DNA of 64,000 nucleotides, from NCBI RefSeq assembly GCF_023656415.1, contig NZ_JAMOIL010000006.1, positions 1 to 64,000 of the forward strand, in the 5' to 3' direction. The stretch comes from Nocardioides bruguierae (lineage in GTDB: Bacteria; Actinomycetota; Actinomycetes; Propionibacteriales; Nocardioidaceae). Each line of letters opens with the position of its first letter. Position 1 is the stretch's first letter. The translations under genes were made by a program, and so were the position numbers. Of the stretch, positions 1-64,000 are shown in pieces. The notes under the pieces are model-generated. The model was not told where the DNA came from, ran no database searches, and saw only the letters and a program-made list of their open reading frames with translations.

Positions 1-87
1 CACGATCAGACGCTCGGGGCCGCCAGGCCGGTCGCGGCGGGTGGCGCGGTGAGGCGGGTACGGGGGGTCAGCGATCGCGAGCTTCAT
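1..87 (-). CDS. DPPY-motif DNA methyltransferase, N-terminal fragment (runs off the left edge)
   Basis: Only the first 29 codons are inside the window. The start ATG at 85-87 overlaps the TGA of the upstream gene as ATGA. The peptide begins MKLAIADPPYPPH, which has the DPPY catalytic motif IV of adenine-N6 or cytosine-N4 methyltransferases seven residues from the start. A very early DPPY is typical of small phage MT-A70/DNA-N6-type methylases, where the motif order is permuted. It is the last visible gene of the leftward prophage early operon and lies near a C5-cytosine methyltransferase, so the phage probably modifies its DNA at two kinds of site. The target base and sequence cannot be judged from this fragment. 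Confidence 0.6.
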   Translation of the reverse strand, partial: MKLAIADPPYPPHRATRRDRPGGPERLIV

Positions 88-632
88 GACGAGACCTCCC
101 CTGAGGTGGACGACGGCTCGGGACGGACAGCGCGGTTCTCGGGCGGCTCCCACGGCACCTGGTCGGGCACTCCAACCGGGGTGTTCAGGTCGTGGTCCCT
201 TCGCACTCGTATGTCGCCGGGCACCTGAACCGCCATCCGCATGGCGAAGCCGAACAGGGCCACGCGGGTCATCGCGCCGGGGCGTCCGCTCCGGTAGGTG
301 GCGAAGTCGCCATCGACGCGCTGGAACAGATCGACCTCGCGCTGCTGGAGGATGATCGACCCAGCGCACTCACGGGTCACGGCACCCTCGGGGGCCGCCT
401 TGAGCCCGGCGGCGATCCCCGCCTCGGAGACGGGGTTGTCGGGGTCCGTGGGGTGACAGGTCATGCCGGGCGCCTCGCCGGTACGCAGCCCGGCCCACAG
501 GCGACGCAGGTTTGCCTTGGTGTACCACCCGTCGGGAGTGTGCTTGCCCTGGTTGGCGGTGAGCCACGGACATGCCTGACACGGACTTTTGGTGGCCTCG
601 CGCACGGCGGTTCGGCGGCTCTCGTCAGCCAC
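84..632 (-). CDS. Prophage Cys-rich protein with CxxCPW motif (DUF6283-like)
   Basis: A 182-residue soluble protein with no signal peptide. Near the N-terminus it has C-Q-A-C-P-W, followed by two more isolated cysteines (TCHP near residue 59 and ECAG near residue 89). Four such cysteines could hold zinc or an iron-sulfur cluster. The C-x2-C-P-W start resembles the actinobacterial DUF6283 family as I remember it; the function of that family is unknown. It starts with GTG at 632, overlaps the upstream gene by 8 bp and overlaps the downstream methyltransferase start by ATGA, so it is translationally coupled in the prophage early operon. The family assignment is tentative; the coding call is firm. 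Confidence 0.7.
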   Translation of the reverse strand: MADESRRTAVREATKSPCQACPWLTANQGKHTPDGWYTKANLRRLWAGLRTGEAPGMTCHPTDPDNPVSEAGIAAGLKAAPEGAVTRECAGSIILQQREVDLFQRVDGDFATYRSGRPGAMTRVALFGFAMRMAVQVPGDIRVRRDHDLNTPVGVPDQVPWEPPENRAVRPEPSSTSGEVSS

Positions 633-864
633 GGTCGGCCTCCTGGTCGGTCGTGGACGACTGACGTGGTGCCTTGGCCTCCGCGCTCAGCTGCTCGGCG
701 GCCTCCTGGAGCGCACGGCGGCGGTGGGCGGCGCCGGGCGTGCCGTGCTCGAGCGGGATGCGGTCGCGGAGCGCCTGGGAGGCGTCGGCCATGGCCTGGC
801 TGTAGGCGACCTGGCAGCGCTCGGTGATGCGCCGGCGGTGGGCGGCGATGGGGTTGAGGGTCAT
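625..864 (-). CDS. Small prophage protein, unknown function
   Basis: A 79-residue, charged, probably helical protein (many Ala, Arg, Gln and Glu) with no membrane segment and no motif I recognise. ATG at 864 is preceded by GGAGACCACC, the ribosome-binding leader that recurs through this operon, which supports the start. The reading frame overlaps its upstream neighbour by four bases and its downstream neighbour by eight, as expected of an early phage gene. No function is proposed. Confidence 0.6.
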   Translation of the reverse strand: MTLNPIAAHRRRITERCQVAYSQAMADASQALRDRIPLEHGTPGAAHRRRALQEAAEQLSAEAKAPRQSSTTDQEADRG

Positions 865-1001
865 CGGTGGTCTCCGTTCGTGCGGGGGCAGGTGGTGGCG
901 TGGGTGCGGTACCAGGCACCGACGGCCTCGGCGGTCGTCAGCAGCGCGTGGCCGCCGCAGCGGGTGCAGGTGAGCCGCCAGGGCCGGGTCAGGCCGGTCA
1001 C
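861..1001 (-). CDS. Very small Cys-containing prophage protein (46 aa)
   Basis: A 46-codon frame fills the gap between two confident genes exactly. Its GTG start (1001-999) overlaps the upstream TGA as GTGA, and its TGA (863-861) overlaps the next ATG as ATGA. The peptide contains T-C-T-R-C-G-G near residue 11 and a further Cys near residue 38, reminiscent of half a zinc ribbon. The perfect stop/start chaining on both sides is the main evidence that it is translated. Its function is unknown; single-strand DNA or RNA binding would be a guess. Confidence 0.55.
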   Translation of the reverse strand: MTGLTRPWRLTCTRCGGHALLTTAEAVGAWYRTHATTCPRTNGDHR

Positions 1002-1195
1002 TCGAGTTCCCGGACCTGGCGTGCGAACCGCTCGTGCGCGGACTGGCGGGTGACTCCCAGTTCGTCGCCGATGGCGGCCCAGGCCGCCCCGGCGGATCGT
1101 GCGGCGGCGACGCGCTGGAGGAGGACGTTGCGGGCGTCCTCGAGGTCGATCTGGGCGTCGCTGATGCTGGCCATGACGGCGCGCGGGGCGGTCAC
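998..1195 (-). CDS. Small helix-turn-helix DNA-binding protein
   Basis: A 65-residue protein starting with GTG at 1195. The C-terminal half, W-A-A-I-G-D-E-L-G-V-T-R-Q-S-A-H-E-R-F, is a textbook helix-turn-helix of the kind found in small actinobacterial and actinophage regulators. The N-terminal half is a predicted helix. It overlaps its upstream neighbour by GTGA and its downstream neighbour by GTGA. It is likely a small DNA-binding accessory protein of the prophage; its target is unknown. Confidence 0.7.
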   Translation of the reverse strand: MTAPRAVMASISDAQIDLEDARNVLLQRVAAARSAGAAWAAIGDELGVTRQSAHERFARQVRELE

Positions 1196-1917
1196 GACCG
1201 GGCTCCCTTGCTGCGGGTGGGGACTCCGAGGCGGCGCAGGGCGTCGTAGACGGTCGGGGCGGTGATGCCGTAGTCCGGGGCGATCCGGCCGGCGCTCTCG
1301 CCTGCCGCGTACCGGGTGGCGATCTCCTGGCGCTGGGCGTCGGTGATCTTGGTGTTGTCGGGCGGCGCGGTGGGGCGGCGCGGGATGTCGTGGAGCCGCA
1401 TGATCTTCAGGACGGTGGGCTCGCTGAGGCCGACCTCGTCGGCGACCTGCTTCTGTGTGTGTCCCTGCTCGTAGAGGCGGCGGACCTGGGCGGCGATCTC
1501 GGGGTCGCGGGACGCGCTGGGCTTGTTCTGCGCACGGCGGGTGCGGCCGTCGACCAGCTCGACTCCGCTGGCACGGAGGACGCGCCGGATGGTCGCAGGG
1601 GTGTGCTGCATCGCCGTGGCGATGGTCGGGACCGTCTCGCCGGCCTGGTAGCGGCGGATGACCTCGGCGTCTCGCTCGCCGCGGGGCAGCGACTTCTTCG
1701 GCGTCCGGGCTGATGGCTCGCGGCGCCGGGCGGGCGCCTGCTTCGGGCCGGTGGTGGCGTTCGGCGCGATCGGGCTGGCGCAGGGTCCGCAGATCCCGGT
1801 CTCGGTGTCGACCGTGCCGGAGCGGCGGTGGCAGAGCGTGCAGAGCGGGGCGAGCGCGTCGAAGTCGAGGCCGAGGACTCGACCGGCGGGGTCTCGGAGC
1901 ATCGGGGTGGTGGGCAT
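1192..1917 (-). CDS. Putative DNA-binding protein with zinc-knuckle N-terminus and three HTH repeats
   Basis: A 241-residue protein. Residues about 26-46 hold C-T-L-C and C-G-P-C pairs, a likely treble-clef or zinc ribbon. After a basic linker come three resolvase-type helix-turn-helix units: around residues 82-115 (GERDAEVIRRYQAGETVPTI...), 135-168 (ARDPEIAAQVRR-like, VADEVGLSEPTVLKIM) and 185-235 (TRYAAGESAGRIAPDYGITA, then PTVYDALRRLGV). No recombinase catalytic domain is present, so this is a multi-site DNA binder rather than a resolvase. The ATG at 1917 has an AGGGAGC leader. Candidate roles are recognition of repeated phage sites, for example at an origin or a late promoter; this is inference. 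Confidence 0.7.
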   Translation of the reverse strand: MPTTPMLRDPAGRVLGLDFDALAPLCTLCHRRSGTVDTETGICGPCASPIAPNATTGPKQAPARRREPSARTPKKSLPRGERDAEVIRRYQAGETVPTIATAMQHTPATIRRVLRASGVELVDGRTRRAQNKPSASRDPEIAAQVRRLYEQGHTQKQVADEVGLSEPTVLKIMRLHDIPRRPTAPPDNTKITDAQRQEIATRYAAGESAGRIAPDYGITAPTVYDALRRLGVPTRSKGARS

Positions 1918-1969
1918 GGTCAGGCTCCCTGGTGGTGGGTGGGCAGGCCGGGGTTGGTGCTGGGCTGGG

Positions 1970-3613
1970 TCATGCGGCGATGTCCGCTCCGAGGGAGGCG
2001 GCGACGGCGGCGATGAGGTCCCGTGCGGCTGGGGGCGTGACGGCGTTGCCGGCGAGCTTCACGCGCTCGCGGCGGGTGCCGTGCCAGTGGTAGTCGGCGG
2101 GGAACGCCATGCCGGCGGCGACCTCGGTGGGCTCGAGCATCCGGAAGAGGCAGTCGTCGACCTGGGCTTCGGCGGCGGTGATGTCGCCGGGGGTGATGAG
2201 CGACTGGTGGCCGGTGGTGGTGAGGGTCCGGTAGGGCTCGGTGGCGGGGGTGAGCATCTCGGCGCCGTCGCCCTTGCTGCTGTTGTGCCGCTGGATGAGG
2301 GCGTACCGGTCGACGGTGGTGAGGGTGCCGAGGGGCTCGGTGGCGGGGCGGGCGGTCTTCGTGGCGCCGTAGTAGGGGAGGACGAGGCCGTGGTGGTTCC
2401 CGGAGGCGGTGAACGTCGCGGCGGGCTGGTCGACCGGGCGGGCGGTGGACCCGCCGCCACGGAGCTCGGCGATGAACGGCACCGGCTGCACGAGCGCGTC
2501 GAGGTGGCGGCTGGTCTGGGTGCGCAGCGGCCGATCGGTGGAGGCGACGCGGTCGCCGGCGCGGCCCTCGAGCGGCACGATGAGCGCCTTGGACTCCATC
2601 GTGTGGAGGGTGCGGAGCACGTCGTCGGTGGACCAGGCGCGGTAGTAGGCGTCGGGGCGGCCGAACGCGGGGTGCTTGGGGTCGGCGGCGTCGTACTGGT
2701 TGCCGCCGGACTCCATGTGGAACGGGGACCAGTAGCGGGCGATGCCGGCGGCGATGCGGCGGCGGGTCTTCTCGGCCAGGGGCCGGGGCCGGTCGCCGAT
2801 GCGGGTGCCGGTCAGCGTCCAGTCGATCGCGGCCGCGGCGGGGAGGTAGCCGGGCTCGACGACGGTGCCGCAGGCGGCATGGACGTAGACGTACTGGGAG
2901 CGGTACTTCCCGACGGTGCGGCCGTTCTTCCACGACTGCTGGGCGTCGGCGACGGTCTCGCAGCTGGTGCACCAGGCGAGGGGCCGCAGGACGCGGTCGA
3001 TGTCGGGGGCGGTGTTCCCGGCGAGCCAGCAGACGATGTAGAGCCGGTCGCGGGACTGGGGTGCGGGGTCGCCGTGCGCCTGGGCGTGCATGCTGTTGAG
3101 CGACACGACGCGGTACTCGTAGCCGAGGTTCCGCAGGCCCTTCTTCCACAGGGCCCATGCCTCGCAGTACTTCGGGTTGGTGGCGATGTCGACGACGTTC
3201 TCGATGACCATCGCGGCGTAGCGGTGGTGCTCGGCGAACCGGAGGACGTCGAACATCAGCAGCCGGGACCGCTGGACGACGGCGGTCTCGGGGTCCTCGT
3301 CGACGAGGTCGGGGTCGAGGAGGGACAGCAGGTCGGCTTCGACGGAGACGGAGGTGTACTTCCCGCCGGACGCCTGGGACCACTTCGTGCACTCGGGGGA
3401 GGCCCAGAGGATGTCGGTGCGGGGGAAGTAGCGGGGGTCTTCCTCGTGGAGGTCGACGGCGGCGTGGTCGGCGTCGGGGTGGTTCTGGTTGTGGACGTCG
3501 ACGGCGAGCTGCCAGTGGTTGGCGGCCATGCGGATCTCGATGCCGGGGATCTGCATCGCGCCGGTCGAGGACCCACCTCCACCGCAGAACAGGTCGGTGA
3601 CGGTGAGGGTCAT
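1970..3613 (-). CDS. Phage C5-cytosine DNA methyltransferase
   Basis: A 547-residue methyltransferase that would transfer a methyl group from SAM to C5 of cytosine. Motif I is D-L-F-C-G-G-G-G-S-S near residue 7. Motif IV is S-P-E-C-T near residues 72-76, with C75 the expected nucleophile; classical enzymes have PPC, so the Glu is a variant. Motif VI is IENV near residue 130. The conserved C-terminal block R-M-L-E-P-T-E-V-A-A-G-M and the K-L-A-G-N-A-V-T-P motif X region are at about 490-530. It is longer than a minimal M.HhaI-type enzyme because of an extended target-recognition region. ATG overlaps the upstream stop (ATGA). No restriction endonuclease partner is evident, so it is probably an orphan phage methylase protecting or marking phage DNA. 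Confidence 0.9.
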   Translation of the reverse strand: MTLTVTDLFCGGGGSSTGAMQIPGIEIRMAANHWQLAVDVHNQNHPDADHAAVDLHEEDPRYFPRTDILWASPECTKWSQASGGKYTSVSVEADLLSLLDPDLVDEDPETAVVQRSRLLMFDVLRFAEHHRYAAMVIENVVDIATNPKYCEAWALWKKGLRNLGYEYRVVSLNSMHAQAHGDPAPQSRDRLYIVCWLAGNTAPDIDRVLRPLAWCTSCETVADAQQSWKNGRTVGKYRSQYVYVHAACGTVVEPGYLPAAAAIDWTLTGTRIGDRPRPLAEKTRRRIAAGIARYWSPFHMESGGNQYDAADPKHPAFGRPDAYYRAWSTDDVLRTLHTMESKALIVPLEGRAGDRVASTDRPLRTQTSRHLDALVQPVPFIAELRGGGSTARPVDQPAATFTASGNHHGLVLPYYGATKTARPATEPLGTLTTVDRYALIQRHNSSKGDGAEMLTPATEPYRTLTTTGHQSLITPGDITAAEAQVDDCLFRMLEPTEVAAGMAFPADYHWHGTRRERVKLAGNAVTPPAARDLIAAVAASLGADIAA

Positions 3614-3819
3614 CGGCTAGCCGCCTGCTGGGCGGCGACGATGGCGGCGTCGAGGGCGTAGACGTCGCGGTGCACGGGTGCGCCGAGCTGGGTGCTGGCG
3701 GCGTCGTCGATGGCGCGCACGGCGCCGCGGACGGTCTCGGCGTCGTGGGACGCCTCCCGGGTCAGGGTGTCGACGATGACGAGGGCCGCGTGGGCCTCGG
3801 CGTCGGTGGTGATGGCCAT
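3610..3819 (-). CDS. Small prophage protein, unknown function
   Basis: A 69-residue, Ala/Asp-rich, probably all-helical protein with no recognisable motif or membrane segment. The ATG at 3819 follows AGGAGACCACCC, the same strong leader seen before several other genes of this operon. Its stop overlaps the methyltransferase ATG, so the two are likely co-translated. No function can be assigned. Confidence 0.6.
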   Translation of the reverse strand: MAITTDAEAHAALVIVDTLTREASHDAETVRGAVRAIDDAASTQLGAPVHRDVYALDAAIVAAQQAASR

Positions 3820-3837
3820 GGGTGGTCTCCTGGGTGT

Positions 3838-5082
3838 TCAGCTGGTGCGGCGGCGGGTCGGTGTGGCGAGGTGGAGGCGCCAGACGTCGGGCCACCAGAC
3901 CCAGACCCGGCGGGTCTTCAGCTCGCAGTAGCCGTCGATGACGGCCTCGGGGTCGCCGGCGAACGCGGCGCGGAGTTCTCCGCCGCAGCGGACGAGCTCG
4001 TGGGTGGCCGGCTCGAAGATGTCGGCGGGGCAGGCGGGGAACTCGCCGGGCGGCCAGGTCGCGTCGCACTCGGTGCAGTGGTCGGCGACGTGCTCGAGCT
4101 GCGGGCCGAGCCACTTCGCGATGGTGCGGACGGGGCGGCCGAGCGAGGCGAGGGTGGAGCGGGCGTCCGGGAGGGCGACGTACTTCTCGGCCTCTTCGCG
4201 GCGCAGCTGCGCGGCGTGGGCTCGTTGGAAGTCGTCGTCGTCGAACCGGTGCTTGCAGGCGGGGCACTTCCAACGGTCGTCCTCGGGTCTGGAGCGCCAG
4301 ACGGGCTCGAGGGGCAGCGCGGACGGGCATGGCCGCGGGCAGGCCAGCGCGTGACCGGTGCGAAGGCGGCCGCCGCACTCGGTGGCGGTGGTGGTCTGGC
4401 GGCGGGTCGCGGCGGTGCAGGGCTGGTCGTCCGGGCCCGGGTTGGTCTGGCGGTGGCAGGTGTCGCAGGTGCGTAGGGCCGGGGCGGTGGCGGTGCACAG
4501 CGGGCAGGCCCATGTGTCGATGAAGCGGGGTGCGTAGGCGCGGACGAGCCGCGGGTGGGTTGGGCATGTTGGTCGGTCGCACTCGACGCGGGTGCGGTCG
4601 TCGCGGTGGCCGGCGCGGAGCAGGTTCTCCATGTGGACCCGGACGCCGCGGACGTCGTCGGCGAGGTGGGGCCAGCGGCCGGTGTCGTGGGTGGTGATCC
4701 AGTCGAGCTGGTGCCGTAGGAACGACGCCTCGGTGCGGATGGTCGGGATGTGGTCCCAGACGGCGTCGAGGGCCCACCTGTACTGGTTCGACCACCAGCG
4801 CAGCACCTGGAGCGCGGGCACGGCTGCGTCGTCGTCGGCGTCCTCGTCGATCGCGGGCGACGGGCCGGGGAGGCGCCACTCCTCGTGGAGCTCGACGCGC
4901 CGCTGCCACGTGTCGGGGTCGGCGACCGGAGCGAGGTTGATCATCGCGCGGCCGCCGGGCAGTGACCGGCCGTCGACCTGTGCGCGGGCGTCGTTGACGG
5001 CCTGGTCGTGGAGGCCGTCGGCGAGGTTGATGATCTCGGTGAGGTCGCGGGCGACCTTGATGGGGTCCGGGTGCTGGTTCAC
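3838..5082 (-). CDS. Large prophage protein with several zinc-binding Cys clusters
   Basis: A 414-residue protein; the GTG start at 5082 overlaps the HNH gene's TGA as GTGA. The N-terminal third (ARDLTEIINLADGLHDQAV...) is helical. From about residue 130 there are repeated cysteine pairs: ECDRPTC, ACPLC...TCDTC, ACPRPC, KCPACKHRF, HCTECDATW, ACPADIF and RCGG, enough for three or four zinc ribbons. The segment KCPACKHRFDDDDF resembles C2C2 ribbons of nucleic-acid-binding proteins. Such multi-ribbon proteins are frequent in actinophage early operons and are annotated as hypothetical. It may bind DNA or RNA; no catalytic motif is visible. Confidence 0.65.
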   Translation of the reverse strand: MNQHPDPIKVARDLTEIINLADGLHDQAVNDARAQVDGRSLPGGRAMINLAPVADPDTWQRRVELHEEWRLPGPSPAIDEDADDDAAVPALQVLRWWSNQYRWALDAVWDHIPTIRTEASFLRHQLDWITTHDTGRWPHLADDVRGVRVHMENLLRAGHRDDRTRVECDRPTCPTHPRLVRAYAPRFIDTWACPLCTATAPALRTCDTCHRQTNPGPDDQPCTAATRRQTTTATECGGRLRTGHALACPRPCPSALPLEPVWRSRPEDDRWKCPACKHRFDDDDFQRAHAAQLRREEAEKYVALPDARSTLASLGRPVRTIAKWLGPQLEHVADHCTECDATWPPGEFPACPADIFEPATHELVRCGGELRAAFAGDPEAVIDGYCELKTRRVWVWWPDVWRLHLATPTRRRTS

Positions 5083-5516
5083 GGGCGCTCTCCGGGCGGG
5101 GTGGGGGTGTAGAAGCCGTCGTGGCTGAGCCAGACGAGGTCGTGGATGTCCCGGGCGGCCCAGATGTCGGCGACGCCGACGGTGGCGGGGTCGACGCCGC
5201 GGGGGACGAGCCATCCGAGGCGGGTCGCCTCGCCGCGGTTCGCTTCGACCCAGCCGTGGCAGCCGGTGGTGCCCGATCCGCAGAGCAGGAGGAGGTTGGC
5301 CGGGGTGTTCGCGGTGGGGTCGGTGGTGCCGCCCATGCCGCGGGGTCGGCGGTGGTGGATGGAGTGGTCGCCGGTCCAGGTGTCGCCGATGCGGAGGCCG
5401 CGGCCGCAGCGCTCGCAGCGGCCGGCGCAGCGGGCGATGACGAGGTGGCGGGTCTCGAGGGTGGGGCCGGTGGAGCGGCTGGTGCGTCGGGTTGGTCGGG
5501 TGCGGCGGAGGGTCAT
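5079..5516 (-). CDS. HNH endonuclease
   Basis: A 145-residue protein using the ATG at 5516, which overlaps the upstream stop as ATGA; an earlier in-frame ATG would extend far into the upstream gene. The HNH fold is visible: C-E-R-C-G at about residue 35, then D-H-S-I-H-H-R-R-P-R-G-M-G-G, an Asn-containing stretch (ANTPANLLLLCG) and G-C-H-G-W-V. The two Cys pairs would bind structural zinc and the His-Asn-His set the catalytic metal. Family members nick or cut double-stranded DNA; in phages they act in packaging, recombination or as selfish endonucleases. Its place inside the replication operon, away from terminase genes, fits a recombination or homing role better than packaging. Confidence 0.85.
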   Translation of the reverse strand: MTLRRTRPTRRTSRSTGPTLETRHLVIARCAGRCERCGRGLRIGDTWTGDHSIHHRRPRGMGGTTDPTANTPANLLLLCGSGTTGCHGWVEANRGEATRLGWLVPRGVDPATVGVADIWAARDIHDLVWLSHDGFYTPTPPGERP

Positions 5517-6412
5517 CGTGCTGCCTTCGACTCGGCTGCGCACTGGACGCAGAAGCGGGTGGACCCGGTGTGGCCCGGGGCGGGGCATGGGGTGTCGGTG
5601 ACGAGCGCGAGAGAGGGTGCGCCGGGGTGGGGGATGGACTCCCAGCCGGCGAGGAACGCCTGGATGGTCTGGGGCGGGTCGTCGCGGCGGAGAGTGCGGA
5701 CGGCGACGTCGACGAGCTTCTGGTCCCCGTGGATGGCGATGAGGTCACAGATCGCGGTGGCCTGGTGGGGCTTGAGCTTGTCGGTCCGGATGCCCGTGAG
5801 CGCGGTGTAGCGGCGGAGCTTGCTGGCGAGGATGTCGATCGCGACGTCGTTGTCCACAGGCTGCGGCGGCGTCGCCGCGCGGGCCGCCGCGGTCGGGTCG
5901 GGTCGGGTCGGGTCGGGCCGGGGCGACTCGGGGTCGCGAATCGCGGGCGACTCGGGGCGATCCATCGGGGGCGACTCGGGGGCGACTCGGGGCGACTCGG
6001 CGTCGTCGTCGTCGTTGCAGAACCGGCAGGTCTTGGAGACCTTCCCCTCGCGGACGTGCCACCGCATGTGGTTGCCCTGTGCTCCGGCGTCGGAGTAGTC
6101 GGGGGTCGTCTCGCTGCCGGGGTTGAGGTCGGTCCAGTCGTGGAAGCGGAAGCCGGGCTCGTCGTCGACCTCGTCGGGGCGCCAGAGGCCGGCGTCGACG
6201 AGTCGGGCGGCCAAGGCGTTGGCGTCGTCGTCCCACTCCTCGAGGACCTCGGCGGGCACGAACCCGCCGTTGCGCTGTCGTCCCGCCCAGGCGCCGGCGA
6301 GGGCCCACAGCCCGAAGGGGCTGGAGTCGCGGGTCTTGTCGGGGTGGGATCGGCGGACGCGGCGGGCCTTGCGGTTGTCCGGCAGCTGGTCGTCGACTCG
6401 GAACCACGTCAT
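5513..6412 (-). CDS. Probable phage replication protein (winged-helix N-terminus, DnaD-like organisation)
   Basis: A 299-residue protein; ATG at 6412 overlaps the ASCH gene's stop. The N-terminus (MTWFRVDDQLPDNRKARRV... FGLWALAGAWA) matches the pattern of actinophage winged-helix replication proteins that begin by reading 'WFRVDD'. A Cys pair (CRFC) sits near residue 125. The middle (about 130-175) is a Pro/Glu/Asp/Ser-rich linker made of ESP/PDP repeats. The C-terminal part (LASKLRRYTALTGIRTDKL...) is helical and ends with CPAPGH...CVQC, a possible zinc site. Two-domain proteins with a low-complexity linker are typical of phage replisome organisers. The function is inferred from organisation, not from a catalytic motif. 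Confidence 0.55.
   Translation of the reverse strand: MTWFRVDDQLPDNRKARRVRRSHPDKTRDSSPFGLWALAGAWAGRQRNGGFVPAEVLEEWDDDANALAARLVDAGLWRPDEVDDEPGFRFHDWTDLNPGSETTPDYSDAGAQGNHMRWHVREGKVSKTCRFCNDDDDAESPRVAPESPPMDRPESPAIRDPESPRPDPTRPDPTAAARAATPPQPVDNDVAIDILASKLRRYTALTGIRTDKLKPHQATAICDLIAIHGDQKLVDVAVRTLRRDDPPQTIQAFLAGWESIPHPGAPSLALVTDTPCPAPGHTGSTRFCVQCAAESKAAR
5892..6000. repeat. Iteron-like direct repeats inside the putative replication gene
   Basis: GTCGG is repeated five times in tandem (5892-5916). Next comes GGCGACTCGG in five exact copies starting at 5922, 5946, 5970, 5981 and 5991, with a degenerate copy at 5957. Spacings are 24, 24, 11 and 10 bp, close to whole turns of the helix. The array encodes the ESP/PDP linker of the protein, so codon-level repetition alone could explain it. 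The alternative is an origin inside the initiator gene, as in lambdoid phages. Confidence 0.6.
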
Positions 6413-6834
6413 CGCGGCATCGCCGCCCGGACGCGGTCCGCGATGTCCACGGGGACGTCCCAGACGCCGAGGCGGCCGGGGACGTCGATGTGCTCGGTCA
6501 GGACGATCGGGTTCGACACGACCCAGTGGGTGGCGTCCGGCCACGCCCAGGGCGAGCAGGACCCGTCGCAGGTGTGGACGCGGTCGAGGTTGACGGCGCC
6601 GATGATCGCGCCGAACTTCAGCGCGGTGTCCTCGGCTGGTCGGCCGAATGGTGGGATGCGGAGCGGGTGGGCGAGCTGCTCGATCTGCTGGTGCTCGGCC
6701 GTGGCGGCCATGCTCCTGGAGGCGTGGATGAGCAGGAGCCCGCGGTGGCTCGTGGAGCGGGTGCGGTTCTCGATGTTCTTGCCGGCCCGGAGGATGGCCC
6801 ATGCCCATGGTTGGCGGACGCTGAGCGCCTTCAC
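6409..6834 (-). CDS. ASCH-domain protein
   Basis: A 141-residue protein beginning with GTG at 6834 after GGGAGACCACC. The start KALSVRQPWAWAI followed by G-K-N-I-E-N-R-T is the signature of ASCH domains, a PUA-like beta-barrel that binds RNA or modified nucleotides. A conserved G-A-I-I-G-A-V-N-L strand follows near residue 75. Family members include the YqfB amidohydrolase and many phage proteins of unknown role. Here it lies between a membrane/hypothetical cluster and the replication gene, with ATGA coupling to the latter. A role in RNA binding or nucleotide clean-up is plausible but not shown. Confidence 0.85.
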   Translation of the reverse strand: MKALSVRQPWAWAILRAGKNIENRTRSTSHRGLLLIHASRSMAATAEHQQIEQLAHPLRIPPFGRPAEDTALKFGAIIGAVNLDRVHTCDGSCSPWAWPDATHWVVSNPIVLTEHIDVPGRLGVWDVPVDIADRVRAAMPR

Positions 6835-6846
6835 GTGGTGGTCTCC

Positions 6847-7173
6847 CTAGTTGCTGCTGGTGATCGCGGCGATCTCGTCGCGGGTGTGCTGGTGGAGGCG
6901 GTGGAAGGGGTAGCCGGAGACGAGCTCGCGGGCCGCGGCCTCGGTGATCTCGAGGCGGACCTGGTAGTGCTCGATGGCCTCGCGGGGCGTGAACGCCTGC
7001 CCGTTGACGAGGACGAGGGCGTCTCCGGCCTCGGGGGTGAACGGCGGCCGGTCCTCCCACTCGAACGCGCGGGGCCGGTCGTTGACCCGGGCCCACCGGA
7101 TGCGCTGGTCGCAGCCGGGGACGCGGCACCACTCCCAGGAGCGGCGCGGGGACCCGACCGGCCCGCCGATCAC
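6847..7173 (-). CDS. Prophage protein, unknown function (Cys pair, WCRVPGC)
   Basis: A 108-residue protein with GTG start at 7173 overlapping the upstream stop (GTGA) and ending in TAG at 6847. It contains W-E-W-C-R-V-P-G-C-D-Q-R-I-R-W near residue 14, a C-x4-C pair often seen in phage proteins that bind one zinc together with later His residues (HYQ, FHRLHQH). The remainder is acidic and helical. I do not recognise the family. Coupled translation with its membrane-anchored neighbour is the only functional hint. Confidence 0.6.
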   Translation of the reverse strand: MIGGPVGSPRRSWEWCRVPGCDQRIRWARVNDRPRAFEWEDRPPFTPEAGDALVLVNGQAFTPREAIEHYQVRLEITEAAARELVSGYPFHRLHQHTRDEIAAITSSN

Positions 7174-7493
7174 GCCGCCGGCCCGTCTGCGTCCTGCAGC
7201 TCGCGCTCCCAGAACTGGAAGTGGACCTCCTCGACCAGCGGAAGGGCGGGCAGGATCAGCGAGGTGCGGCCCTCGTTGAACGCGGCCAGGTCGTCGTCGT
7301 CGAGGGAGTCGACGAGGCGGCGCTTCGTCTCCTCGTTGGCGTGGCGGGTGCACAGGGCCTCGCCCGCGGCGGCCTGGTCGGCGGCGCGGTCGGCGCGGCG
7401 CCCGAGGATGATCTGCCACGCCGACCAGCCGGACAGGACGACGGCGGTACCGAGGCAGACCTCGATCAGGACCCACACGGCGCGCTCGCTCAT
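7170..7493 (-). CDS. Membrane-anchored prophage protein
   Basis: A 107-residue protein; ATG at 7493 overlaps the upstream TGA. Residues about 5-30 (AVWVLIEVCLGTAVVLSGWS, then AWQIIL) form one strong transmembrane helix right at the N-terminus, followed by a charged, helical cytoplasmic part with an acidic patch (DSLDDDDLAAF). The positive-inside pattern (RRADR just after the helix) puts the C-terminus in the cytoplasm. The function is unknown; small early membrane proteins of phages often tether host factors or act in exclusion. Confidence 0.6.
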   Translation of the reverse strand: MSERAVWVLIEVCLGTAVVLSGWSAWQIILGRRADRAADQAAAGEALCTRHANEETKRRLVDSLDDDDLAAFNEGRTSLILPALPLVEEVHFQFWERELQDADGPAA

Positions 7494-7684
7494 CGGACCG
7501 ACTCCAGCCGTGGGCTCTCGTGGAGGTAGGGCAGTCGGATCAGCGGGACGAGGACCTCGTCGGGACGGACGGTGGCCGGCGGGCGGCGGCGCACCAGGAC
7601 GCGGGTGTTCGGGGTGCGGATGCCCCACAGGAGCAGCAGCCCCCAGGTGGTGGCTCGCATCCGGCGGTTCTTGGTCGAGCTCAC
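7490..7684 (-). CDS. Small basic prophage protein
   Basis: A 64-residue, Arg-rich protein (about one residue in five is Arg) starting with GTG at 7684 after GGGAGACACC. A short hydrophobic stretch TTWGLLLLWGI at residues 12-22 is too short and too close to the charged ends to be a confident membrane helix. The stop overlaps the ATG of the membrane-anchored protein downstream, suggesting joint expression. No family is recognised. Confidence 0.5.
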   Translation of the reverse strand: MSSTKNRRMRATTWGLLLLWGIRTPNTRVLVRRRPPATVRPDEVLVPLIRLPYLHESPRLESVR

Positions 7685-7709
7685 GGTGTCTCCCTTCGTG
7701 AACGGGTGG

Positions 7710-8381
7710 TCAGGTGCGGATGAGGTCGCGGTCCCAGGTCGGGACGTACTGGCCTCGGTTCCGGCGGTCGGTGATGCGGTCCATGCGGTAGCCGCGGGCG
7801 TGGGCGGCCTGGATGCGGGCGGCGTCCTCGGTCTGGCGGCGCTGGTCGTCGGCGAGCTGGAGGCGTTCCTCTGGGGTGAGCGCGGCGAGGCGGAGCCGGT
7901 CGAGCCGGGTCCGCAGCGCCTGCTCGAGGTCCCACCGCGGCGTCAGTGCCGCGGTGGTGGGCCGGCGCACGGGTGCGGGGCCGTGGATGAGGAGCGCGAG
8001 GTAGCCGACGCCGTGGGCGTCGTCGACGTCTCGGGCCCAGGCGAGGGCCTGGCGGAGGTCGTCGATGGTGAGGTCGGCGTAGGCGGCCGCGATCTGGTCG
8101 CGGCTCGTGAGCGCCGTGCTGGTGCGGCCGAGGACGGGCGGCAGGTGGCGGGTGCAGCGGCGGCAGAACCGCGCGCCGCGGAGGTCGATGGGGCTGGTCG
8201 ACGGGACGACGGCCAGGCGCCGCGTGCGCACGCCGCACGCCGGCCGCGACGAAGCGGTGGCCCACTGGCCCGTGGCGGTGGTGGCTCCGGTGACGACGTG
8301 CACGACTCCACCGGGCCGGTGACCGAGGAGGGCGCCGGCGCGGAGGGCGGCGACGATGCGGACGCCTGGTGCTGGGTCCAT
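7710..8381 (-). CDS. Prophage protein with central CxxC pair, unknown function
   Basis: I choose the ATG at 8381 (223 aa) because it has GGGAGACCCC directly upstream, the operon's recurrent leader. An in-frame GTG at 8450 that overlaps the excisionase-like stop would add 23 Pro/Arg-rich residues and is the alternative. The protein has F-C-R-R-C-T-R-H near residue 73, a possible zinc site. It then has a helical region (ADLTIDDLRQALAWARDV) and a long Arg/Gln-rich C-terminal helix (EERLQLADDQRRQTEDAAR). It is probably a nucleic-acid-associated protein; the family is not recognised. Confidence 0.55.
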   Translation of the reverse strand: MDPAPGVRIVAALRAGALLGHRPGGVVHVVTGATTATGQWATASSRPACGVRTRRLAVVPSTSPIDLRGARFCRRCTRHLPPVLGRTSTALTSRDQIAAAYADLTIDDLRQALAWARDVDDAHGVGYLALLIHGPAPVRRPTTAALTPRWDLEQALRTRLDRLRLAALTPEERLQLADDQRRQTEDAARIQAAHARGYRMDRITDRRNRGQYVPTWDRDLIRT

Positions 8382-8446
8382 GGGGTCTCCCAGGTCTCGA
8401 GCGAAGGGCAGGGATGGTGGGCCGCGAGGACGCGGTGGGCGCGCGG

Positions 8447-8650
8447 TCACGCGTCGAGCAGGGCGCGGATGTAGGCCTCGAGGGACGCGACCTCGATGAG
8501 GTACTTGCCGGCGGGCTCACCGTCAGCGGTCGATCCGAGACGCTTCGAGGCCAGGCGGCCGTTGTGGATCTCGCCGCGGAGGAACGACGCGCTCATGCCG
8601 GTGGCCTCGGCGGCCTCGGCCAGGCTGTAGGCCATCTTCCGGACGGTCAC
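8447..8650 (-). CDS. Excisionase-like helix-turn-helix protein
   Basis: A 67-residue protein with GTG start at 8650 (GTGA overlap). S-L-A-E-A-A-E-A-T-G-M-S-A-S-F-L-R-G-E-I is a MerR/excisionase-type winged HTH, followed by the expected wing containing R-L-A-S-K-R-L-G and the C-terminal E-V-A-S-L-E-A-Y-I-R helix. Proteins of this size and fold act as recombination directionality factors or as small regulators. Since the prophage has a tyrosine integrase, this is the best candidate for its excisionase, although it lies 6 kb away within the early operon. Confidence 0.75.
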   Translation of the reverse strand: MTVRKMAYSLAEAAEATGMSASFLRGEIHNGRLASKRLGSTADGEPAGKYLIEVASLEAYIRALLDA

Positions 8651-8991
8651 TGGACCATCACCCGCTTCGCGCGGCCGACCGATTCGAGGAGCTCTTGGAC
8701 GTTGTCGCGGAGGAGCACCACGGTGGCGGGGTCGAGGTAGTAGTCGGGGTCGTGCTCACGGCCGGTCAGGTCTTCGACCATGTCGTTGAGCGCGGAGAAG
8801 ATGAGGTAGGCCGCGAACTCCTCGCTGCGGGTGGGCTCAGGCTTCTGCTGGTAGCCACGGGCCGGGCTGTACTGGTCCAGGCCGTCCGGGTCAGCCGTCA
8901 GGTGCGCGATCCGTCCACCGGCCGTGCGTGAGCGGGCCTCGTCAGAACGGACCTGTGCCGCAGCGATGGCGAGGTCATGTGGGCTCCTCAT
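8647..8991 (-). CDS. Prophage protein, unknown function
   Basis: A 114-residue protein whose ATG (8991) overlaps the DGQHR gene's stop as ATGA. The first half is Ala/Arg-rich (IAAAQVRSDEARSRTAGGRI). The second half is a helical region with conserved-looking acidic residues (SALNDMVEDLTGREHDPDYY). No cysteines, membrane segments or catalytic motifs are evident. It is located between the ParB-like protein and the excisionase-like protein. I do not recognise it. Confidence 0.55.
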   Translation of the reverse strand: MRSPHDLAIAAAQVRSDEARSRTAGGRIAHLTADPDGLDQYSPARGYQQKPEPTRSEEFAAYLIFSALNDMVEDLTGREHDPDYYLDPATVVLLRDNVQELLESVGRAKRVMVQ

Positions 8992-9815
8992 GCCGCCACC
9001 GGGAACCGGTCGCCGGTCTTGTGGCGGAGAATCTTGATGCGTCGGCCGGCGCGCTTGGCGTTCCAGGCGAGGATGAACCAGGCGAGGGTCTCGTCGGACT
9101 CGGTCGCGAGTCGGGTCGAGCCCTCGCGTGTGAGCCGGTTGCGGAGAACGAGGATCGGGTCGCCCTCCTCGAGGCCGGCGCCGGTGCGGAGCTTGACGAA
9201 GAACTCCTCGGCCTGGGCGGGGTCGATGCGCGCGAAGATCAGGTAGGCCAGGCCCAGCGTGGAGGCGGCGCAGCGGACGTTCGCGCGGGTCAGGTCCGCG
9301 GCGACCGCGGCGGCTCCGACCAGCGGGTGGGCGTCGTAGTAGGCGCTCATCTCGGCCTTGCTGGGTGCCGTGCCGCCCTTCGTGCGGGCGCCGTCGGTCC
9401 AGTCGAGGATGAGGGCGCGGCGCAGGATGCTGGAGACGGTCTTGGCGTGCACGTCGTGGCCGGCGAACTGGAGGGTGTTGGCCATGGTCCGCTTGCGGCC
9501 GTCGTCCATCGTGGCCTGCGCCTCGCGGGGCAGGTTCCACACGACGAAGGAAGTCAGCGGGACACCGGACTCCACGCACGCCTGGAGACGGTGCTGCCCG
9601 TCGATAAGCCGCCCGTCGACGTCGAAGCGGATGGCGTCGCCGTTGAGCTGCCAGTTCCCGGCGGCCATGTCGCGGGCGTACCGGGCCACGACCGACGCGG
9701 ACCGGTTGCGGTTCCCGAGGTTCCGGTCGGCCAGGATGCTGGCCGCCTCCTCAGGGGCGAAGGTGCGGCGGCCCGAACGAGGGCCGTCGAAGAGCTGCTG
9801 CTGGGGCTTGTTCAT
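8988..9815 (-). CDS. DGQHR / ParB-like domain protein
   Basis: A 275-residue soluble protein. The key motif is L-I-D-G-Q-H-R-L-Q-A near residue 68, the signature of the DGQHR branch of the ParB/Srx-like nuclease-ATPase fold. It is preceded by N-R-S-A-S-V-V-A-R-Y-A-R-D-M and W-Q-L-N-G-D-A, as in other phage members. In plasmids and phages related domains bind CTP or DNA, and in the DndB group they act in DNA modification systems. The C-terminal 150 residues are helical. ATG at 9815 overlaps the stop of the next gene upstream by ATGA; the pair probably acts together. Precise role unknown. Confidence 0.8.
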   Translation of the reverse strand: MNKPQQQLFDGPRSGRRTFAPEEAASILADRNLGNRNRSASVVARYARDMAAGNWQLNGDAIRFDVDGRLIDGQHRLQACVESGVPLTSFVVWNLPREAQATMDDGRKRTMANTLQFAGHDVHAKTVSSILRRALILDWTDGARTKGGTAPSKAEMSAYYDAHPLVGAAAVAADLTRANVRCAASTLGLAYLIFARIDPAQAEEFFVKLRTGAGLEEGDPILVLRNRLTREGSTRLATESDETLAWFILAWNAKRAGRRIKILRHKTGDRFPVAA

Positions 9816-10564
9816 GGGGTAACCTCTGTCTCAGGTAGTGAGTTGATGACCTGGTGCAACAGGTCGTTGATCCGCAGAAGGTCGTGGCGATGTGTCTCCG
9901 CGACCTTCTGCGCGTTTTGGGGCCACCGGTCGTCCTCGGTGAGCCTGCGGAGGGACTGGAGCTTCTTCTCCGCGTCGTAGACCGCGGTCCAGAAGGAATC
10001 CGGAAGCGGACGACGGCGAGCACCGTTCGACGCCGCACGCTCGGGACCTGACGAAGCCGGCTCCGCCGACGCCTCGCGCGCCTTCCGGGCGACGTTGGCG
10101 CGGGAGAGGTTTCCCTCGGCCTTGGCGGCGTCGATGGCTGCGTCGAACTGATCGGCCTCGGGGGCAGCGTCTGCCGTCGAGAGAAAGCCGGACTTCCCGT
10201 CCCGTCCGTACATCTCGCCGTAGGTCCCAAAGTCAGTCAGGCGCCCGAGGCTTTCGCGTTGCGAAAGCCTCTGGCTGGATGCGCCGTCGTCCTGTCGTCG
10301 GATCGTCCCCTCGGCCTGCCCCTTGCGGATCGACTTCGCCAGGGCGTACTCGGCGCGGCGCACCATCTCCTGGGCGTCCTGCTGGATCTCCTGGCTGAGG
10401 CCGAGCTGCTTGGTGGCCTCGGCCGCAGTGGCGATCTGCGCCTTGACCATGACGATGTCGGTGATGTCGGACCGCTCCACGGCGGTCGAGAGCCACGAGG
10501 CAGCGCGCTCAAGGAGCGTGGTGACACTGGCCTCGCTGCTCGGGTCGACAGGGATGAGGCTCAT
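9812..10564 (-). CDS. Prophage early protein with coiled-coil character, partner of the DGQHR protein
   Basis: A 250-residue protein. The N-terminal half is long helices (LLERAASWLSTAVERSDITD, EATKQLGLSQEIQQDAQEMV) followed by a basic patch K-S-I-R-K-G-Q-A-E-G-T-I-R-R. In the centre there is an Arg/Ser stretch and a helix with N-L-S-R-A-N-V-A-R-K-A, which looks like a DNA-contacting HTH. The C-terminus is again a coil (DAEKKLQSLRRLTEDDRWP). It begins one base before the XRE gene's stop (TGATG) and is chained by ATGA to the DGQHR gene. ParB-like proteins commonly have such partners; the function here is inferred from position only. Confidence 0.55.
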   Translation of the reverse strand: MSLIPVDPSSEASVTTLLERAASWLSTAVERSDITDIVMVKAQIATAAEATKQLGLSQEIQQDAQEMVRRAEYALAKSIRKGQAEGTIRRQDDGASSQRLSQRESLGRLTDFGTYGEMYGRDGKSGFLSTADAAPEADQFDAAIDAAKAEGNLSRANVARKAREASAEPASSGPERAASNGARRRPLPDSFWTAVYDAEKKLQSLRRLTEDDRWPQNAQKVAETHRHDLLRINDLLHQVINSLPETEVTP

Positions 10565-10863
10565 CAGCCCACCTTCCTTCTATCTGTCCGTGAAGACGGA
10601 GCGATCTGGCCAGAAAATCCGGACGATCGCGCTACGAAAAGGAGGCCGAAGGGGACCTCCAGGAAGTGTGCGATTCGGGCTGCCGGCTCCGCCTTCAGGG
10701 TCGTCTCTTCACCTCGAAGCAGACGCTGCATGTACGTGTGCGACCGCCATCCAGCCTCGACACTCAGGCGGCGAGCGCTCACGTTCTTGGTCTCCATCAG
10801 CTCCTTGAGGAGCGACAGGTCCTTCACTTCCATCCAGAACTCCAGGATCTTCGCGGTGGTCAC
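10564..10863 (-). CDS. XRE-family regulator, Cro-like position
   Basis: A 99-residue DNA-binding protein, first gene of the leftward early operon, with GTG start at 10863; an internal ATG at M11 is the alternative. The helix-turn-helix is V-S-A-R-R-L-S-V-E-A-G-W-R-S-H-T-Y-M-Q-R-L at about residues 28-48, followed by the I-A-H-F-L-E-V-P helix common to XRE repressors. Divergent placement from the repressor gene at 11,071, with shared operator-like sequences between them, is the usual Cro/CI layout. It would promote lytic gene expression by blocking the repressor promoter. Confidence 0.8.
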   Translation of the reverse strand: MTTAKILEFWMEVKDLSLLKELMETKNVSARRLSVEAGWRSHTYMQRLLRGEETTLKAEPAARIAHFLEVPFGLLFVARSSGFSGQIAPSSRTDRRKVG

Positions 10864-10900
10864 AAGGTAAGCCTTTCATGGCCGAGGTGTCCAGAGAATA

Positions 10901-10935
10901 CGAGCATTCTGCTCGCTGGGTGTCCGTGCCGTCAA
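10901..10935 (-). promoter_or_regulatory. Putative leftward early promoter with -10 inside an inverted repeat
   Basis: On the minus strand TTGACG (10935-10930) and CAGAAT (10911-10906) are separated by 18 bp, a plausible sigma-70-type promoter for the early operon. The -10 lies within CGAGC-ATTCT-GCTCG (10901-10915), a perfect 5-bp inverted repeat that could be an operator. GTGTCC repeats lie in the spacer (10920-10925) and downstream (10887-10892). Confidence 0.5.
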
Positions 10936-10968
10936 GCGATGGACGAGACAACCACGCAGGTGAGAGGT

Positions 10969-10986
10969 AATTTCACGCGTGGAATT
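10969..10986. promoter_or_regulatory. 18-bp near-perfect palindrome, candidate lysogeny operator
   Basis: AATTTCACGCGTGGAATT has a perfect 8-bp core CACGCGTG and matching AATT ends, with one mismatched pair between them. It sits mid-way in the 207-bp gap between the divergent Cro-like and repressor genes. Further GTGTCC hexamers are at 10999-11004 and 11023-11028, on the repressor side. Two-fold symmetry of this quality is what a dimeric phage repressor would bind. Confidence 0.6.
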
Positions 10987-11070
10987 TCCTTCCTCTTCGT
11001 GTCCACGTCCCCCGCGGATTGAGTGTCCGGGACGTTTGCCGAAGTCGAGCGACGTGAGGACGCTGCTTCC

Positions 11071-11619
11071 ATGACCGACAAGCCGGGCCACCTCTGGGCC
11101 GTGATCCAGGACTGGCTCGACACCTTCAGATACCGGCCGCCGTCACAGCGCGACCTGGCCAAGGTGCTCGGGGTGAGCTCGTCGTCGCTGACGGAGTACA
11201 AGTACGCCCGCAACATGCCGCCCCCGATCGTGGTCGTGAGGCTGGCGCGCGAGATGAGAGTCCCCTACGAGCTGGTCCTCAACGCGGTACTGGAGGACCA
11301 CGGCTACCGGGGCGAATCGCTCGCGAAGACTCGAGAGGAAGTGATGGGCAATGCAGAGCATCCCGCCGCCACCAGAAACCTTGTACGGGTGCCCAGTGTG
11401 GATCGCCCCACCGAAGGCATCGACGAGTACGACCTCCCGGATGACGGAGACCTGGACGACCTGGATGATCGGCGGCGGCCGGCGCCGCCGGGCGCGCGAC
11501 TGGTAACCCGAGCAGCTCGCACGGCGCGCGGTGAGGGTGCGGTCAAGCAAGCTCGTGACCGGCAGGACGCGGCAGGCGAGCCCCCTGCGGATGACGCGGA
11601 CGACTTCGAGCCGCGATGA
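11071..11619 (+). CDS. Putative prophage immunity repressor (HTH)
   Basis: A 182-residue protein, first gene of the rightward lysogeny operon. The start chosen is the ATG at 11071, giving MTDKPGHLWAVIQDWL; a GTG at 11023 is the alternative. The DNA-binding part has the helix-turn-helix S-Q-R-D-L-A-K-V-L-G-V-S-S-S-S-L-T-E-Y-K at about residues 27-46, followed by R-E-M-R-V-P-Y-E-L-V. From about residue 110 the protein is an acidic linker and a Glu/Asp-rich tail rather than a peptidase dimerisation domain, so it lacks a LexA-like autocleavage site. The downstream ImmA-like protease may control it instead. Its C-terminal 21 codons are duplicated 570 bp downstream. Confidence 0.7.
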   Translation: MTDKPGHLWAVIQDWLDTFRYRPPSQRDLAKVLGVSSSSLTEYKYARNMPPPIVVVRLAREMRVPYELVLNAVLEDHGYRGESLAKTREEVMGNAEHPAATRNLVRVPSVDRPTEGIDEYDLPDDGDLDDLDDRRRPAPPGARLVTRAARTARGEGAVKQARDRQDAAGEPPADDADDFEPR

Positions 11620-11662
11620 GCGAAACGCAACGATGTCCTGACTGGATGGCTAGGCTCCCCGC

Positions 11663-12148
11663 GTGTCCCCGGCCCTAACTCCCGAGCAAGCCGCCCGCCG
11701 CCGCAGGATCAACACGTGGGTCTTCGCTGTCTTCGGCACGCTCTTCAGCTTGATCATTCTGATCGTGGTGGTCGGTGAGATCGTCAATCCTTCGGACGGC
11801 GACGACTCTGTCGGGTCCCCTGCGGCGACCCCCGCGACCATCACGACCGCCACCGCGGAGTCGACCACCGTGGACGTCGACTGGCCAGGGCGCGTGCGCC
11901 GATGGGAGCGGCAGAACGCCATCGCTACCTCGGACTGGTGGGACCTGGTCACTGGCATCGAAGTCCAGTCGAGCCTCGGGCTGCTCAACGTCGAGACGAG
12001 CATCTACCCCGATGGCGACGCTGAAGCTGCCGCGGCGCCGATCTGCGGCGCGTACTCGACCATCTTCTTGGACTACCCAGCGCTGACGACCGTCCGGGTC
12101 CTGGCTTCCGATGGTCAGCGCATCGCTATCTGCGGGCCTGACGCATGA
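11663..12148 (+). CDS. Membrane-anchored, mostly extracellular prophage protein
   Basis: A 161-residue protein starting with GTG at 11663. A basic N-terminus (EQAARRRRINTW) precedes one transmembrane helix, V-F-A-V-F-G-T-L-F-S-L-I-I-L-I-V-V-V-G, at about residues 19-38. The rest, after a Thr/Ala-rich linker, is exported and has two cysteines (PICG, AICG) that could form a disulfide. Genes of this kind expressed from a lysogeny operon often block superinfection at the envelope; here that is inference. It lies between the repressor and a copy of the repressor's tail, so it may be a late-arriving cargo gene. Confidence 0.6.
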   Translation: MSPALTPEQAARRRRINTWVFAVFGTLFSLIILIVVVGEIVNPSDGDDSVGSPAATPATITTATAESTTVDVDWPGRVRRWERQNAIATSDWWDLVTGIEVQSSLGLLNVETSIYPDGDAEAAAAPICGAYSTIFLDYPALTTVRVLASDGQRIAICGPDA

Positions 12149-12189
12149 CCGGCAGTTGGGCAGGAGGTCCCGGCTCGGTCACCCGTATG

Positions 12190-12255
12190 CGAGACCAGCA
12201 GGACGCGGCCGGCGAGCCGCCCGCAGATGACCCAGATGACATGGAGCCGCGCTGA
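12190..12255 (+). repeat. Duplicated repressor 3' end (copy of 11554-11619)
   Basis: These 66 bases match the last 66 bases of the repressor gene at 54 positions by my count, including the stop. They still read as QQDAAGEPPADDPDDMEPR and stop, against RQDAAGEPPADDADDFEPR in the repressor. Seven of ten differing codons are synonymous, so the copies diverged as coding sequence. The remnant's TGA overlaps the next gene's ATG (TGATG). The likely history is that this is the end of a former resident repressor gene, left after a new repressor plus membrane gene was recombined in. Confidence 0.75.
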
Positions 12256-13373
12256 TGACCAGCTACCAACTAGCCCCGTACCTCGTCCGTGTGCATGTGC
12301 GCGGCAAGCCGAACGAGAGTCGGCCTCTCGATGACCTGCAGCCGAAGGCGGGTCTGGACCTCGCGACGGAGCTGGCCGGGCTGCTGTCCGCGCACGTGGG
12401 GAAGTTGTACCGGAAGCCCCAGACCAAGGCCGGGGTCAGGCCTCAGCGGATTCAGGTGGTCTCGGTCGGTCAGTCGGGACGGACCTTGAACTTCGTGGCC
12501 TCGCCAGGTCGATCAGGGATCGAGAGTCGCACCTTGAAGCGCGACGGGTCAGCGCCCCTGTCCAGGGCGTTCGATGATGTGGAGCTGATCGAGCACCGGC
12601 ACTTCTTGGCGTACGCCGCCAACGCGCACTGGGCGATCCTGCTTGCCGAGCGGATCGCCGGCGATGGAGTGGTCACTGACCTCCGCGAGCTCATGACCAA
12701 GGTGTGGACGCGCAGGCACCCAGATCTGGTCCTCACGATCAACCCCGCAGGTGACGAGCAACTGTGGGACACAGTGCTGGAGAACCGGCCAGTGAAGCAG
12801 TACATCTTCAGCCGTGCGACGACGAGCGATGGGAAGCTGTCTGTCTCGGACAAGGGTGCGAAGTTCGAGCTGCACGTGCGGCCGGCCGAGCGTGGGGCAC
12901 GGTTCGGGATCAAGCCGTTGCGAGCCCGCGCGACGAAGGAACAGAAGCCGCTGAAGGAGATCTTCCTCCAGGAGGTCACGCCGGTGCTCGCCGGCGAGTA
13001 CGAGACCCCGGAAGAGGGAGCCGCAGCGCTGATGGAGCAGCCGTGGAGCGTTGCGGTTCAGCTTGAGCTCGATTCGGGACAGTCGCCGACCGTGAACATC
13101 GAACAGGACTCCCGGGTGACCATGACATGGGCCATCATCGACGGTGTCGATGAACCGGCGTCACGGCCCTCCGACGAGGATGTGATCCAAGCCGTGAGAA
13201 GACTCGTCAAGGCGGACTTCTTCGCGAAGAATGGCCTGGGTCAGCACCACGCCGACTCCCTTCAGTGGACGCCGGGCCCGTGGCAGTATTCAGGACAGAA
13301 GCCTTGGGAGGTGCTCTGGGATGTCGATACAACTGGAGCGCAAGCCGACGCCCCCGGCGCCGACGCTTCGTGA
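12255..13373 (+). CDS. RexA-like cytoplasmic exclusion protein
   Basis: A 372-residue soluble protein with no signal peptide or membrane segment; the ATG at 12255 overlaps the upstream TGA. It shares the apparent layout of lambda RexA from memory: an N-terminal beta-rich part (YLVRVHVRGK, then R-I-Q-V-V-S-V-G-Q-S-G-R-T-L-N-F), a linker, and a segment F-L-A-Y...AERIAGDGVVTDLRELM (residues 117-147) that parallels RexA's F-L-F-V...TTSDLTDFL. RexA is longer here by about 90 residues. In lambda, RexA senses an infecting phage's DNA complexes and opens the RexB channel, depolarising the cell. The gene follows the repressor and overlaps a four-helix membrane gene by 53 bp, as in cI-rexA-rexB. Homology needs a profile search. 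Confidence 0.6.
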   Translation: MTSYQLAPYLVRVHVRGKPNESRPLDDLQPKAGLDLATELAGLLSAHVGKLYRKPQTKAGVRPQRIQVVSVGQSGRTLNFVASPGRSGIESRTLKRDGSAPLSRAFDDVELIEHRHFLAYAANAHWAILLAERIAGDGVVTDLRELMTKVWTRRHPDLVLTINPAGDEQLWDTVLENRPVKQYIFSRATTSDGKLSVSDKGAKFELHVRPAERGARFGIKPLRARATKEQKPLKEIFLQEVTPVLAGEYETPEEGAAALMEQPWSVAVQLELDSGQSPTVNIEQDSRVTMTWAIIDGVDEPASRPSDEDVIQAVRRLVKADFFAKNGLGQHHADSLQWTPGPWQYSGQKPWEVLWDVDTTGAQADAPGADAS

Positions 13374-13821
13374 GCGTGCGGGCCGCGTTGCTTCGTCAGC
13401 CAGCGTGCGTGACTTCGTCTGGCTGCTGGGGCCTGCCGGCATCGTCTGCGGACTTGTGCTTGCGCTCGAGGTCCAGTTAGTCGCAGCCGCACCGCTCCTG
13501 ACCGCTACCTCGATCCTCACCGGCCTCACGTTCTCCATGACGACCACGCTGTGGAGTCGGAACATCGACGCGCGGAGGGACCCAGACATCGCCCTGCACG
13601 CGGAGAAGCTGAGCATGCTGGACGGGATGCTGAACCACCTCATCGAAGCGGTCATGGCCGGCATGGCCGCCACCGCGGCCCTGGTGGTCACCATCATTTT
13701 CTGGGGGTCCGACGTTCCTCCGCTCGTCTCCGCGATCGACGCGTTCCTGCTGATTCACCTGCTGTGCCACGTCATCGCGCTGGTGCCGCGGTTCTTGAAG
13801 ATGGCCAAGTTGATTCGATGA
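13321..13821 (+). CDS. RexB-like four-pass membrane protein
   Basis: A 166-residue protein starting at the ATG 13321, inside the 3' end of the RexA-like gene (53-bp overlap, different frame). Four membrane segments can be seen at about residues 32-50, 52-77, 107-128 and 133-155, with charged loops N-I-D-A-R-R-D-P-D-I between the second and third. Lambda RexB has 144 residues and four segments, and also ends in an F-I-H / L-V-F-Q-L-like helix followed by a short basic tail; here L-I-H-L-L...RFLKMAKLIR. The inferred role is the ion channel effector of an abortive-infection pair. The next gene begins in its stop codon (ATGA). Confidence 0.6.
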   Translation: MSIQLERKPTPPAPTLRERAGRVASSASVRDFVWLLGPAGIVCGLVLALEVQLVAAAPLLTATSILTGLTFSMTTTLWSRNIDARRDPDIALHAEKLSMLDGMLNHLIEAVMAGMAATAALVVTIIFWGSDVPPLVSAIDAFLLIHLLCHVIALVPRFLKMAKLIR

Positions 13822-14192
13822 CCGAAGGCAGCCCGGGGGTGGATCTGGCTGTTCACCTTCCTCGACTGGTCGGTGGGTCGGCCAGGGTGGATTCGCTCCT
13901 CGCTGAGGCAGTTCGGTCTCGGGTGAACCCAGGCAGCGGGGTTCGTGTGGCCGAGGTGCTGGCGCGGGAACTACGTGATGGCTCCAGGACGGCAGCAAGA
14001 CGACTTGTCGAGGTTCTCGTCGGAGATCTCCACGCCCGGACGGTGGTCGTCGTGGGGGCACCCGACTCGTTCCTGGTGCGGGTGCACGCGGCGGCGGTGG
14101 AGCAGGGGTGCGTCGATCAGGTCTTCGCGCGCAGGTTGGGCGCCGGGGAGGCTCTACTCATCGCTGACTACCTAGACAGCGTCTCCCCCTGA
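13818..14192 (+). CDS. Third gene of the rex-like operon; unknown, possibly STAS-like
   Basis: A 124-residue soluble protein; the ATG at 13818 overlaps the RexB-like stop as ATGA, so it is tightly coupled. The pattern of alternating strand and helix (RVAEVLARELRDG, RRLVEVLVGDLHA, RTVVVVGAPDSFLVRVHAAA) with a hydrophobic strand ending in a Ser and then a helix is reminiscent of the STAS-like DUF4325 fold, but I cannot confirm this. Lambda rexAB has no such third gene. It could regulate the channel pair, act as an antitoxin-like brake, or be unrelated cargo. Confidence 0.55.
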   Translation: MTEGSPGVDLAVHLPRLVGGSARVDSLLAEAVRSRVNPGSGVRVAEVLARELRDGSRTAARRLVEVLVGDLHARTVVVVGAPDSFLVRVHAAAVEQGCVDQVFARRLGAGEALLIADYLDSVSP

Positions 14193-14224
14193 CCAGTGTC
14201 GGTGGGCAGCCGTACGGTCAGTGC

Positions 14225-14680
14225 ATGCTTGACCGACGCCGCTGCCGTGACCACCGTGGCCACCACCCGTGGCGGGCCATCGGGCAGCTCGCCGACTGGC
14301 GGATCGACTGGACCGACGACCTTGAGCCCGGGGTGTGGGGCCTGACTCTGCATCGCGAGAAGCGCATCCTCATGGCCAACGGCCTCGACCAGGCCGAGCG
14401 CCGCTCGACGATCGCGCACGAGACCGGTCACGTCCTGCGTGGTGCGGCGAGCGTCTGCCAGCGACTCCGCGAGGAGACGCTGGTCGAGCGCCAGGCTGCG
14501 CGGCTCCTGCTGCCGTCGGTCCGTCGCATCGGTCACGCCCTCGCGTGGCACCAGGCCGACCACGACAAGGCGGCCCACGACCTGTGGGTCGACGACGCGC
14601 TCCTCGGTGCCCGGCTCTCCACGCTGGCGCCGCGCGAGCGCGCCTGGCTCGACCAGCAGCTAGACACGATCCTGCTCTGA
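14225..14680 (+). CDS. ImmA/IrrE-type zinc metallopeptidase
   Basis: A 151-residue protein with the zincin motif H65-E-T-G-H69 and a likely third ligand E88 in L-V-E-R-Q-A-A, the usual spacing for ImmA/IrrE proteins. In ICEBs1, ImmA cuts the repressor ImmR after DNA damage, and many actinophages carry a similar gene beside their repressor. Here the repressor lacks a self-cleavage domain, so this protease is the natural candidate for its inactivation during induction. It is the last gene of the lysogeny operon and its 3' end overlaps the convergent integrase by 21 bp. Confidence 0.85.
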   Translation: MLDRRRCRDHRGHHPWRAIGQLADWRIDWTDDLEPGVWGLTLHREKRILMANGLDQAERRSTIAHETGHVLRGAASVCQRLREETLVERQAARLLLPSVRRIGHALAWHQADHDKAAHDLWVDDALLGARLSTLAPRERAWLDQQLDTILL

Positions 14681-15934
14681 GCCGGACGACGGCCCACCGG
14701 CGAGCAGCGCGGCCGCGCTCTCGATAGCGCGACGCTTCTCGGCGAGGCGCGAGGTCATGTAGCCGCGGCTGGTGACGTACGAGGAGTGTCCGAGGATCGC
14801 GGTGATGGTGACGTCGTCGACGCCGAGCTCCTTGAGGATCTGCGCCGCGGTGTTGCGCATCTCGTGGCCGACGTAGGGGCGGCCGCTCGGGTGCGCGACG
14901 TCGGCGGCCTTCTGGAGGCGACGGAACTCCTCGGCGTCTTCGGCCTTGTCGATGGGCCAGCCGTCTGCCCTGGCCCACACCAGACCGTGTGGGTTGGTGG
15001 GTGCGGTGTCGCGGTAGGTCAGGAGTGCGTCGCGCATGGTGGCGACCATCGGGATGACGCGGTAGCCCCTGCGGCTCTTGGGTCGTACCAGGTGGAACCG
15101 TCCCTGCAGGTGTCGGACTTCGTAGTCATCGGGAACGCGGAAGCCGGCCTTGCGGTCCTTCTTGTCCCGGTAGGGGAGGGGCTGCAGCTGCCACTCGACG
15201 GTGATGATGTTCGTGTCGAAGTCGATGGCGTCCCACGTCAGGCCGAGCGCTTCGCCCTGGCGCAGGCCCTGCAGAAAGGAGACGAGGTAGCGGGTGCCGT
15301 GCGGCAGGTCGGCGGCTTGCTCGAGTACGGCGACTGCCTGGTCGAGCTGCAGGGCGGTCCGGTCGCTGGGCGGCGGTGCGCCGGCGTTCGCCGCGGCGTT
15401 GAAGACGGTGTGGGGCACGTCGTAGCCCTCGGTGAGGCTGTCTCGCAGCATCTTGATCAGGATGCGCCGCGCGAGGACCGCCGACGGGCGTCCGGCGGTC
15501 CTCGCGACCTTGGTCTCCACGGCGCGAAGGTCTCGCGGGCTGAGGTCGACTAGGCGCTTGGTGCCGATCGTGGGCACGATCCACTTCCGCACGGCTCGCA
15601 CGTTCGACTCGTAGGTCTTCGGGCGCTTGGTCCTCTCGCGCATCTCCAGCCACTCGTCGGCCCAGGACTTCACGGTCTTCCGGTTGATCTTGATGGACCG
15701 GGCGGCGGCAGCCTTAGCGATCTCGGCCTTCTTGTCGCGGACCTTCCGGGCGATCGCAGCGCGGTGGGAGCAGCGGGCGGGGCAGGCGGGGAGGCACCCG
15801 GGTCCGCTCACGGTGATGCGGCGCCGGGTGCTGGCCTCGGTCCAGCCGGCCTCGAGCGCGGCAATCCAGCGCCCGTCGGATGAGCGTTGGTAGAGGCCGC
15901 CCTCGCCGTAGCCCTGGCGTCGTTCCTTGCTCAC
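14660..15934 (-). CDS. int: Tyrosine recombinase, prophage integrase
   Basis: A 424-residue site-specific recombinase. The catalytic set can be placed: R225 in G-L-R-Q-G-E-A-L, K286 near P-K-S-R-R, H357 and R360 in H-E-M-R-N-T, H383 in L-G-H-S-S, and nucleophile Y392 in S-R-G-Y-M. The N-terminal arm-binding part (residues 1-60) contains an unusual insertion with C-L-P-A-C-P-A-R-C-S-H, a possible zinc site also seen in some actinophage integrases. The core-binding domain follows (WADEWLEMRERTKRPKTYES). Its 5' end points toward the attachment site about 120 bp away at the tRNA-Thr fragment, the standard int-attP arrangement. It catalyses both integration and, with an excisionase, excision. Confidence 0.95.
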   Translation of the reverse strand: MSKERRQGYGEGGLYQRSSDGRWIAALEAGWTEASTRRRITVSGPGCLPACPARCSHRAAIARKVRDKKAEIAKAAAARSIKINRKTVKSWADEWLEMRERTKRPKTYESNVRAVRKWIVPTIGTKRLVDLSPRDLRAVETKVARTAGRPSAVLARRILIKMLRDSLTEGYDVPHTVFNAAANAGAPPPSDRTALQLDQAVAVLEQAADLPHGTRYLVSFLQGLRQGEALGLTWDAIDFDTNIITVEWQLQPLPYRDKKDRKAGFRVPDDYEVRHLQGRFHLVRPKSRRGYRVIPMVATMRDALLTYRDTAPTNPHGLVWARADGWPIDKAEDAEEFRRLQKAADVAHPSGRPYVGHEMRNTAAQILKELGVDDVTITAILGHSSYVTSRGYMTSRLAEKRRAIESAAALLAGGPSSGSEQDRV

Positions 15935-16056
15935 TGCGGGACCCCCGAAATGTAAGCCATCGTGTTAGCCATCTCTATGCGCACTATAGATGACAGTGCC
16001 GGCATTGGGCCTGATCAGAGGAGGTTTCTCGGTTGTGTGAGCGAGGGTCCTCAATT

Positions 16057-16102
16057 ACTTGTAATAAGGATGTCGCGGGTTCGACTCCTGTCACCGGCTC
16101 CA
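16057..16102 (+). other. Prophage attachment site: 3' half of tRNA-Thr(UGU)
   Basis: The sequence reads as tRNA positions from the anticodon loop to the CCA end: loop CTTGTAA (16058-16064, anticodon TGT), T-stem GCGGG (16075-16079) with CCTGT (16087-16091) around loop TTCGACT, acceptor strand CACCGGC (16092-16098), discriminator T and CCA (16100-16102). No matching D-arm or 5' acceptor strand GCCGGTG lies upstream, so this is not an intact tRNA. It is therefore the host-side remnant at the int-proximal junction. The functional tRNA should be rebuilt at the other end of the prophage. Confidence 0.8.
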
Positions 16103-16106
16103 CCCC

Positions 16107-16177
16107 TGCCGATAGTGCGCGACGAAATGGCTGTGTTCCCGGCCGTTCGTGGTGCTTTTCGTCGCGCACTATCGGCA
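16107..16177. repeat. 71-bp palindromic element, copy 1
   Basis: Two perfectly complementary 20-bp arms, TGCCGATAGTGCGCGACGAA (16107-16126) and its complement (16158-16177), flank a 31-bp centre. It begins four bases after the CCA of the tRNA-Thr remnant and therefore marks host DNA. Related copies are at 17287, 28538 and 61319. It could act as a terminator or be a REP/MITE-like repeat. Confidence 0.85.
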
Positions 16178-16237
16178 GCTCCCGCCTGGCCTGTGGACGA
16201 ACACCGACGACGGCCCACCACGGGGCATGACTCCTGC

Positions 16238-17284
16238 ATGTCACAGGACGGTGCAGCGCCGGGGAGCGAGCGGGGGCTGGTCGCCCCCGTTCCGGTCGAC
16301 CCTGCCGGCAAGAACGGTCCGACCCGCGGACAGGCCCGGGGACGCGGGTGGCGGCGGTCCGGGCACGGGCTGTACGTGCCCGCCGAGGTACCGGTGACGG
16401 TGGACCAACGGATACTCGAGGTGGGCGTACGGCTGCCCGGACGGGGCGCCGGCCTGACGGGCTGGGCAGCACTGCGCTGGCACGGTGGAGGTCGCTGGTT
16501 CACCGGGACCTCGGCGGACGGAGCATGGCTCGACGTCCCGGTGGCGCTCGCACGGATGTCCGTCCGGCCCCAGCCTGGGATGTGCGTGACCCGTGAGCGG
16601 ATGGACGAGGGGGCGACCACCATCCTCGATGGCATCCCCGTGCACACGCCGGACCGCGCCGTGGGCTGGGCGGCTCGCTACGCCGCGACCCTGACCGAGG
16701 CCGTCGTGCTGGTCGACATGGCGCTGGCAGCGGACCTGGTCACGCTGGACGACCTCGTGCTCTGGTGTGCACTCCACCCGAGCTGGACCGGCATCGAGCA
16801 GGCACGTCAGGCCCTGCTCGTCTCGGACGAGAACTCGTGGTCTCCCCAGGAGACACGCCTCCGCCTGCGTTGGCTGGACGCCCGTCCGTCGGCGCGCCTG
16901 GTCACCAACCGTCCGGTCTTCGACCGCGCCGGGCGGCACGTCGCCACGCCCGACCTCCTGGACCTGGATGCCGGCGTGGCCGGCGAGTACGACGGCGATT
17001 CCCACCTGGACCGCGGCCGGCGTGCCGGCGACCTGGCGCGCCTGGCCCGGATGCGCTCGCTCGGGCTCGAGGTCGAGACCTTCGTGGCGGGAGACCTGGC
17101 GGCGCGTGGCCCGATCGTTGGGCGTCTGGGCGCTGCGTACGCGCGGGCGATCCGGTCAGGGGTTCGGCGTGAGTGGACCGTGACCCCTCCGCCGGGGTGG
17201 ACGAGCACCAGCACCGTCGAGGAACGACGAGCGCTCACAGCGTCCCAGCAGCAGCGGTTCCTGGGCTACCGGCGTGCGGCGTGA
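16238..17284 (+). CDS. AbiEi-like/DUF559-type protein with PD-(D/E)xK-like C-terminus
   Basis: A 348-residue protein; ATG at 16238 is chosen because upstream in-frame codons run through the palindromic element. The N-terminal half has the GLYVPAEVPV...RILEVGVRLPGRGAGLTGWA pattern of actinobacterial 'AbiEi antitoxin-like' proteins. The C-terminal part resembles Vsr/DUF559 nuclease folds: E206 in S-P-Q-E-T-R-L-R, D239 in T-P-D-L-L-D-L-D, and E250 in G-E-Y-D-G-D-S-H. Such proteins are present in many copies in Nocardioides-like genomes and are not experimentally understood; no toxin partner is adjacent. It is the first chromosomal gene beyond the prophage junction. Confidence 0.7.
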   Translation: MSQDGAAPGSERGLVAPVPVDPAGKNGPTRGQARGRGWRRSGHGLYVPAEVPVTVDQRILEVGVRLPGRGAGLTGWAALRWHGGGRWFTGTSADGAWLDVPVALARMSVRPQPGMCVTRERMDEGATTILDGIPVHTPDRAVGWAARYAATLTEAVVLVDMALAADLVTLDDLVLWCALHPSWTGIEQARQALLVSDENSWSPQETRLRLRWLDARPSARLVTNRPVFDRAGRHVATPDLLDLDAGVAGEYDGDSHLDRGRRAGDLARLARMRSLGLEVETFVAGDLAARGPIVGRLGAAYARAIRSGVRREWTVTPPPGWTSTSTVEERRALTASQQQRFLGYRRAA

Positions 17285-17286
17285 GT

Positions 17287-17357
17287 GGCCGATAGTGCGC
17301 GACGAAGTGGCTGCCTTGGGGACCAAAACCGGTGCTTTTCGTCGCGCACTATCGGCC
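17287..17357. repeat. 71-bp palindromic element, copy 2
   Basis: Perfect 20-bp arms starting GGCCGATAGTGCGCGACGAA (17287-17306 and 17338-17357). It fills almost the whole 74-bp gap between the convergent stop codons at 17284 and 17359. The centre shares TGGCTG and GGTGCTTTT with copy 1, so the two copies have the same orientation. The position suits a bidirectional terminator. Confidence 0.85.
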
Positions 17358-17358
17358 G

Positions 17359-18222
17359 CTACCGCAGGCGGGTGGCCGCGGGGACGGGGGAGGGGGAGGC
17401 GAGGGCGTCCTGGGCGGCGACGAGCTGGATCTCGCGGGTGCCGGCGGCGAGGGTGGCGTCCAGGACGGACGCGACCGCGGCAGTGGTGAGCTCGACGGCG
17501 CGGGCGACAGAGCGGGTCGAGTGCCAGTGGGCCAGGAACAGCGCGGCCGTGACGTCGCCGCACCCGTTGGGGGTGATGGGCAGCTGCGGGGTCGAGACCA
17601 GCCAGGCGCCGGAGTCGTCGACCGCGACGACGTCCAGCGTGCCGGGGGCGGTCTCCTGCGTGAGCACCGAGGTGACCAGGACGGTGCGGGGCCCGCGGGC
17701 CCGGACGGCGTCGACCGCGTCCAGCAGCGCGGCGCGGGTGCCCACGCCGTCGCAGGTGGTGGCGCCGGCGAGGAAGTCCAGCTCGAAGTGGTTGGGGGTG
17801 AGCAGGTCGGCGGCCGGCACGACCTCGTCACGCAGGTACTCGGGGATGCCCGGGAGCACGAACATGCCACGGCCCACGTCGCCCATCACCGGGTCGCAGC
17901 AGTAGACGGCATCGGGGTTGAGCGCCTTGACCTTGGCGACGGTCTCGAGGATCACCGCGCCCACGCCCTGGTTGCCCTGGTAGCCGGTGAGCACCGCGTC
18001 CGCCGTGCCCAGGACGCCGCGGTCCTCGATGCCGGCGATCACCTCGGCCACGTCCTCGGCCGGCAGCACCGGACCGCGCCAGGCGCCGTAGCCGGTGTGG
18101 TTGGAGAAGTGCACCGTGAGCACGGGCCACACCTCGTGCCCCAGCCGCTGGAGGGGGAAGACGGCGGCGGAGTTGCCGACGTGGCCGTAGGCCACCGAGG
18201 ACTGGACGGACAGGATGCGCAC
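17359..18222 (-). CDS. pdxY: Pyridoxal kinase
   Basis: A 287-residue kinase, the same length as E. coli PdxY, phosphorylating pyridoxal to pyridoxal 5'-phosphate in the cytosol. It has the family start R-I-L-S-V-Q-S-S-V-A-Y-G-H-V-G-N-S-A, then the T-G-Y-Q-G-N-Q loop, C-D-P-V-M-G-D near residue 113, T-P-N-H-F-E-L and the anion-hole/catalytic G-C-G-D motif (ITPNGCGDVTAALF) near residue 222, where D is the catalytic base. The GTG at 18222 is preferred because it gives the canonical N-terminus. It is divergent from the aldo/keto reductase gene with a 55-bp gap. Confidence 0.93.
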   Translation of the reverse strand: MRILSVQSSVAYGHVGNSAAVFPLQRLGHEVWPVLTVHFSNHTGYGAWRGPVLPAEDVAEVIAGIEDRGVLGTADAVLTGYQGNQGVGAVILETVAKVKALNPDAVYCCDPVMGDVGRGMFVLPGIPEYLRDEVVPAADLLTPNHFELDFLAGATTCDGVGTRAALLDAVDAVRARGPRTVLVTSVLTQETAPGTLDVVAVDDSGAWLVSTPQLPITPNGCGDVTAALFLAHWHSTRSVARAVELTTAAVASVLDATLAAGTREIQLVAAQDALASPSPVPAATRLR

Positions 18223-18277
18223 CCGCCCATCCTGGCGCATGAGCCGGCGCCCGAGCGGGGCGGCGTAGGTTCGGCAC

Positions 18278-19237
18278 GTGAGCGACATGACCTACCGCCC
18301 GCTGGGCGACTCCGGCCTGATGGTGAGCGCGGTCGGCATCGGCTGCAACGCGTTCAGCCGACGCGTCGACCTCGACGGCGTCCGCGGCATCCTCGACGCC
18401 GCCACCGACGTCGGCGTCACCCTGCTCGACACCGCCGACATCTACGGCAACCCGCCCGGCGGCTCCGAGGAGCTGCTCGGCCAGGCGCTCCAGGGCCGCC
18501 GCGACGACTTCGTGCTGGCCACCAAGTTCGGCATGGACATGCAGGGCGCCAACGGCGAGGACCACGGCGTCCGCGGGTCGCGGCGCTACGTGCGCCGGGC
18601 GGTCGAGGCCAGCCTGCGCCGGCTGCGCACCGACCACATCGACCTCTACCAGCTGCACCGGCCCGACCCGGTGACCCCGATCGAGGAGACCCTCTCGGTG
18701 CTCACCGACCTCGTCCACGAGGGCAAAGTCGGCTACCTCGGCATCTCCAACGCCGCGGGCTGGCAGGTCTCGGACGCGGCGTGGACGGCCCGCTCCGGCG
18801 GGCTGGAGCCCTTCGTGTCGGTGCAGAACCAGTACTCGCTGCTCGACCGCACCGTCGAGGCCGAGGTCGTCCCGGCCTGCGAGCACCACGGCCTCGGCCT
18901 GCTGCCGTTCTTCCCGCTCGAGCGCGGGCTGCTCACCGGCAAGTACCGCCGGGGCGAGGCCGCCCCCGCCGGCAGCCGCGCCGCCGCCGAGCCCGACCGC
19001 GCCGGCTGGCTCGGCGAGGCCCCGTGGGACCGGATCGAGGCCCTCGAGGCCTTCGCCGCCGCCCGCGACGTGAGCGTCCTGGACGTCGCCGTCGCCGGCC
19101 TGGCCGCGCAGCCCGCCGTGGCCTCGGTGATCTCCGGGGCCACCTCGGGCGAGCAGGTGCGGGCCAACGCGGCCGCGCTGCGCTGGGAGCCGACCGCCGC
19201 CGACCTCGTCGAGCTGGACGAGATCACGGTCGGCTGA
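18278..19237 (+). CDS. Aldo/keto reductase
   Basis: A 319-residue NADPH-dependent oxidoreductase of the TIM-barrel aldo/keto reductase family. The catalytic tetrad is visible: D51 and Y56 in L-L-D-T-A-D-I-Y-G, Lys in V-L-A-T-K-F-G and His in Y-Q-L-H-R-P-D. The late S-V-I-S-G-A-T-S-G-E-Q-V segment is the phosphate-binding part of the cofactor site. The GTG at 18278 or an ATG at 18287 could be the start. It is similar to the general-stress/YhdN branch. Some family members reduce pyridoxal, which would fit the divergent pdxY, but the substrate cannot be read from sequence. Confidence 0.92.
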   Translation: MSDMTYRPLGDSGLMVSAVGIGCNAFSRRVDLDGVRGILDAATDVGVTLLDTADIYGNPPGGSEELLGQALQGRRDDFVLATKFGMDMQGANGEDHGVRGSRRYVRRAVEASLRRLRTDHIDLYQLHRPDPVTPIEETLSVLTDLVHEGKVGYLGISNAAGWQVSDAAWTARSGGLEPFVSVQNQYSLLDRTVEAEVVPACEHHGLGLLPFFPLERGLLTGKYRRGEAAPAGSRAAAEPDRAGWLGEAPWDRIEALEAFAAARDVSVLDVAVAGLAAQPAVASVISGATSGEQVRANAAALRWEPTAADLVELDEITVG

Positions 19238-19258
19238 CGCCGCCGGCGCAGGAGGGGC

Positions 19259-20074
19259 TCAGGCGACCTGCAGCGACCGCTTGGACAGCCCCATCCAGAA
19301 CTCCCCGGTCGAGCCGATGACCTGCTCGCCGGGCGTGCCGGCGTCCGAGGCCGCGCCCAGGGTGACGAACAGCGGCGAGTAGTGCTCGACCGTGGGGTGG
19401 GCGTAGGGCATGCCGGGCGCCACGTCCTTGAACCGGGCAAGCTCGTCCACGTCGCCCTGGGCCATCGCCTCGCCGGCCCAGGAGTCGAACTCCTTCGACC
19501 AGCCCGGGGCCTTGGCCTCGATGCGGAAGTCGCGCAGGAACGGCAGGCCGTGGGTGAGGAAGCCGGAGCCGACGATGAGGACGCCCTCGTCGCGCAGCGG
19601 ACGCAGCCGCTCGCCGATCTTGAGCAGCCGCTCGGGGTCGTGGGTGGGCAGCGACATCTGCAGCACCGGGATGTCGGCCTCGGGGTACATCAGCTTCAGG
19701 GGCACCCAGGCGCCGTGGTCGAGGCCGCGCGAGCGGTGCTGGTGCACCGTCTCGTTGTCGGCCATCATCGCGGCCACCTGGTAGGCGAGCACCGAGGCGT
19801 CCGGCGTCGCGTACTGCTCGCGGAAGTACTTGGGGTCGAAGCCGCCGAAGTCGTAGATCAGCGGCACGTTGCTGGCCGAGAGGGTCAGCGGCGCGGACTC
19901 CCAGTGGGCGCTCACGATCAGGATCGCCTTGGGGCGGGGGAGGTCCCGCGCCCAGGCCTTGAGCTGGGCGCTCCACACCGGGTCGTCCAGCAGCGGCGGA
20001 GCGCCGTGGCCGATGAAGAGGGCCGGCATGCGGCGCTCGGGGGCGGTCTGCGGGTCGATCGTCTGCGAAGTCAT
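19259..20074 (-). CDS. Class III extradiol ring-cleavage dioxygenase (4,5-DOPA dioxygenase/YgiD family)
   Basis: A 271-residue iron or zinc enzyme. Typical motifs are F-I-G-H-G-A-P near the start (first metal His), S-A-H-W-E (second His), L-D-H-G-A-W-V-P-L-K (catalytic His) and the late M-P-Y-A-H-P-T-V-E-H-Y segment. The family opens catecholic rings, such as DOPA, between carbons 4 and 5. The ATG at 20074 is used because GAGGT lies at the right distance upstream; an earlier start in the same frame would run through the palindromic operator. It is transcribed alone and converges with the aldo/keto reductase. Confidence 0.88.
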   Translation of the reverse strand: MTSQTIDPQTAPERRMPALFIGHGAPPLLDDPVWSAQLKAWARDLPRPKAILIVSAHWESAPLTLSASNVPLIYDFGGFDPKYFREQYATPDASVLAYQVAAMMADNETVHQHRSRGLDHGAWVPLKLMYPEADIPVLQMSLPTHDPERLLKIGERLRPLRDEGVLIVGSGFLTHGLPFLRDFRIEAKAPGWSKEFDSWAGEAMAQGDVDELARFKDVAPGMPYAHPTVEHYSPLFVTLGAASDAGTPGEQVIGSTGEFWMGLSKRSLQVA

Positions 20075-20081
20075 GTCCACC

Positions 20082-20101
20082 TCAACTCGTTGATGGTTCA
20101 A
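20082..20101. promoter_or_regulatory. Overlapping inverted repeats upstream of the dioxygenase gene
   Basis: TCAACTCGTTGATGGTTCAA contains two overlapping dyads: TCAAC-TC-GTTGA and TTGA-TGGT-TCAA. They begin eight bases before the ATG at 20074, where a bound MarR- or HxlR-type repressor would block expression. The sequence is AT-rich for this genome, which also suits a promoter. No regulator gene is adjacent. Confidence 0.45.
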
Positions 20102-20152
20102 CTTTAATCCCTGACGAGTCAGGTAGTCCAGCCATCGAAGAGCAGCAGTGCC

Positions 20153-20857
20153 TCAGCCGGCCGCGTGGTCCAGCGGCAGCCGCCAGTCGACGGGCTCGCC
20201 GCCGGCGTCCGTCAGCATCTGGTTCACCTTCGAGAACGGTCGCGAGCCGAAGAACCCGCGCGAGGCCGAGAGCGGGGACGGGTGGGCCGAGCGCACGCAG
20301 GGCGTGCCGGCCAGCATCGGCTCCAGCGACTGCGCGTCCCGCCCCCAGAGGATCGCCGCCAGCGGCCCGCCGCGCTCGACCAGCGCCTCGATCGCACGCT
20401 GGGTGATCGCCTCCCAGCCCTTGCGCCGGTGCGAGGCCGGCTGCCCGGGCTCGACCGTGAGGCATCGGTTCAGCAGCATGACGCCGGCCTCGGTCCACGG
20501 GGTCAGGTCGCCGTTGCGGGGCACCTCGACGCCCAGGTCGTCCTTGAGCTCGGAGTAGATGTTCACCAGGCTGCGCGGCAGCGGCCACACGTCGCGGTCC
20601 ACCGCGAACGACAGGCCGATCGGGTGCCCCGGCGTGGGGTAGGGGTCCTGCCCCACGACCAGCACCTTCACCCCGGCCAGCGGCGCCCGGAACGCCCGGA
20701 ACACGTTCTCCCCGGCCGGCAGGTAGTGCCGCCCCGCGGCCAGCTCCTCGCGCAGGAAGCGGCCCATCGCGGCCACCTGCGGCTCCACCGGTGCCAGCGC
20801 CCGCGCCCAGTCCTCGGCCATCAGGCCCTTGTCCACCAGCCCCGTCAGCGCGCTCAT
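20153..20857 (-). CDS. ung: Uracil-DNA glycosylase
   Basis: A 234-residue family 1 glycosylase that removes uracil from DNA to start base-excision repair. The water-activating loop [12 protein letters not shown] is at about residues 67-78, the uracil-specificity Asn is in M-L-L-N-R-C-L-T-V, and the DNA-intercalation loop is [12 protein letters not shown] near residue 192. The length matches the family. The gene is separated by 30 bp from the PHA-synthase-like gene upstream and may share its transcript. Confidence 0.96.
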
Positions 20858-20887
20858 GCGCCGAACCTACCGAGGGCCGCGCCGGCC

Positions 20888-22162
20888 TCAGTCGCGGGAG
20901 CCGGGCGCCAGGTCGCGGGAGGAGGACGAGGAGTAGCGCCGCGTCGGGTTCGAGCCGATCCGGTCGGCCGACGCGGAGGCCGTCGCCTTCGTGGTCGTCT
21001 TCGTGGTCGTCTTCTTGGCGGCCTTCTTCGTGGTGGCCGCCCTCGGGCGCCGACCCCGCGCACGCCCGGACGCCGGCGGCGTCGCCGCGTCGTGCGCGGC
21101 GAACCACTCGTCGAGGACCGGCCACGTGCCGGTCGCGGCACCCCGCCCCGTCAGCTGTCCGAGGTGCCCACCGGGCACGATCTCCCACCGCGCCTCGGGG
21201 GCTCCGGTGAGGGCGTCGACCAGCGAGCGGACGGCCTCGGGCGACACGATCGCGTCGGTGGCACCGGCCACCGCCAGGGTCGGCACGCGCACGGTGGCCG
21301 GCGAGACCGTGGTGTCGCCCTCGCGCACCAGCGGCCCCAGCAGTCGGTGGTAGGCCTGGCCGTAGGTGCGACCGGCGTACTCGTGCTCCGCGAGCCCGGC
21401 GCGCGCGATGCTTGCCGAGGCGTCGCGTCGCAGCGCCTCGACCGCCTCCAGCTGCGCCAGGTAGGTGGGGTCGTCCAGGCGGCTGGCGGCGGTCAGCGGG
21501 GCGCCGACCACCGTGTCCACCAGCCGGCTCTCGAGGGCCGCCCGGGCGCCCGGCACGGCCGAGCCGACCCCGGTGGTGACCCGCCAGCCGAGCCGCACGG
21601 CGCCCGCGGAGGAGTCCAGCAGTGGACGCGCGGGCACCGAGAGCGGCACGGCGTCCAGCGACCAGGGCGTGCCGAGCGTGGTGAGGGAGGCCAGCGGCAG
21701 GTCCTGCGACGCGGCGGCCAGCACGCCCAGCGCACCGCCCAGCCCCCAGCCCAGGAGGTGCACCGTGCCGATGCCCGAGGCCCGCGCTGCGGCCCGGACG
21801 CACGCGGCCACGGCGGGCAGCCGCTCGAGCAGGTCGACGCGGGGGTCCAGCGGCTCGGGCAGCTCCACGAGGAACGTGGTGCGACCGGTGCCCAGCAGGT
21901 GCTCGACCAGCGAGCAGCCGCGGCGCAGGTCGTAGACGCGGCCGGGGGCGGCGGGAGGGCCCACCAGCACCACCGGGGCGCCCCCGGCGGCCGGCCCCGT
22001 GGGGCTCGCGCCGTCGTGCCGGACCAGCACGCCGCCGTCGTCCGTGCCGAGGAGCACCGTGGCGGGCTGCGGGGTGAGGTCCGCGAGGCCGCGGCGCACG
22101 GCCAGCCGGCCGAGGGTGGTGGCCGCGGTGCTGAGCTGGCCGAGGCTGGGCAGCAGGTCCAT
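20888..22162 (-). CDS. PHA-synthase-like alpha/beta-fold protein lacking the nucleophile, with Lys/Thr-rich tail
   Basis: A 424-residue protein. The fold matches class III PHA synthase (PhaC) type hydrolases: V-H-L-L-G-W-G-L-G-G-A-L near residue 137, a nucleophile-elbow region where PhaC has G-x-C-x-G-G. Here the nucleophile position is Gly (codon GGG), so the Cys or Ser is missing. The other triad positions remain (D in G-A-T-D-A-I-V-S and H in P-G-G-H-L-G). The last 60 residues are a histone-like tail, T-T-K-K-A-A-K-K-T-T-T-K-T-T-T-K, then Ser-rich. It is probably a non-catalytic relative, perhaps a granule or nucleoid binder; that role is inference. Confidence 0.75.
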   Translation of the reverse strand: MDLLPSLGQLSTAATTLGRLAVRRGLADLTPQPATVLLGTDDGGVLVRHDGASPTGPAAGGAPVVLVGPPAAPGRVYDLRRGCSLVEHLLGTGRTTFLVELPEPLDPRVDLLERLPAVAACVRAAARASGIGTVHLLGWGLGGALGVLAAASQDLPLASLTTLGTPWSLDAVPLSVPARPLLDSSAGAVRLGWRVTTGVGSAVPGARAALESRLVDTVVGAPLTAASRLDDPTYLAQLEAVEALRRDASASIARAGLAEHEYAGRTYGQAYHRLLGPLVREGDTTVSPATVRVPTLAVAGATDAIVSPEAVRSLVDALTGAPEARWEIVPGGHLGQLTGRGAATGTWPVLDEWFAAHDAATPPASGRARGRRPRAATTKKAAKKTTTKTTTKATASASADRIGSNPTRRYSSSSSRDLAPGSRD

Positions 22163-22180
22163 GACTCGGCAACGTACCCG

Positions 22181-23596
22181 TCAGGCGGTCGGGCGCGGCT
22201 CCTTCTCGTGGGTGCCGACCTGGGAGAGGGCGAGCAGGAAGGAGTCCGCCCACGCCTTGACGTCGTTCTGGGTGACCGTCTTGCGCATCGCCTTCATCCG
22301 CTTCGACGACTCCTTCGGGGAGGCGTCGTAGGCGTCGCGCAGCGCCTGCTTCATGCCGTTGATGTCGTGCGGGTTCACCAGGTAGGCCTGGCGCAGCTCC
22401 TCGGCGGCGCCGGCGAACTCCGAGAGCACCAGCGCGCCGTCGTTCTCGAAGCGGGTGGCGACGTACTCCTTGGCGACCAGGTTCATGCCGTCGCGGTACG
22501 GGGTCACGACCATGATGTCGGCCATCCGGTACAGCGCGGCCATCTCGGCGCGCGGGTAGGAGGAGTGCAGGTAGTGGATGGCCGGGCGCCCGATCTCGCC
22601 GAGGTCGCCGTTGATCCGGCCCACCAGCCGCTCGATCTCGTCGCGCAGGATGCGGTACTCCTCGACCTGCTCGCGCGAGGGCACCGCGACCTGGACGAAC
22701 ACGGCGTCCTCGACGCCGAAGTGCCCCTCCTTCATCACCTCGGAGAAGGCGCGCAGGCGGGCGAAGATCCCCTTGGTGTAGTCGAGCCGGTCGACGCCGA
22801 GGAAGACGGTGCGCGGGCTGCCCAGCGCCTCGCGGATCTCCTCCGCCCGGGACTCGACCTCGGGGTCGCGGGCCATGTCCTCGAAGCCCTTGGCGTCGAT
22901 GGAGATCGGGAAGGCGGCGGCGCGGACGGTGCGGCCGTCGGGCAGGTAGACGAGGTCGCGGTGCGTCTTGTGGCCCACGCGCTGGCGCACGAGGCGGACG
23001 AAGTTCTGGGCCGCGCCCGGCAGCTGGAAGCCGACCAGGTCGGCACCCAGCAGGCCCTCGAGGATCTGGCGGCGCCACGGCAGCTGCTGGAACAGCTCGG
23101 CCGGCGGGAACGGGATGTGCAGGTAGAAGCCGATGCGCAGGTCGGGACGCAGGTCGCGGAGCATCTGCGGCACCAGCTGCAGCTGGTAGTCCTGCACCCA
23201 CACCGTCGCGCCCTCGGCGGCCAGCGACGCGGCCTTCTCGGCGAAGCGGCGGTTGACCGAGACGTAGGAGTCCCACCACTCGCGGTGGAACTCCGGCTTC
23301 ACGACGACGTCGTGGTAGAGCGGCCACAGGCAGCCGTTGGAGAAGCCCTCGTAGAAGAGCTCGATCTCCTCGGCGCTCATCGACATCGGCGCGAGGTCGA
23401 GGCCGTCGGCGGAGAACAGCTCCTCGTCGCCGTCCGTGCCGCCGGGCCAGCCGATCCACACGCCGTGGTTGCTGCGCATGACGGGCTCGATGGCGGTCAC
23501 CAGGCCGCCCGGGGACGTGCGCCAGCCGTTGCTCCCGTCCGGCAGCTTGATCCGGTCGACGGGCAGTCGGTTGGCCACGATCACGAGGTCGAACAC
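22181..23596 (-). CDS. otsA: Trehalose-6-phosphate synthase
   Basis: A 471-residue GT20 glycosyltransferase joining UDP- or ADP-glucose with glucose 6-phosphate. Family marks: the N-terminal loop [16 protein letters not shown], the acceptor-site [29 protein letters not shown], and the sugar-nucleotide motif [14 protein letters not shown] near residue 365. Its partner phosphatase otsB lies 2.4 kb away on the opposite strand. Trehalose made by this pair serves as an osmo- and desiccation protectant in actinobacteria. Confidence 0.96.
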
Positions 23597-23683
23597 GCCT
23601 CCACCCTAGTCAGACGCGTGTCGCCGACGTGTCGCCCGGCCGGGTGTCGGACGACGGATCGAGGCCCGGCCCGTCAGGGCGCG

Positions 23684-24739
23684 TCAGGAGGGGTCGTCGG
23701 GGAAGGTGACTCCCGTCTGGGCGCGCACCTCGTCCAGCATCCGCATGATCGTGAGGGTCTGCGCGTGCGGCACCAGGCTGCTCTCGCGGGCCCCGGCGGC
23801 CAGGCAGCGGGCGACCTCGACCAGCTCGTGGCAGTAGCCCTGCCCGAGCACCGGCTCGGCGGGCACGATCTCGCGGGGTGCGGCCTCGACGAGCAGGTCG
23901 CCGTGGGAGGCCTCGACGTCGACCTCGTGGAACCAGGCGTGCTCGGGGTGGTGGAAGTAGCCGTCGAAGGTGACGCGGCCGGTGTCGGTCTCGAGCACGG
24001 CGCCGCCGTCGCAGAAGGACGTCATGGAGGCCGACATCAGTGACAGCGCGCCGCTGGTGTGCCGGCCGGAGACGGCCATGTCGAGGTCGACCCCGCCCTC
24101 GGAGAGGTCGGCGACCGCCGCCATCGACGCGGGCTCGCCGAGCATCAGCGTGGCCAGCGTGAGCGGGTAGATGCCCATGTCGAGCCAGGCGCTGGCGCCG
24201 AGCGCGGGGTCGACGAGGCGGCTCTCGGGGCCGGCGTGGACGACGAAGCCCAGGCCGGCGCGCAGCCGCCGCGGGGTGCCCAGCGCGCCGGAGGAGACCT
24301 CCGCGAGCACGGCCCGGATCACCGGGTGGCAGGCCGTCCACATGGCCTCCATGAAGAACAGGTCCTTCTCGCGGGCCAGCGCGACCATGGCGGCGGCGTC
24401 GGCCTCGCGCAGCGCGACGGGCTTCTCGCACAGGACGTGCTTGCCGGCCTCCAGCGCCATCCGCACGTGCTCGAGGTGCATCGAGTGCGGGGAGGCGACG
24501 TAGACGACCTCGACCTCCGGGTCGGCCACGAGGTCGGCGTAGGAGCCGTGGGGCGTGGCGCCCGGGGCGTGCGCCTCGGCGAAGGCCTCGGCCGAGCCCG
24601 TGCTGCGCGAGCCGACCGCCACGATCCGGTGCTCGGGCAGGAGGGCGAGGTCGCGGGCGACGTTGCGGGCGATGGTGCCGGTGGCCAGGAACCCCCAGCG
24701 CAGCGGGTCGGTGGCGGTGGGTGCGGTGCGGGCGTCCAT
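23684..24739 (-). CDS. Gfo/Idh/MocA-family oxidoreductase
   Basis: A 351-residue NAD(P)-dependent dehydrogenase. The N-terminal Rossmann fold has W-G-F-L-A-T-G-T-I-A-R-N at residue 16, and the family-defining E-K-P motif is in V-L-C-E-K-P-V-A-L near residue 100. A C-terminal dimerisation and substrate domain follows, with H in W-T-A-C-H-P-V-I. It resembles dimeric dihydrodiol dehydrogenases and glucose-fructose oxidoreductases; the natural substrate is unknown, most likely a sugar or inositol. Start: ATG at 24739; an ATG nine bases upstream is also possible. The 277-bp gap to DUF3263 carries the divergent promoter region. Confidence 0.88.
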   Translation of the reverse strand: MDARTAPTATDPLRWGFLATGTIARNVARDLALLPEHRIVAVGSRSTGSAEAFAEAHAPGATPHGSYADLVADPEVEVVYVASPHSMHLEHVRMALEAGKHVLCEKPVALREADAAAMVALAREKDLFFMEAMWTACHPVIRAVLAEVSSGALGTPRRLRAGLGFVVHAGPESRLVDPALGASAWLDMGIYPLTLATLMLGEPASMAAVADLSEGGVDLDMAVSGRHTSGALSLMSASMTSFCDGGAVLETDTGRVTFDGYFHHPEHAWFHEVDVEASHGDLLVEAAPREIVPAEPVLGQGYCHELVEVARCLAAGARESSLVPHAQTLTIMRMLDEVRAQTGVTFPDDPS

Positions 24740-24918
24740 GACGCACACCCTGCCACCGGCCCGCCGCTGCCGGTGCCGGCGCGGTCCGGCTCACGTGCGG
24801 GGCGGCCTCGCCGCAGGGCGACCTGCGGCCCCGTCGGCGGGCCTGGGACCGTGGTGGGCGCAGCGACACGTCCCCACGCCGTCGTCCGAGGAATCACAGG
24901 TGTGTAGTTCGGTTGCGC

Positions 24919-24963
24919 TACCGTGGACGTGCAGGTGAGAGAGGCTTTCACAGGTCTCTCACC
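24919..24963 (+). promoter_or_regulatory. Promoter -10 and leader hairpin upstream of the DUF3263 gene
   Basis: TACCGT at 24919-24924 is a good actinobacterial -10 (TANNNT). The predicted transcript would start near 24931 and then fold GGTGAGAGA (24934-24942) with TCTCTCACC (24955-24963), a perfect 9-bp stem at the very 5' end. The hairpin could stabilise the mRNA, or the inverted repeat could be an operator at +1. Confidence 0.5.
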
Positions 24964-25016
24964 AGCATCGTGAGCATCGCCAGTCACACCAGCACCAGCA
25001 GGGGAGCAAGGGACGC

Positions 25017-25310
25017 ATGGAGCCTCAGCGGGACGACGCACAGGTCGCCGGGGACGCCTCGGGCCTGAGCGCGCGCGACCTCGAGATCCTCGAGTTCGAG
25101 CGGCTCTGGTGGAAGTACGCCGGTGCCAAGGAGACGGCCGTGCGCGAGAAGTTCGGCATGAGCTCCACGCGCTACTACCAGGTGCTCAACGCGCTCATCG
25201 ACCGGCCGGAGGCCCTCGAGGCCGACCCGCTGCTCGTGCGCCGGCTCCGCCGCATGCGCGCCGCGCGGCAGCGCCAGCGCTCCGCCCGCCGCCTCGGCTT
25301 CGAGATCTGA
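25017..25310 (+). CDS. DUF3263 family protein
   Basis: A 97-residue basic protein of a family found almost only in actinobacteria. The conserved core is S-A-R-D-L-E-I-L-E-F-E-R-L-W-W-K-Y-A-G-A-K-E, then R-E-K-F-G-M-S-S-T-R-Y-Y-Q-V-L-N, which reads as a helix-turn-helix, and an Arg-rich C-terminus. It is likely a small DNA-binding protein. AGGGA lies eight bases before the ATG. The gene is followed after two bases by the LytR_C-domain gene; this pairing recurs in actinobacteria and suggests a joint cell-envelope role. Confidence 0.9.
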   Translation: MEPQRDDAQVAGDASGLSARDLEILEFERLWWKYAGAKETAVREKFGMSSTRYYQVLNALIDRPEALEADPLLVRRLRRMRAARQRQRSARRLGFEI

Positions 25311-25312
25311 TC

Positions 25313-25873
25313 GTGGGTCCGCGCAGCCCCGAGGCGCCGGACCGCGGTGCGGTGCTCCCCACCCCCGTCCTGCTGCTCTCCCTCGCCGCCCTGGTGCTCG
25401 CCGGCGTCGCGTGGGTGACCACCAGCGGCTCGGACGAGGCGGAGCGGGAGATCACCACCGCCTCCGACGCCTCCACCTCGGCGACCGCCGACCCGTCCGC
25501 CTCGGCCACCGACGGGTCCTCCGCCGGTGCGGGTGAGGAGAGCGAGACCGCCGAGCCGTCCGAGGAGCCGAGCGCGACGAGGACGCGCAAGCCGGTCAAC
25601 CGGTCCAAGACCTACGTCGAGGTCTACAACAACTCCTCCATCAGCGGCCTGGCCGGCGAGGTCGCCACCTCGGCCACCGACGTCGGCTGGAACGTCGTCG
25701 GGGCCGACAACTGGTACGGCACCATCCCGGCCAACACCGTGTACTACCCGGCCCGGCTCGAGCGGGAGGCGAAGCTGCTGGCGCGCGACCTCGGCATCGA
25801 CCGGGTCGTCACCGCCTCGGACCCGATGAAGATGGACCGCCTCACCGTCATCCTCACCGGCGAGCTGGACTGA
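25313..25873 (+). CDS. Membrane-anchored LytR C-terminal domain protein
   Basis: A 186-residue protein starting with GTG at 25313, two bases after the DUF3263 stop. One transmembrane helix (LLLSLAALVLAGVAWVTT, about residues 19-36) anchors it. A Ser/Thr/Glu-rich exported linker follows, and then the LytR_C domain from about residue 100: K-T-Y-V-E-V-Y-N-N-S-S-I-S-G-L-A, V-G-A-D-N-W and T-V-Y-Y-P. This domain occurs at the end of LCP cell-wall ligases or, as here, alone, and probably binds envelope glycopolymer. The LCP catalytic domain is absent. Confidence 0.9.
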   Translation: MGPRSPEAPDRGAVLPTPVLLLSLAALVLAGVAWVTTSGSDEAEREITTASDASTSATADPSASATDGSSAGAGEESETAEPSEEPSATRTRKPVNRSKTYVEVYNNSSISGLAGEVATSATDVGWNVVGADNWYGTIPANTVYYPARLEREAKLLARDLGIDRVVTASDPMKMDRLTVILTGELD

Positions 25874-25988
25874 GCCCGGCGGGGCGGTGAGACCCCGCCC
25901 ACACGCCACGCCGCGGGGGAGCGGGGGCCGCGGCCCATCTGCTGATCAGGGGACGCGCGCGGGCGCGGCTCGTGTGACCCTGTTCGAC

Positions 25989-26828
25989 ATGGAGTTCACG
26001 AACGCCGACGCCGAGCGTCGCTGGAGCGACCTGCTGACCGTGCTGGACGGCACGGTCGTGGGCCTCGACTTCGACGGCACGCTGGCGCCCATCGTGGACG
26101 ACCCCACCTCCGCCGGCATCCACCCCGACGCCCACGAGGCCCTGGCCACGCTCGCCCCCCACGTGGCGGGCGTCGCGATCATCACCGGTCGCCCCGCCGA
26201 GCAGGTGATCGGCCTCGGCGACCTCGACGCGCTGGCCGACCGGCTCGCCGCCGCCGGCACCGAGCTGTTCCTGTTCGGGCAGTACGGCAACGAGCGCTGG
26301 CGTGGCGGCCACCGCGAGATCGACACCCCGGAGCCGCCGGAGGGCCTGCGCGAGTTCGTCGACGCCCTGCCCGACCTGCTCGAGGAGAAGGACGCCGACG
26401 GCGCCTTCGTCGAGGAGAAGGGCCTGGCCGTCGCGGTGCACACCCGCCGCCTGGCCGAGCCCGAGGCCGCCTTCGAGCGGCTGCTGGACCCGCTGACCGC
26501 GCTGGCCGAGGAGCACGACCTCGGCGTGGAGCCGGGACGCAACGTCGTCGAGGTCCGGGCCCCGGGGGTGCACAAGGGGATGGCCGTGGCCGAGATCGCC
26601 CAGCGCCTCGGCGCGCGCGGCTTCCTGTTCGCCGGGGACGACCTGGGCGACGTCGAGGCCATGAAGCAGCTCGACGTGCTGGCCGAGGACGGGCTGCGGG
26701 TGCTCAAGGTCGCCTCCGCCTCGCCGGAGCAGCAGGCGCTGGTCGCCCTCGCGGACGTCGTGGTCAAGGGCCCCGACGGGGTCGTCGACCTGCTCACGCG
26801 GCTCGCGCACGACGCCGCCGAGCGCTGA
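25989..26828 (+). CDS. otsB: Trehalose-6-phosphate phosphatase
   Basis: A 279-residue HAD-superfamily phosphatase that completes trehalose synthesis after OtsA. Motif I is L-D-F-D-G-T-L-A-P-I near residue 23 (first Asp the nucleophile), motif II is A-I-I-T-G-R-P, and motif IV is A-G-D-D-L-G-D-V-E near residue 216. The trehalose-phosphatase cap contains E-K-G-L-A-V-A-V-H. ATG at 25989 is chosen; a GTG five codons upstream is also possible. The gene follows the LytR_C gene by 115 bp and is split from otsA, which is on the other strand. Confidence 0.94.
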   Translation: MEFTNADAERRWSDLLTVLDGTVVGLDFDGTLAPIVDDPTSAGIHPDAHEALATLAPHVAGVAIITGRPAEQVIGLGDLDALADRLAAAGTELFLFGQYGNERWRGGHREIDTPEPPEGLREFVDALPDLLEEKDADGAFVEEKGLAVAVHTRRLAEPEAAFERLLDPLTALAEEHDLGVEPGRNVVEVRAPGVHKGMAVAEIAQRLGARGFLFAGDDLGDVEAMKQLDVLAEDGLRVLKVASASPEQQALVALADVVVKGPDGVVDLLTRLAHDAAER

Positions 26829-26985
26829 TCCGCCCCGGTTCTCCTGATCGGGCCCGGTTATCCCGGTTCTCCCGGGTCTCCCGGTCGGCCCGGGTTCGGC
26901 TCAGGTCGCCCCGCCACGGGGCGATCAGACACCTGGCCGCGACCGCATCCTGGGACTCGAGTACGCCATTCGAGACTCCGGGACG

Positions 26986-27153
26986 TACAGTGGCCACAGC
27001 TCTCATCGAGAGGGACTGAGGGAACGGCCCGTTGAAGTCCCGGCAACCGCCGCGAACCTCCGCCTCCTGGCACGCCAGTCAGGAACGGATCGCGGAAAAG
27101 GTGCTAATTCCGGCCCGGCACGAGAGACGTGCTCGGGGAAGATGAGGAGGAGG
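26986..27153 (+). promoter_or_regulatory. SAM-I (S-box) riboswitch with promoter, leader of thrC
   Basis: The promoter -10 TACAGT (26986-26991) places the transcript start next to the aptamer. Aptamer elements: P1 CTCATC (27002-27007) with GATGAG (27141-27146); P2 GGGACT with AGTCCC followed by the conserved CGGCAACC; P3 CCGCG (27050-27054) with CGCGG (27091-27095); the conserved GGTGCTAATTCC (27100-27111); P4 CCCGGCACG with CGTGC-T-CGGG around AGAGA; then GGGGAAGATGAG. The P1 3' strand runs directly into the ribosome-binding site GGAGGAGG (27146-27153). SAM binding should therefore hide the ribosome site and lower thrC translation. The P4 hairpin favours SAM-I over SAM-IV. Confidence 0.9.
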
Positions 27154-27158
27154 TACTC

Positions 27159-28469
27159 ATGAGCGCTGCGTCCACGATCGAGTCCATCGAGACGACGACC
27201 GAGGTGTCCACCGGCCCCGGTACCGCCCCCGGCGTCCGCGAGGGTGCCTTCGGCAACGCCCGCTCCCTCCTGTGCCGCGAGTGCGGCCACGAGGTCGAGC
27301 TCGGCCCCTCCTACGCCTGTCCCGAGTGTTTCGGCCCCCTCGAGGTGGCCTACGACTTCCCGGCCGTGACCCGCGAGGAGATCGAGGGCGGCCCGCGCAA
27401 CATCTGGCGCTACAAGGCGCTGCTCCCGGTGCCCACGGACATCGAGGAGTCCCCGAACACCGAGCCGGGCTTCACCCGCCTGCTCGAGGCCGGCAACCTC
27501 GGCCGCGCGCTGGGCATCTCGAAGCTCTGGGTGAAGGACGACTCCACCAACCCCACGAACTCCTTCAAGGACCGCGTCGTCGCCTGCGCCCTCTCGGCCG
27601 CCCGCGAGCTCGACGCCAAGGTCTTCGCCTGCCCCTCGACCGGCAACCTGGCCAACGCCGTGGCCGCCGCCGGTGCCCGCGCCGGCATGAAGACCGTCGT
27701 CTTCATCCCCTCCAACCTGGAGAAGCCGAAGCAGGTCAACTCGGCCGTCTACACCGACTCGCTGGTCGCCGTCGAGGGCAACTACGACGACGTCAACAAG
27801 CTCGCGCAGGAGATCGCCGCCGAGGAGGAGGGCTGGGCGTTCGTCAACGTCAACGTGCGCCCCTTCTACGCCGAGGGCTCCAAGACGCTGGGCTACGAGA
27901 TCGCCGAGCAGCTCGGCTGGCGCCTGCCCGACCAGGTCGTCATCCCCGTCGCCTCCGGCTCGCAGCTGACCAAGGTGCACAAGGCCTTCCAGGAGCTGAT
28001 CAAGCTCGGCCTCGTCGAGGAGAAGCCGTACAAGATCTTCGGCGCCCAGGCCAACGGCTGCTCGCCCGTCTCCACCGCCTACAAGGCCGGCGTCGACGCG
28101 ATCCGCCCGGTCAAGCCGGACACCATCGCCAAGAGCCTCGCCATCGGCAACCCCGCCGACGGCATCTACGTGCTCGACATCGCCCGGGAGACCGGCGGCG
28201 CCGTCGAGGACGTGACCGACGACGAGGTCCGCGAGGGCATCCTGCTGCTCGCCCGCTCCGAGGGCGTCTTCACCGAGACCGCCGGCGGCACCACCGTGGC
28301 CGTCACCCGCAAGCTCGTGCAGACCGGCCAGCTCGACCCCGAGGCCGAGACCGTCATCATCAACACCGGCATGGGCCTGAAGACGCTCGACGCCGTCTCC
28401 GACCAGGTCGGCCCCGCCGCCACCATCAAGGCCTCCTACTCGGCCTTCGTGGGCACCGGCATCGCCTGA
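27159..28469 (+). CDS. thrC: Threonine synthase
   Basis: A 436-residue PLP enzyme converting O-phosphohomoserine to threonine. An N-terminal zinc-ribbon-like stretch has C-R-E-C-G and C-P-E-C-F (residues 38-57), followed by the PLP Lys in N-S-F-K-D-R-V near residue 137 and the phosphate-binding C-P-S-T-G-N-L-A-N-A-V. This longer form with a Cys-rich N-terminus is common in actinobacteria. ATG at 27159 follows an excellent GGAGGAGGT site that is part of the SAM riboswitch junction. It is a monocistronic unit followed by a strong hairpin and a palindromic element. Confidence 0.95.
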   Translation: MSAASTIESIETTTEVSTGPGTAPGVREGAFGNARSLLCRECGHEVELGPSYACPECFGPLEVAYDFPAVTREEIEGGPRNIWRYKALLPVPTDIEESPNTEPGFTRLLEAGNLGRALGISKLWVKDDSTNPTNSFKDRVVACALSAARELDAKVFACPSTGNLANAVAAAGARAGMKTVVFIPSNLEKPKQVNSAVYTDSLVAVEGNYDDVNKLAQEIAAEEEGWAFVNVNVRPFYAEGSKTLGYEIAEQLGWRLPDQVVIPVASGSQLTKVHKAFQELIKLGLVEEKPYKIFGAQANGCSPVSTAYKAGVDAIRPVKPDTIAKSLAIGNPADGIYVLDIARETGGAVEDVTDDEVREGILLLARSEGVFTETAGGTTVAVTRKLVQTGQLDPEAETVIINTGMGLKTLDAVSDQVGPAATIKASYSAFVGTGIA

Positions 28470-28491
28470 CCCAGCCCCCGCACGCTCCGCC

Positions 28492-28533
28492 ACCGCGGGC
28501 CCCGCACCCACCTCGGGTCGGGGCCCGCGGTGC
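28492..28533 (+). terminator. Hairpin terminator of thrC
   Basis: CACCGCGGGCCCCG pairs with CGGGGCCCGCGGTG over 14 bp around a 14-base loop, 22 bases after the thrC stop. There is no T-run, as is usual for GC-rich actinobacteria. The palindromic element copy 3 follows five bases later. Confidence 0.75.
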
Positions 28534-28537
28534 TTCC

Positions 28538-28604
28538 CAGTAGTGCGCGACGAAAAGCACCGCCGACGGCCGAGAACAGGACCACTTCGTCGCGCACTAG
28601 TGGC
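28538..28604. repeat. Palindromic element, copy 3 (67 bp, inverted and diverged ends)
   Basis: Arms CCAGTAGTGCGCGACGAA (28538-28555) and TTCGTCGCGCACTAGTGG (28587-28604) pair with one mismatch. The centre contains AAAGCACC and GGACCAC, the reverse orientation of copies 1 and 2. It lies between the convergent thrC and sigma-factor genes, ten bases from the latter's stop. Confidence 0.8.
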
Positions 28605-28613
28605 GGAGACGCC

Positions 28614-29870
28614 TCATCGGGAGGTCTCGGCGCGACGACGCAGCAGGTGGGCCAGCTCGGCCTCGTTCTCGCAGGCCGCGATCGCCTCGTCGAAGGCGGC
28701 CAGGGCGTCGGGGGTGCGGCCGGCGCGGGCGAGCAGCTCCGCGCGGACGCCGGGCAGGCGGTGCCCGGGCAGCCCGCCGGCGTCGATCGCGGCCAGCGCC
28801 TCGAGGCCGGCGTGCGGGCCGTGCACCTCGGCGACGGCCACGGCCCGGTTGAGCCGGACGACGGGGCTCTCGCCCAGCCCGACCAGCTCGTCGTAGCGGG
28901 CCACGACCCGGTCCCACCGGGTGGCCGCGGAGGTGGGCGCGATCGCGTGCTCGGCCGCCACCAGCGCCTCGCACAGCCACCGGGACGCGGGCGCGGTGGC
29001 CAGCGGGGTCAGCAGGGCGAGCGCCTCGGTGATCGCCGCGTGGTCCCACCGGCCGCGGTCCTGGTCGGGGAGGAGCACGAGGCCGCCGTGCGCGTCGACC
29101 CGGGCGTCGCGCCGTGAGTGCTGGAGGAGCAGCAGCGCGAGGAGGGCGTCGACCTCGCGGCGCACGTCCTCGGGGCAGGACGACGGCAGCAGCCCCCGCA
29201 CCACGCGCACGAGTCGCAGCGCCTCCCCGGCGGCGTCCGCGCGCAGCACGTCCGGGCCGGTGCCGGGGGAGTACCCGGCCGTGAACGCGAGGTAGGCGAC
29301 CTCGCCCACCAGGAGGACCCGCGCGGCCAGGGCGTCGCCGTCCGGCACGGCGAACCCGGCGCCGGCCAGCCGCTTGCGGGCGCGGGTGAGCCGGGCGGCC
29401 ATCGTGGGGGCGGGCACGAGGAAGAGTCGTGCGACCTCGGCCGTGCTCACGCCCATCACCATCCGCAGCGTCAGCGCCGCGGCGTGCTTTGGGGCCAGCG
29501 ACGGGTGAGCGCAGAGCAGGACGAGGCGGAGCCGCTCGTCCGGCAGCGCGTCGTCGCCCACCAGGTCGGCGGGGTCGAGCCGGTCGACCGCGTCCACGAG
29601 GGAGGCCTCGACCTCGAGCAGCGGCTGGTGCCGGGCGCGCACCGCCTCGGCGCGCAGCCGGTCCAGCACCCGCCGGCGCGCCGCGGTGAGCAGCCACGCC
29701 GGCGGGTTGGCCGGGGCGCCGTCGACCGGCCAGGTGCGGGCGGCCGCCTCCACGGCGTCGGCCAGCCCGTCCTCGGCGAGGTCGAGCCGCCGGTACTGGG
29801 CGACCAGCAACGCGAGCAGCCGGCCCCAGTCCTCCCGCACCGCCGCGGCCAGGCGCTCGTCGGGGCTCAG
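28614..29870 (-). CDS. ECF-type RNA polymerase sigma factor with extended C-terminal (SnoaL-less, DUF6596-type) domain
   Basis: A 418-residue sigma factor of the branch encoded next to YCII genes. Region 2 is L-L-A-L-L-V-A-Q-Y-R-R-L-D-L-A-E-D-G-L-A, with the core contact D-R-L-R near residue 77. Region 4 is L-R-M-V-M-G-V-S-T-A-E-V-A-R-L-F-L-V near residue 145. The 230-residue C-terminal domain is helical (TPR-like A-L-A-A-I-D...A-F-D-E-A-I). No ATG, GTG or TTG suits the 5' end well. A CTG at 29870 overlaps the upstream stop as CTGA and has TGGAGGA at ideal spacing; a GTG about 13 codons later is the alternative. Confidence 0.85.
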   Translation of the reverse strand: MSPDERLAAAVREDWGRLLALLVAQYRRLDLAEDGLADAVEAAARTWPVDGAPANPPAWLLTAARRRVLDRLRAEAVRARHQPLLEVEASLVDAVDRLDPADLVGDDALPDERLRLVLLCAHPSLAPKHAAALTLRMVMGVSTAEVARLFLVPAPTMAARLTRARKRLAGAGFAVPDGDALAARVLLVGEVAYLAFTAGYSPGTGPDVLRADAAGEALRLVRVVRGLLPSSCPEDVRREVDALLALLLLQHSRRDARVDAHGGLVLLPDQDRGRWDHAAITEALALLTPLATAPASRWLCEALVAAEHAIAPTSAATRWDRVVARYDELVGLGESPVVRLNRAVAVAEVHGPHAGLEALAAIDAGGLPGHRLPGVRAELLARAGRTPDALAAFDEAIAACENEAELAHLLRRRAETSR

Positions 29871-30223
29871 TAGTCCTCCAGCGGCACCGAGCCGCGCACC
29901 TCGACGCGGTACCCGGTGGGCAGCAGCGCCACCAGCTCCAGGGCGACCTCCACGCTGGGCAGGTCCACCAGGTACATGCCGGTGAGCTGCTCGGTGCTCT
30001 CGGCGAACGGCCCGTCGGTCACCGTCCGGGCGCCGTCGGCCCCCGGGTGCAGCACCCGCGCGCGTCCGGTCTCCTCCAGGGCCGCGCCGGCGAGCAGCGT
30101 CCCGCGCTCCTCGACGGCGGCGTCGAACGCACGGTGCCGGTCGAAGGCGGCCTGCCGCTCCTGCGCCGAGGCGCGCAGCCAGGCGTCCGGGTCCTCCTCG
30201 TGCAGGAGGACGAGGATCTTCAC
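29867..30223 (-). CDS. YCII-related protein 1
   Basis: A 118-residue cytosolic protein of the YCII/DGPF family (ferredoxin-like fold). Visible features are V-K-I-L-V-L-L-H-E-E-D-P, H-R-A-F in the dimer helix, the D-G-P-F-A-E-S-T-E-Q-L motif near residue 80, and the closing P-T-G-Y-R-V-E-V-R. GTG start overlaps the upstream gene's stop (GTGA) and the stop overlaps the sigma-factor start. This family is the hallmark companion of ECF sigma factors with long C-terminal extensions. It probably modulates that sigma factor or binds a small stress-related ligand; the mechanism is unknown. Confidence 0.88.
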   Translation of the reverse strand: MKILVLLHEEDPDAWLRASAQERQAAFDRHRAFDAAVEERGTLLAGAALEETGRARVLHPGADGARTVTDGPFAESTEQLTGMYLVDLPSVEVALELVALLPTGYRVEVRGSVPLEDY

Positions 30224-30591
30224 GCCTGGCCGCCGTGGTCGACCGCGGCGCGGACCTCGATCGTGGCGCCGGTGGCCACCAGCATGCGGCAGACCTCCAG
30301 CAGGTCCTCGAGGTCGGCCGACGCCACCGTGTACAGCCCGCCCAGCTGCTCGGCGGCCTCGGCGAACGGGCCCTGGGTGGTGCGCACGCCGCCGGCGCCG
30401 TCGGGGGCGAGCACCGTGGCGGTGGCGGCCGGGTGCAGCTCCATGCCACCGGTGATGGTGTGGCCACGCGCCTCCAGCGCGGCGGCGAAGGCGGAGTGGA
30501 CCTCGAAGGTCGCCGCCTGCTCCTCGGGGGTCGCGGTCTCCCAGGCCGACTCGTCGGCGGTCAGCAGGACGGCGTACTCGGTCGTGGTCAT
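30220..30591 (-). CDS. YCII-related protein 2
   Basis: A 123-residue paralogue of the next gene. M-T-T-T-E-Y-A-V-L-L-T-A-D-E-S at the start, H-S-A-F-A-A-A-L-E-A-R-G in the dimer helix and Q-G-P-F-A-E-A-A-E-Q-L-G-G replacing the usual DGPF. The ATG at 30591 has GGAGCAG upstream. As first gene of the three-gene operon (YCII, YCII, sigma) it shares the sigma factor's regulation. The D-to-Q change in the DGPF motif suggests the two paralogues have divided roles. Confidence 0.86.
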   Translation of the reverse strand: MTTTEYAVLLTADESAWETATPEEQAATFEVHSAFAAALEARGHTITGGMELHPAATATVLAPDGAGGVRTTQGPFAEAAEQLGGLYTVASADLEDLLEVCRMLVATGATIEVRAAVDHGGQA

Positions 30592-30745
30592 GGCTGCTCC
30601 TCGTGCTCGTGCTCGGCCCGTGTGGCGCGAGTCTGTCACCCGGGTGACGCCCGGGGAGGCCGTCGATCGACAGGTGCGGACGACCTTCTTCCACCGACCA
30701 CCCGGTGCTCACCGGTTGTTCAGCGCGGCGGCGTAGACCGGTGGC

Positions 30746-31576
30746 GTGCGTCGTCGTCTCATCGCCGTGGGAGTGACCGCCGGGGCCGTGGGCGCCGTGG
30801 GCGGGGCTCTCGGGGTCGCGTTCCGCCAGCTCTTGCACGCCCAGGCCGCGAAGGCCCGGGCGATCATCGGCAAGCCGCTGGGGGAGGACGCGATCGACGC
30901 CGACCGGGTGTGGAAGGCCGGCTACGGCGACCCCCTGGACCTGCTGCTGCTCGGCGACTCCATCGCGGCCGGCCTGGGGGCCGACGTCCGCAAGGAGACG
31001 CTGGGGGCGCGGTTGAGCAAGGGCCTGGCCAAGCAGCTGCACCGGGCGGTGCGGCTGCGCACCGCGGCGGTCGTCGGATCGGAGTCCTCCGCGCTCGCCT
31101 CCCAGCTCGACGCGCTCCCGCCCGACTACCGGCCGCAGCTCGCCGTCATCGTCGTCGGCGGCAACGACGTCACCCACCGGGTGCCCGTGGCGGACTCCGC
31201 CGCCCACCTCGAGGACGCCGTCACCCGGCTGCGCGCGCTCGGCGCCGGCGTGGTCGTCGGCACCTGCCCCGACCTGGGCGCGCTGCGCCCCGTGCCGCAG
31301 CCGCTGCGGACGCTGGGCTCGCGGGCCTCGCGCCAGCTGGCGGCGGCCCAGGAGCGCGCGGCGCTGCACGCCGGCGCCCACGCCGTCTCCCTGGCGCACG
31401 TGGTCGGGCCGTTCTTCATCACCAACCCCGACGAGATGTTCAGCCTCGACCGCTTCCACCCCAGCCCGCTGGGCTACAAGCGCACGGCCGAGGCGATGCT
31501 GCCCTCGCTGCTGGCAGCACTCGGCGAGCGCGAGGACGTGCCGTTCGGCCACGCGGCTCCCAGGGGCGGTCGCTGA
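30746..31576 (+). CDS. SGNH-family hydrolase (GDSL lipase/esterase), membrane-anchored or exported
   Basis: A 276-residue protein beginning with GTG and an N-terminal hydrophobic stretch (AVGVTAGAVGAVGGALGVAF), which is a signal anchor. The SGNH blocks are: L-L-L-G-D-S-I-A-A-G-L-G (Ser nucleophile), G in the block-II region, V-V-G-G-N-D-V-T (Asn), and L-D-R-F-H-P-S-P-L-G-Y (Asp and His). It hydrolyses esters on the outer face of the membrane or in the envelope; the substrate could be a lipid or acetylated sugar. It is divergent from the YCII operon and converges with the methyltransferase gene three bases from its stop. Confidence 0.9.
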   Translation: MRRRLIAVGVTAGAVGAVGGALGVAFRQLLHAQAAKARAIIGKPLGEDAIDADRVWKAGYGDPLDLLLLGDSIAAGLGADVRKETLGARLSKGLAKQLHRAVRLRTAAVVGSESSALASQLDALPPDYRPQLAVIVVGGNDVTHRVPVADSAAHLEDAVTRLRALGAGVVVGTCPDLGALRPVPQPLRTLGSRASRQLAAAQERAALHAGAHAVSLAHVVGPFFITNPDEMFSLDRFHPSPLGYKRTAEAMLPSLLAALGEREDVPFGHAAPRGGR

Positions 31577-31579
31577 GCC

Positions 31580-32176
31580 TCAGCCGACGACCACGTACCG
31601 GTCGTCGCTGATCTCCCGACCCCAGTAGACCGCCTCGGGCAGGCGGACGAGGCGGGGCCGGCGCCCCGCGTCGCGCAGCAGCGCCTGCGTCTCCTCCGCG
31701 GCCAGGCCGGCGCCGTTGCCCCAGCGTCCCTCGACGAGCACCAGCCGGCCGCCCGGCCGCAGCAGCCCGCCCCAGCGCCGCAGGACCTCGACCGGCTCCG
31801 GCAGCGCCCACAGCACGTGCCGGCACAGCACCACGTCGTAGGTGCCGTCGGTCAGCGGCGGCCGGGCTGCGTCGCCGCGGGTGATCGTGACGCCCCGGTG
31901 CTGCGCGGTCTTGGCCTGCGCCAGCGCGACCATCCGCGGGGAGACGTCCACGCCGTCGACGTCGAAGCCCGCCTGGGCCAGCAGGTCGGTGAGGGTGGCC
32001 GTGCCGCAGCCCAGGTCGGCGACCCGGCCCGGCGGCGGTGGCAGGAGGCCCAGCAGCAGGTCGCGCCAGGCGGCGCGGACCGTCGGGTCGCGCAGGCCGT
32101 GGTCGGCGGGCTCGTCGAAGGCGTCGGCCTCGGCGTCCCAGAGGTCGGCGGTGTCGCCCAGGGGGTGCTCGTCCAC
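31580..32176 (-). CDS. Class I SAM-dependent methyltransferase
   Basis: A 198-residue methyltransferase. Motif I is V-A-D-L-G-C-G-T-A-T-L near residue 52, the acidic post-I loop is V-D-G-V-D-V-S, and motif post-II is Y-D-V-V-L-C-R-H-V-L-W-A-L. The family (Methyltransf_11/25) acts on small molecules, quinones or proteins; the substrate is not deducible. GTG at 32176 is the only plausible start giving the usual W-D-A-E-A-D-A-F-D-E-P entry. It is separated from groEL by 300 bp of regulatory DNA. Confidence 0.88.
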   Translation of the reverse strand: MDEHPLGDTADLWDAEADAFDEPADHGLRDPTVRAAWRDLLLGLLPPPPGRVADLGCGTATLTDLLAQAGFDVDGVDVSPRMVALAQAKTAQHRGVTITRGDAARPPLTDGTYDVVLCRHVLWALPEPVEVLRRWGGLLRPGGRLVLVEGRWGNGAGLAAEETQALLRDAGRRPRLVRLPEAVYWGREISDDRYVVVG

Positions 32177-32213
32177 CCGAGGCACGCTAGCCGGAGGCTC
32201 CGACGCCGGCCCT

Positions 32214-32268
32214 GGGAGCGGGGCGGGAGCGGGGCGGGAGCGGGGCGGGAGCGGGGCGGGAACGGGGC
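32214..32268. repeat. Five tandem 11-bp G-rich repeats
   Basis: GGGAGCGGGGC repeats four times, followed by GGGAACGGGGC. An 11-bp period equals one helical turn and gives closely spaced G-runs able to form a G-quadruplex on the plus strand. It lies between the divergent methyltransferase and groEL, just upstream of the two CIRCE operators. Confidence 0.85.
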
Positions 32269-32286
32269 GGTGAGAGGGCAAGGACG

Positions 32287-32313
32287 TTTGCACTCGAGGG
32301 GGTCGAGTGCTAA
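32287..32313. promoter_or_regulatory. CIRCE operator 1 (HrcA site) for groEL
   Basis: TTTGCACTC (32287-32295), nine-base spacer, GAGTGCTAA (32305-32313). This matches the HrcA consensus TTAGCACTC-N9-GAGTGCTAA with two changes in the left arm. HrcA bound here would repress groEL until heat shock. Confidence 0.95.
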
Positions 32314-32322
32314 ACATGACGC

Positions 32323-34106
<1,784 letters not shown>

Positions 34107-34132
34107 GTCCTGCCTCGTAGCACCTGCACCAC

Positions 34133-34173
34133 CCGCACGGCCCCGGTCCCTTCGGTGGACCGGGGCCGTGCGG
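34133..34173 (+). terminator. Strong hairpin terminator of groEL
   Basis: CCGCACGGCCCCGGTC (34133-34148) pairs perfectly with GACCGGGGCCGTGCGG (34158-34173): 16 bp around a nine-base loop containing TTCG. There is no downstream T-run. It starts 26 bases after the groEL stop. Confidence 0.85.
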
Positions 34174-34214
34174 CATGTCCGGGCCGGTCACGGGGCCCGT
34201 GTGAGACTGGCCGG

Positions 34215-34751
34215 GTGCACCGCCCCCGACCCCTCCTGCTCGCCGGCCTGTGCGCGCTGGTGCTCGCCTCCGGGTGCGCCTCGCAGGGCACCCCGACGGC
34301 GGAGCCGGCCCCCTCGGCCAGCCCGTCCACCAGCCCGTCCGGCAGCCCTTCCTCCGGTACCGACGAGGGCGAGGACGGCAGCGAGAGCCAGGACGAGGCC
34401 GCGTACCCCGTCGTGACGCTGACCGCGGCCTCGGCCAGCGGCCGCTGCGCCGTGCCGACCGCGGCCCGGCTGCGGCTCGCCGACGGAGCCTGGTCGGGCA
34501 CGGTCACCGACGCCGGTGACGGCAGCGTCACGGTCGTCACCGACCGCACCTGGGCCGGCGAGGAGGCCGGCACCCTGCGGCTCGACGTGCTCGACGACGT
34601 CGACCTCCTGCTCGACGGCCTGGCCCTCGAGGTCGACGAGGACGTGCTGGTGGCCGCCTCGGGCTCCCAGGTCATGGTCTGCGGCTTCTCCGGGGAGGAG
34701 ACCGCCGCGCGCACGCGCCTGTACGAGCGGGCGTTCGGGACGACGGCGTGA
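34215..34751 (+). CDS. Secreted lipoprotein, unknown function
   Basis: A 178-residue lipoprotein. GTG at 34215 gives a short basic N-region, a hydrophobic core (LLLAGLCALVLA) and the lipobox L-A-S-G-C with the lipid-bearing Cys near residue 20. A Ser/Pro-rich linker and a small beta-rich domain follow, with cysteines at S-G-R-C-A-V and V-M-V-C-G-F that may form a disulfide. No family is recognised. The stop overlaps the next start as GTGA, tying it to a cytidylyltransferase-like and a kinase-like gene, which is a strange partnership for a lipoprotein. Confidence 0.8.
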   Translation: MHRPRPLLLAGLCALVLASGCASQGTPTAEPAPSASPSTSPSGSPSSGTDEGEDGSESQDEAAYPVVTLTAASASGRCAVPTAARLRLADGAWSGTVTDAGDGSVTVVTDRTWAGEEAGTLRLDVLDDVDLLLDGLALEVDEDVLVAASGSQVMVCGFSGEETAARTRLYERAFGTTA

Positions 34752-35329
34752 GCGCCGCGGCACCGGCCCGCCGCGTGGCCGGCCTGGTCCTCGCCGCGGG
34801 CGCCGGCACCCGCCGCGGTGGGCCCAAGGCGCTGGCCGCCGACGAGGGCGGCCCGTGGCTGACCCGTGCCGTGGCCCTGCTGCGGGACGCGGGCTGCGAC
34901 CCGGTGACGGTGGTGCTGGGCGCCGCGCCCGAGGCCGCGGACCTGCTCGAGCCGGACGACGCCGTGCGGGTCGTCGTGGCGCAGGACTGGGCGCAGGGCC
35001 AGTCCGCCTCGCTGCGCGCCGGGCTCGAGGCGCTCGCGGGCACCGACGTCGCGGCCGCCCTCGTGGCCCTGGTCGACCTGCCCGACCTCCGGGCCGAGGT
35101 CGCCGCGCGCGTGGTGCTGCGGTGCAGCGGCCCGGGCTCGCTGGCCCGGGCGAGCTTCCTCGGCACCCCGGGCCACCCCGTGCTGCTGGGGCGCGAGCAC
35201 TGGGCCGGCGTCCTGGACGTCGCGACGGGGGACGCCGGCGCACGGCCCTACCTGCGGGCGCACCCGCCGGTGCTGGTCGAGTGCGGGGACCTGGCCACGG
35301 GTGTGGACGACGACGGGCCACCGCGGTGA
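34748..35329 (+). CDS. MobA-like NTP transferase (molybdenum-cofactor nucleotidyltransferase family)
   Basis: A 193-residue protein of the MobA/MocA NTP_transf_3 fold. The nucleotide-binding signature is V-A-G-L-V-L-A-A-G-A-G-T-R-R-G-G-P-K-A-L near residue 10, and the metal-binding Asp is in V-A-L-V-D-L-P-D-L near residue 100. G-Q-S-A-S-L-R-A-G-L is the conserved substrate loop of MocA-type CTP/GTP transferases. It might attach a nucleotide to molybdopterin or to another phosphorylated molecule. GTG overlaps the lipoprotein stop; its own stop overlaps the kinase GTG. Confidence 0.85.
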   Translation: MSAAAPARRVAGLVLAAGAGTRRGGPKALAADEGGPWLTRAVALLRDAGCDPVTVVLGAAPEAADLLEPDDAVRVVVAQDWAQGQSASLRAGLEALAGTDVAAALVALVDLPDLRAEVAARVVLRCSGPGSLARASFLGTPGHPVLLGREHWAGVLDVATGDAGARPYLRAHPPVLVECGDLATGVDDDGPPR

Positions 35330-36306
35330 GCGCACCCCCACGGCTCCAGCCGCTCACGCGCGCCCGGGTGGCCGACCTGGGGGAGGCCGGCGCCGCGTGG
35401 CACGCGGCCCTGCCCGGCGTCCTCGACGCACTGGCCCAGCGCTGGGAGGTCGCCTGGGGCCGGCAGCTGCCCGGCGGCTCGGCCTCGTACGTGCTGGCCG
35501 CCACGACCCGGGACGAGCAGGAACGGGTGCTGAAGGTGCGGCTGCCCGAGCCGGGGCTCGGGGAGGGGCTCGGGGAGGGGCGCGACGGCGGAGAGGGCGG
35601 AGAGGGGGGAGAGGCCCGGGTGCTGCGTGCGGCGGACGGGCGCGGGTACGCGCGGCTGCACGCGTACGTGCCGGCGTCCGACCTGGGTCTGGCGGACGGG
35701 GCCGACGCGCTGCTGCTGGAGCGGCTCGGCCCGTCCCTGGACGCCACGGGCGGCTCCGTGGAGGACCGGCTCACCGTGCTGGCCCGCACCCTGCGCGAGG
35801 CGTGGCAGGTGCCGCCGCCCCCGACGGGGCCGCGCGAGGACAAGGCGCTGTCGCTGGCCCGCGCGGTGCGCGAGACCGACGCACGGCTCGGCGGCGTCAC
35901 CGATCCCGCGGCCCTGCGCGAGGCGCTCGCGGCGGCCGAGCGGCTGGCCGGCTGGACCGGTGCGACCGTCACCGTGCACGGCGACGCCCACCCCTCCAAC
36001 CTGCTCCGCACCCGGGACGGACGCGGCACCGGCTGGGCCTTCGTCGACCCCGACGGGTTCGCCTGCGACCCCGCCTACGACCTCGGCGTCGCGGTGCGCG
36101 ACTGGTCCTCGCACCTGCGGGGCGCCGACGCCCGCGCCCGGCTGCGCGGCTGGTGCGGGCTGCTCGCGACCGCGACCGGGCTGGACGCGCGCCGCGTCTG
36201 GGACTGGGCCTACCTCGAGCGGGTCTCGACCGGCCTCTACGTCAGCGGGTTCGGCGCACCCACGGTCGGCCGCCCGTTCCTGGAGACGGCCGCTGCGCTC
36301 GTCTGA
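35326..36306 (+). CDS. Aminoglycoside-phosphotransferase-family kinase
   Basis: A 326-residue small-molecule kinase, closest by pattern to the streptomycin 6-kinase/APH_6_hur group. The catalytic loop is V-T-V-H-G-D-A-H-P-S-N-L-L (Asp base) near residue 220, and the metal-binding Asp is in F-V-D-P-D-G-F-A-C-D-P-A-Y-D-L-G. The N-lobe Lys is in E-R-V-L-K-V-R-L. Between strands there is a low-complexity Gly/Glu insertion (GLGEGLGEGRDGGEGGEGG) that looks like microsatellite slippage. Resistance cannot be assumed; it may be a metabolic kinase. GTGA overlap with the preceding gene. Confidence 0.85.
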   Translation: MSAPPRLQPLTRARVADLGEAGAAWHAALPGVLDALAQRWEVAWGRQLPGGSASYVLAATTRDEQERVLKVRLPEPGLGEGLGEGRDGGEGGEGGEARVLRAADGRGYARLHAYVPASDLGLADGADALLLERLGPSLDATGGSVEDRLTVLARTLREAWQVPPPPTGPREDKALSLARAVRETDARLGGVTDPAALREALAAAERLAGWTGATVTVHGDAHPSNLLRTRDGRGTGWAFVDPDGFACDPAYDLGVAVRDWSSHLRGADARARLRGWCGLLATATGLDARRVWDWAYLERVSTGLYVSGFGAPTVGRPFLETAAALV

Positions 36307-36332
36307 CCCGCCCCCAGCCCGGCAGGCCGGTC

Positions 36333-36743
36333 TCAGCGGGCCCGGCGCACGCGGATCGGGCCCTTGGCCGTGGAGGGGTCCACGACTCGTCCGCCCTGGG
36401 TGATCTCCACCTGTCCGGCCGCCACCAGCCGTCGCGCCGCACGCCGCGCCGGCTCCATGAGGTCGCGCCAGTCCTCCCCGCCGACCGCCCGCGCCGCCTC
36501 CGAGGGGCAGATCGTCGACGAGGCCGCGCGCGAGGCGAGCAGGTCGGTGATGCTCCGCTCGAGCGCCTCGTCCGTGGGCCCGGGCTTGTGCCGGCGGCAG
36601 GCGGTGGAGCAGTAGCGCACGTCGTCCCAGCTGCGCTCCCACTTCTTGCGCCACTCGATCGTGCGGCCGCAGGTCGCGCAGGTCTTGGGCTCGGGGGTGC
36701 TTACGCCCACCAGCCTGCCGCGCGGCGCGGGGCGTCCGCTCAC
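36333..36743 (-). CDS. DUF2256 plus DUF3253 protein
   Basis: A 136-residue two-domain protein. The N-terminal zinc-binding DUF2256 part reads [16 protein letters not shown], then [12 protein letters not shown], four cysteines for one metal. The DUF3253 part is a winged helix: [11 protein letters not shown]...I-C-P-S-E-A-A-R and [10 protein letters not shown]. This fusion is common in proteobacteria and actinobacteria; its role is unknown but looks nucleic-acid-binding. GTG at 36743 or GTG at 36710 could be the start. Confidence 0.88.
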
Positions 36744-36851
36744 CCCTCACGGCGAGCGGACGCCTTGCCCGACCCGGCAGGCTGGCCCCCCCGAGCAGCC
36801 CCCACGCAGGATCCACGCAGCACCCGCCCCGGGACACGGTCAGGAGCCCGC

Positions 36852-37961
36852 ATGACCCGCACACCGCTCGCCGCCGCGCTGGCGGCGCTCGCGCTCGTCC
36901 TCACCGCCTGCACGGGCGGCACGCAGGAGGACGCCGGCGGCGCGGCCGCGCCCGCGAGCAGCAGCGCGCCCGCCCCGTCCGAGCCGTCGACGTCGTCAGG
37001 ATCGCCGACGCGGACAGCGAGCCCCTCGGAGTCCGGGTCCGGGTCGGCGAGCGCCGACGAGACCGTGGCCGCCGAGGACCTGCCCCGGGTGGAGCGGAAG
37101 GTGTCCCTGCCGGCCCTCATGCGCGACGGGGTGCGCTCGGGGCGGCTGACCCGCACCCAGCCGCTGGCCTCCACCGACACGTGGCGCTCGTGGGCGGTGA
37201 CCTACCGGGTCGAGGACCGGACGGTCTCCGGCGAGCTGCTGGTGCCCCGCGGGCGTGGGCCGTTCCCGGCCGTCGTCCTCAACCACGGGTACATCGAGCC
37301 CTCGTACTACAGCCTGGGCCAGGGGCTGAGCCGCGAGCAGGAGTACCTGGCCGCCCGCGGCTTCGTGGTGCTGCACACCGACTACGGCGGCTACGCCGGC
37401 TCCGACCCGGTGGGTAAGGTGGGCTGGGAGAGCCGCCTGGCCTGGACCCGGGACGCCATCGGGGCCGTGCAGGAGGTGAAGAAGATGGCGGTCGTGGACG
37501 AGGACCGCACCGCCTTCCTCGGGCGCTCGGCCGGCGGGGGCGTCACGTACAACGCCATCGTGGCGGACCCGGACCTGGTCGACGCCGCCGTCGTCTTCGC
37601 CCCGGTCAGCTCCGACCTCACCGACAACCTCGCCCGCTGGACGGTGCCCGAGCGCCCCGACTTCGCCGCCGCCCTGGCGCAGGCCGTCGGCGGCACGCCC
37701 GCGCAGGAGCCGCGGGCCTACCGTCAGCTCTCGCCCCGCACCTACTTCGACCGGATCGAGGTACCGGTGCTCATCCACCACGGCACCAGCGACGACGTCT
37801 GCCCGATCGGCTGGTCGCGCACCACCCAGCGGCTGCTGGAGCGGGCCGGGGTCCGCAGCCGTCTGGTGGAGTACGCGGGGGAGGAGCACGCGTTCGGTCC
37901 GCAGTTCACGGACTCGATGGCGCGCACGGTGCGCTTCCTGCGGGCCCGTCTGGACGGGTGA
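36852..37961 (+). CDS. Secreted lipoprotein alpha/beta hydrolase (dienelactone/prolyl-oligopeptidase type)
   Basis: A 369-residue protein. The signal peptide ends in the lipobox L-T-A-C near residue 20, then a Ser/Pro/Thr linker to about residue 75. The hydrolase domain has V-L-N-H-G-Y oxyanion region, G-R-S-A-G-G-G (Ser nucleophile) near residue 222, Asp in H-G-T-S-D-D-V and His in G-E-E-H-A-F-G near residue 345. It probably cleaves an ester or peptide at the outer face of the membrane. CAGGAG precedes the ATG at 36852. Monocistronic as far as can be seen. Confidence 0.88.
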   Translation: MTRTPLAAALAALALVLTACTGGTQEDAGGAAAPASSSAPAPSEPSTSSGSPTRTASPSESGSGSASADETVAAEDLPRVERKVSLPALMRDGVRSGRLTRTQPLASTDTWRSWAVTYRVEDRTVSGELLVPRGRGPFPAVVLNHGYIEPSYYSLGQGLSREQEYLAARGFVVLHTDYGGYAGSDPVGKVGWESRLAWTRDAIGAVQEVKKMAVVDEDRTAFLGRSAGGGVTYNAIVADPDLVDAAVVFAPVSSDLTDNLARWTVPERPDFAAALAQAVGGTPAQEPRAYRQLSPRTYFDRIEVPVLIHHGTSDDVCPIGWSRTTQRLLERAGVRSRLVEYAGEEHAFGPQFTDSMARTVRFLRARLDG

Positions 37962-38450
37962 GCAACCCCTGCGGGTGAAACCTCGCCGTCGTCGTGACAG
38001 CCCGACGGCGACCGGGCAGACTGGCCGCGCCGACGGGGGATCTGGGCGAGACACGCACCAGGTTGGTTGCCGAGGGGCCGGCCAGGTGCTCGCGCGGACG
38101 GGTCCCGTTCCGTCCGCCCGCAGGGGCAGGACGGGAGGACCCGCGCGGCGCCACCTCGGGCCCGGGCCGTGTGTCGATCACCACGGTGACCGACCCGGGC
38201 AGGAGGATCTTTGCGGCATCGTTATGCCGGGGGCCGTCCATCACCCTCTCAGGCTGAGTTAAGCCGGGTAGCGTAGCGGTGCTCACGGAACCCAGGCATG
38301 ACCGGCGTCGGCACGACATTCGCTGAGACCGTGGCGCTGTTGCGGTGTGTTTCTCGTGCTGTGTGCGGTGTCGCTCTTCTTCGTCCTGGTCAGTCTCTCG
38401 GGGACCGGTGTTCCGCGGGCAGACCTGCACGCGACTGAAGGAAATACCGA
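37962..38450. other. 489-bp intergenic region upstream of the osmoprotectant-binding protein gene
   Basis: No convincing reading frame fits here. The first 250 bases are GC-rich with many possible hairpins. From about 38,340 the sequence becomes relatively T-rich (TGTTTCTCGTGCTGTG, TCGCTCTTCTTCGTCCTGG), and this should hold the promoter and leader of the binding-protein gene; AAGGAAA precedes its ATG. I looked for a c-di-AMP (ydaO) riboswitch, which often controls such genes, and did not find its conserved segments. Confidence 0.4.
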
Positions 38451-39395
38451 ATGCGCAACCAGAAGAAGCTGCTCGGCGCCACCGCCGGCCTCGCCGCCCT
38501 CGCCCTCGTCGCCGCCGGCTGCGGCAGCGACTCCGGCAGCGGCTCCGCCGACGGCGAGGCCCTGTCCGGTGTGTCCGTCACCGTCGGCTCGAAGGACTTC
38601 ACCGAGAACATCCTGCTCGGCGAGATGTTCTCGCAGGCGCTCGAGGCGTACGGCGCCGACGTCACCAACCAGGTCAACCTGGGCGGCACGAGCGTCAACC
38701 GCGACGCCCTCCTCGCGGGCGACATCGACGTCTACCCCGAGTACAACGGCACCGGCTGGACGGTCCACCTCGGCAACGAGGACCCCAGCCAGGACCCGCA
38801 GGAGCTCTACGACGTCACCGCCGAGCAGGACCTGGCCGACAACGGGATCAAGTGGGTCGGGCTCTCCCCGTTCAACGACACCTACGGTTTTGCCGCCAAC
38901 GGTGACCTGGCCGAGGCCGAGGGCGGCTTCGACTTCCAGGGCATGGCCGACTACCTCGAGGCCAACCCCGACGCCACCGTCTGCATGGAGACCGAGTTCC
39001 CCAGCCGCCCCGACGGCCTGGTGCTCTTCGAGGACGCCACCGGCTACACCGTGCCCAAGAGCCAGCAGCAGATCCTCGACACCGGCCTCATCTACACCGA
39101 GACCGCTGACGGCAACTGCGACTTCGGCGAGGTCTTCACCACCGACGGCCGCATCAACTCGCTCAACCTCGAGCTGGTCGACGACCCGGGCGTCATGATC
39201 CTCTACAACGTCTCCTTCACCATGAGCGACGACCTGTACGAGGCCAACGCCGAGACCTACGACGAGATCGCCGACACGATCCTCGAGCCGCTCGACAACG
39301 AGAAGATGGCCGAGCTCAACGGCGAGGTCGACAACAACGGCACCCCGGCCGAGGCCGTGGCCGAGTCCTACCTCGAGGAGATCGGCATCCTCTGA
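38451..39395 (+). CDS. Osmoprotectant ABC transporter, substrate-binding lipoprotein (OpuCC/ProX family)
   Basis: A 314-residue exported lipoprotein; the lipobox V-A-A-G-C-G is at about residue 24. The binding domain starts S-V-T-V-G-S-K-D-F-T-E-N-I-L-L-G-E-M, the signature of the glycine betaine/choline/carnitine OpuAC family, and continues with D-V-Y-P-E-Y-N-G-T-G and E-F-P-S-R-P-D-G-L. Aromatic residues W, Y and F suited to a quaternary-ammonium cage are spread through it. Its permeases and ATPase are just downstream but on the opposite strand, converging on it, so binding protein and membrane parts are separately transcribed. Confidence 0.92.
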   Translation: MRNQKKLLGATAGLAALALVAAGCGSDSGSGSADGEALSGVSVTVGSKDFTENILLGEMFSQALEAYGADVTNQVNLGGTSVNRDALLAGDIDVYPEYNGTGWTVHLGNEDPSQDPQELYDVTAEQDLADNGIKWVGLSPFNDTYGFAANGDLAEAEGGFDFQGMADYLEANPDATVCMETEFPSRPDGLVLFEDATGYTVPKSQQQILDTGLIYTETADGNCDFGEVFTTDGRINSLNLELVDDPGVMILYNVSFTMSDDLYEANAETYDEIADTILEPLDNEKMAELNGEVDNNGTPAEAVAESYLEEIGIL

Positions 39396-39413
39396 CGCCG
39401 AGCCTCACCGCTC

Positions 39414-39449
39414 CGACGCCGTCGGCCCCTGCGGGGGTCGGCGGCGTCG
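39414..39449 (+). terminator. Hairpin terminator of the binding-protein gene
   Basis: CGACGCCGTCGGCCCC (39414-39429) pairs with GGGGTCGGCGGCGTCG (39434-39449), 16 bp with two G-T wobbles and a four-base loop, 19 bases after the stop. Confidence 0.75.
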
Positions 39450-39565
39450 CTGCATCCGGAGCCTGGCCTCGCCACCGCTGTCGAGGACGGGCGGCACCCA
39501 CCCCGCTGGTCGAGGAGGGACGACGTCCCGTCGCGAGTCCGAGGGCCCACGTCGTCCGGAACGAC

Positions 39566-39599
39566 GAGAGCCGCCGCCCCGGGTGGGGCGGCGGCTCTC
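39566..39599. terminator. Hairpin between the convergent osmoprotectant units, probably bidirectional
   Basis: GAGAGCCGCCGCCCC (39566-39580) pairs perfectly with GGGGCGGCGGCTCTC (39585-39599) around GGGT. It ends 18 bases before the stop of the leftward permease gene and would terminate that operon. Confidence 0.75.
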
Positions 39600-39617
39600 G
39601 GTGGCCGTAGAGGCCTC

Positions 39618-40424
39618 TCAGAGGCCCTTGGGCTTGAGCAGACGCTCCGCGCAGGCGGCGATCCAGTCGAAGGTCAGCGCGACGATCGCGACGAGCACGG
39701 CGCCGACGATCAGGACGGAGTCCTGCGCCAGCTTCAGCCCGGTGCTGATGGTGATGCCCAGGCCGCCACCGCCGATGAGGAAGGCGAGCGCGGCCATGCC
39801 GATCGTGATGACGATGGTGGTGCGCACGCCGGCCAGGATCACCGGGATGGACAGGGGAAGCTCGATCTTGAACAGGATCGCCATCTTCGTCATGCCCATG
39901 CCGCGGCCGGCCTCGACCACGTTCTTGTCGACCGCCTGGAGCCCGACCATGGTGTTGCGCAGCACGGGCAGCAGGGCGAACAGCGCGAGCGTCCAGACGA
40001 CGGAGAACACGCCCTGCCCGGAGATGGTCAGCCCGATCACGATCAGGCCGTAGGCCGGGAGCGCCTGCCCCGCGTTGGCGATGCCGAGGACGAACGGCGC
40101 GAGCCGCCGGAACCGCGGCCGGGTCAGGAGCACGCCGGCCGGGATCGCGACGACGAGCACCAGGAGCGTGGCCAGGAACGAGATCTCGATGTGCCGCAGC
40201 GTCTCGGCCCGCAGCTCCTCCGGGTCCAGCGACGTGCGCACCTGCGTGACCGCGTTGGGCACGTCGAGGCTCTGGTAGTACAGGAACAGGACGAGCGCGA
40301 GCGCAGCGATGAGGAACGGTGCGACGACCAGCCCGTAGCGGTCGATCAGGTAGGCGCCGCGTGACCCGTCGATGGTCTTCTTCGGACGCGAGGTGTTGCC
40401 CAGCGCGAGTGCGCTCTGGCTCAT
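39618..40424 (-). CDS. Osmoprotectant ABC transporter permease (OpuCD/YehW type)
   Basis: A 268-residue inner-membrane protein with about six membrane helices (VVAPFLIAALALVLFLYY, then FLATLLVLVVAIPAGVLL, and others). The EAA loop that contacts the ATPase is G-R-G-M-G-M-T-K-M-A-I-L-F-K-I-E-L-P near residue 170. ATG at 40424 overlaps the ATPase stop as ATGA. It has an N-terminal cytosolic extension compared with the other permease. With the second permease it forms the heterodimeric channel for compatible solutes. Confidence 0.92.
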   Translation of the reverse strand: MSQSALALGNTSRPKKTIDGSRGAYLIDRYGLVVAPFLIAALALVLFLYYQSLDVPNAVTQVRTSLDPEELRAETLRHIEISFLATLLVLVVAIPAGVLLTRPRFRRLAPFVLGIANAGQALPAYGLIVIGLTISGQGVFSVVWTLALFALLPVLRNTMVGLQAVDKNVVEAGRGMGMTKMAILFKIELPLSIPVILAGVRTTIVITIGMAALAFLIGGGGLGITISTGLKLAQDSVLIVGAVLVAIVALTFDWIAACAERLLKPKGL

Positions 40425-41587
40425 GCGTTCGCCTCCAGCTCCTCGTAGTGGCGACGGGCCTCGCTCTGGGCCGTGCGGATGGCCTTGTTGAGGTGGCCCA
40501 TGTCCACGATGCCCTGGAACTGGCCCGCGTCGTCCACGACGCAGGTGCGGCCGGCAGCCGACTGCACCATGAGCTCGAGCGCCTCGAACAGCGTGTTCTC
40601 GTCCTTGAGGTGGTCGCCCACCTCGACGCCCACGCCACGCATGTCGCCGGTGCCGGCCTGGCCCAGCTGCTCCTGGCTGGCCCAGCGGACGGGGCGACCC
40701 TCGCCGTCCAGGACGACGAGCCAGTCGCGACCCTTCTCCTGCAGCAGGTTCAGGCCCGCGGCGGCGGACTCCGACTCGCGCAGGGCCGGGTAGTCCGAAA
40801 GGCGCAGGGAGGAGACCTGCAGGAAGTTCAGGCCCTTGATGGTCGAGCCGTTGCCGATGAAGTCGTTGACGAAGTCGTCGACCGGGTAGGCGAGGATGCG
40901 CTCGGGGGTGTCGTACTGGCGGATGGTGCTGCGCTCGCCCAGGATCGCGATCCGGTCGCCCATCTTGATCGCCTCGTCGATGTCGTGGGTGACGAAGACG
41001 ATGGTCTTGTGCATCTCCTCCTGCAGGCGCAGGAACTCGTTCTGGAGACGCTCGCGGGTGATGGGGTCGATCGCGCCGAACGGCTCGTCCATCAGCATGA
41101 TGTCGGGGTCGGCACCCAGCGCGCGGGCGACGCCGACGCGCTGCGCCTGGCCGCCCGACAGCTCGCGGGGGTAGCGGTCGCGGTACTGCTCCGGCGGGAG
41201 GCCCACGGTGTCGAGCAGGTAGTCGACCCGCTCGGTGATCCGCTTCTTGTCCCACTTCAGCATCTTCGGGATCGTCGCGATGTTGTCCGCGATCGTGTGG
41301 TGCGGGAAGAGCCCGACCTGCTGGATGACGTAGCCGATGCGGCGACGCAGCTTGTCGGGGTTCGCCTTGGTGACGTCCTCCCCGTCGAGCAGGATGCGGC
41401 CGCCGCTGGGCTCGATCATGCGGTTGATCAGGCGCAGCGTCGTGGACTTGCCGCAGCCGGACGGGCCGACGAGGACGAGGATCTCGCCCTCGGGGATGTC
41501 CAGCGTCAGCTCCTCGACGGCGGGGACCTTGCTGCCGGGGTACTTCTTCACCACCCGGTCCAGGTGGATCTTGGCCTGTGCGTTCAT
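40421..41587 (-). CDS. Osmoprotectant ABC transporter ATPase with CBS domains (OpuCA/ProV type)
   Basis: A 388-residue ATPase. Walker A is G-P-S-G-C-G-K-S-T-T near residue 40, the Q-loop is Y-V-I-Q-Q-V-G-L-F, the signature is L-S-G-G-Q-A-Q-R, Walker B is I-M-L-M-D-E-P-F and the switch His is V-T-H-D. From about residue 265 two CBS domains follow, which in OpuA/OpuC sense ionic strength or bind c-di-AMP and gate transport. The stop overlaps the next permease's ATG; the upstream permease ends 28 bp before its start. Confidence 0.94.
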   Translation of the reverse strand: MNAQAKIHLDRVVKKYPGSKVPAVEELTLDIPEGEILVLVGPSGCGKSTTLRLINRMIEPSGGRILLDGEDVTKANPDKLRRRIGYVIQQVGLFPHHTIADNIATIPKMLKWDKKRITERVDYLLDTVGLPPEQYRDRYPRELSGGQAQRVGVARALGADPDIMLMDEPFGAIDPITRERLQNEFLRLQEEMHKTIVFVTHDIDEAIKMGDRIAILGERSTIRQYDTPERILAYPVDDFVNDFIGNGSTIKGLNFLQVSSLRLSDYPALRESESAAAGLNLLQEKGRDWLVVLDGEGRPVRWASQEQLGQAGTGDMRGVGVEVGDHLKDENTLFEALELMVQSAAGRTCVVDDAGQFQGIVDMGHLNKAIRTAQSEARRHYEELEANA

Positions 41588-41615
41588 CAGGTCGCTCCTT
41601 GGTCGGGGTGGGGTG

Positions 41616-42275
41616 TCAGAGGCGCAGGCCCTTGGCGGTGGTGAACCGCTGGACCACTGCGAGGACGAGGTCGAGGACGAGGCCGAGCGCGACGGTGAAG
41701 ACCACGCCGACGTACAGCTGCTCCGTCGCGTTCGGCAGGCCGTTGCGGGTCAGCGCGGACTGCACGTACGTGCCCAGCCCGTCACCGCCGACCAGGACGG
41801 CGATGGCCGTGATGCCCACGGTCAGCAGGGTCGCGACGCGGATGCCGGTCATGATCACCGGCCAGGCCAGGGGCAGCCGGACCTTCACCAGCTGCTGCCA
41901 CGTGCTCAGCCCCATGCCCCGGGCGGACTCGACGACAGCGGGGCTGACCGAGTCCAGACCCGTGACCGTGTTCCGGAGGATGGGCAGGATCGCGTAGAGG
42001 TACAGGGCCGCGATCGCCGGTGTGTTGCCGATCCCGAAGACCGGGATGAACAGGGCGAACAGGGCGAGCGAGGGGATCGTCAGCAGGATGCCGGCCGCGG
42101 TCAGCACGATCGTCCTGGCCAGAGGTCGGCGCTGGACGATCACGCCGAGCGTGATCGAGAAGACGGTCGCCAGGGCTACTGCGATCAGGCTGATGCGCGC
42201 GTGCGCGAGCGTCGATTCCCAGATGTAGTCGATGTTGGCCGAGACGTAGGTGAACCAGCTGCTCAGTGCTTCCAC
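41616..42275 (-). CDS. Osmoprotectant ABC transporter permease (OpuCB type)
   Basis: A 219-residue membrane protein with five or six helices, first gene of the operon. The GTG at 42275 is chosen because AAAGG lies at the right distance; a TTG 33 bases upstream is the alternative. The EAA loop is A-R-G-M-G-L-S-T-W-Q-Q-L-V-K-V-R-L-P near residue 130. Its start V-E-A-L-S-S-W-F-T-Y-V-S-A-N-I-D-Y-I-W is typical of OpuCB proteins, which begin with a short periplasmic-facing helix. Confidence 0.92.
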   Translation of the reverse strand: MEALSSWFTYVSANIDYIWESTLAHARISLIAVALATVFSITLGVIVQRRPLARTIVLTAAGILLTIPSLALFALFIPVFGIGNTPAIAALYLYAILPILRNTVTGLDSVSPAVVESARGMGLSTWQQLVKVRLPLAWPVIMTGIRVATLLTVGITAIAVLVGGDGLGTYVQSALTRNGLPNATEQLYVGVVFTVALGLVLDLVLAVVQRFTTAKGLRL

Positions 42276-42428
42276 AGGGGCCTTTCGGGTTGCTGACGAG
42301 CCGGTCAACCGTAGGCCCTCCGGTCCCCCTCCAACGGGTGAGGGGTCGCCGAGGACCTGCGGGAACAGTCGTCCACGCAGGTCAGCAGGAGCAACCGGAC
42401 ACCTTTCGGACCGGTCTGGACCGGCCCC

Positions 42429-43784
42429 TCAGACGATCCCGGAGGCCGGCAGCGTCGGGGCCGCGTGGGCGTCCCCGGGGGCGGGCGTCGGCTCGTCCGC
42501 GACGATCCCGTTGACCCGCGGGTCGATGCGCTTCTCCAGGTGGCCGACGGCCGCCAGGCCGAGCGCCAGCGAGCCCACCACGAGCACCGCGACGTAGGCG
42601 GTGCCGAGCCCGTGGCCGACGAGGAAGCCGGCGATCGGCGGGCTGATGATGGCCGCGGACTGGAAGGAGATCGAGCTCAGCGCGTTGAACTTGCCGCGGG
42701 TGTCGTCGGTGGCCAGGTCGTTGACCAGGGCCGGCAACGTCGGCTGCATGAGGGTCTCGCCAAGGGCGAAGACGGACGCACAAGCGGCCAGCAGGACCGT
42801 GGCCGCGGCGGTGCCCGGCACCAGCCCGGTGGCGCCGAGCAGCAGCCACGAGGCGGCCCACACCACGCCCATGACCGCGATGACGCGGGTCCGCCGGCGT
42901 CCCTCGATCCGCTGGAGCACCACCAGCTGGAGCAGCACGATGACGGCGGTGTTGGCCGCGAAGGCGAGGCCGAGGCCGCGCGTGGACACCTCGCCGACCT
43001 CGCGGGCGAAGGCCTGCATGCCCGCGTTGAGCTGGGAGTAGCCGACGAAGGAGGCCAGGAAGCCGAGCGCCATCACCGAGGCCACGCCCGGCCGGCGCAG
43101 GACGTCGACGTAGCCCACCCGGGCGGCCGGGGTGCCGTCGTCCGCGGTGGCGGCCACGACCCGCCCGCCGACGTGGCGCAGCGGCCCGAGCAGCAGCACG
43201 ATCGCCGGCAGGTAGGAGACCGCGTCGGCGAGGTAGATGACCTGGAAGGTGATGACCCGCTCGACGTCGACGAACAGACCGCCGACGATCCCGCCCAGGC
43301 CGATGCCCAGGTTCAGCAGCGCGAAGTTGATGCCGAAGTAGCGGTGCCGGATGCGCGAGGGCACCACGGACGCGACCAGCGACTGCGCCGCCGGCCACTC
43401 GATGCCGAACGCCAGCCCGTTGAGGCCCAGGCCCAGGGCGGCCACCGGCAGGGTGCTGGCCGAGGCGATGACGACGCCGCCGACCACGAGGCAGCCCAGT
43501 GCGGTGGCCATCACCGTGCGCGGGCCGAGGCGGTCGATCAGCGACCCGCCGGGGCCGGCCGCGACCAGCCCGACCAGGGGCTGGAGGGCGATCAGCAGAC
43601 CGGCGTTGGCGTAGCCGAAGTCGCGCACCTCGGCGAGGTAGACGATGTGGAACGGCAGCACCAGGCCGGTGCCGAGGAACTGGAACACCACGATCGAGAG
43701 CAGGAGCTTGCCCTCGCGCGGGAGGTCGTGCCAGAAGTCGATCAGGCGGGGGCGGGCGTCGTTGCCCGTCCGGGGAGCGGTCAT
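42429..43784 (-). CDS. Major facilitator superfamily transporter
   Basis: A 451-residue membrane protein with twelve predicted helices. The loop-2/3 motif is S-L-I-D-R-L-G-P-R-T-V-M-A near residue 78, the MFS motif A variant. The N-terminus (LPREGKLLLSIVVFQFLGTG) and overall layout resemble drug-efflux or sugar-efflux (MdtH-like) carriers. A short acidic C-terminal tail carries P-T-P-A-P-G-D-A. ATG at 43784 is used; a GTG two codons upstream is possible. Substrate unknown. Confidence 0.9.
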   Translation of the reverse strand: MTAPRTGNDARPRLIDFWHDLPREGKLLLSIVVFQFLGTGLVLPFHIVYLAEVRDFGYANAGLLIALQPLVGLVAAGPGGSLIDRLGPRTVMATALGCLVVGGVVIASASTLPVAALGLGLNGLAFGIEWPAAQSLVASVVPSRIRHRYFGINFALLNLGIGLGGIVGGLFVDVERVITFQVIYLADAVSYLPAIVLLLGPLRHVGGRVVAATADDGTPAARVGYVDVLRRPGVASVMALGFLASFVGYSQLNAGMQAFAREVGEVSTRGLGLAFAANTAVIVLLQLVVLQRIEGRRRTRVIAVMGVVWAASWLLLGATGLVPGTAAATVLLAACASVFALGETLMQPTLPALVNDLATDDTRGKFNALSSISFQSAAIISPPIAGFLVGHGLGTAYVAVLVVGSLALGLAAVGHLEKRIDPRVNGIVADEPTPAPGDAHAAPTLPASGIV

Positions 43785-43872
43785 GGGCACATCGTCGCTC
43801 CCGAGCGCCCCTGCGGCGCAATCGGTTATCGGACCTGGCGGTAGGGCCGGTGGGGGCGGTGCCGCCGGCGGC

Positions 43873-44193
43873 TCACCCCAGGACCAGCAGCGCGATCGCG
43901 GTGCCGGCGACCCCGGCGGCGAGCAGCAGGAGCAGGAGGATCACGACCCCCGCGCCCGGCCCGCGGCCGTCGTCCAGGAGCAGCGAGCGGTCGTGCGGGA
44001 GCTCGCCGTGCCAGGTGCCCGGGCCGGTCGAGAACCCGCGGGTGGGCTCGGTGGTGGGGCCGGCCGGGTGCTCGCCGCGCACGTGCGGCACGGCCTGCGT
44101 GCCGTGCTGCCCGGGGCGGTAGCGGGGCGGGTCGTCGGTGCCCGCGTCGGTGCGACCGAACGGGTTGGCGGGGTGGTGGTGGAGATCGGCCAT
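43873..44193 (-). CDS. Small tail-anchored membrane protein
   Basis: A 106-residue protein with a His/Pro/Gly-rich cytoplasmic part and one C-terminal helix (GAGVVILLLLLLAAGVAGTA, then IALLVLG), so it is tail-anchored. GGAGG stands five bases before the ATG at 44193. No family is recognised. It lies between the gnd terminator and the MFS gene and may be monocistronic. Confidence 0.6.
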   Translation of the reverse strand: MADLHHHPANPFGRTDAGTDDPPRYRPGQHGTQAVPHVRGEHPAGPTTEPTRGFSTGPGTWHGELPHDRSLLLDDGRGPGAGVVILLLLLLAAGVAGTAIALLVLG

Positions 44194-44255
44194 GGCGTCC
44201 TCCGCAGTGCTGTCGAGACTGTGACCGTCGTCACCATGGAACGCCTCCGTGCGGG

Positions 44256-44292
44256 AAAAAGCCACCCCCGCACCGGATGGGTGCGGGGGTGG
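44256..44292 (-). terminator. Intrinsic terminator of gnd
   Basis: On the minus strand CCACCCCCGCACC pairs with GGTGCGGGGGTGG over 13 bp (44280-44292 and 44262-44274) and is followed by GGC-less spacer and TTTTT (44260-44256). A real T-run after the stem is unusual for this genome, which makes this the clearest intrinsic terminator in the window. Confidence 0.85.
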
Positions 44293-44343
44293 GACGGCGG
44301 CGGGTCGAACGGCCCGGGCCGGTGCTGGCGCCCGTGGGCCGGG

Positions 44344-45813
44344 TCAGGCCTCGACCTCGGAGCGGTCGCCCGCCCAGAGCGTGTGGAAGGAGCCCTCCTT
44401 GTCGACGCGGCGGTAGGTGTGGGCGCCGAAGTCGTCGCGCAGCCCCTGGATGAGGGCCGCCGGCAGGCGGTCGCGGCGCAGGGCGTCGAAGTAGGAGAGC
44501 GAGGAGGAGAACGCGGGCACGGGGACGCCGGCGGTCGCGGCCGTCGCCACCACGCGCCGCCACGCGGCCGCGCCGGCCTCCACCGCGTCCGCGAAGTAGG
44601 GGGCCAGGAGCAGGCTCTTCAGTCCCGGCTCGGCCTCGTACGCCTCGCGGATGCGGTCGAGGAACTGGGCGCGGATGATGCAGCCACCCCGCCAGATCGT
44701 GGCGATCGTGCCGGGGTCGACGTCCCAGTCGTTCTCAGCGGAGGCGGCGAGGATCTGGTCGAAGCCCTGCGCGTACGCCACGACCTTGGAGGCGAACAGG
44801 GCCGAGCGGACGTCGTCGGTGAACTGCTCGACGTCGACCTCCACGTCGTGCACGGCGCTGCCGAAGCGCTCGCGCGCGGCGGCGCGCTGGTCGGTGTGGC
44901 CCGACAGTGACCGGGCGAAGGTCGCCTCGGCGATGCCGGTCACGGGCACGCCGAGGTCCAGCGCGGTCTGCACGGTCCAGCGGCCGGTGCCCTTCTGCTC
45001 CGCCGCGTCCTCCACGACGTCGACGAAGGCCGTGCCGGTGGCCTGGTCGGTGTGGGCCAGGACGTCGGCGGTCATCTCGATCAGGAACGACTCCAGGTCG
45101 CCCCCGTTCCAGTCGCTGAAGGCCTCGGCGAGCTGCGCCGGGGTGCGGTCGGTGAGGGCCCGCAGCAGGTCGTAGGACTCGGCGATGAGCTGCATGTCGG
45201 CGTACTCGATGCCGTTGTGCACCATCTTCACGAAGTGCCCGGCGCCGTCGGGGCCCACGTGCGTGGCGCACGGCGTGCCGTCGACCTGCGCGGCGATCTT
45301 CTCCACGATCGGACCGAGGTTCTCGTAGGCGTGCTCGGAGCCGCCGACCATGATCGAGGGGCCGTTGAGCGCGCCCTCCTCGCCGCCGGAGACGCCCATC
45401 CCGACGAAGTGCAGGCCCTGCTCCTTCAGGGCCGCCTGGCGCCGCATCGTGTCGTCGACGTGCGCGTTGCCTGCGTCGACGACGATGTCGCCCTCCTCCA
45501 GCAGCGGCGCCAGCTCGTCGATGACGGCGTCGGTGGGGCTGCCGGCCTTCACCATGACGACCACGGTGCGGGGCCGCTCGATCGCGGCGACGAAGTCCTC
45601 CAGCGACTCGCGGCCGACGAGCTCGCCGCCGGCCTCGCGGGCCTCGTCGGCGTACGCCTCGACCATGTCGGTCATCTTGCTCGTGGTGCGGTTGTGCACG
45701 GCGATGGTGTAGCCGTTGCGGGCGATGTTGCGGGCGAGGTTGCTGCCCATGACGGCCAGGCCGGTGAGGCCGATGCTCGCGCGGGCGTCTGTCGGGTTCT
45801 CGGTGCTGCTCAT
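44344..45813 (-). CDS. gnd: 6-phosphogluconate dehydrogenase, decarboxylating
   Basis: A 489-residue enzyme of the oxidative pentose phosphate pathway, making ribulose 5-phosphate, CO2 and NADPH. Visible are the Rossmann start G-L-A-V-M-G-S-N-L-A-R-N near residue 16, N-R-T at the cofactor-phosphate site, G-M-G-V-S-G-G-E-E-G-A near residue 130, and the catalytic K-M-V-H-N-G-I-E-Y-A-D-M near residue 190. The length is that of the long, dimeric form. ATG at 45813. It is transcribed alone, with an intrinsic terminator 50 bases downstream. Confidence 0.97.
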   Translation of the reverse strand: MSSTENPTDARASIGLTGLAVMGSNLARNIARNGYTIAVHNRTTSKMTDMVEAYADEAREAGGELVGRESLEDFVAAIERPRTVVVMVKAGSPTDAVIDELAPLLEEGDIVVDAGNAHVDDTMRRQAALKEQGLHFVGMGVSGGEEGALNGPSIMVGGSEHAYENLGPIVEKIAAQVDGTPCATHVGPDGAGHFVKMVHNGIEYADMQLIAESYDLLRALTDRTPAQLAEAFSDWNGGDLESFLIEMTADVLAHTDQATGTAFVDVVEDAAEQKGTGRWTVQTALDLGVPVTGIAEATFARSLSGHTDQRAAARERFGSAVHDVEVDVEQFTDDVRSALFASKVVAYAQGFDQILAASAENDWDVDPGTIATIWRGGCIIRAQFLDRIREAYEAEPGLKSLLLAPYFADAVEAGAAAWRRVVATAATAGVPVPAFSSSLSYFDALRRDRLPAALIQGLRDDFGAHTYRRVDKEGSFHTLWAGDRSEVEA

Positions 45814-45941
45814 GACTCCATCCAGCCGCGTCGGCGCCGCGCGTGTTCCACCCCCGCGGGTGTGAGAGGGGCCCTGCTGGTCCCCCGACGCGCGGGCACG
45901 AGCGTCGAACACAGTTTCGATCCGTGGGCTATCGTCGGCCC

Positions 45942-46571
45942 ATGGACTTCCAGAGCACCCTCTTCGCCGGCTCCGAGACCGGGGTGGACGCCATGGTCGC
46001 CGCCCTGGCCGGCGCGGAGCGCACCGTGCTCGGCCAGGGGGCCTGGATCGACGTGCGGCGCTCGTGGCTGCCCGAGCCGGACGCGGTGTTCGCCGCCCTG
46101 GTCGAGCGGGTGCCGTGGCGGGCCGAGCGGCGCCAGATGTACGACCGTGTCGTGGACGTGCCGCGGCTGCTGCACACCTACATGATCGGCGAGGACCTCC
46201 CGCACGACGTGCTGACCGACGCCCGCGAGGCGCTCAGCGCGCACTACCGCGAGGAGCTGGGGGAGGACTTCCGCACCGCCGGCTGCTGCTACTACCGGGA
46301 CGGCCGCGACAGCGTCGCCTGGCACGGCGACACGATCGGCCGGGGCTCCACCCAGGACACGATGGTCGCGATCGTCTCCGTGGGCGACCCGCGACGCCTC
46401 GTCCTGAGGCCGCGCAACGGTGGCAGCGACCCGGTGAGCGTGGAGACCGGCCACGGCGACCTCGTGGTCATGGGCGGCTCCTGCCAGCGCACCTGGGAGC
46501 ACGCGGTGCCCAAGGCCGCGGCGGCCGGCCCGCGGATCTCGGTGCAGTACCGGCCGCTCAACGTGTTCTGA
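45942..46571 (+). CDS. AlkB-like 2-oxoglutarate/Fe(II) dioxygenase
   Basis: A 209-residue protein. Iron ligands are H and D in V-A-W-H-G-D-T-I-G near residue 126 and a distal H in T-W-E-H-A-V-P-K near residue 187; the 2-oxoglutarate Arg is in R-I-S-V-Q-Y-R-P. The nucleotide-recognition region F-R-T-A-G-C-C-Y-Y-R-D-G replaces the N-x-Y-x-d-G of E. coli AlkB. It probably reverses alkyl damage in DNA or RNA. It is divergent from gnd with a 128-bp gap and ends three bases from the convergent SRPBCC gene. Confidence 0.9.
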   Translation: MDFQSTLFAGSETGVDAMVAALAGAERTVLGQGAWIDVRRSWLPEPDAVFAALVERVPWRAERRQMYDRVVDVPRLLHTYMIGEDLPHDVLTDAREALSAHYREELGEDFRTAGCCYYRDGRDSVAWHGDTIGRGSTQDTMVAIVSVGDPRRLVLRPRNGGSDPVSVETGHGDLVVMGGSCQRTWEHAVPKAAAAGPRISVQYRPLNVF

Positions 46572-46574
46572 GGA

Positions 46575-47018
46575 TCAGGCCGCGGGCACCTTCTCCTCCA
46601 GCACCCGCGTCATCTGCTCCACGGTCTCGTCGGCCAGGGCGTCCAGCTTGCGCCTGAGCACCAGAGGGGCGACCAGGTTGAGCAGCGTGCCGAAGTCGAA
46701 GTCGGCCCGGTACCGGATGCGCGTGCCGCCGGTGCCGGTGGGGGTCAGCGTCAGGTCGTCGTGCGTCGTGGCGGTCGTGTTGCGCCCCTCGAAGCGCAGC
46801 CGGCTCGTCTCGACGACCTGGGCGGTGTAGGTCAGTTCCGTGGTGCGACCCATGAACTCCGAGGTGTTGGCGTACGTGGTGCCCACGCCGCCGTCGCCGG
46901 AGGTGCGGGTGGTCTCGACGGTGCCCGGGTCCCAGTCGTTCGTGGACCGGAAGTCGGCCAGGTAGGAGGAGACGCCCTCGAACGGGCGCTGGACGGTGAA
47001 GGTGCGCTCGACGTGCAT
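46575..47018 (-). CDS. SRPBCC-fold protein (polyketide cyclase/dehydrase-like)
   Basis: A 147-residue cytosolic protein of the START/SRPBCC fold. The start M-H-V-E-R-T-F-T-V-Q-R-P-F-E-G-V-S-S-Y-L matches the first strand and helix of the family, W-D-P-G-T-V-E-T follows, and the long C-terminal helix is R-R-K-L-D-A-L-A-D-E-T-V-E-Q-M. Members bind hydrophobic ligands. No partner gene suggests which ligand. Confidence 0.85.
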   Translation of the reverse strand: MHVERTFTVQRPFEGVSSYLADFRSTNDWDPGTVETTRTSGDGGVGTTYANTSEFMGRTTELTYTAQVVETSRLRFEGRNTTATTHDDLTLTPTGTGGTRIRYRADFDFGTLLNLVAPLVLRRKLDALADETVEQMTRVLEEKVPAA

Positions 47019-47176
47019 GCCTCGAGGCTAGGCGCGCGGACGCCGGCACCCGACCGCCCCGGTGGGTGGTGGTCGTTGGTCGAGGAGGGTGGGGTCAGAC
47101 CGGACGGCGGGGTGCCGATGGGCCCCCGAGACCGCAATCGCTCGCGCGAGCCCGCGCCGACCCCGAGGATGGAGCC

Positions 47177-47917
47177 ATGAGCACCGCCGCACCGGCCGCC
47201 CGCGTCCGCGACCTGCGCAAGACCTACCGCGAGGGCGACTCGGTGGTGCACGCGCTCGACGGCGTCACCCTCGACCTCGAGGCGGGCCGGTTCACGGCGG
47301 TGATGGGGCCCAGCGGCTCGGGCAAGTCGACGCTCATGCACTGCTGCGCGGCGCTGGACACCCCGACCTCGGGCTCGGTGCGGGTCGGGGAGACGGAGCT
47401 GGCGGGCCTGGGCGACGACGCGCTGACCCGGCTGCGCCGCGAGGAGATCGGCTTCGTGTTCCAGTCCTTCAACCTCGTCCCGACGCTCACCGCCGAGGAG
47501 AACATCACCCTGCCCCTGGCGATCGCGGGCCGTCGTCCGGACCCCGCGTGGTTCGACCGGGTGGTGGAGACCGTGGGCCTGCGCGACCGGCTCGGCCACC
47601 GGCCCCAGCAGCTCTCCGGCGGCCAGCAGCAGCGGGTCGCGGTCGCGCGGGCGCTGGTCGGCCGGCCGCGGATCGTCTTCGCCGACGAGCCCACCGGCAA
47701 CCTGGACTCCCGCGCGGGCGCCGAGGTGCTCGGCCTGCTGCGCCGCTCCGTGGACGAGGCGGGGCAGACCGTCGTCATGGTGACCCACGACCCCGTGGCG
47801 GCCGCCTGGACCGACCGCGTCGTGCTGCTGGCCGACGGCCGCGTGGTCGACACGCTCGAGCAGCCCACGCGCGAGTCGGTGCTGGAGGCCATGGGCCGCG
47901 TCGCGGGCGAGGGCTGA
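47177..47917 (+). CDS. ABC transporter ATPase, LolD/MacB type
   Basis: A 246-residue ATPase. Walker A G-P-S-G-S-G-K-S-T-L is near residue 41, the Q-loop is F-V-F-Q-S-F-N-L-V-P, the signature is L-S-G-G-Q-Q-Q-R-V-A, Walker B is I-V-F-A-D-E-P-T-G-N-L-D-S and the His switch is V-T-H-D-P. The E-P-T-G-N-L-D pattern marks the MacB/LolD/FtsE group, which drives mechanical rather than channel-type transport. GGATGGAG precedes the ATG. The permease follows after two bases. Confidence 0.95.
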   Translation: MSTAAPAARVRDLRKTYREGDSVVHALDGVTLDLEAGRFTAVMGPSGSGKSTLMHCCAALDTPTSGSVRVGETELAGLGDDALTRLRREEIGFVFQSFNLVPTLTAEENITLPLAIAGRRPDPAWFDRVVETVGLRDRLGHRPQQLSGGQQQRVAVARALVGRPRIVFADEPTGNLDSRAGAEVLGLLRRSVDEAGQTVVMVTHDPVAAAWTDRVVLLADGRVVDTLEQPTRESVLEAMGRVAGEG

Positions 47918-47919
47918 GG

Positions 47920-50514
47920 ATGCTCCGCTACGCCCTGCGCAGCCTGCTGGGGCGCAAGGTCCGGCTGCTGATGAGCACGCTGGCCGTCGTCCTCGGGGTG
48001 GCGTTCGTGACCGGCACCCTGGTCTTCTCCGCGACCCTGGACCGCAGCTTCTCCACGCTCTTCGACGCCACCGTGGGCGACGTGGTCGTCGAGCCGGTCG
48101 CCGGCGGCAGCCCCCGGCGACCCGAGGCGGCGGTGCCGCAGTCGCTCGTGGAGGACCTCGCCGACCTGCCCGGTGCCGCGCGCGCCGACGGCCGCATCCG
48201 CGTGATCGGGGTCTACGTCGTCGGCACCGACGGCAAGCCGGTCGGCGGGTTCGGCCCGCCCGCCCTGGCCGGCACCACCGGCGACGCCCCGGCCGCGAAC
48301 GGCACCACCGGCCTCGTGCTCGTGGCCGGGCGCGAGCCGCGCGGGCTCGGTGAGATCGTCGTCGACGACGTGACGGCCGCCCGCGCCGGCTACGAGATCG
48401 GTGACCAGGTGCCACTGGTCTCGGCCTTCGACGACGCCACGCTCACCGCCACCATGGTCGGCCTCTACGGCTTCCCCGGCGGCGGGTCGATGAACGGCGC
48501 GAGCTTCGTGGGGGTTGAGCCCGCGGTGGCCCAGCGGTTCTTCCTGGACGGCGCCGACGCCTGGACGACGGCCTGGGTGACCGCCGCCCCGGGCACCAGC
48601 CAGGCCGAGCTGGCCGCGCAGGTCGCCGCCGTCCTGCCGGACGGGCTGCGCGCCGTCACCGGCGACGAGGCGGCCGCCGACGCGGCGAGCGCCCTGCTGC
48701 GGGCGGTCTCGTTCCTCACCACCTTCCTGCTGGTCTTCGCCGGCATCGCGCTGGTGGTCGGCGCGTTCCTCATCGTCAACACCTTCTCGATCCTGGTCGC
48801 GCAGCGCTCGCGCGAGCTGGCGCTGCTGCGTGCGCTGGGTGCCTCCCGGCGGCAGGTGACCGGCTCGGTGCTGGTCGAGGCCGGGGTGATGGGCCTCGTC
48901 GGGGGCACCGTGGGCCTCGGCCTCGGCCTGCTCACCGCCGTGGCGCTGCAGGCGCTCTTCGCGGCGCTGGGCCTCGACCTCTCCGGCCAGGCGCTGGTGG
49001 TCACGTGGACGACGCCGGCGGCCGCCTACGCGGTGGCCGTGCTCGTCACGATGACGGCGGCGCTGCTCCCGGCCCTGCGCACCACCCGCATCCCGCCGGT
49101 GGCCGCGCTGCGCGACGACGTGGCCCTGCCCGAGGGCTCGCTGCGCCGGCGCGGGGTGCTGGGCGTCGTCGGCGTCGCGGCGGGCGCCGGCCTGATCACC
49201 CTCGGCCTGCGCCCGGACCTGCCCGGGCACTGGTGGTGGCTCGCGCTCGGCGTGCTGGCGGTGCTGCTCGGCACCACCGCGGCCGCCCCGCTGCTGGCCC
49301 GGCCGGTGCTGCGCGCGCTCGGCCTCGCCTACGAGCGGGCGCTGGGCACCGTCGGCCGGCTCGCCGCCCTCAACACGCTGCGCCAGCCGCGGCGCACCGC
49401 GGGCACCGCCTCGGCGCTGATGATCGGCCTCACCGTCGCCGGCACGCTGGCCATCGTGGGCGCCTCGGCCAAGGCGTCGGTGGACGCCACGATCGCCGAG
49501 ACCTTCCCCGGCGACCACCTCGTCAGCAGCGCCTTCGGGGCGCCGTTCTCGACCTCCCTGGCCGGCCGGGTCGCCGGCGTCGAGGGCGTGGGCGAGGTGG
49601 TGCGCGAGCGGCTCGACCGGATCACCTGGGCGCCTGTCTCCGCGAGCACGGAGGAGGGCACGGAGGAGGGGACGGAGGAGGGGACGGAGGAGGGGGAGGA
49701 CCTGCCGGTCGCGGCGACGGACGCCGACGACGCCGACGTCCTGCGGCTGACGGTGCTCGACGGGGCGGTGGACCTGGCGCCCGGGCTGGCTGTCGTCCAG
49801 CAGGCCCTCGCCGACGAGCGCGGCATCGCCGCGGGCGACACGCTCGACGTGGTCACCCCCGAGGGCCCGGCCACCTGGCGGGTCTCGGCCGTGGTGGAGG
49901 ACAACCCGATGATCTTCGCGGACGTGCTGGTCGGCACCGGCACCTACGACGCGGCGGGCCTGCTCCAGCAGGACTGGCTGCTCGTGGTGCTCGTCGCCGA
50001 CGGCGCGGACCCGACCGCCGTGGGTGCGGCCCTGAGCGAGGAGCTGGCCGACCAGCCGACCGTCACCGTCGCCGACCAGCACGCCTTCGCGGCCGCGCAG
50101 CGCGAGCCGATCGACCGGATCGTGCTCATCGTCTACGCGCTGCTCGCCCTCGCCCTGCTCATCGCGGTGCTGGGCATCGTCAACACCCTGGCGCTCAGCG
50201 TCGTCGAGCGGACCCGGGAGATCGGGATGCTGCGGGCCGTCGGGCTCAGCCGTGCCGGCCTGCGGCGGATGGTCACGCTGGAGTCGGTGGCGATCGCCGT
50301 GCTGGGCGCGCTGCTGGGCTTCGTCCTCGGCACCGTGTTCGGCGTGGTGCTCATGCGCGCCCTGCGCGAGGAGGGCCTGGAGGTGGTCGCGGTGCCCGTC
50401 GGGCAGCTGCTCGCGTTCCTCGTGGCAGCGGTCGTGGTGGGTGTGCTGGCGGCCGTGCTGCCCGCCCGCCGGGCGGCCCGGCAGGATGTCTTGACCGCCC
50501 TTGCCAGCGAGTGA
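47920..50514 (+). CDS. FtsX-like permease with two FtsX/MacB modules
   Basis: An 864-residue membrane protein. An N-terminal helix (LLMSTLAVVLGVAFVTGTLV) and MacB-like extracellular domain precede three helices (FLLVFAGIALVVGAFLIVN and so on; about residues 260-375). A second half repeats the plan, with extracellular domain 500-720 and final helices (VLIVYALLALALLIAVLGIV, residues 740-850). Each half has the coupling motif R-S-R-E-L-A-L-L-R-A-L-G or R-T-R-E-I-G-M-L-R-A-V-G that contacts the ATPase. The second extracellular domain has a slippery E-E-G-T repeat (12-bp units near 49,650-49,697). It probably exports a peptide, lipid or drug, or senses envelope stress. Confidence 0.93.
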   Translation: MLRYALRSLLGRKVRLLMSTLAVVLGVAFVTGTLVFSATLDRSFSTLFDATVGDVVVEPVAGGSPRRPEAAVPQSLVEDLADLPGAARADGRIRVIGVYVVGTDGKPVGGFGPPALAGTTGDAPAANGTTGLVLVAGREPRGLGEIVVDDVTAARAGYEIGDQVPLVSAFDDATLTATMVGLYGFPGGGSMNGASFVGVEPAVAQRFFLDGADAWTTAWVTAAPGTSQAELAAQVAAVLPDGLRAVTGDEAAADAASALLRAVSFLTTFLLVFAGIALVVGAFLIVNTFSILVAQRSRELALLRALGASRRQVTGSVLVEAGVMGLVGGTVGLGLGLLTAVALQALFAALGLDLSGQALVVTWTTPAAAYAVAVLVTMTAALLPALRTTRIPPVAALRDDVALPEGSLRRRGVLGVVGVAAGAGLITLGLRPDLPGHWWWLALGVLAVLLGTTAAAPLLARPVLRALGLAYERALGTVGRLAALNTLRQPRRTAGTASALMIGLTVAGTLAIVGASAKASVDATIAETFPGDHLVSSAFGAPFSTSLAGRVAGVEGVGEVVRERLDRITWAPVSASTEEGTEEGTEEGTEEGEDLPVAATDADDADVLRLTVLDGAVDLAPGLAVVQQALADERGIAAGDTLDVVTPEGPATWRVSAVVEDNPMIFADVLVGTGTYDAAGLLQQDWLLVVLVADGADPTAVGAALSEELADQPTVTVADQHAFAAAQREPIDRIVLIVYALLALALLIAVLGIVNTLALSVVERTREIGMLRAVGLSRAGLRRMVTLESVAIAVLGALLGFVLGTVFGVVLMRALREEGLEVVAVPVGQLLAFLVAAVVVGVLAAVLPARRAARQDVLTALASE

Positions 50515-50599
50515 GGGGCGGCGGGACAATCCTCCGCCCCGTGAGATCAATGACTTTGTTCCCCGGACGTCGGGCAAGCCTTCACCTACTCTCGACGAT

Positions 50600-51319
50600 G
50601 TGGACGAGCTACTAGAGGCAGACGGGCGTGCGCTCAAGCACGTGCGTGTGCGGGAGTACGTCCGCAACCTCGTGTCGGGCTCCGCGCCCGGCTCGCCGGC
50701 ACCCAGCGAGCGTGAGCTGGTGCAGCAGTTCGGGGTTGCGCGTATGACCGTGCGCCAAGCCATGGACGCCCTCGTCGTCGAAGGGCTGCTGGAGCGCATC
50801 CCGGGGAGGGGCACGTTCGTCGCGCGCCCCCGCCGGACCGCCTCCCGCATCACCGGGTACACCGAGGAGATGACCCGCCGCGGCATGCTGGCGGAGTCCC
50901 AGACGTTGCTGGCCCGACGAGAGCAGGCCGGGCCTGGCGTCGCGCGAGCACTGTCGCTGACCGAGGGTGACGCCCTCATCCACTGGCGGCGTCTGCGCCG
51001 GGCCGACGGGGTCCCGATGTGCATCGAGGACGCCTACCTCAACGAGATCCTCCTGCCGGGCTTCCTGCAGTCCGGGATGCCGACCAGCCTGTACGACGCC
51101 CTCGACGCCCGGGGCCTGCGCCCCACGTGGGCCGAGGACTCGATCCAGGCCGACAAGGCGACCGCCGAGGAGGCCCAGCTCCTCGAGGTCGAGCCGCTCA
51201 CCTCCGTGCTGCGGCACTCGCGCCGCGCGATCTGCGGCGACAAGGTCGTGGAGGTCTCGCGCTCGGTCTACCGGGCCGACCGCTTCACCCTCTGGGTCCA
51301 GCTCGGCTCCGACGCCTGA
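50600..51319 (+). CDS. GntR-family regulator, HutC/UTRA subfamily (DasR-like)
   Basis: A 239-residue transcription factor. The winged helix at about residues 15-75 has P-S-E-R-E-L-V-Q-Q-F-G-V-A-R-M-T-V-R-Q-A, then E-G-L-L-E-R-I-P-G-R-G-T-F-V-A. The UTRA ligand domain follows (L-T-E-G-D-A-L-I-H-W-R-R-L-R-R-A-D-G near 130, A-T-A-E-E-A-Q-L-L). The pattern is closest to DasR/NagR regulators that sense phosphorylated amino sugars, but the ligand cannot be proven. GTG at 50600 is preferred because it gives the usual HutC length; the upstream extension has no ribosome-binding site. Confidence 0.85.
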   Translation: MDELLEADGRALKHVRVREYVRNLVSGSAPGSPAPSERELVQQFGVARMTVRQAMDALVVEGLLERIPGRGTFVARPRRTASRITGYTEEMTRRGMLAESQTLLARREQAGPGVARALSLTEGDALIHWRRLRRADGVPMCIEDAYLNEILLPGFLQSGMPTSLYDALDARGLRPTWAEDSIQADKATAEEAQLLEVEPLTSVLRHSRRAICGDKVVEVSRSVYRADRFTLWVQLGSDA

Positions 51320-51468
51320 CCCGCGTCACCCGCACCACCAGCAGCACGTTCCACCTGCTCCACCCGCGCGGCCCCGACGGCCGGCGCGCCACCACCGCCG
51401 CAGACCGCCTCGGTCACGCTCCCCACGCCGCGGCACGATGGGCGCCGAGACGTCGGGGCCGTCGTGCG

Positions 51469-51741
51469 TCAGCCCCCGCGCCGGTCGCGCTTGGGGCGCC
51501 GCAGACCCGCCGCGTAGAGCGCGGCGAGCAGCTCGCGCGAGGTCACGGGTCGCGCGCCGGCGTCCACCACCGCGTCGTAGCGCTCGGCGGGCACGTCGTA
51601 GTGGTCGCCGTCGAAGCCGCGCCGTGGGATGCCGAGGCCGGCGGCGAACGCGTGCAGCTCCTCGAAGGAGATGTCGCTGACCAGGTGCGACCAGAACCGC
51701 CCGTGGCCCGGCGCGTTCGGCGGGTCGATCAGCAGGGCCAC
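51469..51741 (-). CDS. DUF4031 family protein
   Basis: A 90-residue protein of a family common in actinobacteria. The conserved core is F-W-S-H-L-V-S-D-I-S-F-E-E-L-H-A-F-A, then G-I-P-R-R-G-F-D-G-D-H-Y-D-V-P and R-P-V-T-S-R-E-L-L-A-A-L. Several conserved His and Asp residues (WSH, ELH, DGDHYD) suggest metal binding, but no activity is known to me. It starts with GTG at 51741, back to back with the next gene. Confidence 0.9.
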   Translation of the reverse strand: MALLIDPPNAPGHGRFWSHLVSDISFEELHAFAAGLGIPRRGFDGDHYDVPAERYDAVVDAGARPVTSRELLAALYAAGLRRPKRDRRGG

Positions 51742-51779
51742 CCGCGCAGACTACGGGCTGCACCCGGGGCGTGGGCATG

Positions 51780-52142
51780 ATGGCCGACGTGGACGACGTG
51801 CTGCTGACCGCCCGGGCCCTCGTGCTGGCCGACCTCACCGCCCGCGCCCGGGCCACCCCCGAGGCGGTCTCGCTGCTGGAGGCCTCGCTCTCCGAGCGGG
51901 CGGAGTGGGTCGGCGCCTGGCCCGAGGGCGCGGTGTTCGTGCCCGGGCTGGTGGCGCAGGACGTGCAGGACCAGCTGTTCGAGACCAGCGGCCGGTGGCC
52001 GCTGTGCACCCTGCCCGGCTGCGCCGACGACCCGGAGCACTCGCTCTACGTCGAGCCCGACCTCGGTGGGCCGGACCCGGTCTGGGTCTGCGAGGAGAGC
52101 GGCACGGAGGTCGCGCCGCTGGGAGGGCTGGCGTCGGCCTGA
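51780..52142 (+). CDS. Hypothetical protein with paired cysteines
   Basis: A 120-residue soluble protein. The N-terminal half is a helical bundle (DVDDVLLTARALVLADLTAR), and the C-terminal half has C-T-L-P-G-C near residue 78 and a later V-W-V-C, possibly a zinc site. Start codons at 51771, 51777 and 51780 are all possible; the last gives the most regular N-terminus. Divergent from DUF4031 with a gap of under 40 bp, so the promoter must overlap one of the genes. Function unknown. Confidence 0.65.
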   Translation: MADVDDVLLTARALVLADLTARARATPEAVSLLEASLSERAEWVGAWPEGAVFVPGLVAQDVQDQLFETSGRWPLCTLPGCADDPEHSLYVEPDLGGPDPVWVCEESGTEVAPLGGLASA

Positions 52143-52199
52143 CCGGCACCCGGCACCCGGCTCGGGGCCGGGAGCGCGGGCGTCCAGGACCGGAGAGGT

Positions 52200-53492
52200 C
52201 TAGGACCAGAGCCGTCGCGCCCGGCGGGCGACGTCGGCCCGCAGGGCGTCCAGATCGGCGTGCACGAGGTGCCCGTCGGTGACCACGGCCTCGCCACCCA
52301 CCAGCACGTGCCGCGCCCGCGGCTCCGGGCCGAGGACGAGGCCGGCCAGCGGGTCGCGCACGTCGGCGACGTGGTCGCCGGGCCACACCACCACGTCGGC
52401 CTTCAGGCCCGGCTCCAGCGCGCCCACGTCGGTGCGGCCCAGGCACGCGGCTCCGCCGCGGGTGGCCATGTCGAGGGCGTCGCGCAGGCTGAGGGCCGTG
52501 GGGTCGGTGGCCCGCAGCCGGGCCACCTGGACGGCCGTGCGCATCTCGACGCCCAGCCCACCGATCTCGTTGGAGGCGACGCCGTCGACCCCGAGGCCGA
52601 CGTGCACCCCGGCCGCGCGCAGGTCCGCGCTGCGCGCCATGCCCGCGCCCAGCCGCGCGTTGGAGGAGGGGCAGTGCGCCACCCCGGCGCGGGCGGCGCC
52701 GAGACGGGCCACCTCGTCGTCGGAGAAGTGGATGCCGTGGGCGAACCACACGTCGTCGTCCACCCACCCGAGCTCCTCGAGCAGCTCGACGGGCCGCTTG
52801 CCGAAGCGGGCCAGGCAGTCGCGCTCCTCGTCGAGGGTCTCGGCCAGGTGCGTGTGCAGCCGCAGGCCCAGCGAGCGGGCCAGGGCCGCGGACTCGCGCA
52901 TCAGGTCGGTGGTCACCGAGAACGGGCTGCACGGCGCCACGGTGACGACCACGCGGTCGCCGTCGTGCAGCCGGTCGTGCACCGCCTGCGTGGAGGCGAG
53001 GATGGCGTCGAGGTCCTCCACGACGCTGTCCGGCGGGAGGCCGCCGTCGGACTCGCCGAGGTCCATCGAGCCGCGGGCCACGTGCACGCGCAGGCCGAGG
53101 CGGCGCCCGGCGTCGGCGATCGCGTCGAAGACGGAGTCGTCGCCGTGGGGCACGACGTAGTGGTGGTCGGCGGCCGTCGTGCAGCCGGTGAGCGCCAGCT
53201 CGGCCAGGCCGAGCGCGGCCGCGGCGCCGACGTCCTCGGGCGTGATCCGGGCCCAGACGGGGTAGAGCGTGCGCAGCCAGCCGAACAGCGTCTCGTCCAC
53301 GGCCCAGCCGCGGGTGAGCCACTGGTAGAGGTGGTGGTGGGTGTTGACCAGGCCGGGGGTGAGCACGTCGCCGGTGCAGTCGAGCACCTCGTCCCCCTCA
53401 CGGGCGGGGACGTCGCCGACGGCGGTGATCAGGCCGTCCTCGATCGCGACGTCGCCCGGCCACCGGGCGCCGCGCAGCACCAGGCGCGTCAC
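52200..53492 (-). CDS. Amidohydrolase, 8-oxoguanine deaminase-like (TRZ/ATZ family)
   Basis: A 430-residue metal-dependent deaminase of the amidohydrolase superfamily. First metal site V-N-T-H-H-H-L-Y-Q-W near residue 54, second His in L-H-T-H-L-A-E-T, then F-A-H-G-I-H-F and the metal Asp in G-L-G-V-D-G-V-A-S-N-E near residue 312. This set, with L-Y-Q-W-L-T-R-G, matches 8-oxoguanine deaminases and related guanine/cytosine-analogue deaminases. It would salvage or detoxify oxidised guanine. The GTG start overlaps the HD-domain gene's stop (GTGA). Confidence 0.88.
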   Translation of the reverse strand: MTRLVLRGARWPGDVAIEDGLITAVGDVPAREGDEVLDCTGDVLTPGLVNTHHHLYQWLTRGWAVDETLFGWLRTLYPVWARITPEDVGAAAALGLAELALTGCTTAADHHYVVPHGDDSVFDAIADAGRRLGLRVHVARGSMDLGESDGGLPPDSVVEDLDAILASTQAVHDRLHDGDRVVVTVAPCSPFSVTTDLMRESAALARSLGLRLHTHLAETLDEERDCLARFGKRPVELLEELGWVDDDVWFAHGIHFSDDEVARLGAARAGVAHCPSSNARLGAGMARSADLRAAGVHVGLGVDGVASNEIGGLGVEMRTAVQVARLRATDPTALSLRDALDMATRGGAACLGRTDVGALEPGLKADVVVWPGDHVADVRDPLAGLVLGPEPRARHVLVGGEAVVTDGHLVHADLDALRADVARRARRLWS

Positions 53493-54172
53493 GCGGGCTG
53501 CTCGGTGGGCTGGTCGGCTGCCTGGTCCGCCTCCAGCGCCGCCCGCAGGCGGCCGACCTCGGCGGCGAGGTTGGCCCGCGCCTGCTCCTCCCACTGCTCG
53601 CGCGCCGGGCGCGTGTGGAAGAGGGCGGGCTTCTCGGCGAGGTGCTCGAGCACGTGCACGCGGCCCGCGTGGAAGGTGGCGTCGTCGAGGTGCGCGTACT
53701 CCGCGCGCACGGTGCGCACGTACTCCTCGTAGCGCCAGGCGGGCGCGGCGAGGATCGCGAGGTCGGCGTCGGAGAGCGCGCAGCCGGCGACGTCGTCGTC
53801 CTCGGGGGTGTGGGTCTCGGTGAGGCGGACGAGGCGGGCGACCTCGGCCGCGGTCTCCTCGCCGACGACCTCCGGCAGCTCGACCTCGGCCCACACGGCC
53901 GAGCGCTCCTCCGCGTCCCGCTCACCGTCGTAGACGGCGTCGTGGAACCAGGCGGCCAGCACCACCGGGAGCACCGGGAAGGGCACGCCCGCCACGGCGA
54001 GCTCCTCGAGCCGGGCCAGCACCTCGGCGAGGTGGGTCAGGTCGTGGTAGCCGCGGTGCGGCTCGGACCAGGCGTCCACGAGGCGTTCGCGCAGGTCCTC
54101 CGCGTCGGGCAGCGGCCACCAGCGGCGGGGGTCGGGGTGGTCCGCGTCGGCGGACGTGCGTTCGTCAGGCAT
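53489..54172 (-). CDS. HD-domain protein (predicted metal-dependent phosphohydrolase)
   Basis: A 227-residue protein. It has W-S-E-P-H-R-G-Y-H-D-L-T-H-L near residue 36 and the H-D pair in A-A-W-F-H-D-A-V-Y-D near residue 75, with a later D-A-D-L-A-I-L. This pattern defines a COG4339-type group of HD proteins of unknown substrate, possibly nucleotides. It is upstream of and coupled to the 8-oxoguanine-deaminase-like gene, which hints at a shared role in purine clean-up. Confidence 0.88.
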   Translation of the reverse strand: MPDERTSADADHPDPRRWWPLPDAEDLRERLVDAWSEPHRGYHDLTHLAEVLARLEELAVAGVPFPVLPVVLAAWFHDAVYDGERDAEERSAVWAEVELPEVVGEETAAEVARLVRLTETHTPEDDDVAGCALSDADLAILAAPAWRYEEYVRTVRAEYAHLDDATFHAGRVHVLEHLAEKPALFHTRPAREQWEEQARANLAAEVGRLRAALEADQAADQPTEQPA

Positions 54173-54266
54173 CGCGACCCATTGAAGCCCGCCGGAGGCC
54201 GCGGCGCCACCGGAACGCGCCCGGTGCGGACCTCGCCTCGGCCCCGCGACCGGCCGCGGGCGGGCC

Positions 54267-55223
54267 TCAGGCGCGGACGGACGGCAGCCGCAGGGCCGCG
54301 GCCCGGGGGAGCAGCCCGCCGGCCGCCGCGTCCTGCTCGGTGGTGGCGGTGCGGGGCAGCGTCAGGCTGCCGAGCTCCACGACCTCGGCCGGGCCGCAGG
54401 ACAGGCCGCGGACGGTGGTGCGGGTGGGGTGGGCGCCGGCGACGGGGCGGACGGGCCCGGAGGAGACCGTGAGCACCAGGCCCGAGGAGGACGGCAGGTC
54501 ACCGCCCACGCGGAACGCGCCGGAGGCGTCGGTGCGGGTCCGGGCGAGCACGGCGCCGGCAGCGTCACGCAGCTCGACGCGGGCCGCCCAGACGCCCCGT
54601 CCACCGTCGGCCTGCTCGCCGGCGGCGAGGACGCGACCGCGGAAGGCCCCGCCCGCCGTGATCGGGGTGTCCGTCGGCTCCGGGGCGAGCGGCGGCAGGG
54701 TCAGCACGGGGGCGTGCAGGTGCAGGCGGCCGACCCCGGGGGTCAGCGCCGTGGAGACCGAGCGACCGGTGCGGTGCGTGGCCCGCACCAGCAGCGGGAC
54801 GGCGGGGAGCCCGCCGAGCACGTAGCGGCCGAGGCCGTCGGTGCGGACCGCGAAGGTGCGCCCGTCCGAGGCCCGGGCCGTGACGCGGGCGAACCGCACG
54901 AGGCCGCCGTCCGCGGCGGTGACCCGCCCGACCAGCCGACTGCCACGTGCGAGCTCGACCGGTACGGGTGCAGGTTCGTCGTCCGTCCCAGTGACGACGA
55001 GCTGCACCCGCACGGAGGCGAGGCGGAGAGGATCGGTGCCGTCCCGGTCGTCGACGACCTCCACGGTCACGGGTCCCGGCTCCACCGGGAGCACCACGCG
55101 GGCGTCCCAGGAGCGGCGTTCCCCGACCAGGCGGTCACCGGCGAACCACCGGAGGCGTGCGAGGCACGGCGCGGCCCGGTGGAGCTCCACCACGACCTGT
55201 CCCTGTGCGTCCGTCGCCCGCAT
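54267..55223 (-). CDS. Carboxypeptidase-regulatory-like domain protein, no clear signal peptide
   Basis: A 318-residue beta-rich protein. Two or three Ig-like/CarboxypepD_reg repeats are visible: S-R-L-V-G-R-V-T-A-A-D-G-G-L-V-R-F near residue 95, with T-D-G-L-G-R-Y-V-L-G-G-L-P, and a second with G-A-F-R-G-R-V-L and D-A-S-G-A-F-R-V. Such domains bind carbohydrate or serve as stalks outside the cell. The absence of an export signal is odd, and it may be cytosolic or secreted otherwise. ATG at 55223 is used (GAGGTGAGCAGG upstream); a GTG at 55253 is the alternative. Confidence 0.7.
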   Translation of the reverse strand: MRATDAQGQVVVELHRAAPCLARLRWFAGDRLVGERRSWDARVVLPVEPGPVTVEVVDDRDGTDPLRLASVRVQLVVTGTDDEPAPVPVELARGSRLVGRVTAADGGLVRFARVTARASDGRTFAVRTDGLGRYVLGGLPAVPLLVRATHRTGRSVSTALTPGVGRLHLHAPVLTLPPLAPEPTDTPITAGGAFRGRVLAAGEQADGGRGVWAARVELRDAAGAVLARTRTDASGAFRVGGDLPSSSGLVLTVSSGPVRPVAGAHPTRTTVRGLSCGPAEVVELGSLTLPRTATTEQDAAAGGLLPRAAALRLPSVRA

Positions 55224-55500
55224 CCTGCTCACCTCATCCGTCACACCCGTCACGTGCCCGGGCTCGTGTCATCGACCATAGGCGGAGAGTCGGCCACGCT
55301 TCATCCACAGATCGGCCACGGTGCACGCACGTTCTGCCCACACGTCTCCGGGAGGTCCTTCCGATCGGACGTCAGCGGCCCGGCGGCGGAGGAGGCGTCG
55401 CTCTCCGCCGCCATCATGGCTGTTCAGATACCCCCACGTGCATGAGATCGGCAGGTTCGGTCCACTGGTCCAGCGCGGTGACCGGACCGTTCCGGGAAGA

Positions 55501-56739
55501 TCAGACGCCCTTGCGCTTGACCAGCTCGACGGTGCCGATCCGCTTCACCCGGTCCACCCGGACCTGCACGCCGGTGCGGGTCCACTTCTTGTAGTACTCG
55601 GCCTGGGCGCTGTTCGGCAGGACCTGGACGGTCACCTTCTGCGTGCGCAGCTGCTGACCGACCAGGAAGGTGCCGTCGGCGGCGGTGGTGGTCTCCGCGA
55701 CCACGTCGCCCCCGTCGTCGTAGAGCCGCACCGTGGTGCCCTCCATCGGGGCGCGGCCGTCGCTGCTGACCACGCGGCCCCGGACGCGGCCGCCCTGCTT
55801 CGTCCAGCGGAAGACCGAGGCGAGGTCGGCGCGGCCGGCGCGGACGGTGCCGCCCTCGACGGCGCCGGTGCGCGGGAGGTAGTTCTCGTAGCCGGGGGCG
55901 ATGAGCGTGTACCGGCCGGGGAAGAGCCCGGCGAGGTTGGCGGTGCCGTGCCGGGCGTTGACCGTCCACCACTGCCCGGTCGTGCGGGAGACGACGGTGA
56001 CGGTCACCCGCGAGCTGATCGGCTCGCCGCCGGCGCGCAGGTCCACCAGGAGCTTGCCGGCCTTGGTGCCGAGGGTGAGGGGCACGTCCCGGACCTCGCC
56101 CACGGCCAGGTCGGCGACGTAGGTGGAGCGGGCGACCCAGGTCTTCGACCGGTCCCAGGTGAAGAGGCTGTAGCTGCCGCGGGGCAGGCCGGTGACGGCG
56201 AACCGGCCGCGCTTGTCGGCCGTCGTCGTGAAGCTGTTCTCGGCCGCGTCGGCGGCCACCACGCGGGCGCTCGCCAGGGCCTTGCCGTGGCGGTTGCGCA
56301 CGACGCCGGTGACCGACGCGCCGCGCACCATCCGCACGTTGCGCTGCAGCGTCCGCTTCCGCACCCGGACGGTCACGTCGGTCGGGGCGTACTTCTTGGT
56401 GTTGTACGAGGGCCGCTTGTCGGAGAACTGCAGGTGGTAGACGCCCGGCGCGAGCCGCAGCGAGTAGACGTCGTTGCGCACGCGGCGCACGCCGATCTGG
56501 GTCCAGTCCCGGGTGAACCAGCGCATCACGATGGCCACGCCGTCGGGGTTGCGCACGACGCCGCGGACGGTGGTGCGGGTGCCCCGCTCGGCGGGGGGCG
56601 ACGACGAGGCGGACGAGGTGGCCGTGGCGCCGGAGGTGTCCGCGGCGGAGGCGGTGCCCGTGGGGACGAGCGCCTCGCCCAGGAGGACGACGAGGGCGAG
56701 CAGCAGCGCCGGCCGGGCCGGGCGGTGGGGGGTCGGCAT
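55501..56739 (-). CDS. Secreted protein with several carboxypeptidase-regulatory-like domains
   Basis: A 412-residue protein with a clear signal peptide (ALLLALVVLLGEALVPTGTASA, cleavage near residue 32). The mature part has about four beta-sandwich repeats, each with a G-x-V-x-G-V-V/R-N-x-x-G and a G-x-F/Y-x-V-x-G-L-P-x-G-x-Y pattern: for example V-T-G-V-V-R-N-R-H-G-K and F-A-V-T-G-L-P-R-G-S-Y near residue 145-190, and G-R-V-V-S-S-D-G-R near 320. It is probably an extracellular, possibly sugar-binding, structural protein. It has the same domain type as the neighbour on its left; the two may be related products. Confidence 0.85.
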   Translation of the reverse strand: MPTPHRPARPALLLALVVLLGEALVPTGTASAADTSGATATSSASSSPPAERGTRTTVRGVVRNPDGVAIVMRWFTRDWTQIGVRRVRNDVYSLRLAPGVYHLQFSDKRPSYNTKKYAPTDVTVRVRKRTLQRNVRMVRGASVTGVVRNRHGKALASARVVAADAAENSFTTTADKRGRFAVTGLPRGSYSLFTWDRSKTWVARSTYVADLAVGEVRDVPLTLGTKAGKLLVDLRAGGEPISSRVTVTVVSRTTGQWWTVNARHGTANLAGLFPGRYTLIAPGYENYLPRTGAVEGGTVRAGRADLASVFRWTKQGGRVRGRVVSSDGRAPMEGTTVRLYDDGGDVVAETTTAADGTFLVGQQLRTQKVTVQVLPNSAQAEYYKKWTRTGVQVRVDRVKRIGTVELVKRKGV

Positions 56740-56867
56740 GCGTGACTTCCCGTGGGGGCGGGCCCGGGACCCTGGCGTCCCGGTGCGGTGGCACCACTGT
56801 AGGAACAGTGCCTGGTCGTGGCCTCAAGACCGACGCAGGATCGCGTCAGCGTTGGCTCAGGCTCACC

Positions 56868-57794
56868 TCAAGACGCGGCCTGCCCCGGTGACTGCCCAGG
56901 TGATTGCTCAGGTGACTGCTCCGGTGCCTGCTCCGGTGACCGGGTGCCGACGCGTTGCCCGGACAGCGCCCAGCGGATGCCGCCGACGACCCCGGAGCCG
57001 AGCAGGCGGACGACGGTCCGCTCGCTCACCGGCGCCCAGGGCAGCCGCAGCGGCGGCCGGGTCCAGGCCGGCAGCAGGCCCACCCCGGCCGCCGACAGGG
57101 CGGCGTACGGGACGCGGGCGGCCAGGGGGATGGGCGGGTGCAGCAGCAGGAACCGCGCGGCCTCCCGGGCTGCCGGGGTGCCGCGCAGCTCCACCCGGTA
57201 GGAGCCGAGGGTGGCCGCGAGCGAGGCGCGGTCGGTGGGCGGGTCGAGGACGCCGAGGGCTCGGGCGACCACGGCCGCCTGGGCCAGGTAGGTGTCGCAC
57301 TCGGCCGGGGTGAGCGGGCGCTCGCCGTAGACCTGGTGCGCCAGCAGGAACGAGTCGACCTCGGCCGCGTGCACCCAGGCGAGCAGGTGCGGGTCGCCGG
57401 CCGCGTAGGCGGTGCCGTCGGGCAGCGTGCCCGTGACCCGGTCGTGGATGCGGCGCACCGTCTCCACCGCCGTCCGCGCGTCGTCGGCGTGGCCGAAGGT
57501 GGTGGTCGCCAGGAAGGTGCTGGTGCGGGCGAGGCGGCCCCACAGGTCGCCCCGGTAGCCGGAGTGGTCGGCGACCGCCTGCATGGCGGCGGGGTGCAGC
57601 GTCTGCAGCAGCAGGGCCCGCACGCCGCCGACGAACATCGAGGCGTCGCCGTGCACCCGGGTGATGGGGGAGCCGGGCTCGAACCAGCGCGGGCCGGGCC
57701 GGGTGTGGATGCGGTCGCGGTTGCGCGGGCCGTCGGGCCCCGCGACACGGGTGAAGAGCGCCTCGCCCAGGCGTGCGCGGGCCTGCGTGATCAT
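56868..57794 (-). CDS. DUF2236 / MpaB-family oxygenase
   Basis: A 308-residue haem-dependent-oxygenase-like protein of a family (MpaB/latex-clearing-protein-like) expanded in actinobacteria. Conserved: R-V-H-G-D-A-S-M-F-V-G-G-V-R-A-L-L-L-Q-T-L-H-P near residue 48, the R-x-x-x-T-x-x-F-L-x-x-T-T-F-G segment, and W-V-H-A-A-E-V-D-S-F near residue 140, with the probable metal His residues. Members are linked to oxidation of hydrophobic substrates such as rubber or terpenoids. The C-terminus is a slippery E-Q-S-P/G-Q-S-P repeat encoded by 12-bp tandem units (56,887-56,940) that other members lack. Confidence 0.88.
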   Translation of the reverse strand: MITQARARLGEALFTRVAGPDGPRNRDRIHTRPGPRWFEPGSPITRVHGDASMFVGGVRALLLQTLHPAAMQAVADHSGYRGDLWGRLARTSTFLATTTFGHADDARTAVETVRRIHDRVTGTLPDGTAYAAGDPHLLAWVHAAEVDSFLLAHQVYGERPLTPAECDTYLAQAAVVARALGVLDPPTDRASLAATLGSYRVELRGTPAAREAARFLLLHPPIPLAARVPYAALSAAGVGLLPAWTRPPLRLPWAPVSERTVVRLLGSGVVGGIRWALSGQRVGTRSPEQAPEQSPEQSPGQSPGQAAS

Positions 57795-57897
57795 CCGTCC
57801 ACCGTACGGACGACGACGCCGGCGCCCGCACACCCTCTCGTCGCGACGAGGGGGCGGCGGACGCCGGCGTGCGGTCGTGCCCGGTGGTGGGGCGGCG

Positions 57898-59106
57898 TCA
57901 GTCCTGCGGAGCGTGCCAGGTGCGCACCCACTGGCAGTGCTCGGAGCCGGCCAGCTTGGCGACGACCTCCTCGGGCACGTCGCCGTCGATGTCGATCACC
58001 GCGTAGCCCTGCTGGCGCACGGTGGCCAGGTACTGGCCGGTGACGTTGGCGCCGGAGTCGGCGAGCAGCTGGTTCACCTCGGCGAGCACGCCGGGCAGGT
58101 TGTCGTGCAGGTAGCCCAGGCGGTTGCCGGTGTGCAGCTCGGGGGCGCCGACCGCGGGCAGGTTCACGCTGAGCTCGGTGCGGCCCTGCAGGTGGAACCC
58201 GGCGAGCTTGGTGGCGACGAAGAAGCCGATCTCCTCCTGCGCCTCCTGGGTCGAGCCGCCCACGTGCGGGGTGAGGATGACGTTGTCGAGGCCCTTGAGC
58301 GGGGACTCGAACTCGTCGCCCTGCGCCTTCGGCTCGATCGGGAACACGTCGAGCGCGGCACCGGCGATGTGGCCGGAGACGATGTGGTCGCGCAGCGCCT
58401 CGGTGTCCACGACCATGCCGCGGCTGGCGTTGATGAACAGCGAGCGCGGCTTCATCTTCGCGAACTGCTCGGCGCCGAAGAGGCCGGCGTTGCCCGGGCG
58501 TCCGTCGACGTGGATGGAGACGACGTCGGCCTCGGCCAGCAGCGCGTCCAGCGTGCGCTTGCGCTTGGCGTTGCCGTGGGCGAGCCGGTCGGCGGTGTCG
58601 TAGAAGATCACCGAGAGGCCCATGGCCTCGGCGAGGTTCGAGAGCTGGGTGCCGATGTTGCCGTAGCCGACGATGCCGAGGACGCGGCCGCGGATCTCGT
58701 GGGAGCCCTTGGCGGACTTGTCCCACACGCCGGCGTGCATCTTCTCGGTCTTCTCGGCCAGGCGGCGCGCCAGCATGATGATCTCGCCGATCACCAGCTC
58801 GACGACGCTGCGCGTGTTCGAGTACGGCGCGTTGAAGACCGCGATGCCGCGCTCGGCCGCGGCCGCGTGGTCGATCTGGTTGGTGCCGATGCAGAAGCAG
58901 CCGACGGCCTTGAGGTCGGGGGCGGCGTCGAGTGCCTCGGCGGAGACGTGGGTGTTGGAGCGGATGCCCAGCAGCGAGACGCCCTGCAGCTTCTCGACCA
59001 GCTCGTCGTGGTCGAGCGAGTGGCCGAGCAGCTCGACGTCGTAACCGCGGTCTTCGAGGATCTCGACCGCGAGCGGGTGGATGTTCTCCAGGAGCAGCGC
59101 CTTCAC
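57898..59106 (-). CDS. serA: D-3-phosphoglycerate dehydrogenase
   Basis: A 402-residue NAD-dependent enzyme catalysing the first step of serine synthesis. Substrate-domain start K-A-L-L-L-E-N-I-H-P, cofactor fold V-G-Y-G-N-I-G-T-Q near residue 155, catalytic Arg in I-N-A-S-R-G-M-V-V-D near residue 233 and His in L-T-P-H-V-G-G-S-T-Q-E near residue 290. The ACT domain at about 330-400 (H-D-N-L-P-G-V-L-A-E-V-N) would bind serine for feedback inhibition. It is the short, E. coli-like SerA rather than the long mycobacterial form. Confidence 0.94.
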   Translation of the reverse strand: MKALLLENIHPLAVEILEDRGYDVELLGHSLDHDELVEKLQGVSLLGIRSNTHVSAEALDAAPDLKAVGCFCIGTNQIDHAAAAERGIAVFNAPYSNTRSVVELVIGEIIMLARRLAEKTEKMHAGVWDKSAKGSHEIRGRVLGIVGYGNIGTQLSNLAEAMGLSVIFYDTADRLAHGNAKRKRTLDALLAEADVVSIHVDGRPGNAGLFGAEQFAKMKPRSLFINASRGMVVDTEALRDHIVSGHIAGAALDVFPIEPKAQGDEFESPLKGLDNVILTPHVGGSTQEAQEEIGFFVATKLAGFHLQGRTELSVNLPAVGAPELHTGNRLGYLHDNLPGVLAEVNQLLADSGANVTGQYLATVRQQGYAVIDIDGDVPEEVVAKLAGSEHCQWVRTWHAPQD

Positions 59107-59303
59107 GTGGCCAGGGTAGGCCGACCGGCCGCGATCACCCCAGGGACGACGAGTGCTGGACGTCGGGCCCGGTCGTCGCGAGTTTCGGACCGGCTTGTCC
59201 CAACCTTGCTCAACCGGTTGCTCAACCGGCTCGGCGGGTGCCCGATGGAACCCCTGTCACGCACAGCAGCACCGACGACACCGACGACGGCGAGAGGACC
59301 ACC

Positions 59304-59456
59304 ATGTGCCACCACGTCCCCACGTGCCCGGATGCCCGGGACCCCCACGCCACGGCGGCCCACACCGTGTCCGACCACGACGTCGACCAGGGCTGGCAGC
59401 TGCTGTGCAACGGACTCATCGTCTTCCACGACGGCGGATGCCTGGTCCCGCCCTGA
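59304..59456 (+). CDS. DUF5999 small Cys/His protein
   Basis: A 50-residue protein, M-C-H-H-V-P-T-C-P-D-A at the start and D-Q-G-W-Q-L-L-C-N-G-L-I-V-F-H-D-G-G in the second half. This is the pattern of the actinobacterial DUF5999 family. Cys2, His3, His4, Cys8 and a later Cys could bind a metal. GAGAGGA is seven bases before the ATG at 59304. In the 197-bp leader the decamer GCTCAACCGG occurs twice in tandem (59,208-59,230 area). Function unknown. Confidence 0.85.
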   Translation: MCHHVPTCPDARDPHATAAHTVSDHDVDQGWQLLCNGLIVFHDGGCLVPP

Positions 59457-59575
59457 CCGGCACCCGCACTGGTGGGCCCGCCCGGGACTGGCGGCGGGCG
59501 GGCGCACCCTCGGGGGCGTCGCACGGTCACGTCGAGCATCACGCTCCGTGGCCCGCGGCGCCCCCGAACCCCTGT

Positions 59576-59603
59576 CCGTCCCGCACCCCCGGTGCCGGGA
59601 CGG
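59576..59603 (-). terminator. Hairpin between the convergent DUF5999 and XPB genes
   Basis: CCGTCCCG (59576-59583) pairs with CGGGACGG (59596-59603) around a 12-base loop, seven bases after the XPB stop in the direction of that gene. A longer imperfect dyad of GGGGGCG-type arms lies just to the left (about 59,510-59,568). Confidence 0.55.
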
Positions 59604-59609
59604 GAGTCC

Positions 59610-61280
59610 TCAGGAGGTGAGGTCCTCCGAGCCGAGGTCCTCGGCGTCGACGATCCGGTACGCGTAGCCCTGCTCAGCGAGGAACCGCTGCCGGTTCTGG
59701 GCGAAGTCGGCGTCGACGGTGTCGCGCGAGACCACCGTGTAGAACTTCGCCACCTTGCGCTCGCCGTGCGGCCCGGGGTCGCCGGGGCGCAGCAGCCGGC
59801 CGAGGCGCTGGGCCTCCTCCTGCCGGGAGCCGAACGAGCCGGAGACCTGCACGGCGACCTCGGCGGAGGGCAGGTCGATGGAGAAGTTGGCGACCTTGGA
59901 GACCACGAGCCGGTCGATCTCGCCGGAGCGGAACGCGCCGAAGAGCCGCTGGCGCTCCTTCACGGTCGTCTCGCCCTTGATGACGGGGGCGTCGATGGCC
60001 GCGGCCAGCTCGTCGAGCTGCTCGATGTACTGCCCGATCACCAGCATCGGGCGCCCGGCGTGCTTGCGGACCAGGTCGCGCACCACGTCCACCTTGCGAT
60101 GGGTGCAGGAGGCGAGGCGGTAGCGCTCCTCGGGCTCGGAGGTCGCGTAGACGAGCCGCTCGTCCTCCGGCAGCGTCACCCGCACCTCGGTGCAGTCGGC
60201 CGGCGCGATCCAGCCCTGGGACTCGATGTCCTTCCACGGCGCGTCGTAGCGCTTGGGGCCGATGAGGGAGAACACGTCGCCCTCGCGGCCGTCCTCGCGC
60301 ACGAGCGTGGCGGTCAGGCCGATGCGGCGGCGGGCCTGGAGGTTGGCGGTCATCCGGAAGATCGGCGCGGGCAGCAGGTGCACCTCGTCGTAGACGATGA
60401 GGCCCCAGTCGCGGGCGTCGAGCAGCTCCAGGTGCGGGTAGACGCCCTTCCGCTTCATCGTCAGCACCTGGTAGGTCGCGATGGTGACCGGTCGGACCTC
60501 CTTCACCGCGCCCGAGTACTCGCCGATCTCGTCCTCGGTGAGCGAGGTGCGCCGCACCAGCTCGTCCTTCCACTGGCGCGCGCTGACCGTGTTGGTCACC
60601 AGGATCAGCGTCGTGGCCTTCGCGTGGGCCATGGACGCGGCACCCACCAGCGTCTTGCCGGCACCGCACGGCAGGACGACGACGCCCGACCCGCCGTGCC
60701 AGAACGAGTCGGCCGCCTCGCGCTGGTAGGAGCGCAGCTGCCACTCGTCCTCGAGCAGGTCGATGGCGTGGGCCTCGCCGTCGACGTAGCCCGCGTAGTC
60801 CTCGGCCGGCCAGCCGAGCTTGAGTAGCGCCTGCTTGAGGTTGCCGCGCTCGCTGGGGTGGACGGCCACCGAGTCGTCGTCGATGCGCGCGCCGAGCATG
60901 CCGGCGACCTTCTTGGCGCGCAGCACCTCCTCCAGCACCGGGCGGTCGGTGCTGGCCAGCACCAGCCCGTGCACCGGGTGCTTCTCCAGCCGCAGGCGGC
61001 CGTAGCGGGCCATCGTCTCGGCCACGTCCACCAGCAGCGAGTGCGGCACCGGGTACCGGCTGTACTCCAGCAGCGTGTCCACGACCTGCTCGGCGTCGTG
61101 CCCGGCGGCCCGCGCGTTCCACAGGCCCAGCGGCGTCAGCCGGTAGGTGTGCACGTGCTCCGGGCTGCGCTCCAGCTCGGCGAACGGGGCGATCGCGCGG
61201 CGACAGTCCGCGGCCTGCTCGTGGTCGATCTCGAGCAGGAGGGTCTTGTCCGACTGGACGATGAGGGGGCCGTCGTTCAC
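59610..61280 (-). CDS. XPB-family DNA repair helicase
   Basis: A 556-residue 3'-5' superfamily 2 helicase, the bacterial XPB seen mainly in actinobacteria. The N-terminal 190 residues are the damage-recognition-like domain. Walker A is V-L-P-C-G-A-G-K-T-L near residue 205, the DExH box is Y-D-E-V-H, the RED motif is V-R-E-D-G-R-E-G-D, and the C-terminal motif VI is Q-R-L-G-R-L-L-R-P. It unwinds DNA and anneals strands and is thought to act in repair. The next gene upstream encodes its usual helicase-associated neighbour; palindromic element copy 4 lies between. Confidence 0.95.
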   Translation of the reverse strand: MNDGPLIVQSDKTLLLEIDHEQAADCRRAIAPFAELERSPEHVHTYRLTPLGLWNARAAGHDAEQVVDTLLEYSRYPVPHSLLVDVAETMARYGRLRLEKHPVHGLVLASTDRPVLEEVLRAKKVAGMLGARIDDDSVAVHPSERGNLKQALLKLGWPAEDYAGYVDGEAHAIDLLEDEWQLRSYQREAADSFWHGGSGVVVLPCGAGKTLVGAASMAHAKATTLILVTNTVSARQWKDELVRRTSLTEDEIGEYSGAVKEVRPVTIATYQVLTMKRKGVYPHLELLDARDWGLIVYDEVHLLPAPIFRMTANLQARRRIGLTATLVREDGREGDVFSLIGPKRYDAPWKDIESQGWIAPADCTEVRVTLPEDERLVYATSEPEERYRLASCTHRKVDVVRDLVRKHAGRPMLVIGQYIEQLDELAAAIDAPVIKGETTVKERQRLFGAFRSGEIDRLVVSKVANFSIDLPSAEVAVQVSGSFGSRQEEAQRLGRLLRPGDPGPHGERKVAKFYTVVSRDTVDADFAQNRQRFLAEQGYAYRIVDAEDLGSEDLTS

Positions 61281-61318
61281 CGCTACACCCTACGGAGCCC
61301 GTCCACACCCGCCGTCCT

Positions 61319-61389
61319 GGCCGATAGTGCGCGACGACAAGCACCCGGATCGGTGGCTCGGTGGTGCCTTTCGTCGCGCACTATCGGCG
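61319..61389. repeat. 71-bp palindromic element, copy 4
   Basis: Arms GCCGATAGTGCGCGACG (61320-61336) and CGTCGCGCACTATCGGC (61372-61388), 17 bp perfect. It stands between two genes read leftwards: one base before the stop of the 61,391 gene and 38 bp upstream of the XPB start. This copy could therefore separate their transcripts. Confidence 0.85.
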
Positions 61390-61390
61390 G

Positions 61391-63661
61391 TCAGTCGGCC
61401 AACCGCACCGAGTGGACCCGGTGCACGGCGAACCGCATCTCGTCGTCGGCGCGGTGGTCGAAGCCGGTGAGGACGCCGCCGTCCAGGCGCAGGGGGTCGA
61501 CGACGCGGTCGCCGCGTCGTCCCTGCTGGTCGACGTAGCCGATGACGACGGTCCGGCGGGCCTCGATCGCCTCGCGCAGCGCCGAGAGAGCGTCGGCCGG
61601 GCTGACGGGGGCGCCGGGCTCGGCGCGGGAGGCCGCGGCGCGGTCGCCTGAGCGCACCGCGCTCACCACGTGGGCCACGGACGCCTCGGCGCGGGCAGCC
61701 CGGGAGGCGGCGGCCGCGCCGGCCCGCCGCTCGCGGGGCACCCGTGCCCGCAGCTGGTCGGGCGCCGCCACGCGGACCTCGCCGTCGGGCCCCTCCACGA
61801 CCGGCGCGGCGCCCAGCTCGCGCAGCCGGGGGAGCAGCACGTCGATCGGGGTGGCGGTGACGAGCACCGTCGGCGCGATCCGCCGCAGCCCGAGGGTCTG
61901 GGCCCGGGGGTGGTGCAGCAGCTCGGCCAGCGCGGTCTCGTCGTCGCTGCGCAGGAACGCCTCGGCCGCGCCCACCCGCACCGAGCCGAAGGTCCGGGCC
62001 GTGTCGTCCACGAGGTAGCTGAGCGGCTGCGGCACCGGCGTGGCCGAGACGGTCCCGAGGAAGTCGTGCAGCTCGGCCGCCGTCCACCCCAGGTCGAGGG
62101 AGCGTCGCACCGAGGTGGGGGTGAACCGGTAGACGGTGGCACCGCCGCGCGACTCCACGTCGGCCACCGAGGCCAGTCGGCGCGCCAGCGCGGAGGTCAG
62201 CGGGCCGGGCGCGACGGCGGTGAGGTCGGCCTGGAGCAGCACCTGCTCCACCGGGTCGGGCAGCAGCGCGTCCAGCGCCGCGACGGCTGCGTCCTCGTCC
62301 CCGGCGAGCAGGGTGCGCGCGTAGTCGGGCAGCCCGCCGAGGCCGGTCATGCCCAGCACGGCGGCCTCCTCCACGGCCCAGGCCACCTGCTCCGCGCGGT
62401 TGCGCGGGCGGCGCGGCCGCAGCCATGAGACACGGGCGACCACGCCGGGCAGGCCGGTGCCGCTGGCGGGCACGGCGTCGGGGTCGAGGGAGGCCAGGGC
62501 GTCCAGCGTGAGCCGTCGCGTCTCCACCTGGTGCGCGCCGACCAGCTCGGGCACCAGGGCGTTCCAGGTCTTGCCGGCGGGGTCCTTGCGGCCCACCAGC
62601 GCCGGCATCCGCGGGCTGGTCAGCCAGGCCCGCACCAGCACCCGCCAGCGTGCGGCGAGGCCGAGCCCCAGCCAGCGGTCGTAGTCGTCGGTCGGCTCCC
62701 ACGCGGGCTCCGACTCGCGGCCCAGGCCCTGCGCCAGCAGCCCCGCGGCCGCGGCCGTCTCCACCAGGAGCGCCGTGCCCGCCTCGTCCAGGCCGAGGAG
62801 GGTGGTGGCGGCCTTGAGGTCGCGCACGCCCAGGCCGCCGCTGCGCAGGGCGGACGGCGGGTGGGTGCCCCAGGTCTCCAGCAAGAGCTCGACCCGGCGG
62901 ACCGCCTCGAACGCCGCGCCCGAGGCCGCGCGGGCCACCATGTCCGCGCCCCGGGAGGAGGTCGGCACGACCGGGACCTCGTCGACCGGCTCGGTCGTCG
63001 TCCGCCCGCCGCGCAGCACCAGCCCCACCTCGCCGGGCAGGACGACGACGCCGTCGGTGCGCCGCACCAGCAGCCGCCGCGAGAGCAGCTCCTCGGCCGG
63101 CGTCCGCGCGTCCGCGGGGCTGACCGTGTGCCGGCTCGACCCGCTCGTCGCCTCGCCGCCGGCGTCCAGCACCGCGTGCAGCATGGTGCGCGCCTGCTCG
63201 GAGACCTCCGCGACCCGACGCTCCACCTCGGCGGCGGGCAGCGGGTCCGTCGAGCGCGGCCGCAGCCCGCTCACCCCGGCCTCCGGGCCGCCGACGTGCA
63301 CCTCGCTCACGCCGGTGAGCACACGCAGCCCGGAGGTGCCCTCCCAGACCAGCGCCGCGTCCAGGAGCCTGCCCAGCGCCGTGCGCACCGCCTCGGGGGC
63401 GGCCCGGACCAGTCCGACGACCTCGTCGGGATCGGTGTGACCGGCCACCACGAGGGCATCCAGGACGTACAGCTCCAACCGGCTCAGCTGGTCGAGCGCC
63501 CGCTGCAACGACGAACGCGTGGCGGCGCGCGAGGCCAGCTGGCCGGAGTCGTGCGGGGCGGGGGAGACCAGGTCCGGGCGCAGCGACAGCAGCCCGGCGA
63601 GGCGCTCGTCGGGCCAGGCACGCAGCTGGTCGGCGAGCGACCGGTGACCGGAGGTGGACAT
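61391..63661 (-). CDS. Helicase-associated protein with XPB/Ssl2-like domain and C-terminal WYL domain
   Basis: A 756-residue protein found next to xpb in actinobacteria. The start is S-L-A-D-Q-L-R-A-W-P-D-E-R-L-A-G-L-L, typical of the family (Helicase_C_3/PF13625 type). The region at about 500-640 (V-L-L-Q-A-D-L-T-A-V-A-P-G-P-L) matches the 'XPB/Ssl2-like, N-terminal' domain. The last 65 residues form a WYL-type domain (R-R-T-V-V-I-G-Y-V-D-Q-Q-G-R...V-D-P-L-R-L), which binds single-stranded nucleic acid or nucleotides in other regulators. It probably works with XPB in DNA damage handling. ATG at 63661. Confidence 0.9.
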   Translation of the reverse strand: MSTSGHRSLADQLRAWPDERLAGLLSLRPDLVSPAPHDSGQLASRAATRSSLQRALDQLSRLELYVLDALVVAGHTDPDEVVGLVRAAPEAVRTALGRLLDAALVWEGTSGLRVLTGVSEVHVGGPEAGVSGLRPRSTDPLPAAEVERRVAEVSEQARTMLHAVLDAGGEATSGSSRHTVSPADARTPAEELLSRRLLVRRTDGVVVLPGEVGLVLRGGRTTTEPVDEVPVVPTSSRGADMVARAASGAAFEAVRRVELLLETWGTHPPSALRSGGLGVRDLKAATTLLGLDEAGTALLVETAAAAGLLAQGLGRESEPAWEPTDDYDRWLGLGLAARWRVLVRAWLTSPRMPALVGRKDPAGKTWNALVPELVGAHQVETRRLTLDALASLDPDAVPASGTGLPGVVARVSWLRPRRPRNRAEQVAWAVEEAAVLGMTGLGGLPDYARTLLAGDEDAAVAALDALLPDPVEQVLLQADLTAVAPGPLTSALARRLASVADVESRGGATVYRFTPTSVRRSLDLGWTAAELHDFLGTVSATPVPQPLSYLVDDTARTFGSVRVGAAEAFLRSDDETALAELLHHPRAQTLGLRRIAPTVLVTATPIDVLLPRLRELGAAPVVEGPDGEVRVAAPDQLRARVPRERRAGAAAASRAARAEASVAHVVSAVRSGDRAAASRAEPGAPVSPADALSALREAIEARRTVVIGYVDQQGRRGDRVVDPLRLDGGVLTGFDHRADDEMRFAVHRVHSVRLAD

Positions 63662-63753
63662 CGGACCCACGTTAGCCACACCCGGGGGACGCGGCCCACG
63701 CCTGGTCGGGGCGAGGATGGGCACACGAGCACCCAGGTCGAGGAGAACCCAGG

Positions 63754-64000
63754 ATGCAGCAGGTACAGGTCCGGCACGCCGGCGCCACCGACGTGGGGCG
63801 CGTGCGCACGGTCAACGAGGACGCCTTCCTCGATGCCCCGCCCGTCTTCGCGGTGGCCGACGGCATGGGCGGCCACGACGGCGGCGACGTCGCCTCCGCC
63901 TTCGCCGTCGAGGAGCTCGGCTCGCTGGCCGGCCTCACCAGGGGCCTGGACGAGGCGGAGCCGGCGCTGCGCCGCGCGCTCGCCGCCGCCCAGGGCCGCA
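63754..64000 (+). CDS. PP2C-type serine/threonine phosphatase, N-terminal part (runs off the right edge)
   Basis: The first 82 codons of a PP2C phosphatase. R-H-A-G-A-T-D-V-G-R-V-R-T-V-N-E-D-A-F carries motif 1 with the metal Glu/Asp pair, and V-A-D-G-M-G-G-H-D-G-G-D-V-A-S is motif 2 with the central metal-binding Asp. AGGAGAACCCAGG precedes the ATG at 63754. Actinobacterial members (PstP type) reverse Ser/Thr kinase signalling. The domain after the window edge cannot be seen. Confidence 0.92.
   Translation, partial: MQQVQVRHAGATDVGRVRTVNEDAFLDAPPVFAVADGMGGHDGGDVASAFAVEELGSLAGLTRGLDEAEPALRRALAAAQGR

Follow-up and report, generated by a model that had tools for sequence, protein, structure and literature searches.

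A SAM riboswitch in front of a gene that family models call threonine synthase raises the question of which pathway is regulated, and in which direction. The first-pass annotation of this DNA had described the leader as a SAM riboswitch with all its conserved parts, acting on thrC, and had concluded that SAM controls the threonine branch. We examined this reading in the window, that is, the whole analysed stretch of 64,000 nucleotides from Nocardioides bruguierae, in its genome assembly and in related genomes. The features of the locus are the following.

27000-27148, plus strand: SAM-I riboswitch aptamer RF00162, helices P1-P4 with a long P3 extension, predicted to bind SAM (70.3 bits with cmscan, 96.1 bits with R1, our own covariance model)
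27002-27007, plus strand: P1 5' strand, CTCATC, read from the sequence, pairing with GATGAG at 27141-27146
27141-27146, plus strand: P1 3' strand, GATGAG, whose last base is the first G of the Shine-Dalgarno run
27145-27153, plus strand: double Shine-Dalgarno, AGGAGGAGG, read from the sequence
27159-28469, plus strand: gene resembling metM, encoding a PLP-dependent protein of 436 aa that the family model names threonine synthase and that is predicted to be an O-phosphohomoserine-dependent homocysteine synthase
28491-28532, plus strand: possible transcript end downstream of the gene, a 14-nt perfect inverted repeat lacking a T-run
28537-28603, no strand assigned: REP-like palindrome with 18-nt arms, at the place of metO in most relatives

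The riboswitch in the leader is real. The cmscan search of the whole window assigned the plus-strand segment 27000-27148 to RF00162 (SAM) with 70.3 bits (gathering score 44.4) and an E-value of 2.2e-14, over the full length of the model (1-108 of 108), and the Infernal scan thus bears out the SAM riboswitch and its conserved parts, here as SAM-I. It was the sole Rfam match above gathering score in the window, and no other RF00162 match at E <= 0.001 was found in the 4.55 Mb assembly. Our own covariance model was built from 19 leaders found in the class Actinomycetes. Changes on both sides were observed in 14 of the 28 pairs, a count as high as this being reached by 0 of 500 shuffles, with kinship left in the shuffles and the alignment fitted to the structure. 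In the 82-row alignment of the relatives, also structure-fitted and including one weak 19.9-bit minus-strand match, 92.8% of the cells of helices P1-P4 were paired. Five of the six core P1 pairs were formed in 82/82 rows and the sixth, beside the Shine-Dalgarno, in 74/82; the P1 sequence was nearly constant among the leaders.

The same arrangement was found around the orthologous gene in relatives. We compared 80 named relatives, the best of 561 found, which belong mostly to Nocardioides, Marmoricola and Aeromicrobium and show 78-89% identity. The covariance model detected SAM-I directly upstream of the gene at 80/80 of their loci, which upholds the annotated riboswitch beyond the window, and tblastn detected a CysO-like sulfur-carrier gene directly downstream at 74/80. 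These counts replace those of a regular-expression search that undercounted both elements (riboswitch core 67/80, carrier 55/80). The carrier gene was also downstream at 29/29 further loci (L104-L132, the best matches of a class-wide sample), and tblastn placed it downstream in 15 of 20 regions chosen from the class-wide sample (12/20 by a pattern search), and in 11 of the 16 among these regions that lie outside the family. Across 295 Actinomycetes genomes, with the gene counted as present at a best E below 1e-100, a SAM-I match was obtained in 181/181 genomes with the gene versus 11/114 without it, in a search whose stricter filters lose weak matches. At the 30 best-scoring SAM-I loci of these genomes the gene was adjacent in every case. 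The Actinomycetes genomes in which SAM-I is present and metM was counted absent are G002, G019, G025, G050, G213, G220, G224, G230, G236, G243 and G257.

By family model, the 436-aa product is a threonine synthase: the NCBIfam model TIGR00260 gave 260.5 bits for a cut-off of 167.1, and the five best solved-structure matches are all threonine synthases, while NF006050 was missed with 288.9 against 303. The same genome, however, carries on another contig a hom-thrC-thrB operon in which a 372-aa ThrC stands between homoserine dehydrogenase and homoserine kinase; the hom/thrB-flanked place of thrC is occupied by this gene and not by the window gene, and threonine synthesis is served by a separate operon that lacks this riboswitch. 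The operon ThrC scored 284.1 bits with TIGR00260, a model that fits both proteins and therefore does not separate the two paralogues. The window protein is 33% identical to the operon ThrC over residues 82-410, and this identity, together with a second typical ThrC in its own operon, makes the window gene a paralogue.

A system with a similar layout is known from Streptomyces albulus, where metO reportedly lies downstream of metM and thiocarboxylated MetO is said to be the sulfur donor. According to PMC12172450, Streptomyces MetM is a homocysteine synthase acting on O-phosphohomoserine, and metM of S. albulus is preceded by a SAM riboswitch (PMC12172450, with reference to Hasebe et al. 2024). 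The window gene is likewise threonine-synthase-like with a SAM riboswitch upstream, its use of O-phosphohomoserine is predicted, and the order riboswitch-metM-carrier recurs in 74 of the 80 named relatives (best 80 of 561). Since paralogy, riboswitch and family-wide gene order fit together, we take the window gene as a metM orthologue, the link to S. albulus MetM apparently running through genomes with the same gene order. With SAM control of S. albulus metM already in print (PMC12172450), the riboswitch and its target in the window are of a known kind.

The assignment of the riboswitch to thrC agrees with the family model TIGR00260 but is most probably mistaken: the context, namely the separate operon and the linkage to SAM-I and a sulfur-carrier gene, points to metM. 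Control of the threonine branch by SAM finds no support, with hom-thrC-thrB elsewhere and the gene travelling with SAM-I and the sulfur-carrier gene. MetM would draw O-phosphohomoserine away from threonine synthesis into homocysteine, and from there into methionine and SAM, so that SAM would repress its own route of synthesis as in ordinary end-product feedback. If the gene is metM, the puzzle of SAM lowering threonine synthesis falls away. The suggestion that phosphohomoserine is competed for or spared came close, as MetM and ThrC would share that substrate.

We found also that the distribution of the gene is related to that of MetX, the homoserine acetyltransferase. No MetX match at E <= 1e-20 was obtained in 95 of the 295 genomes, and 91 of these 95 have the gene; it is also present in 90 of the 200 genomes with a MetX match (Fisher 9e-20 for gene versus MetX absence, kinship left in, so that the p-value is only a guide). 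The gene is therefore not simply a MetX substitute. Four of the 295 genomes have neither the gene nor a MetX match. In the window genome nothing beyond a partial 24.6-bit MetX match was found. At E <= 1e-5, the search for MetX in the window genome, in G304 and G313 and in the genomes with L054, L060 and L071 gave either no match or short partial ones that did not exceed about 30 bits. A full-length MetX is encoded in the genomes with L032 and L067, and a MetX split into three pieces in the one with L018; some of these are metagenome assemblies and may be incomplete. MetA was not found in any of the ten genomes examined, the window genome included. Only one full-length PLP enzyme of Cys/Met metabolism was found in the window genome; its nearest model is that of cystathionine gamma-lyase, whose cut-off it does not reach.

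Two other activities of the window protein have to be weighed against a homocysteine synthase. A true second threonine synthase, with SAM really throttling the threonine branch, would agree with the TIGR00260 score above cut-off and with the five threonine synthases among the solved structures, but it is extremely improbable in view of the complete hom-thrC-thrB operon elsewhere in the genome, the linkage of the gene to SAM-I and to a sulfur-carrier gene, and its presence in 91/95 genomes without a MetX match. A bifunctional enzyme, i.e. a homocysteine synthase with a side activity from phosphohomoserine to threonine or from threonine to ketobutyrate, is compatible with the metM assignment and seems unlikely. 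It has a parallel in Microcystis ThrC, which according to PMC12172450 is 51.6% identical to S. albulus MetM, is adjoined by a metO-like gene annotated as sulfur carrier, has threonine synthase activity and also deaminates threonine. The same paper reports that this protein, in vitro with a sulfur source, gave only an unidentified peak near methionine, and that cells rich in ThrC contained no more methionine (PMC12172450). As these results indicate, the reaction is not fixed by sequence kinship and a neighbouring carrier gene alone; the Microcystis gene, however, is described as being without a SAM riboswitch (PMC12172450), and a separate ThrC exists in the window genome. We infer that the window MetM forms homocysteine from O-phosphohomoserine.

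The mode of switching was then considered from the contact between P1 and the Shine-Dalgarno, which had been annotated as a closing P1 strand abutting the Shine-Dalgarno five bases before the gene; both the contact and its coordinates are correct. The Shine-Dalgarno run GGAGGAGG at 27146-27153 is opened by the last G of the P1 3' strand, and 5 nt separate it from the ATG start codon at 27159-27161. The first AGGAGG (27145-27150) lies 8 nt before the start codon and has two bases in common with P1, and the second (27148-27153) lies 5 nt before it. In 80 of 81 leaders, the Shine-Dalgarno core starts between one base inside and one base after the GATGAG strand. The distance from the end of the aptamer model to the first NTG is 6-13 nt in the 81 leaders, which leaves no room for a terminator, and a consensus scan of 26800-28700 found no sigma-70-like promoter and no intrinsic terminator. 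Compared with SAM-I (S box) RF00162, the window leader shares the full-length aptamer at 70.3 bits and differs in that no terminator was found and in its near-constant P1 set on the Shine-Dalgarno. The lack of a terminator and the position of P1 argue for a translational form of SAM-I, and the near-constancy of P1 is as expected if its 3' strand also serves translation.

In the predicted fold of the window leader, the Shine-Dalgarno was unpaired at 0.18 with P1 formed and at 0.67 without P1. Folding of the 81 leaders gave a mean Shine-Dalgarno openness of 0.39 with P1 and 0.54 without, with 16 exceptions in which the fold predicts a more open Shine-Dalgarno with P1 formed, in a crude test that takes the first NTG as start and the best match as Shine-Dalgarno, enforces the aptamer pairs or forbids P1, and leaves out the pseudoknot. 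A translational OFF switch is the best reading of these models as to the direction of switching. At high SAM the aptamer would close P1 against the Shine-Dalgarno and the 30S subunit would be unable to load, whereas at low SAM P1 would open and MetM would be translated. The ATGAG/CTCAT complementarity present in the window could give the opposite switch: without SAM, the P1 3' strand would bind the CTCAT ahead of the start codon, masking the start until P1 forms. Such an ON switch is very improbable, because in the folds the start codon is equally open with or without P1 (means 0.56 and 0.56), P1 leaves the Shine-Dalgarno no more accessible in 65 of the 81 leaders, and relatives with GTG or TTG starts are, by eye, without the complement. 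The reading that we retain, metM under a translational OFF switch by which SAM-I represses a predicted homocysteine synthase, is highly probable. In the leaders L079, L041, L081, L078, L077, L085, L082, L022 and L042, the Shine-Dalgarno runs straight into its own complement AAGGAGGCCTCCTT, which reaches as far as a TTG start, and a second layer of Shine-Dalgarno masking is possible there.

The window genome departs from the S. albulus layout downstream of the gene. No metO was found at the metM locus or in the window assembly, a draft of 75 contigs that is 99% complete; as the metM locus is continuous in the window, the draft could hide a gene elsewhere and not at this locus. A complete MetM/MetO pair, with metO next to metM, was therefore not found in this genome, and it is a REP-like palindrome that follows the gene. 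This palindrome has the form TAGTGCGCGACGAA ... TTCGTCGCGCACTA with a loop of about 31 nt of varying sequence, and occurs in four copies in the window, at 16113-16171, 17293-17351, 28541-28599 (the copy after metM) and 61325-61383; its arms gave 9 matches with at most 2 mismatches in the window versus 0.48 expected. Another repeat of the window, GCACTC-N9-GAGTGC at 32287-32313, precedes groEL (32457-34106) and is CIRCE-like, and we take it to be the expected HrcA site.

Four ThiS-family proteins were found in the window genome: CysO, MoaD and ThiS, the last two named by eye from neighbouring reading frames, and an orphan. CysO, the only CysO/MetO-type carrier found at E <= 1e-6, shares its locus with genes for a cysteine synthase and for a desampylase-like (Mec-type) protein. 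The CysO-CysM-Mec system of M. tuberculosis is a cysteine pathway. The CysO of the window genome, near its Mec-type protein and cysteine synthase, is comparable to it and is of the same carrier type as MetO; its use by MetM here is a proposal of ours that goes beyond that system. The CysO protein (L013, 4448-4735, minus strand) has the C-terminus GGC, one residue past GG, as have several MetO proteins, and the desampylase-like protein of the locus could trim this end. The orphan carrier is an intact protein of 91 aa ending in PPFAGG (L016, 3601-3876, minus strand; contig C35), with no NCBIfam match at 1e-10, and adjoins a response regulator that by eye resembles GlnR.

Among 80 genomes of the family, the gene is present in 74, and 70 of these 74 have two CysO/MetO-type carriers (E <= 1e-6, counted per genome). 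G303 has a single carrier beside metM, and in the remaining three of the 74 (G304, G313 and the window genome) the single carrier lies at a distance from metM. Six family genomes have no copy of the gene; a single carrier was counted in five of them and two carriers in G305. When the lack of metO is placed on a tree of 81 MetM proteins, its seven rows, among them L054 with about 1 kb of contig after the gene, require four changes, at least two of which are forced by well supported branches; metM and its riboswitch were kept through these roughly four changes. In several lineages the apparent main homocysteine route is thus without its usual carrier, and the persistence of metM and riboswitch suggests that CysO may be the carrier for the making of cysteine and homocysteine alike. 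As a simple explanation, sulfur may come, without MetO, from the thiocarboxylated CysO of the cysteine pathway. MetM may use CysO in this way, a step that lies outside the confidence given above for metM under an OFF switch. We propose tentatively, as a plausible scenario falling short of probable, that after the loss of metO, CysO supplies both cysteine synthase and the riboswitch-controlled MetM, that SAM sets the division of the shared pools of protein-bound sulfur and phosphohomoserine, and that this state arose about four times among the relatives examined. For this step only, it is conceivable, if rather doubtful, that MetM works without CysO, on free sulfide or on the orphan 91-aa carrier. 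Such a route would fit the failure to find metO and the intact state of the orphan, a protein of the ThiS family with GG at its end, but the orphan is not of CysO/MetO type, CysO alone having matched at E <= 1e-6.

A literature search, mainly of titles and abstracts, with most subscription journals outside its scope, returned nothing on metM in Nocardioides or on a role of CysO in making homocysteine, and neither the family-wide linkage nor the P1/Shine-Dalgarno spacing nor the recurrent lack of metO was found in print within the same, mainly title and abstract, coverage. The NCBI family model names such genes threonine synthase. If the metM reading is true, the upstream riboswitch marks a methionine gene, and in the 295-genome sample there was no genome with the gene and without a SAM-I match. 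Annotations would then be corrected, and a likely homocysteine route would be named for actinobacteria without MetX. The genomes without metO would be natural experiments on one sulfur carrier serving two amino-acid pathways.
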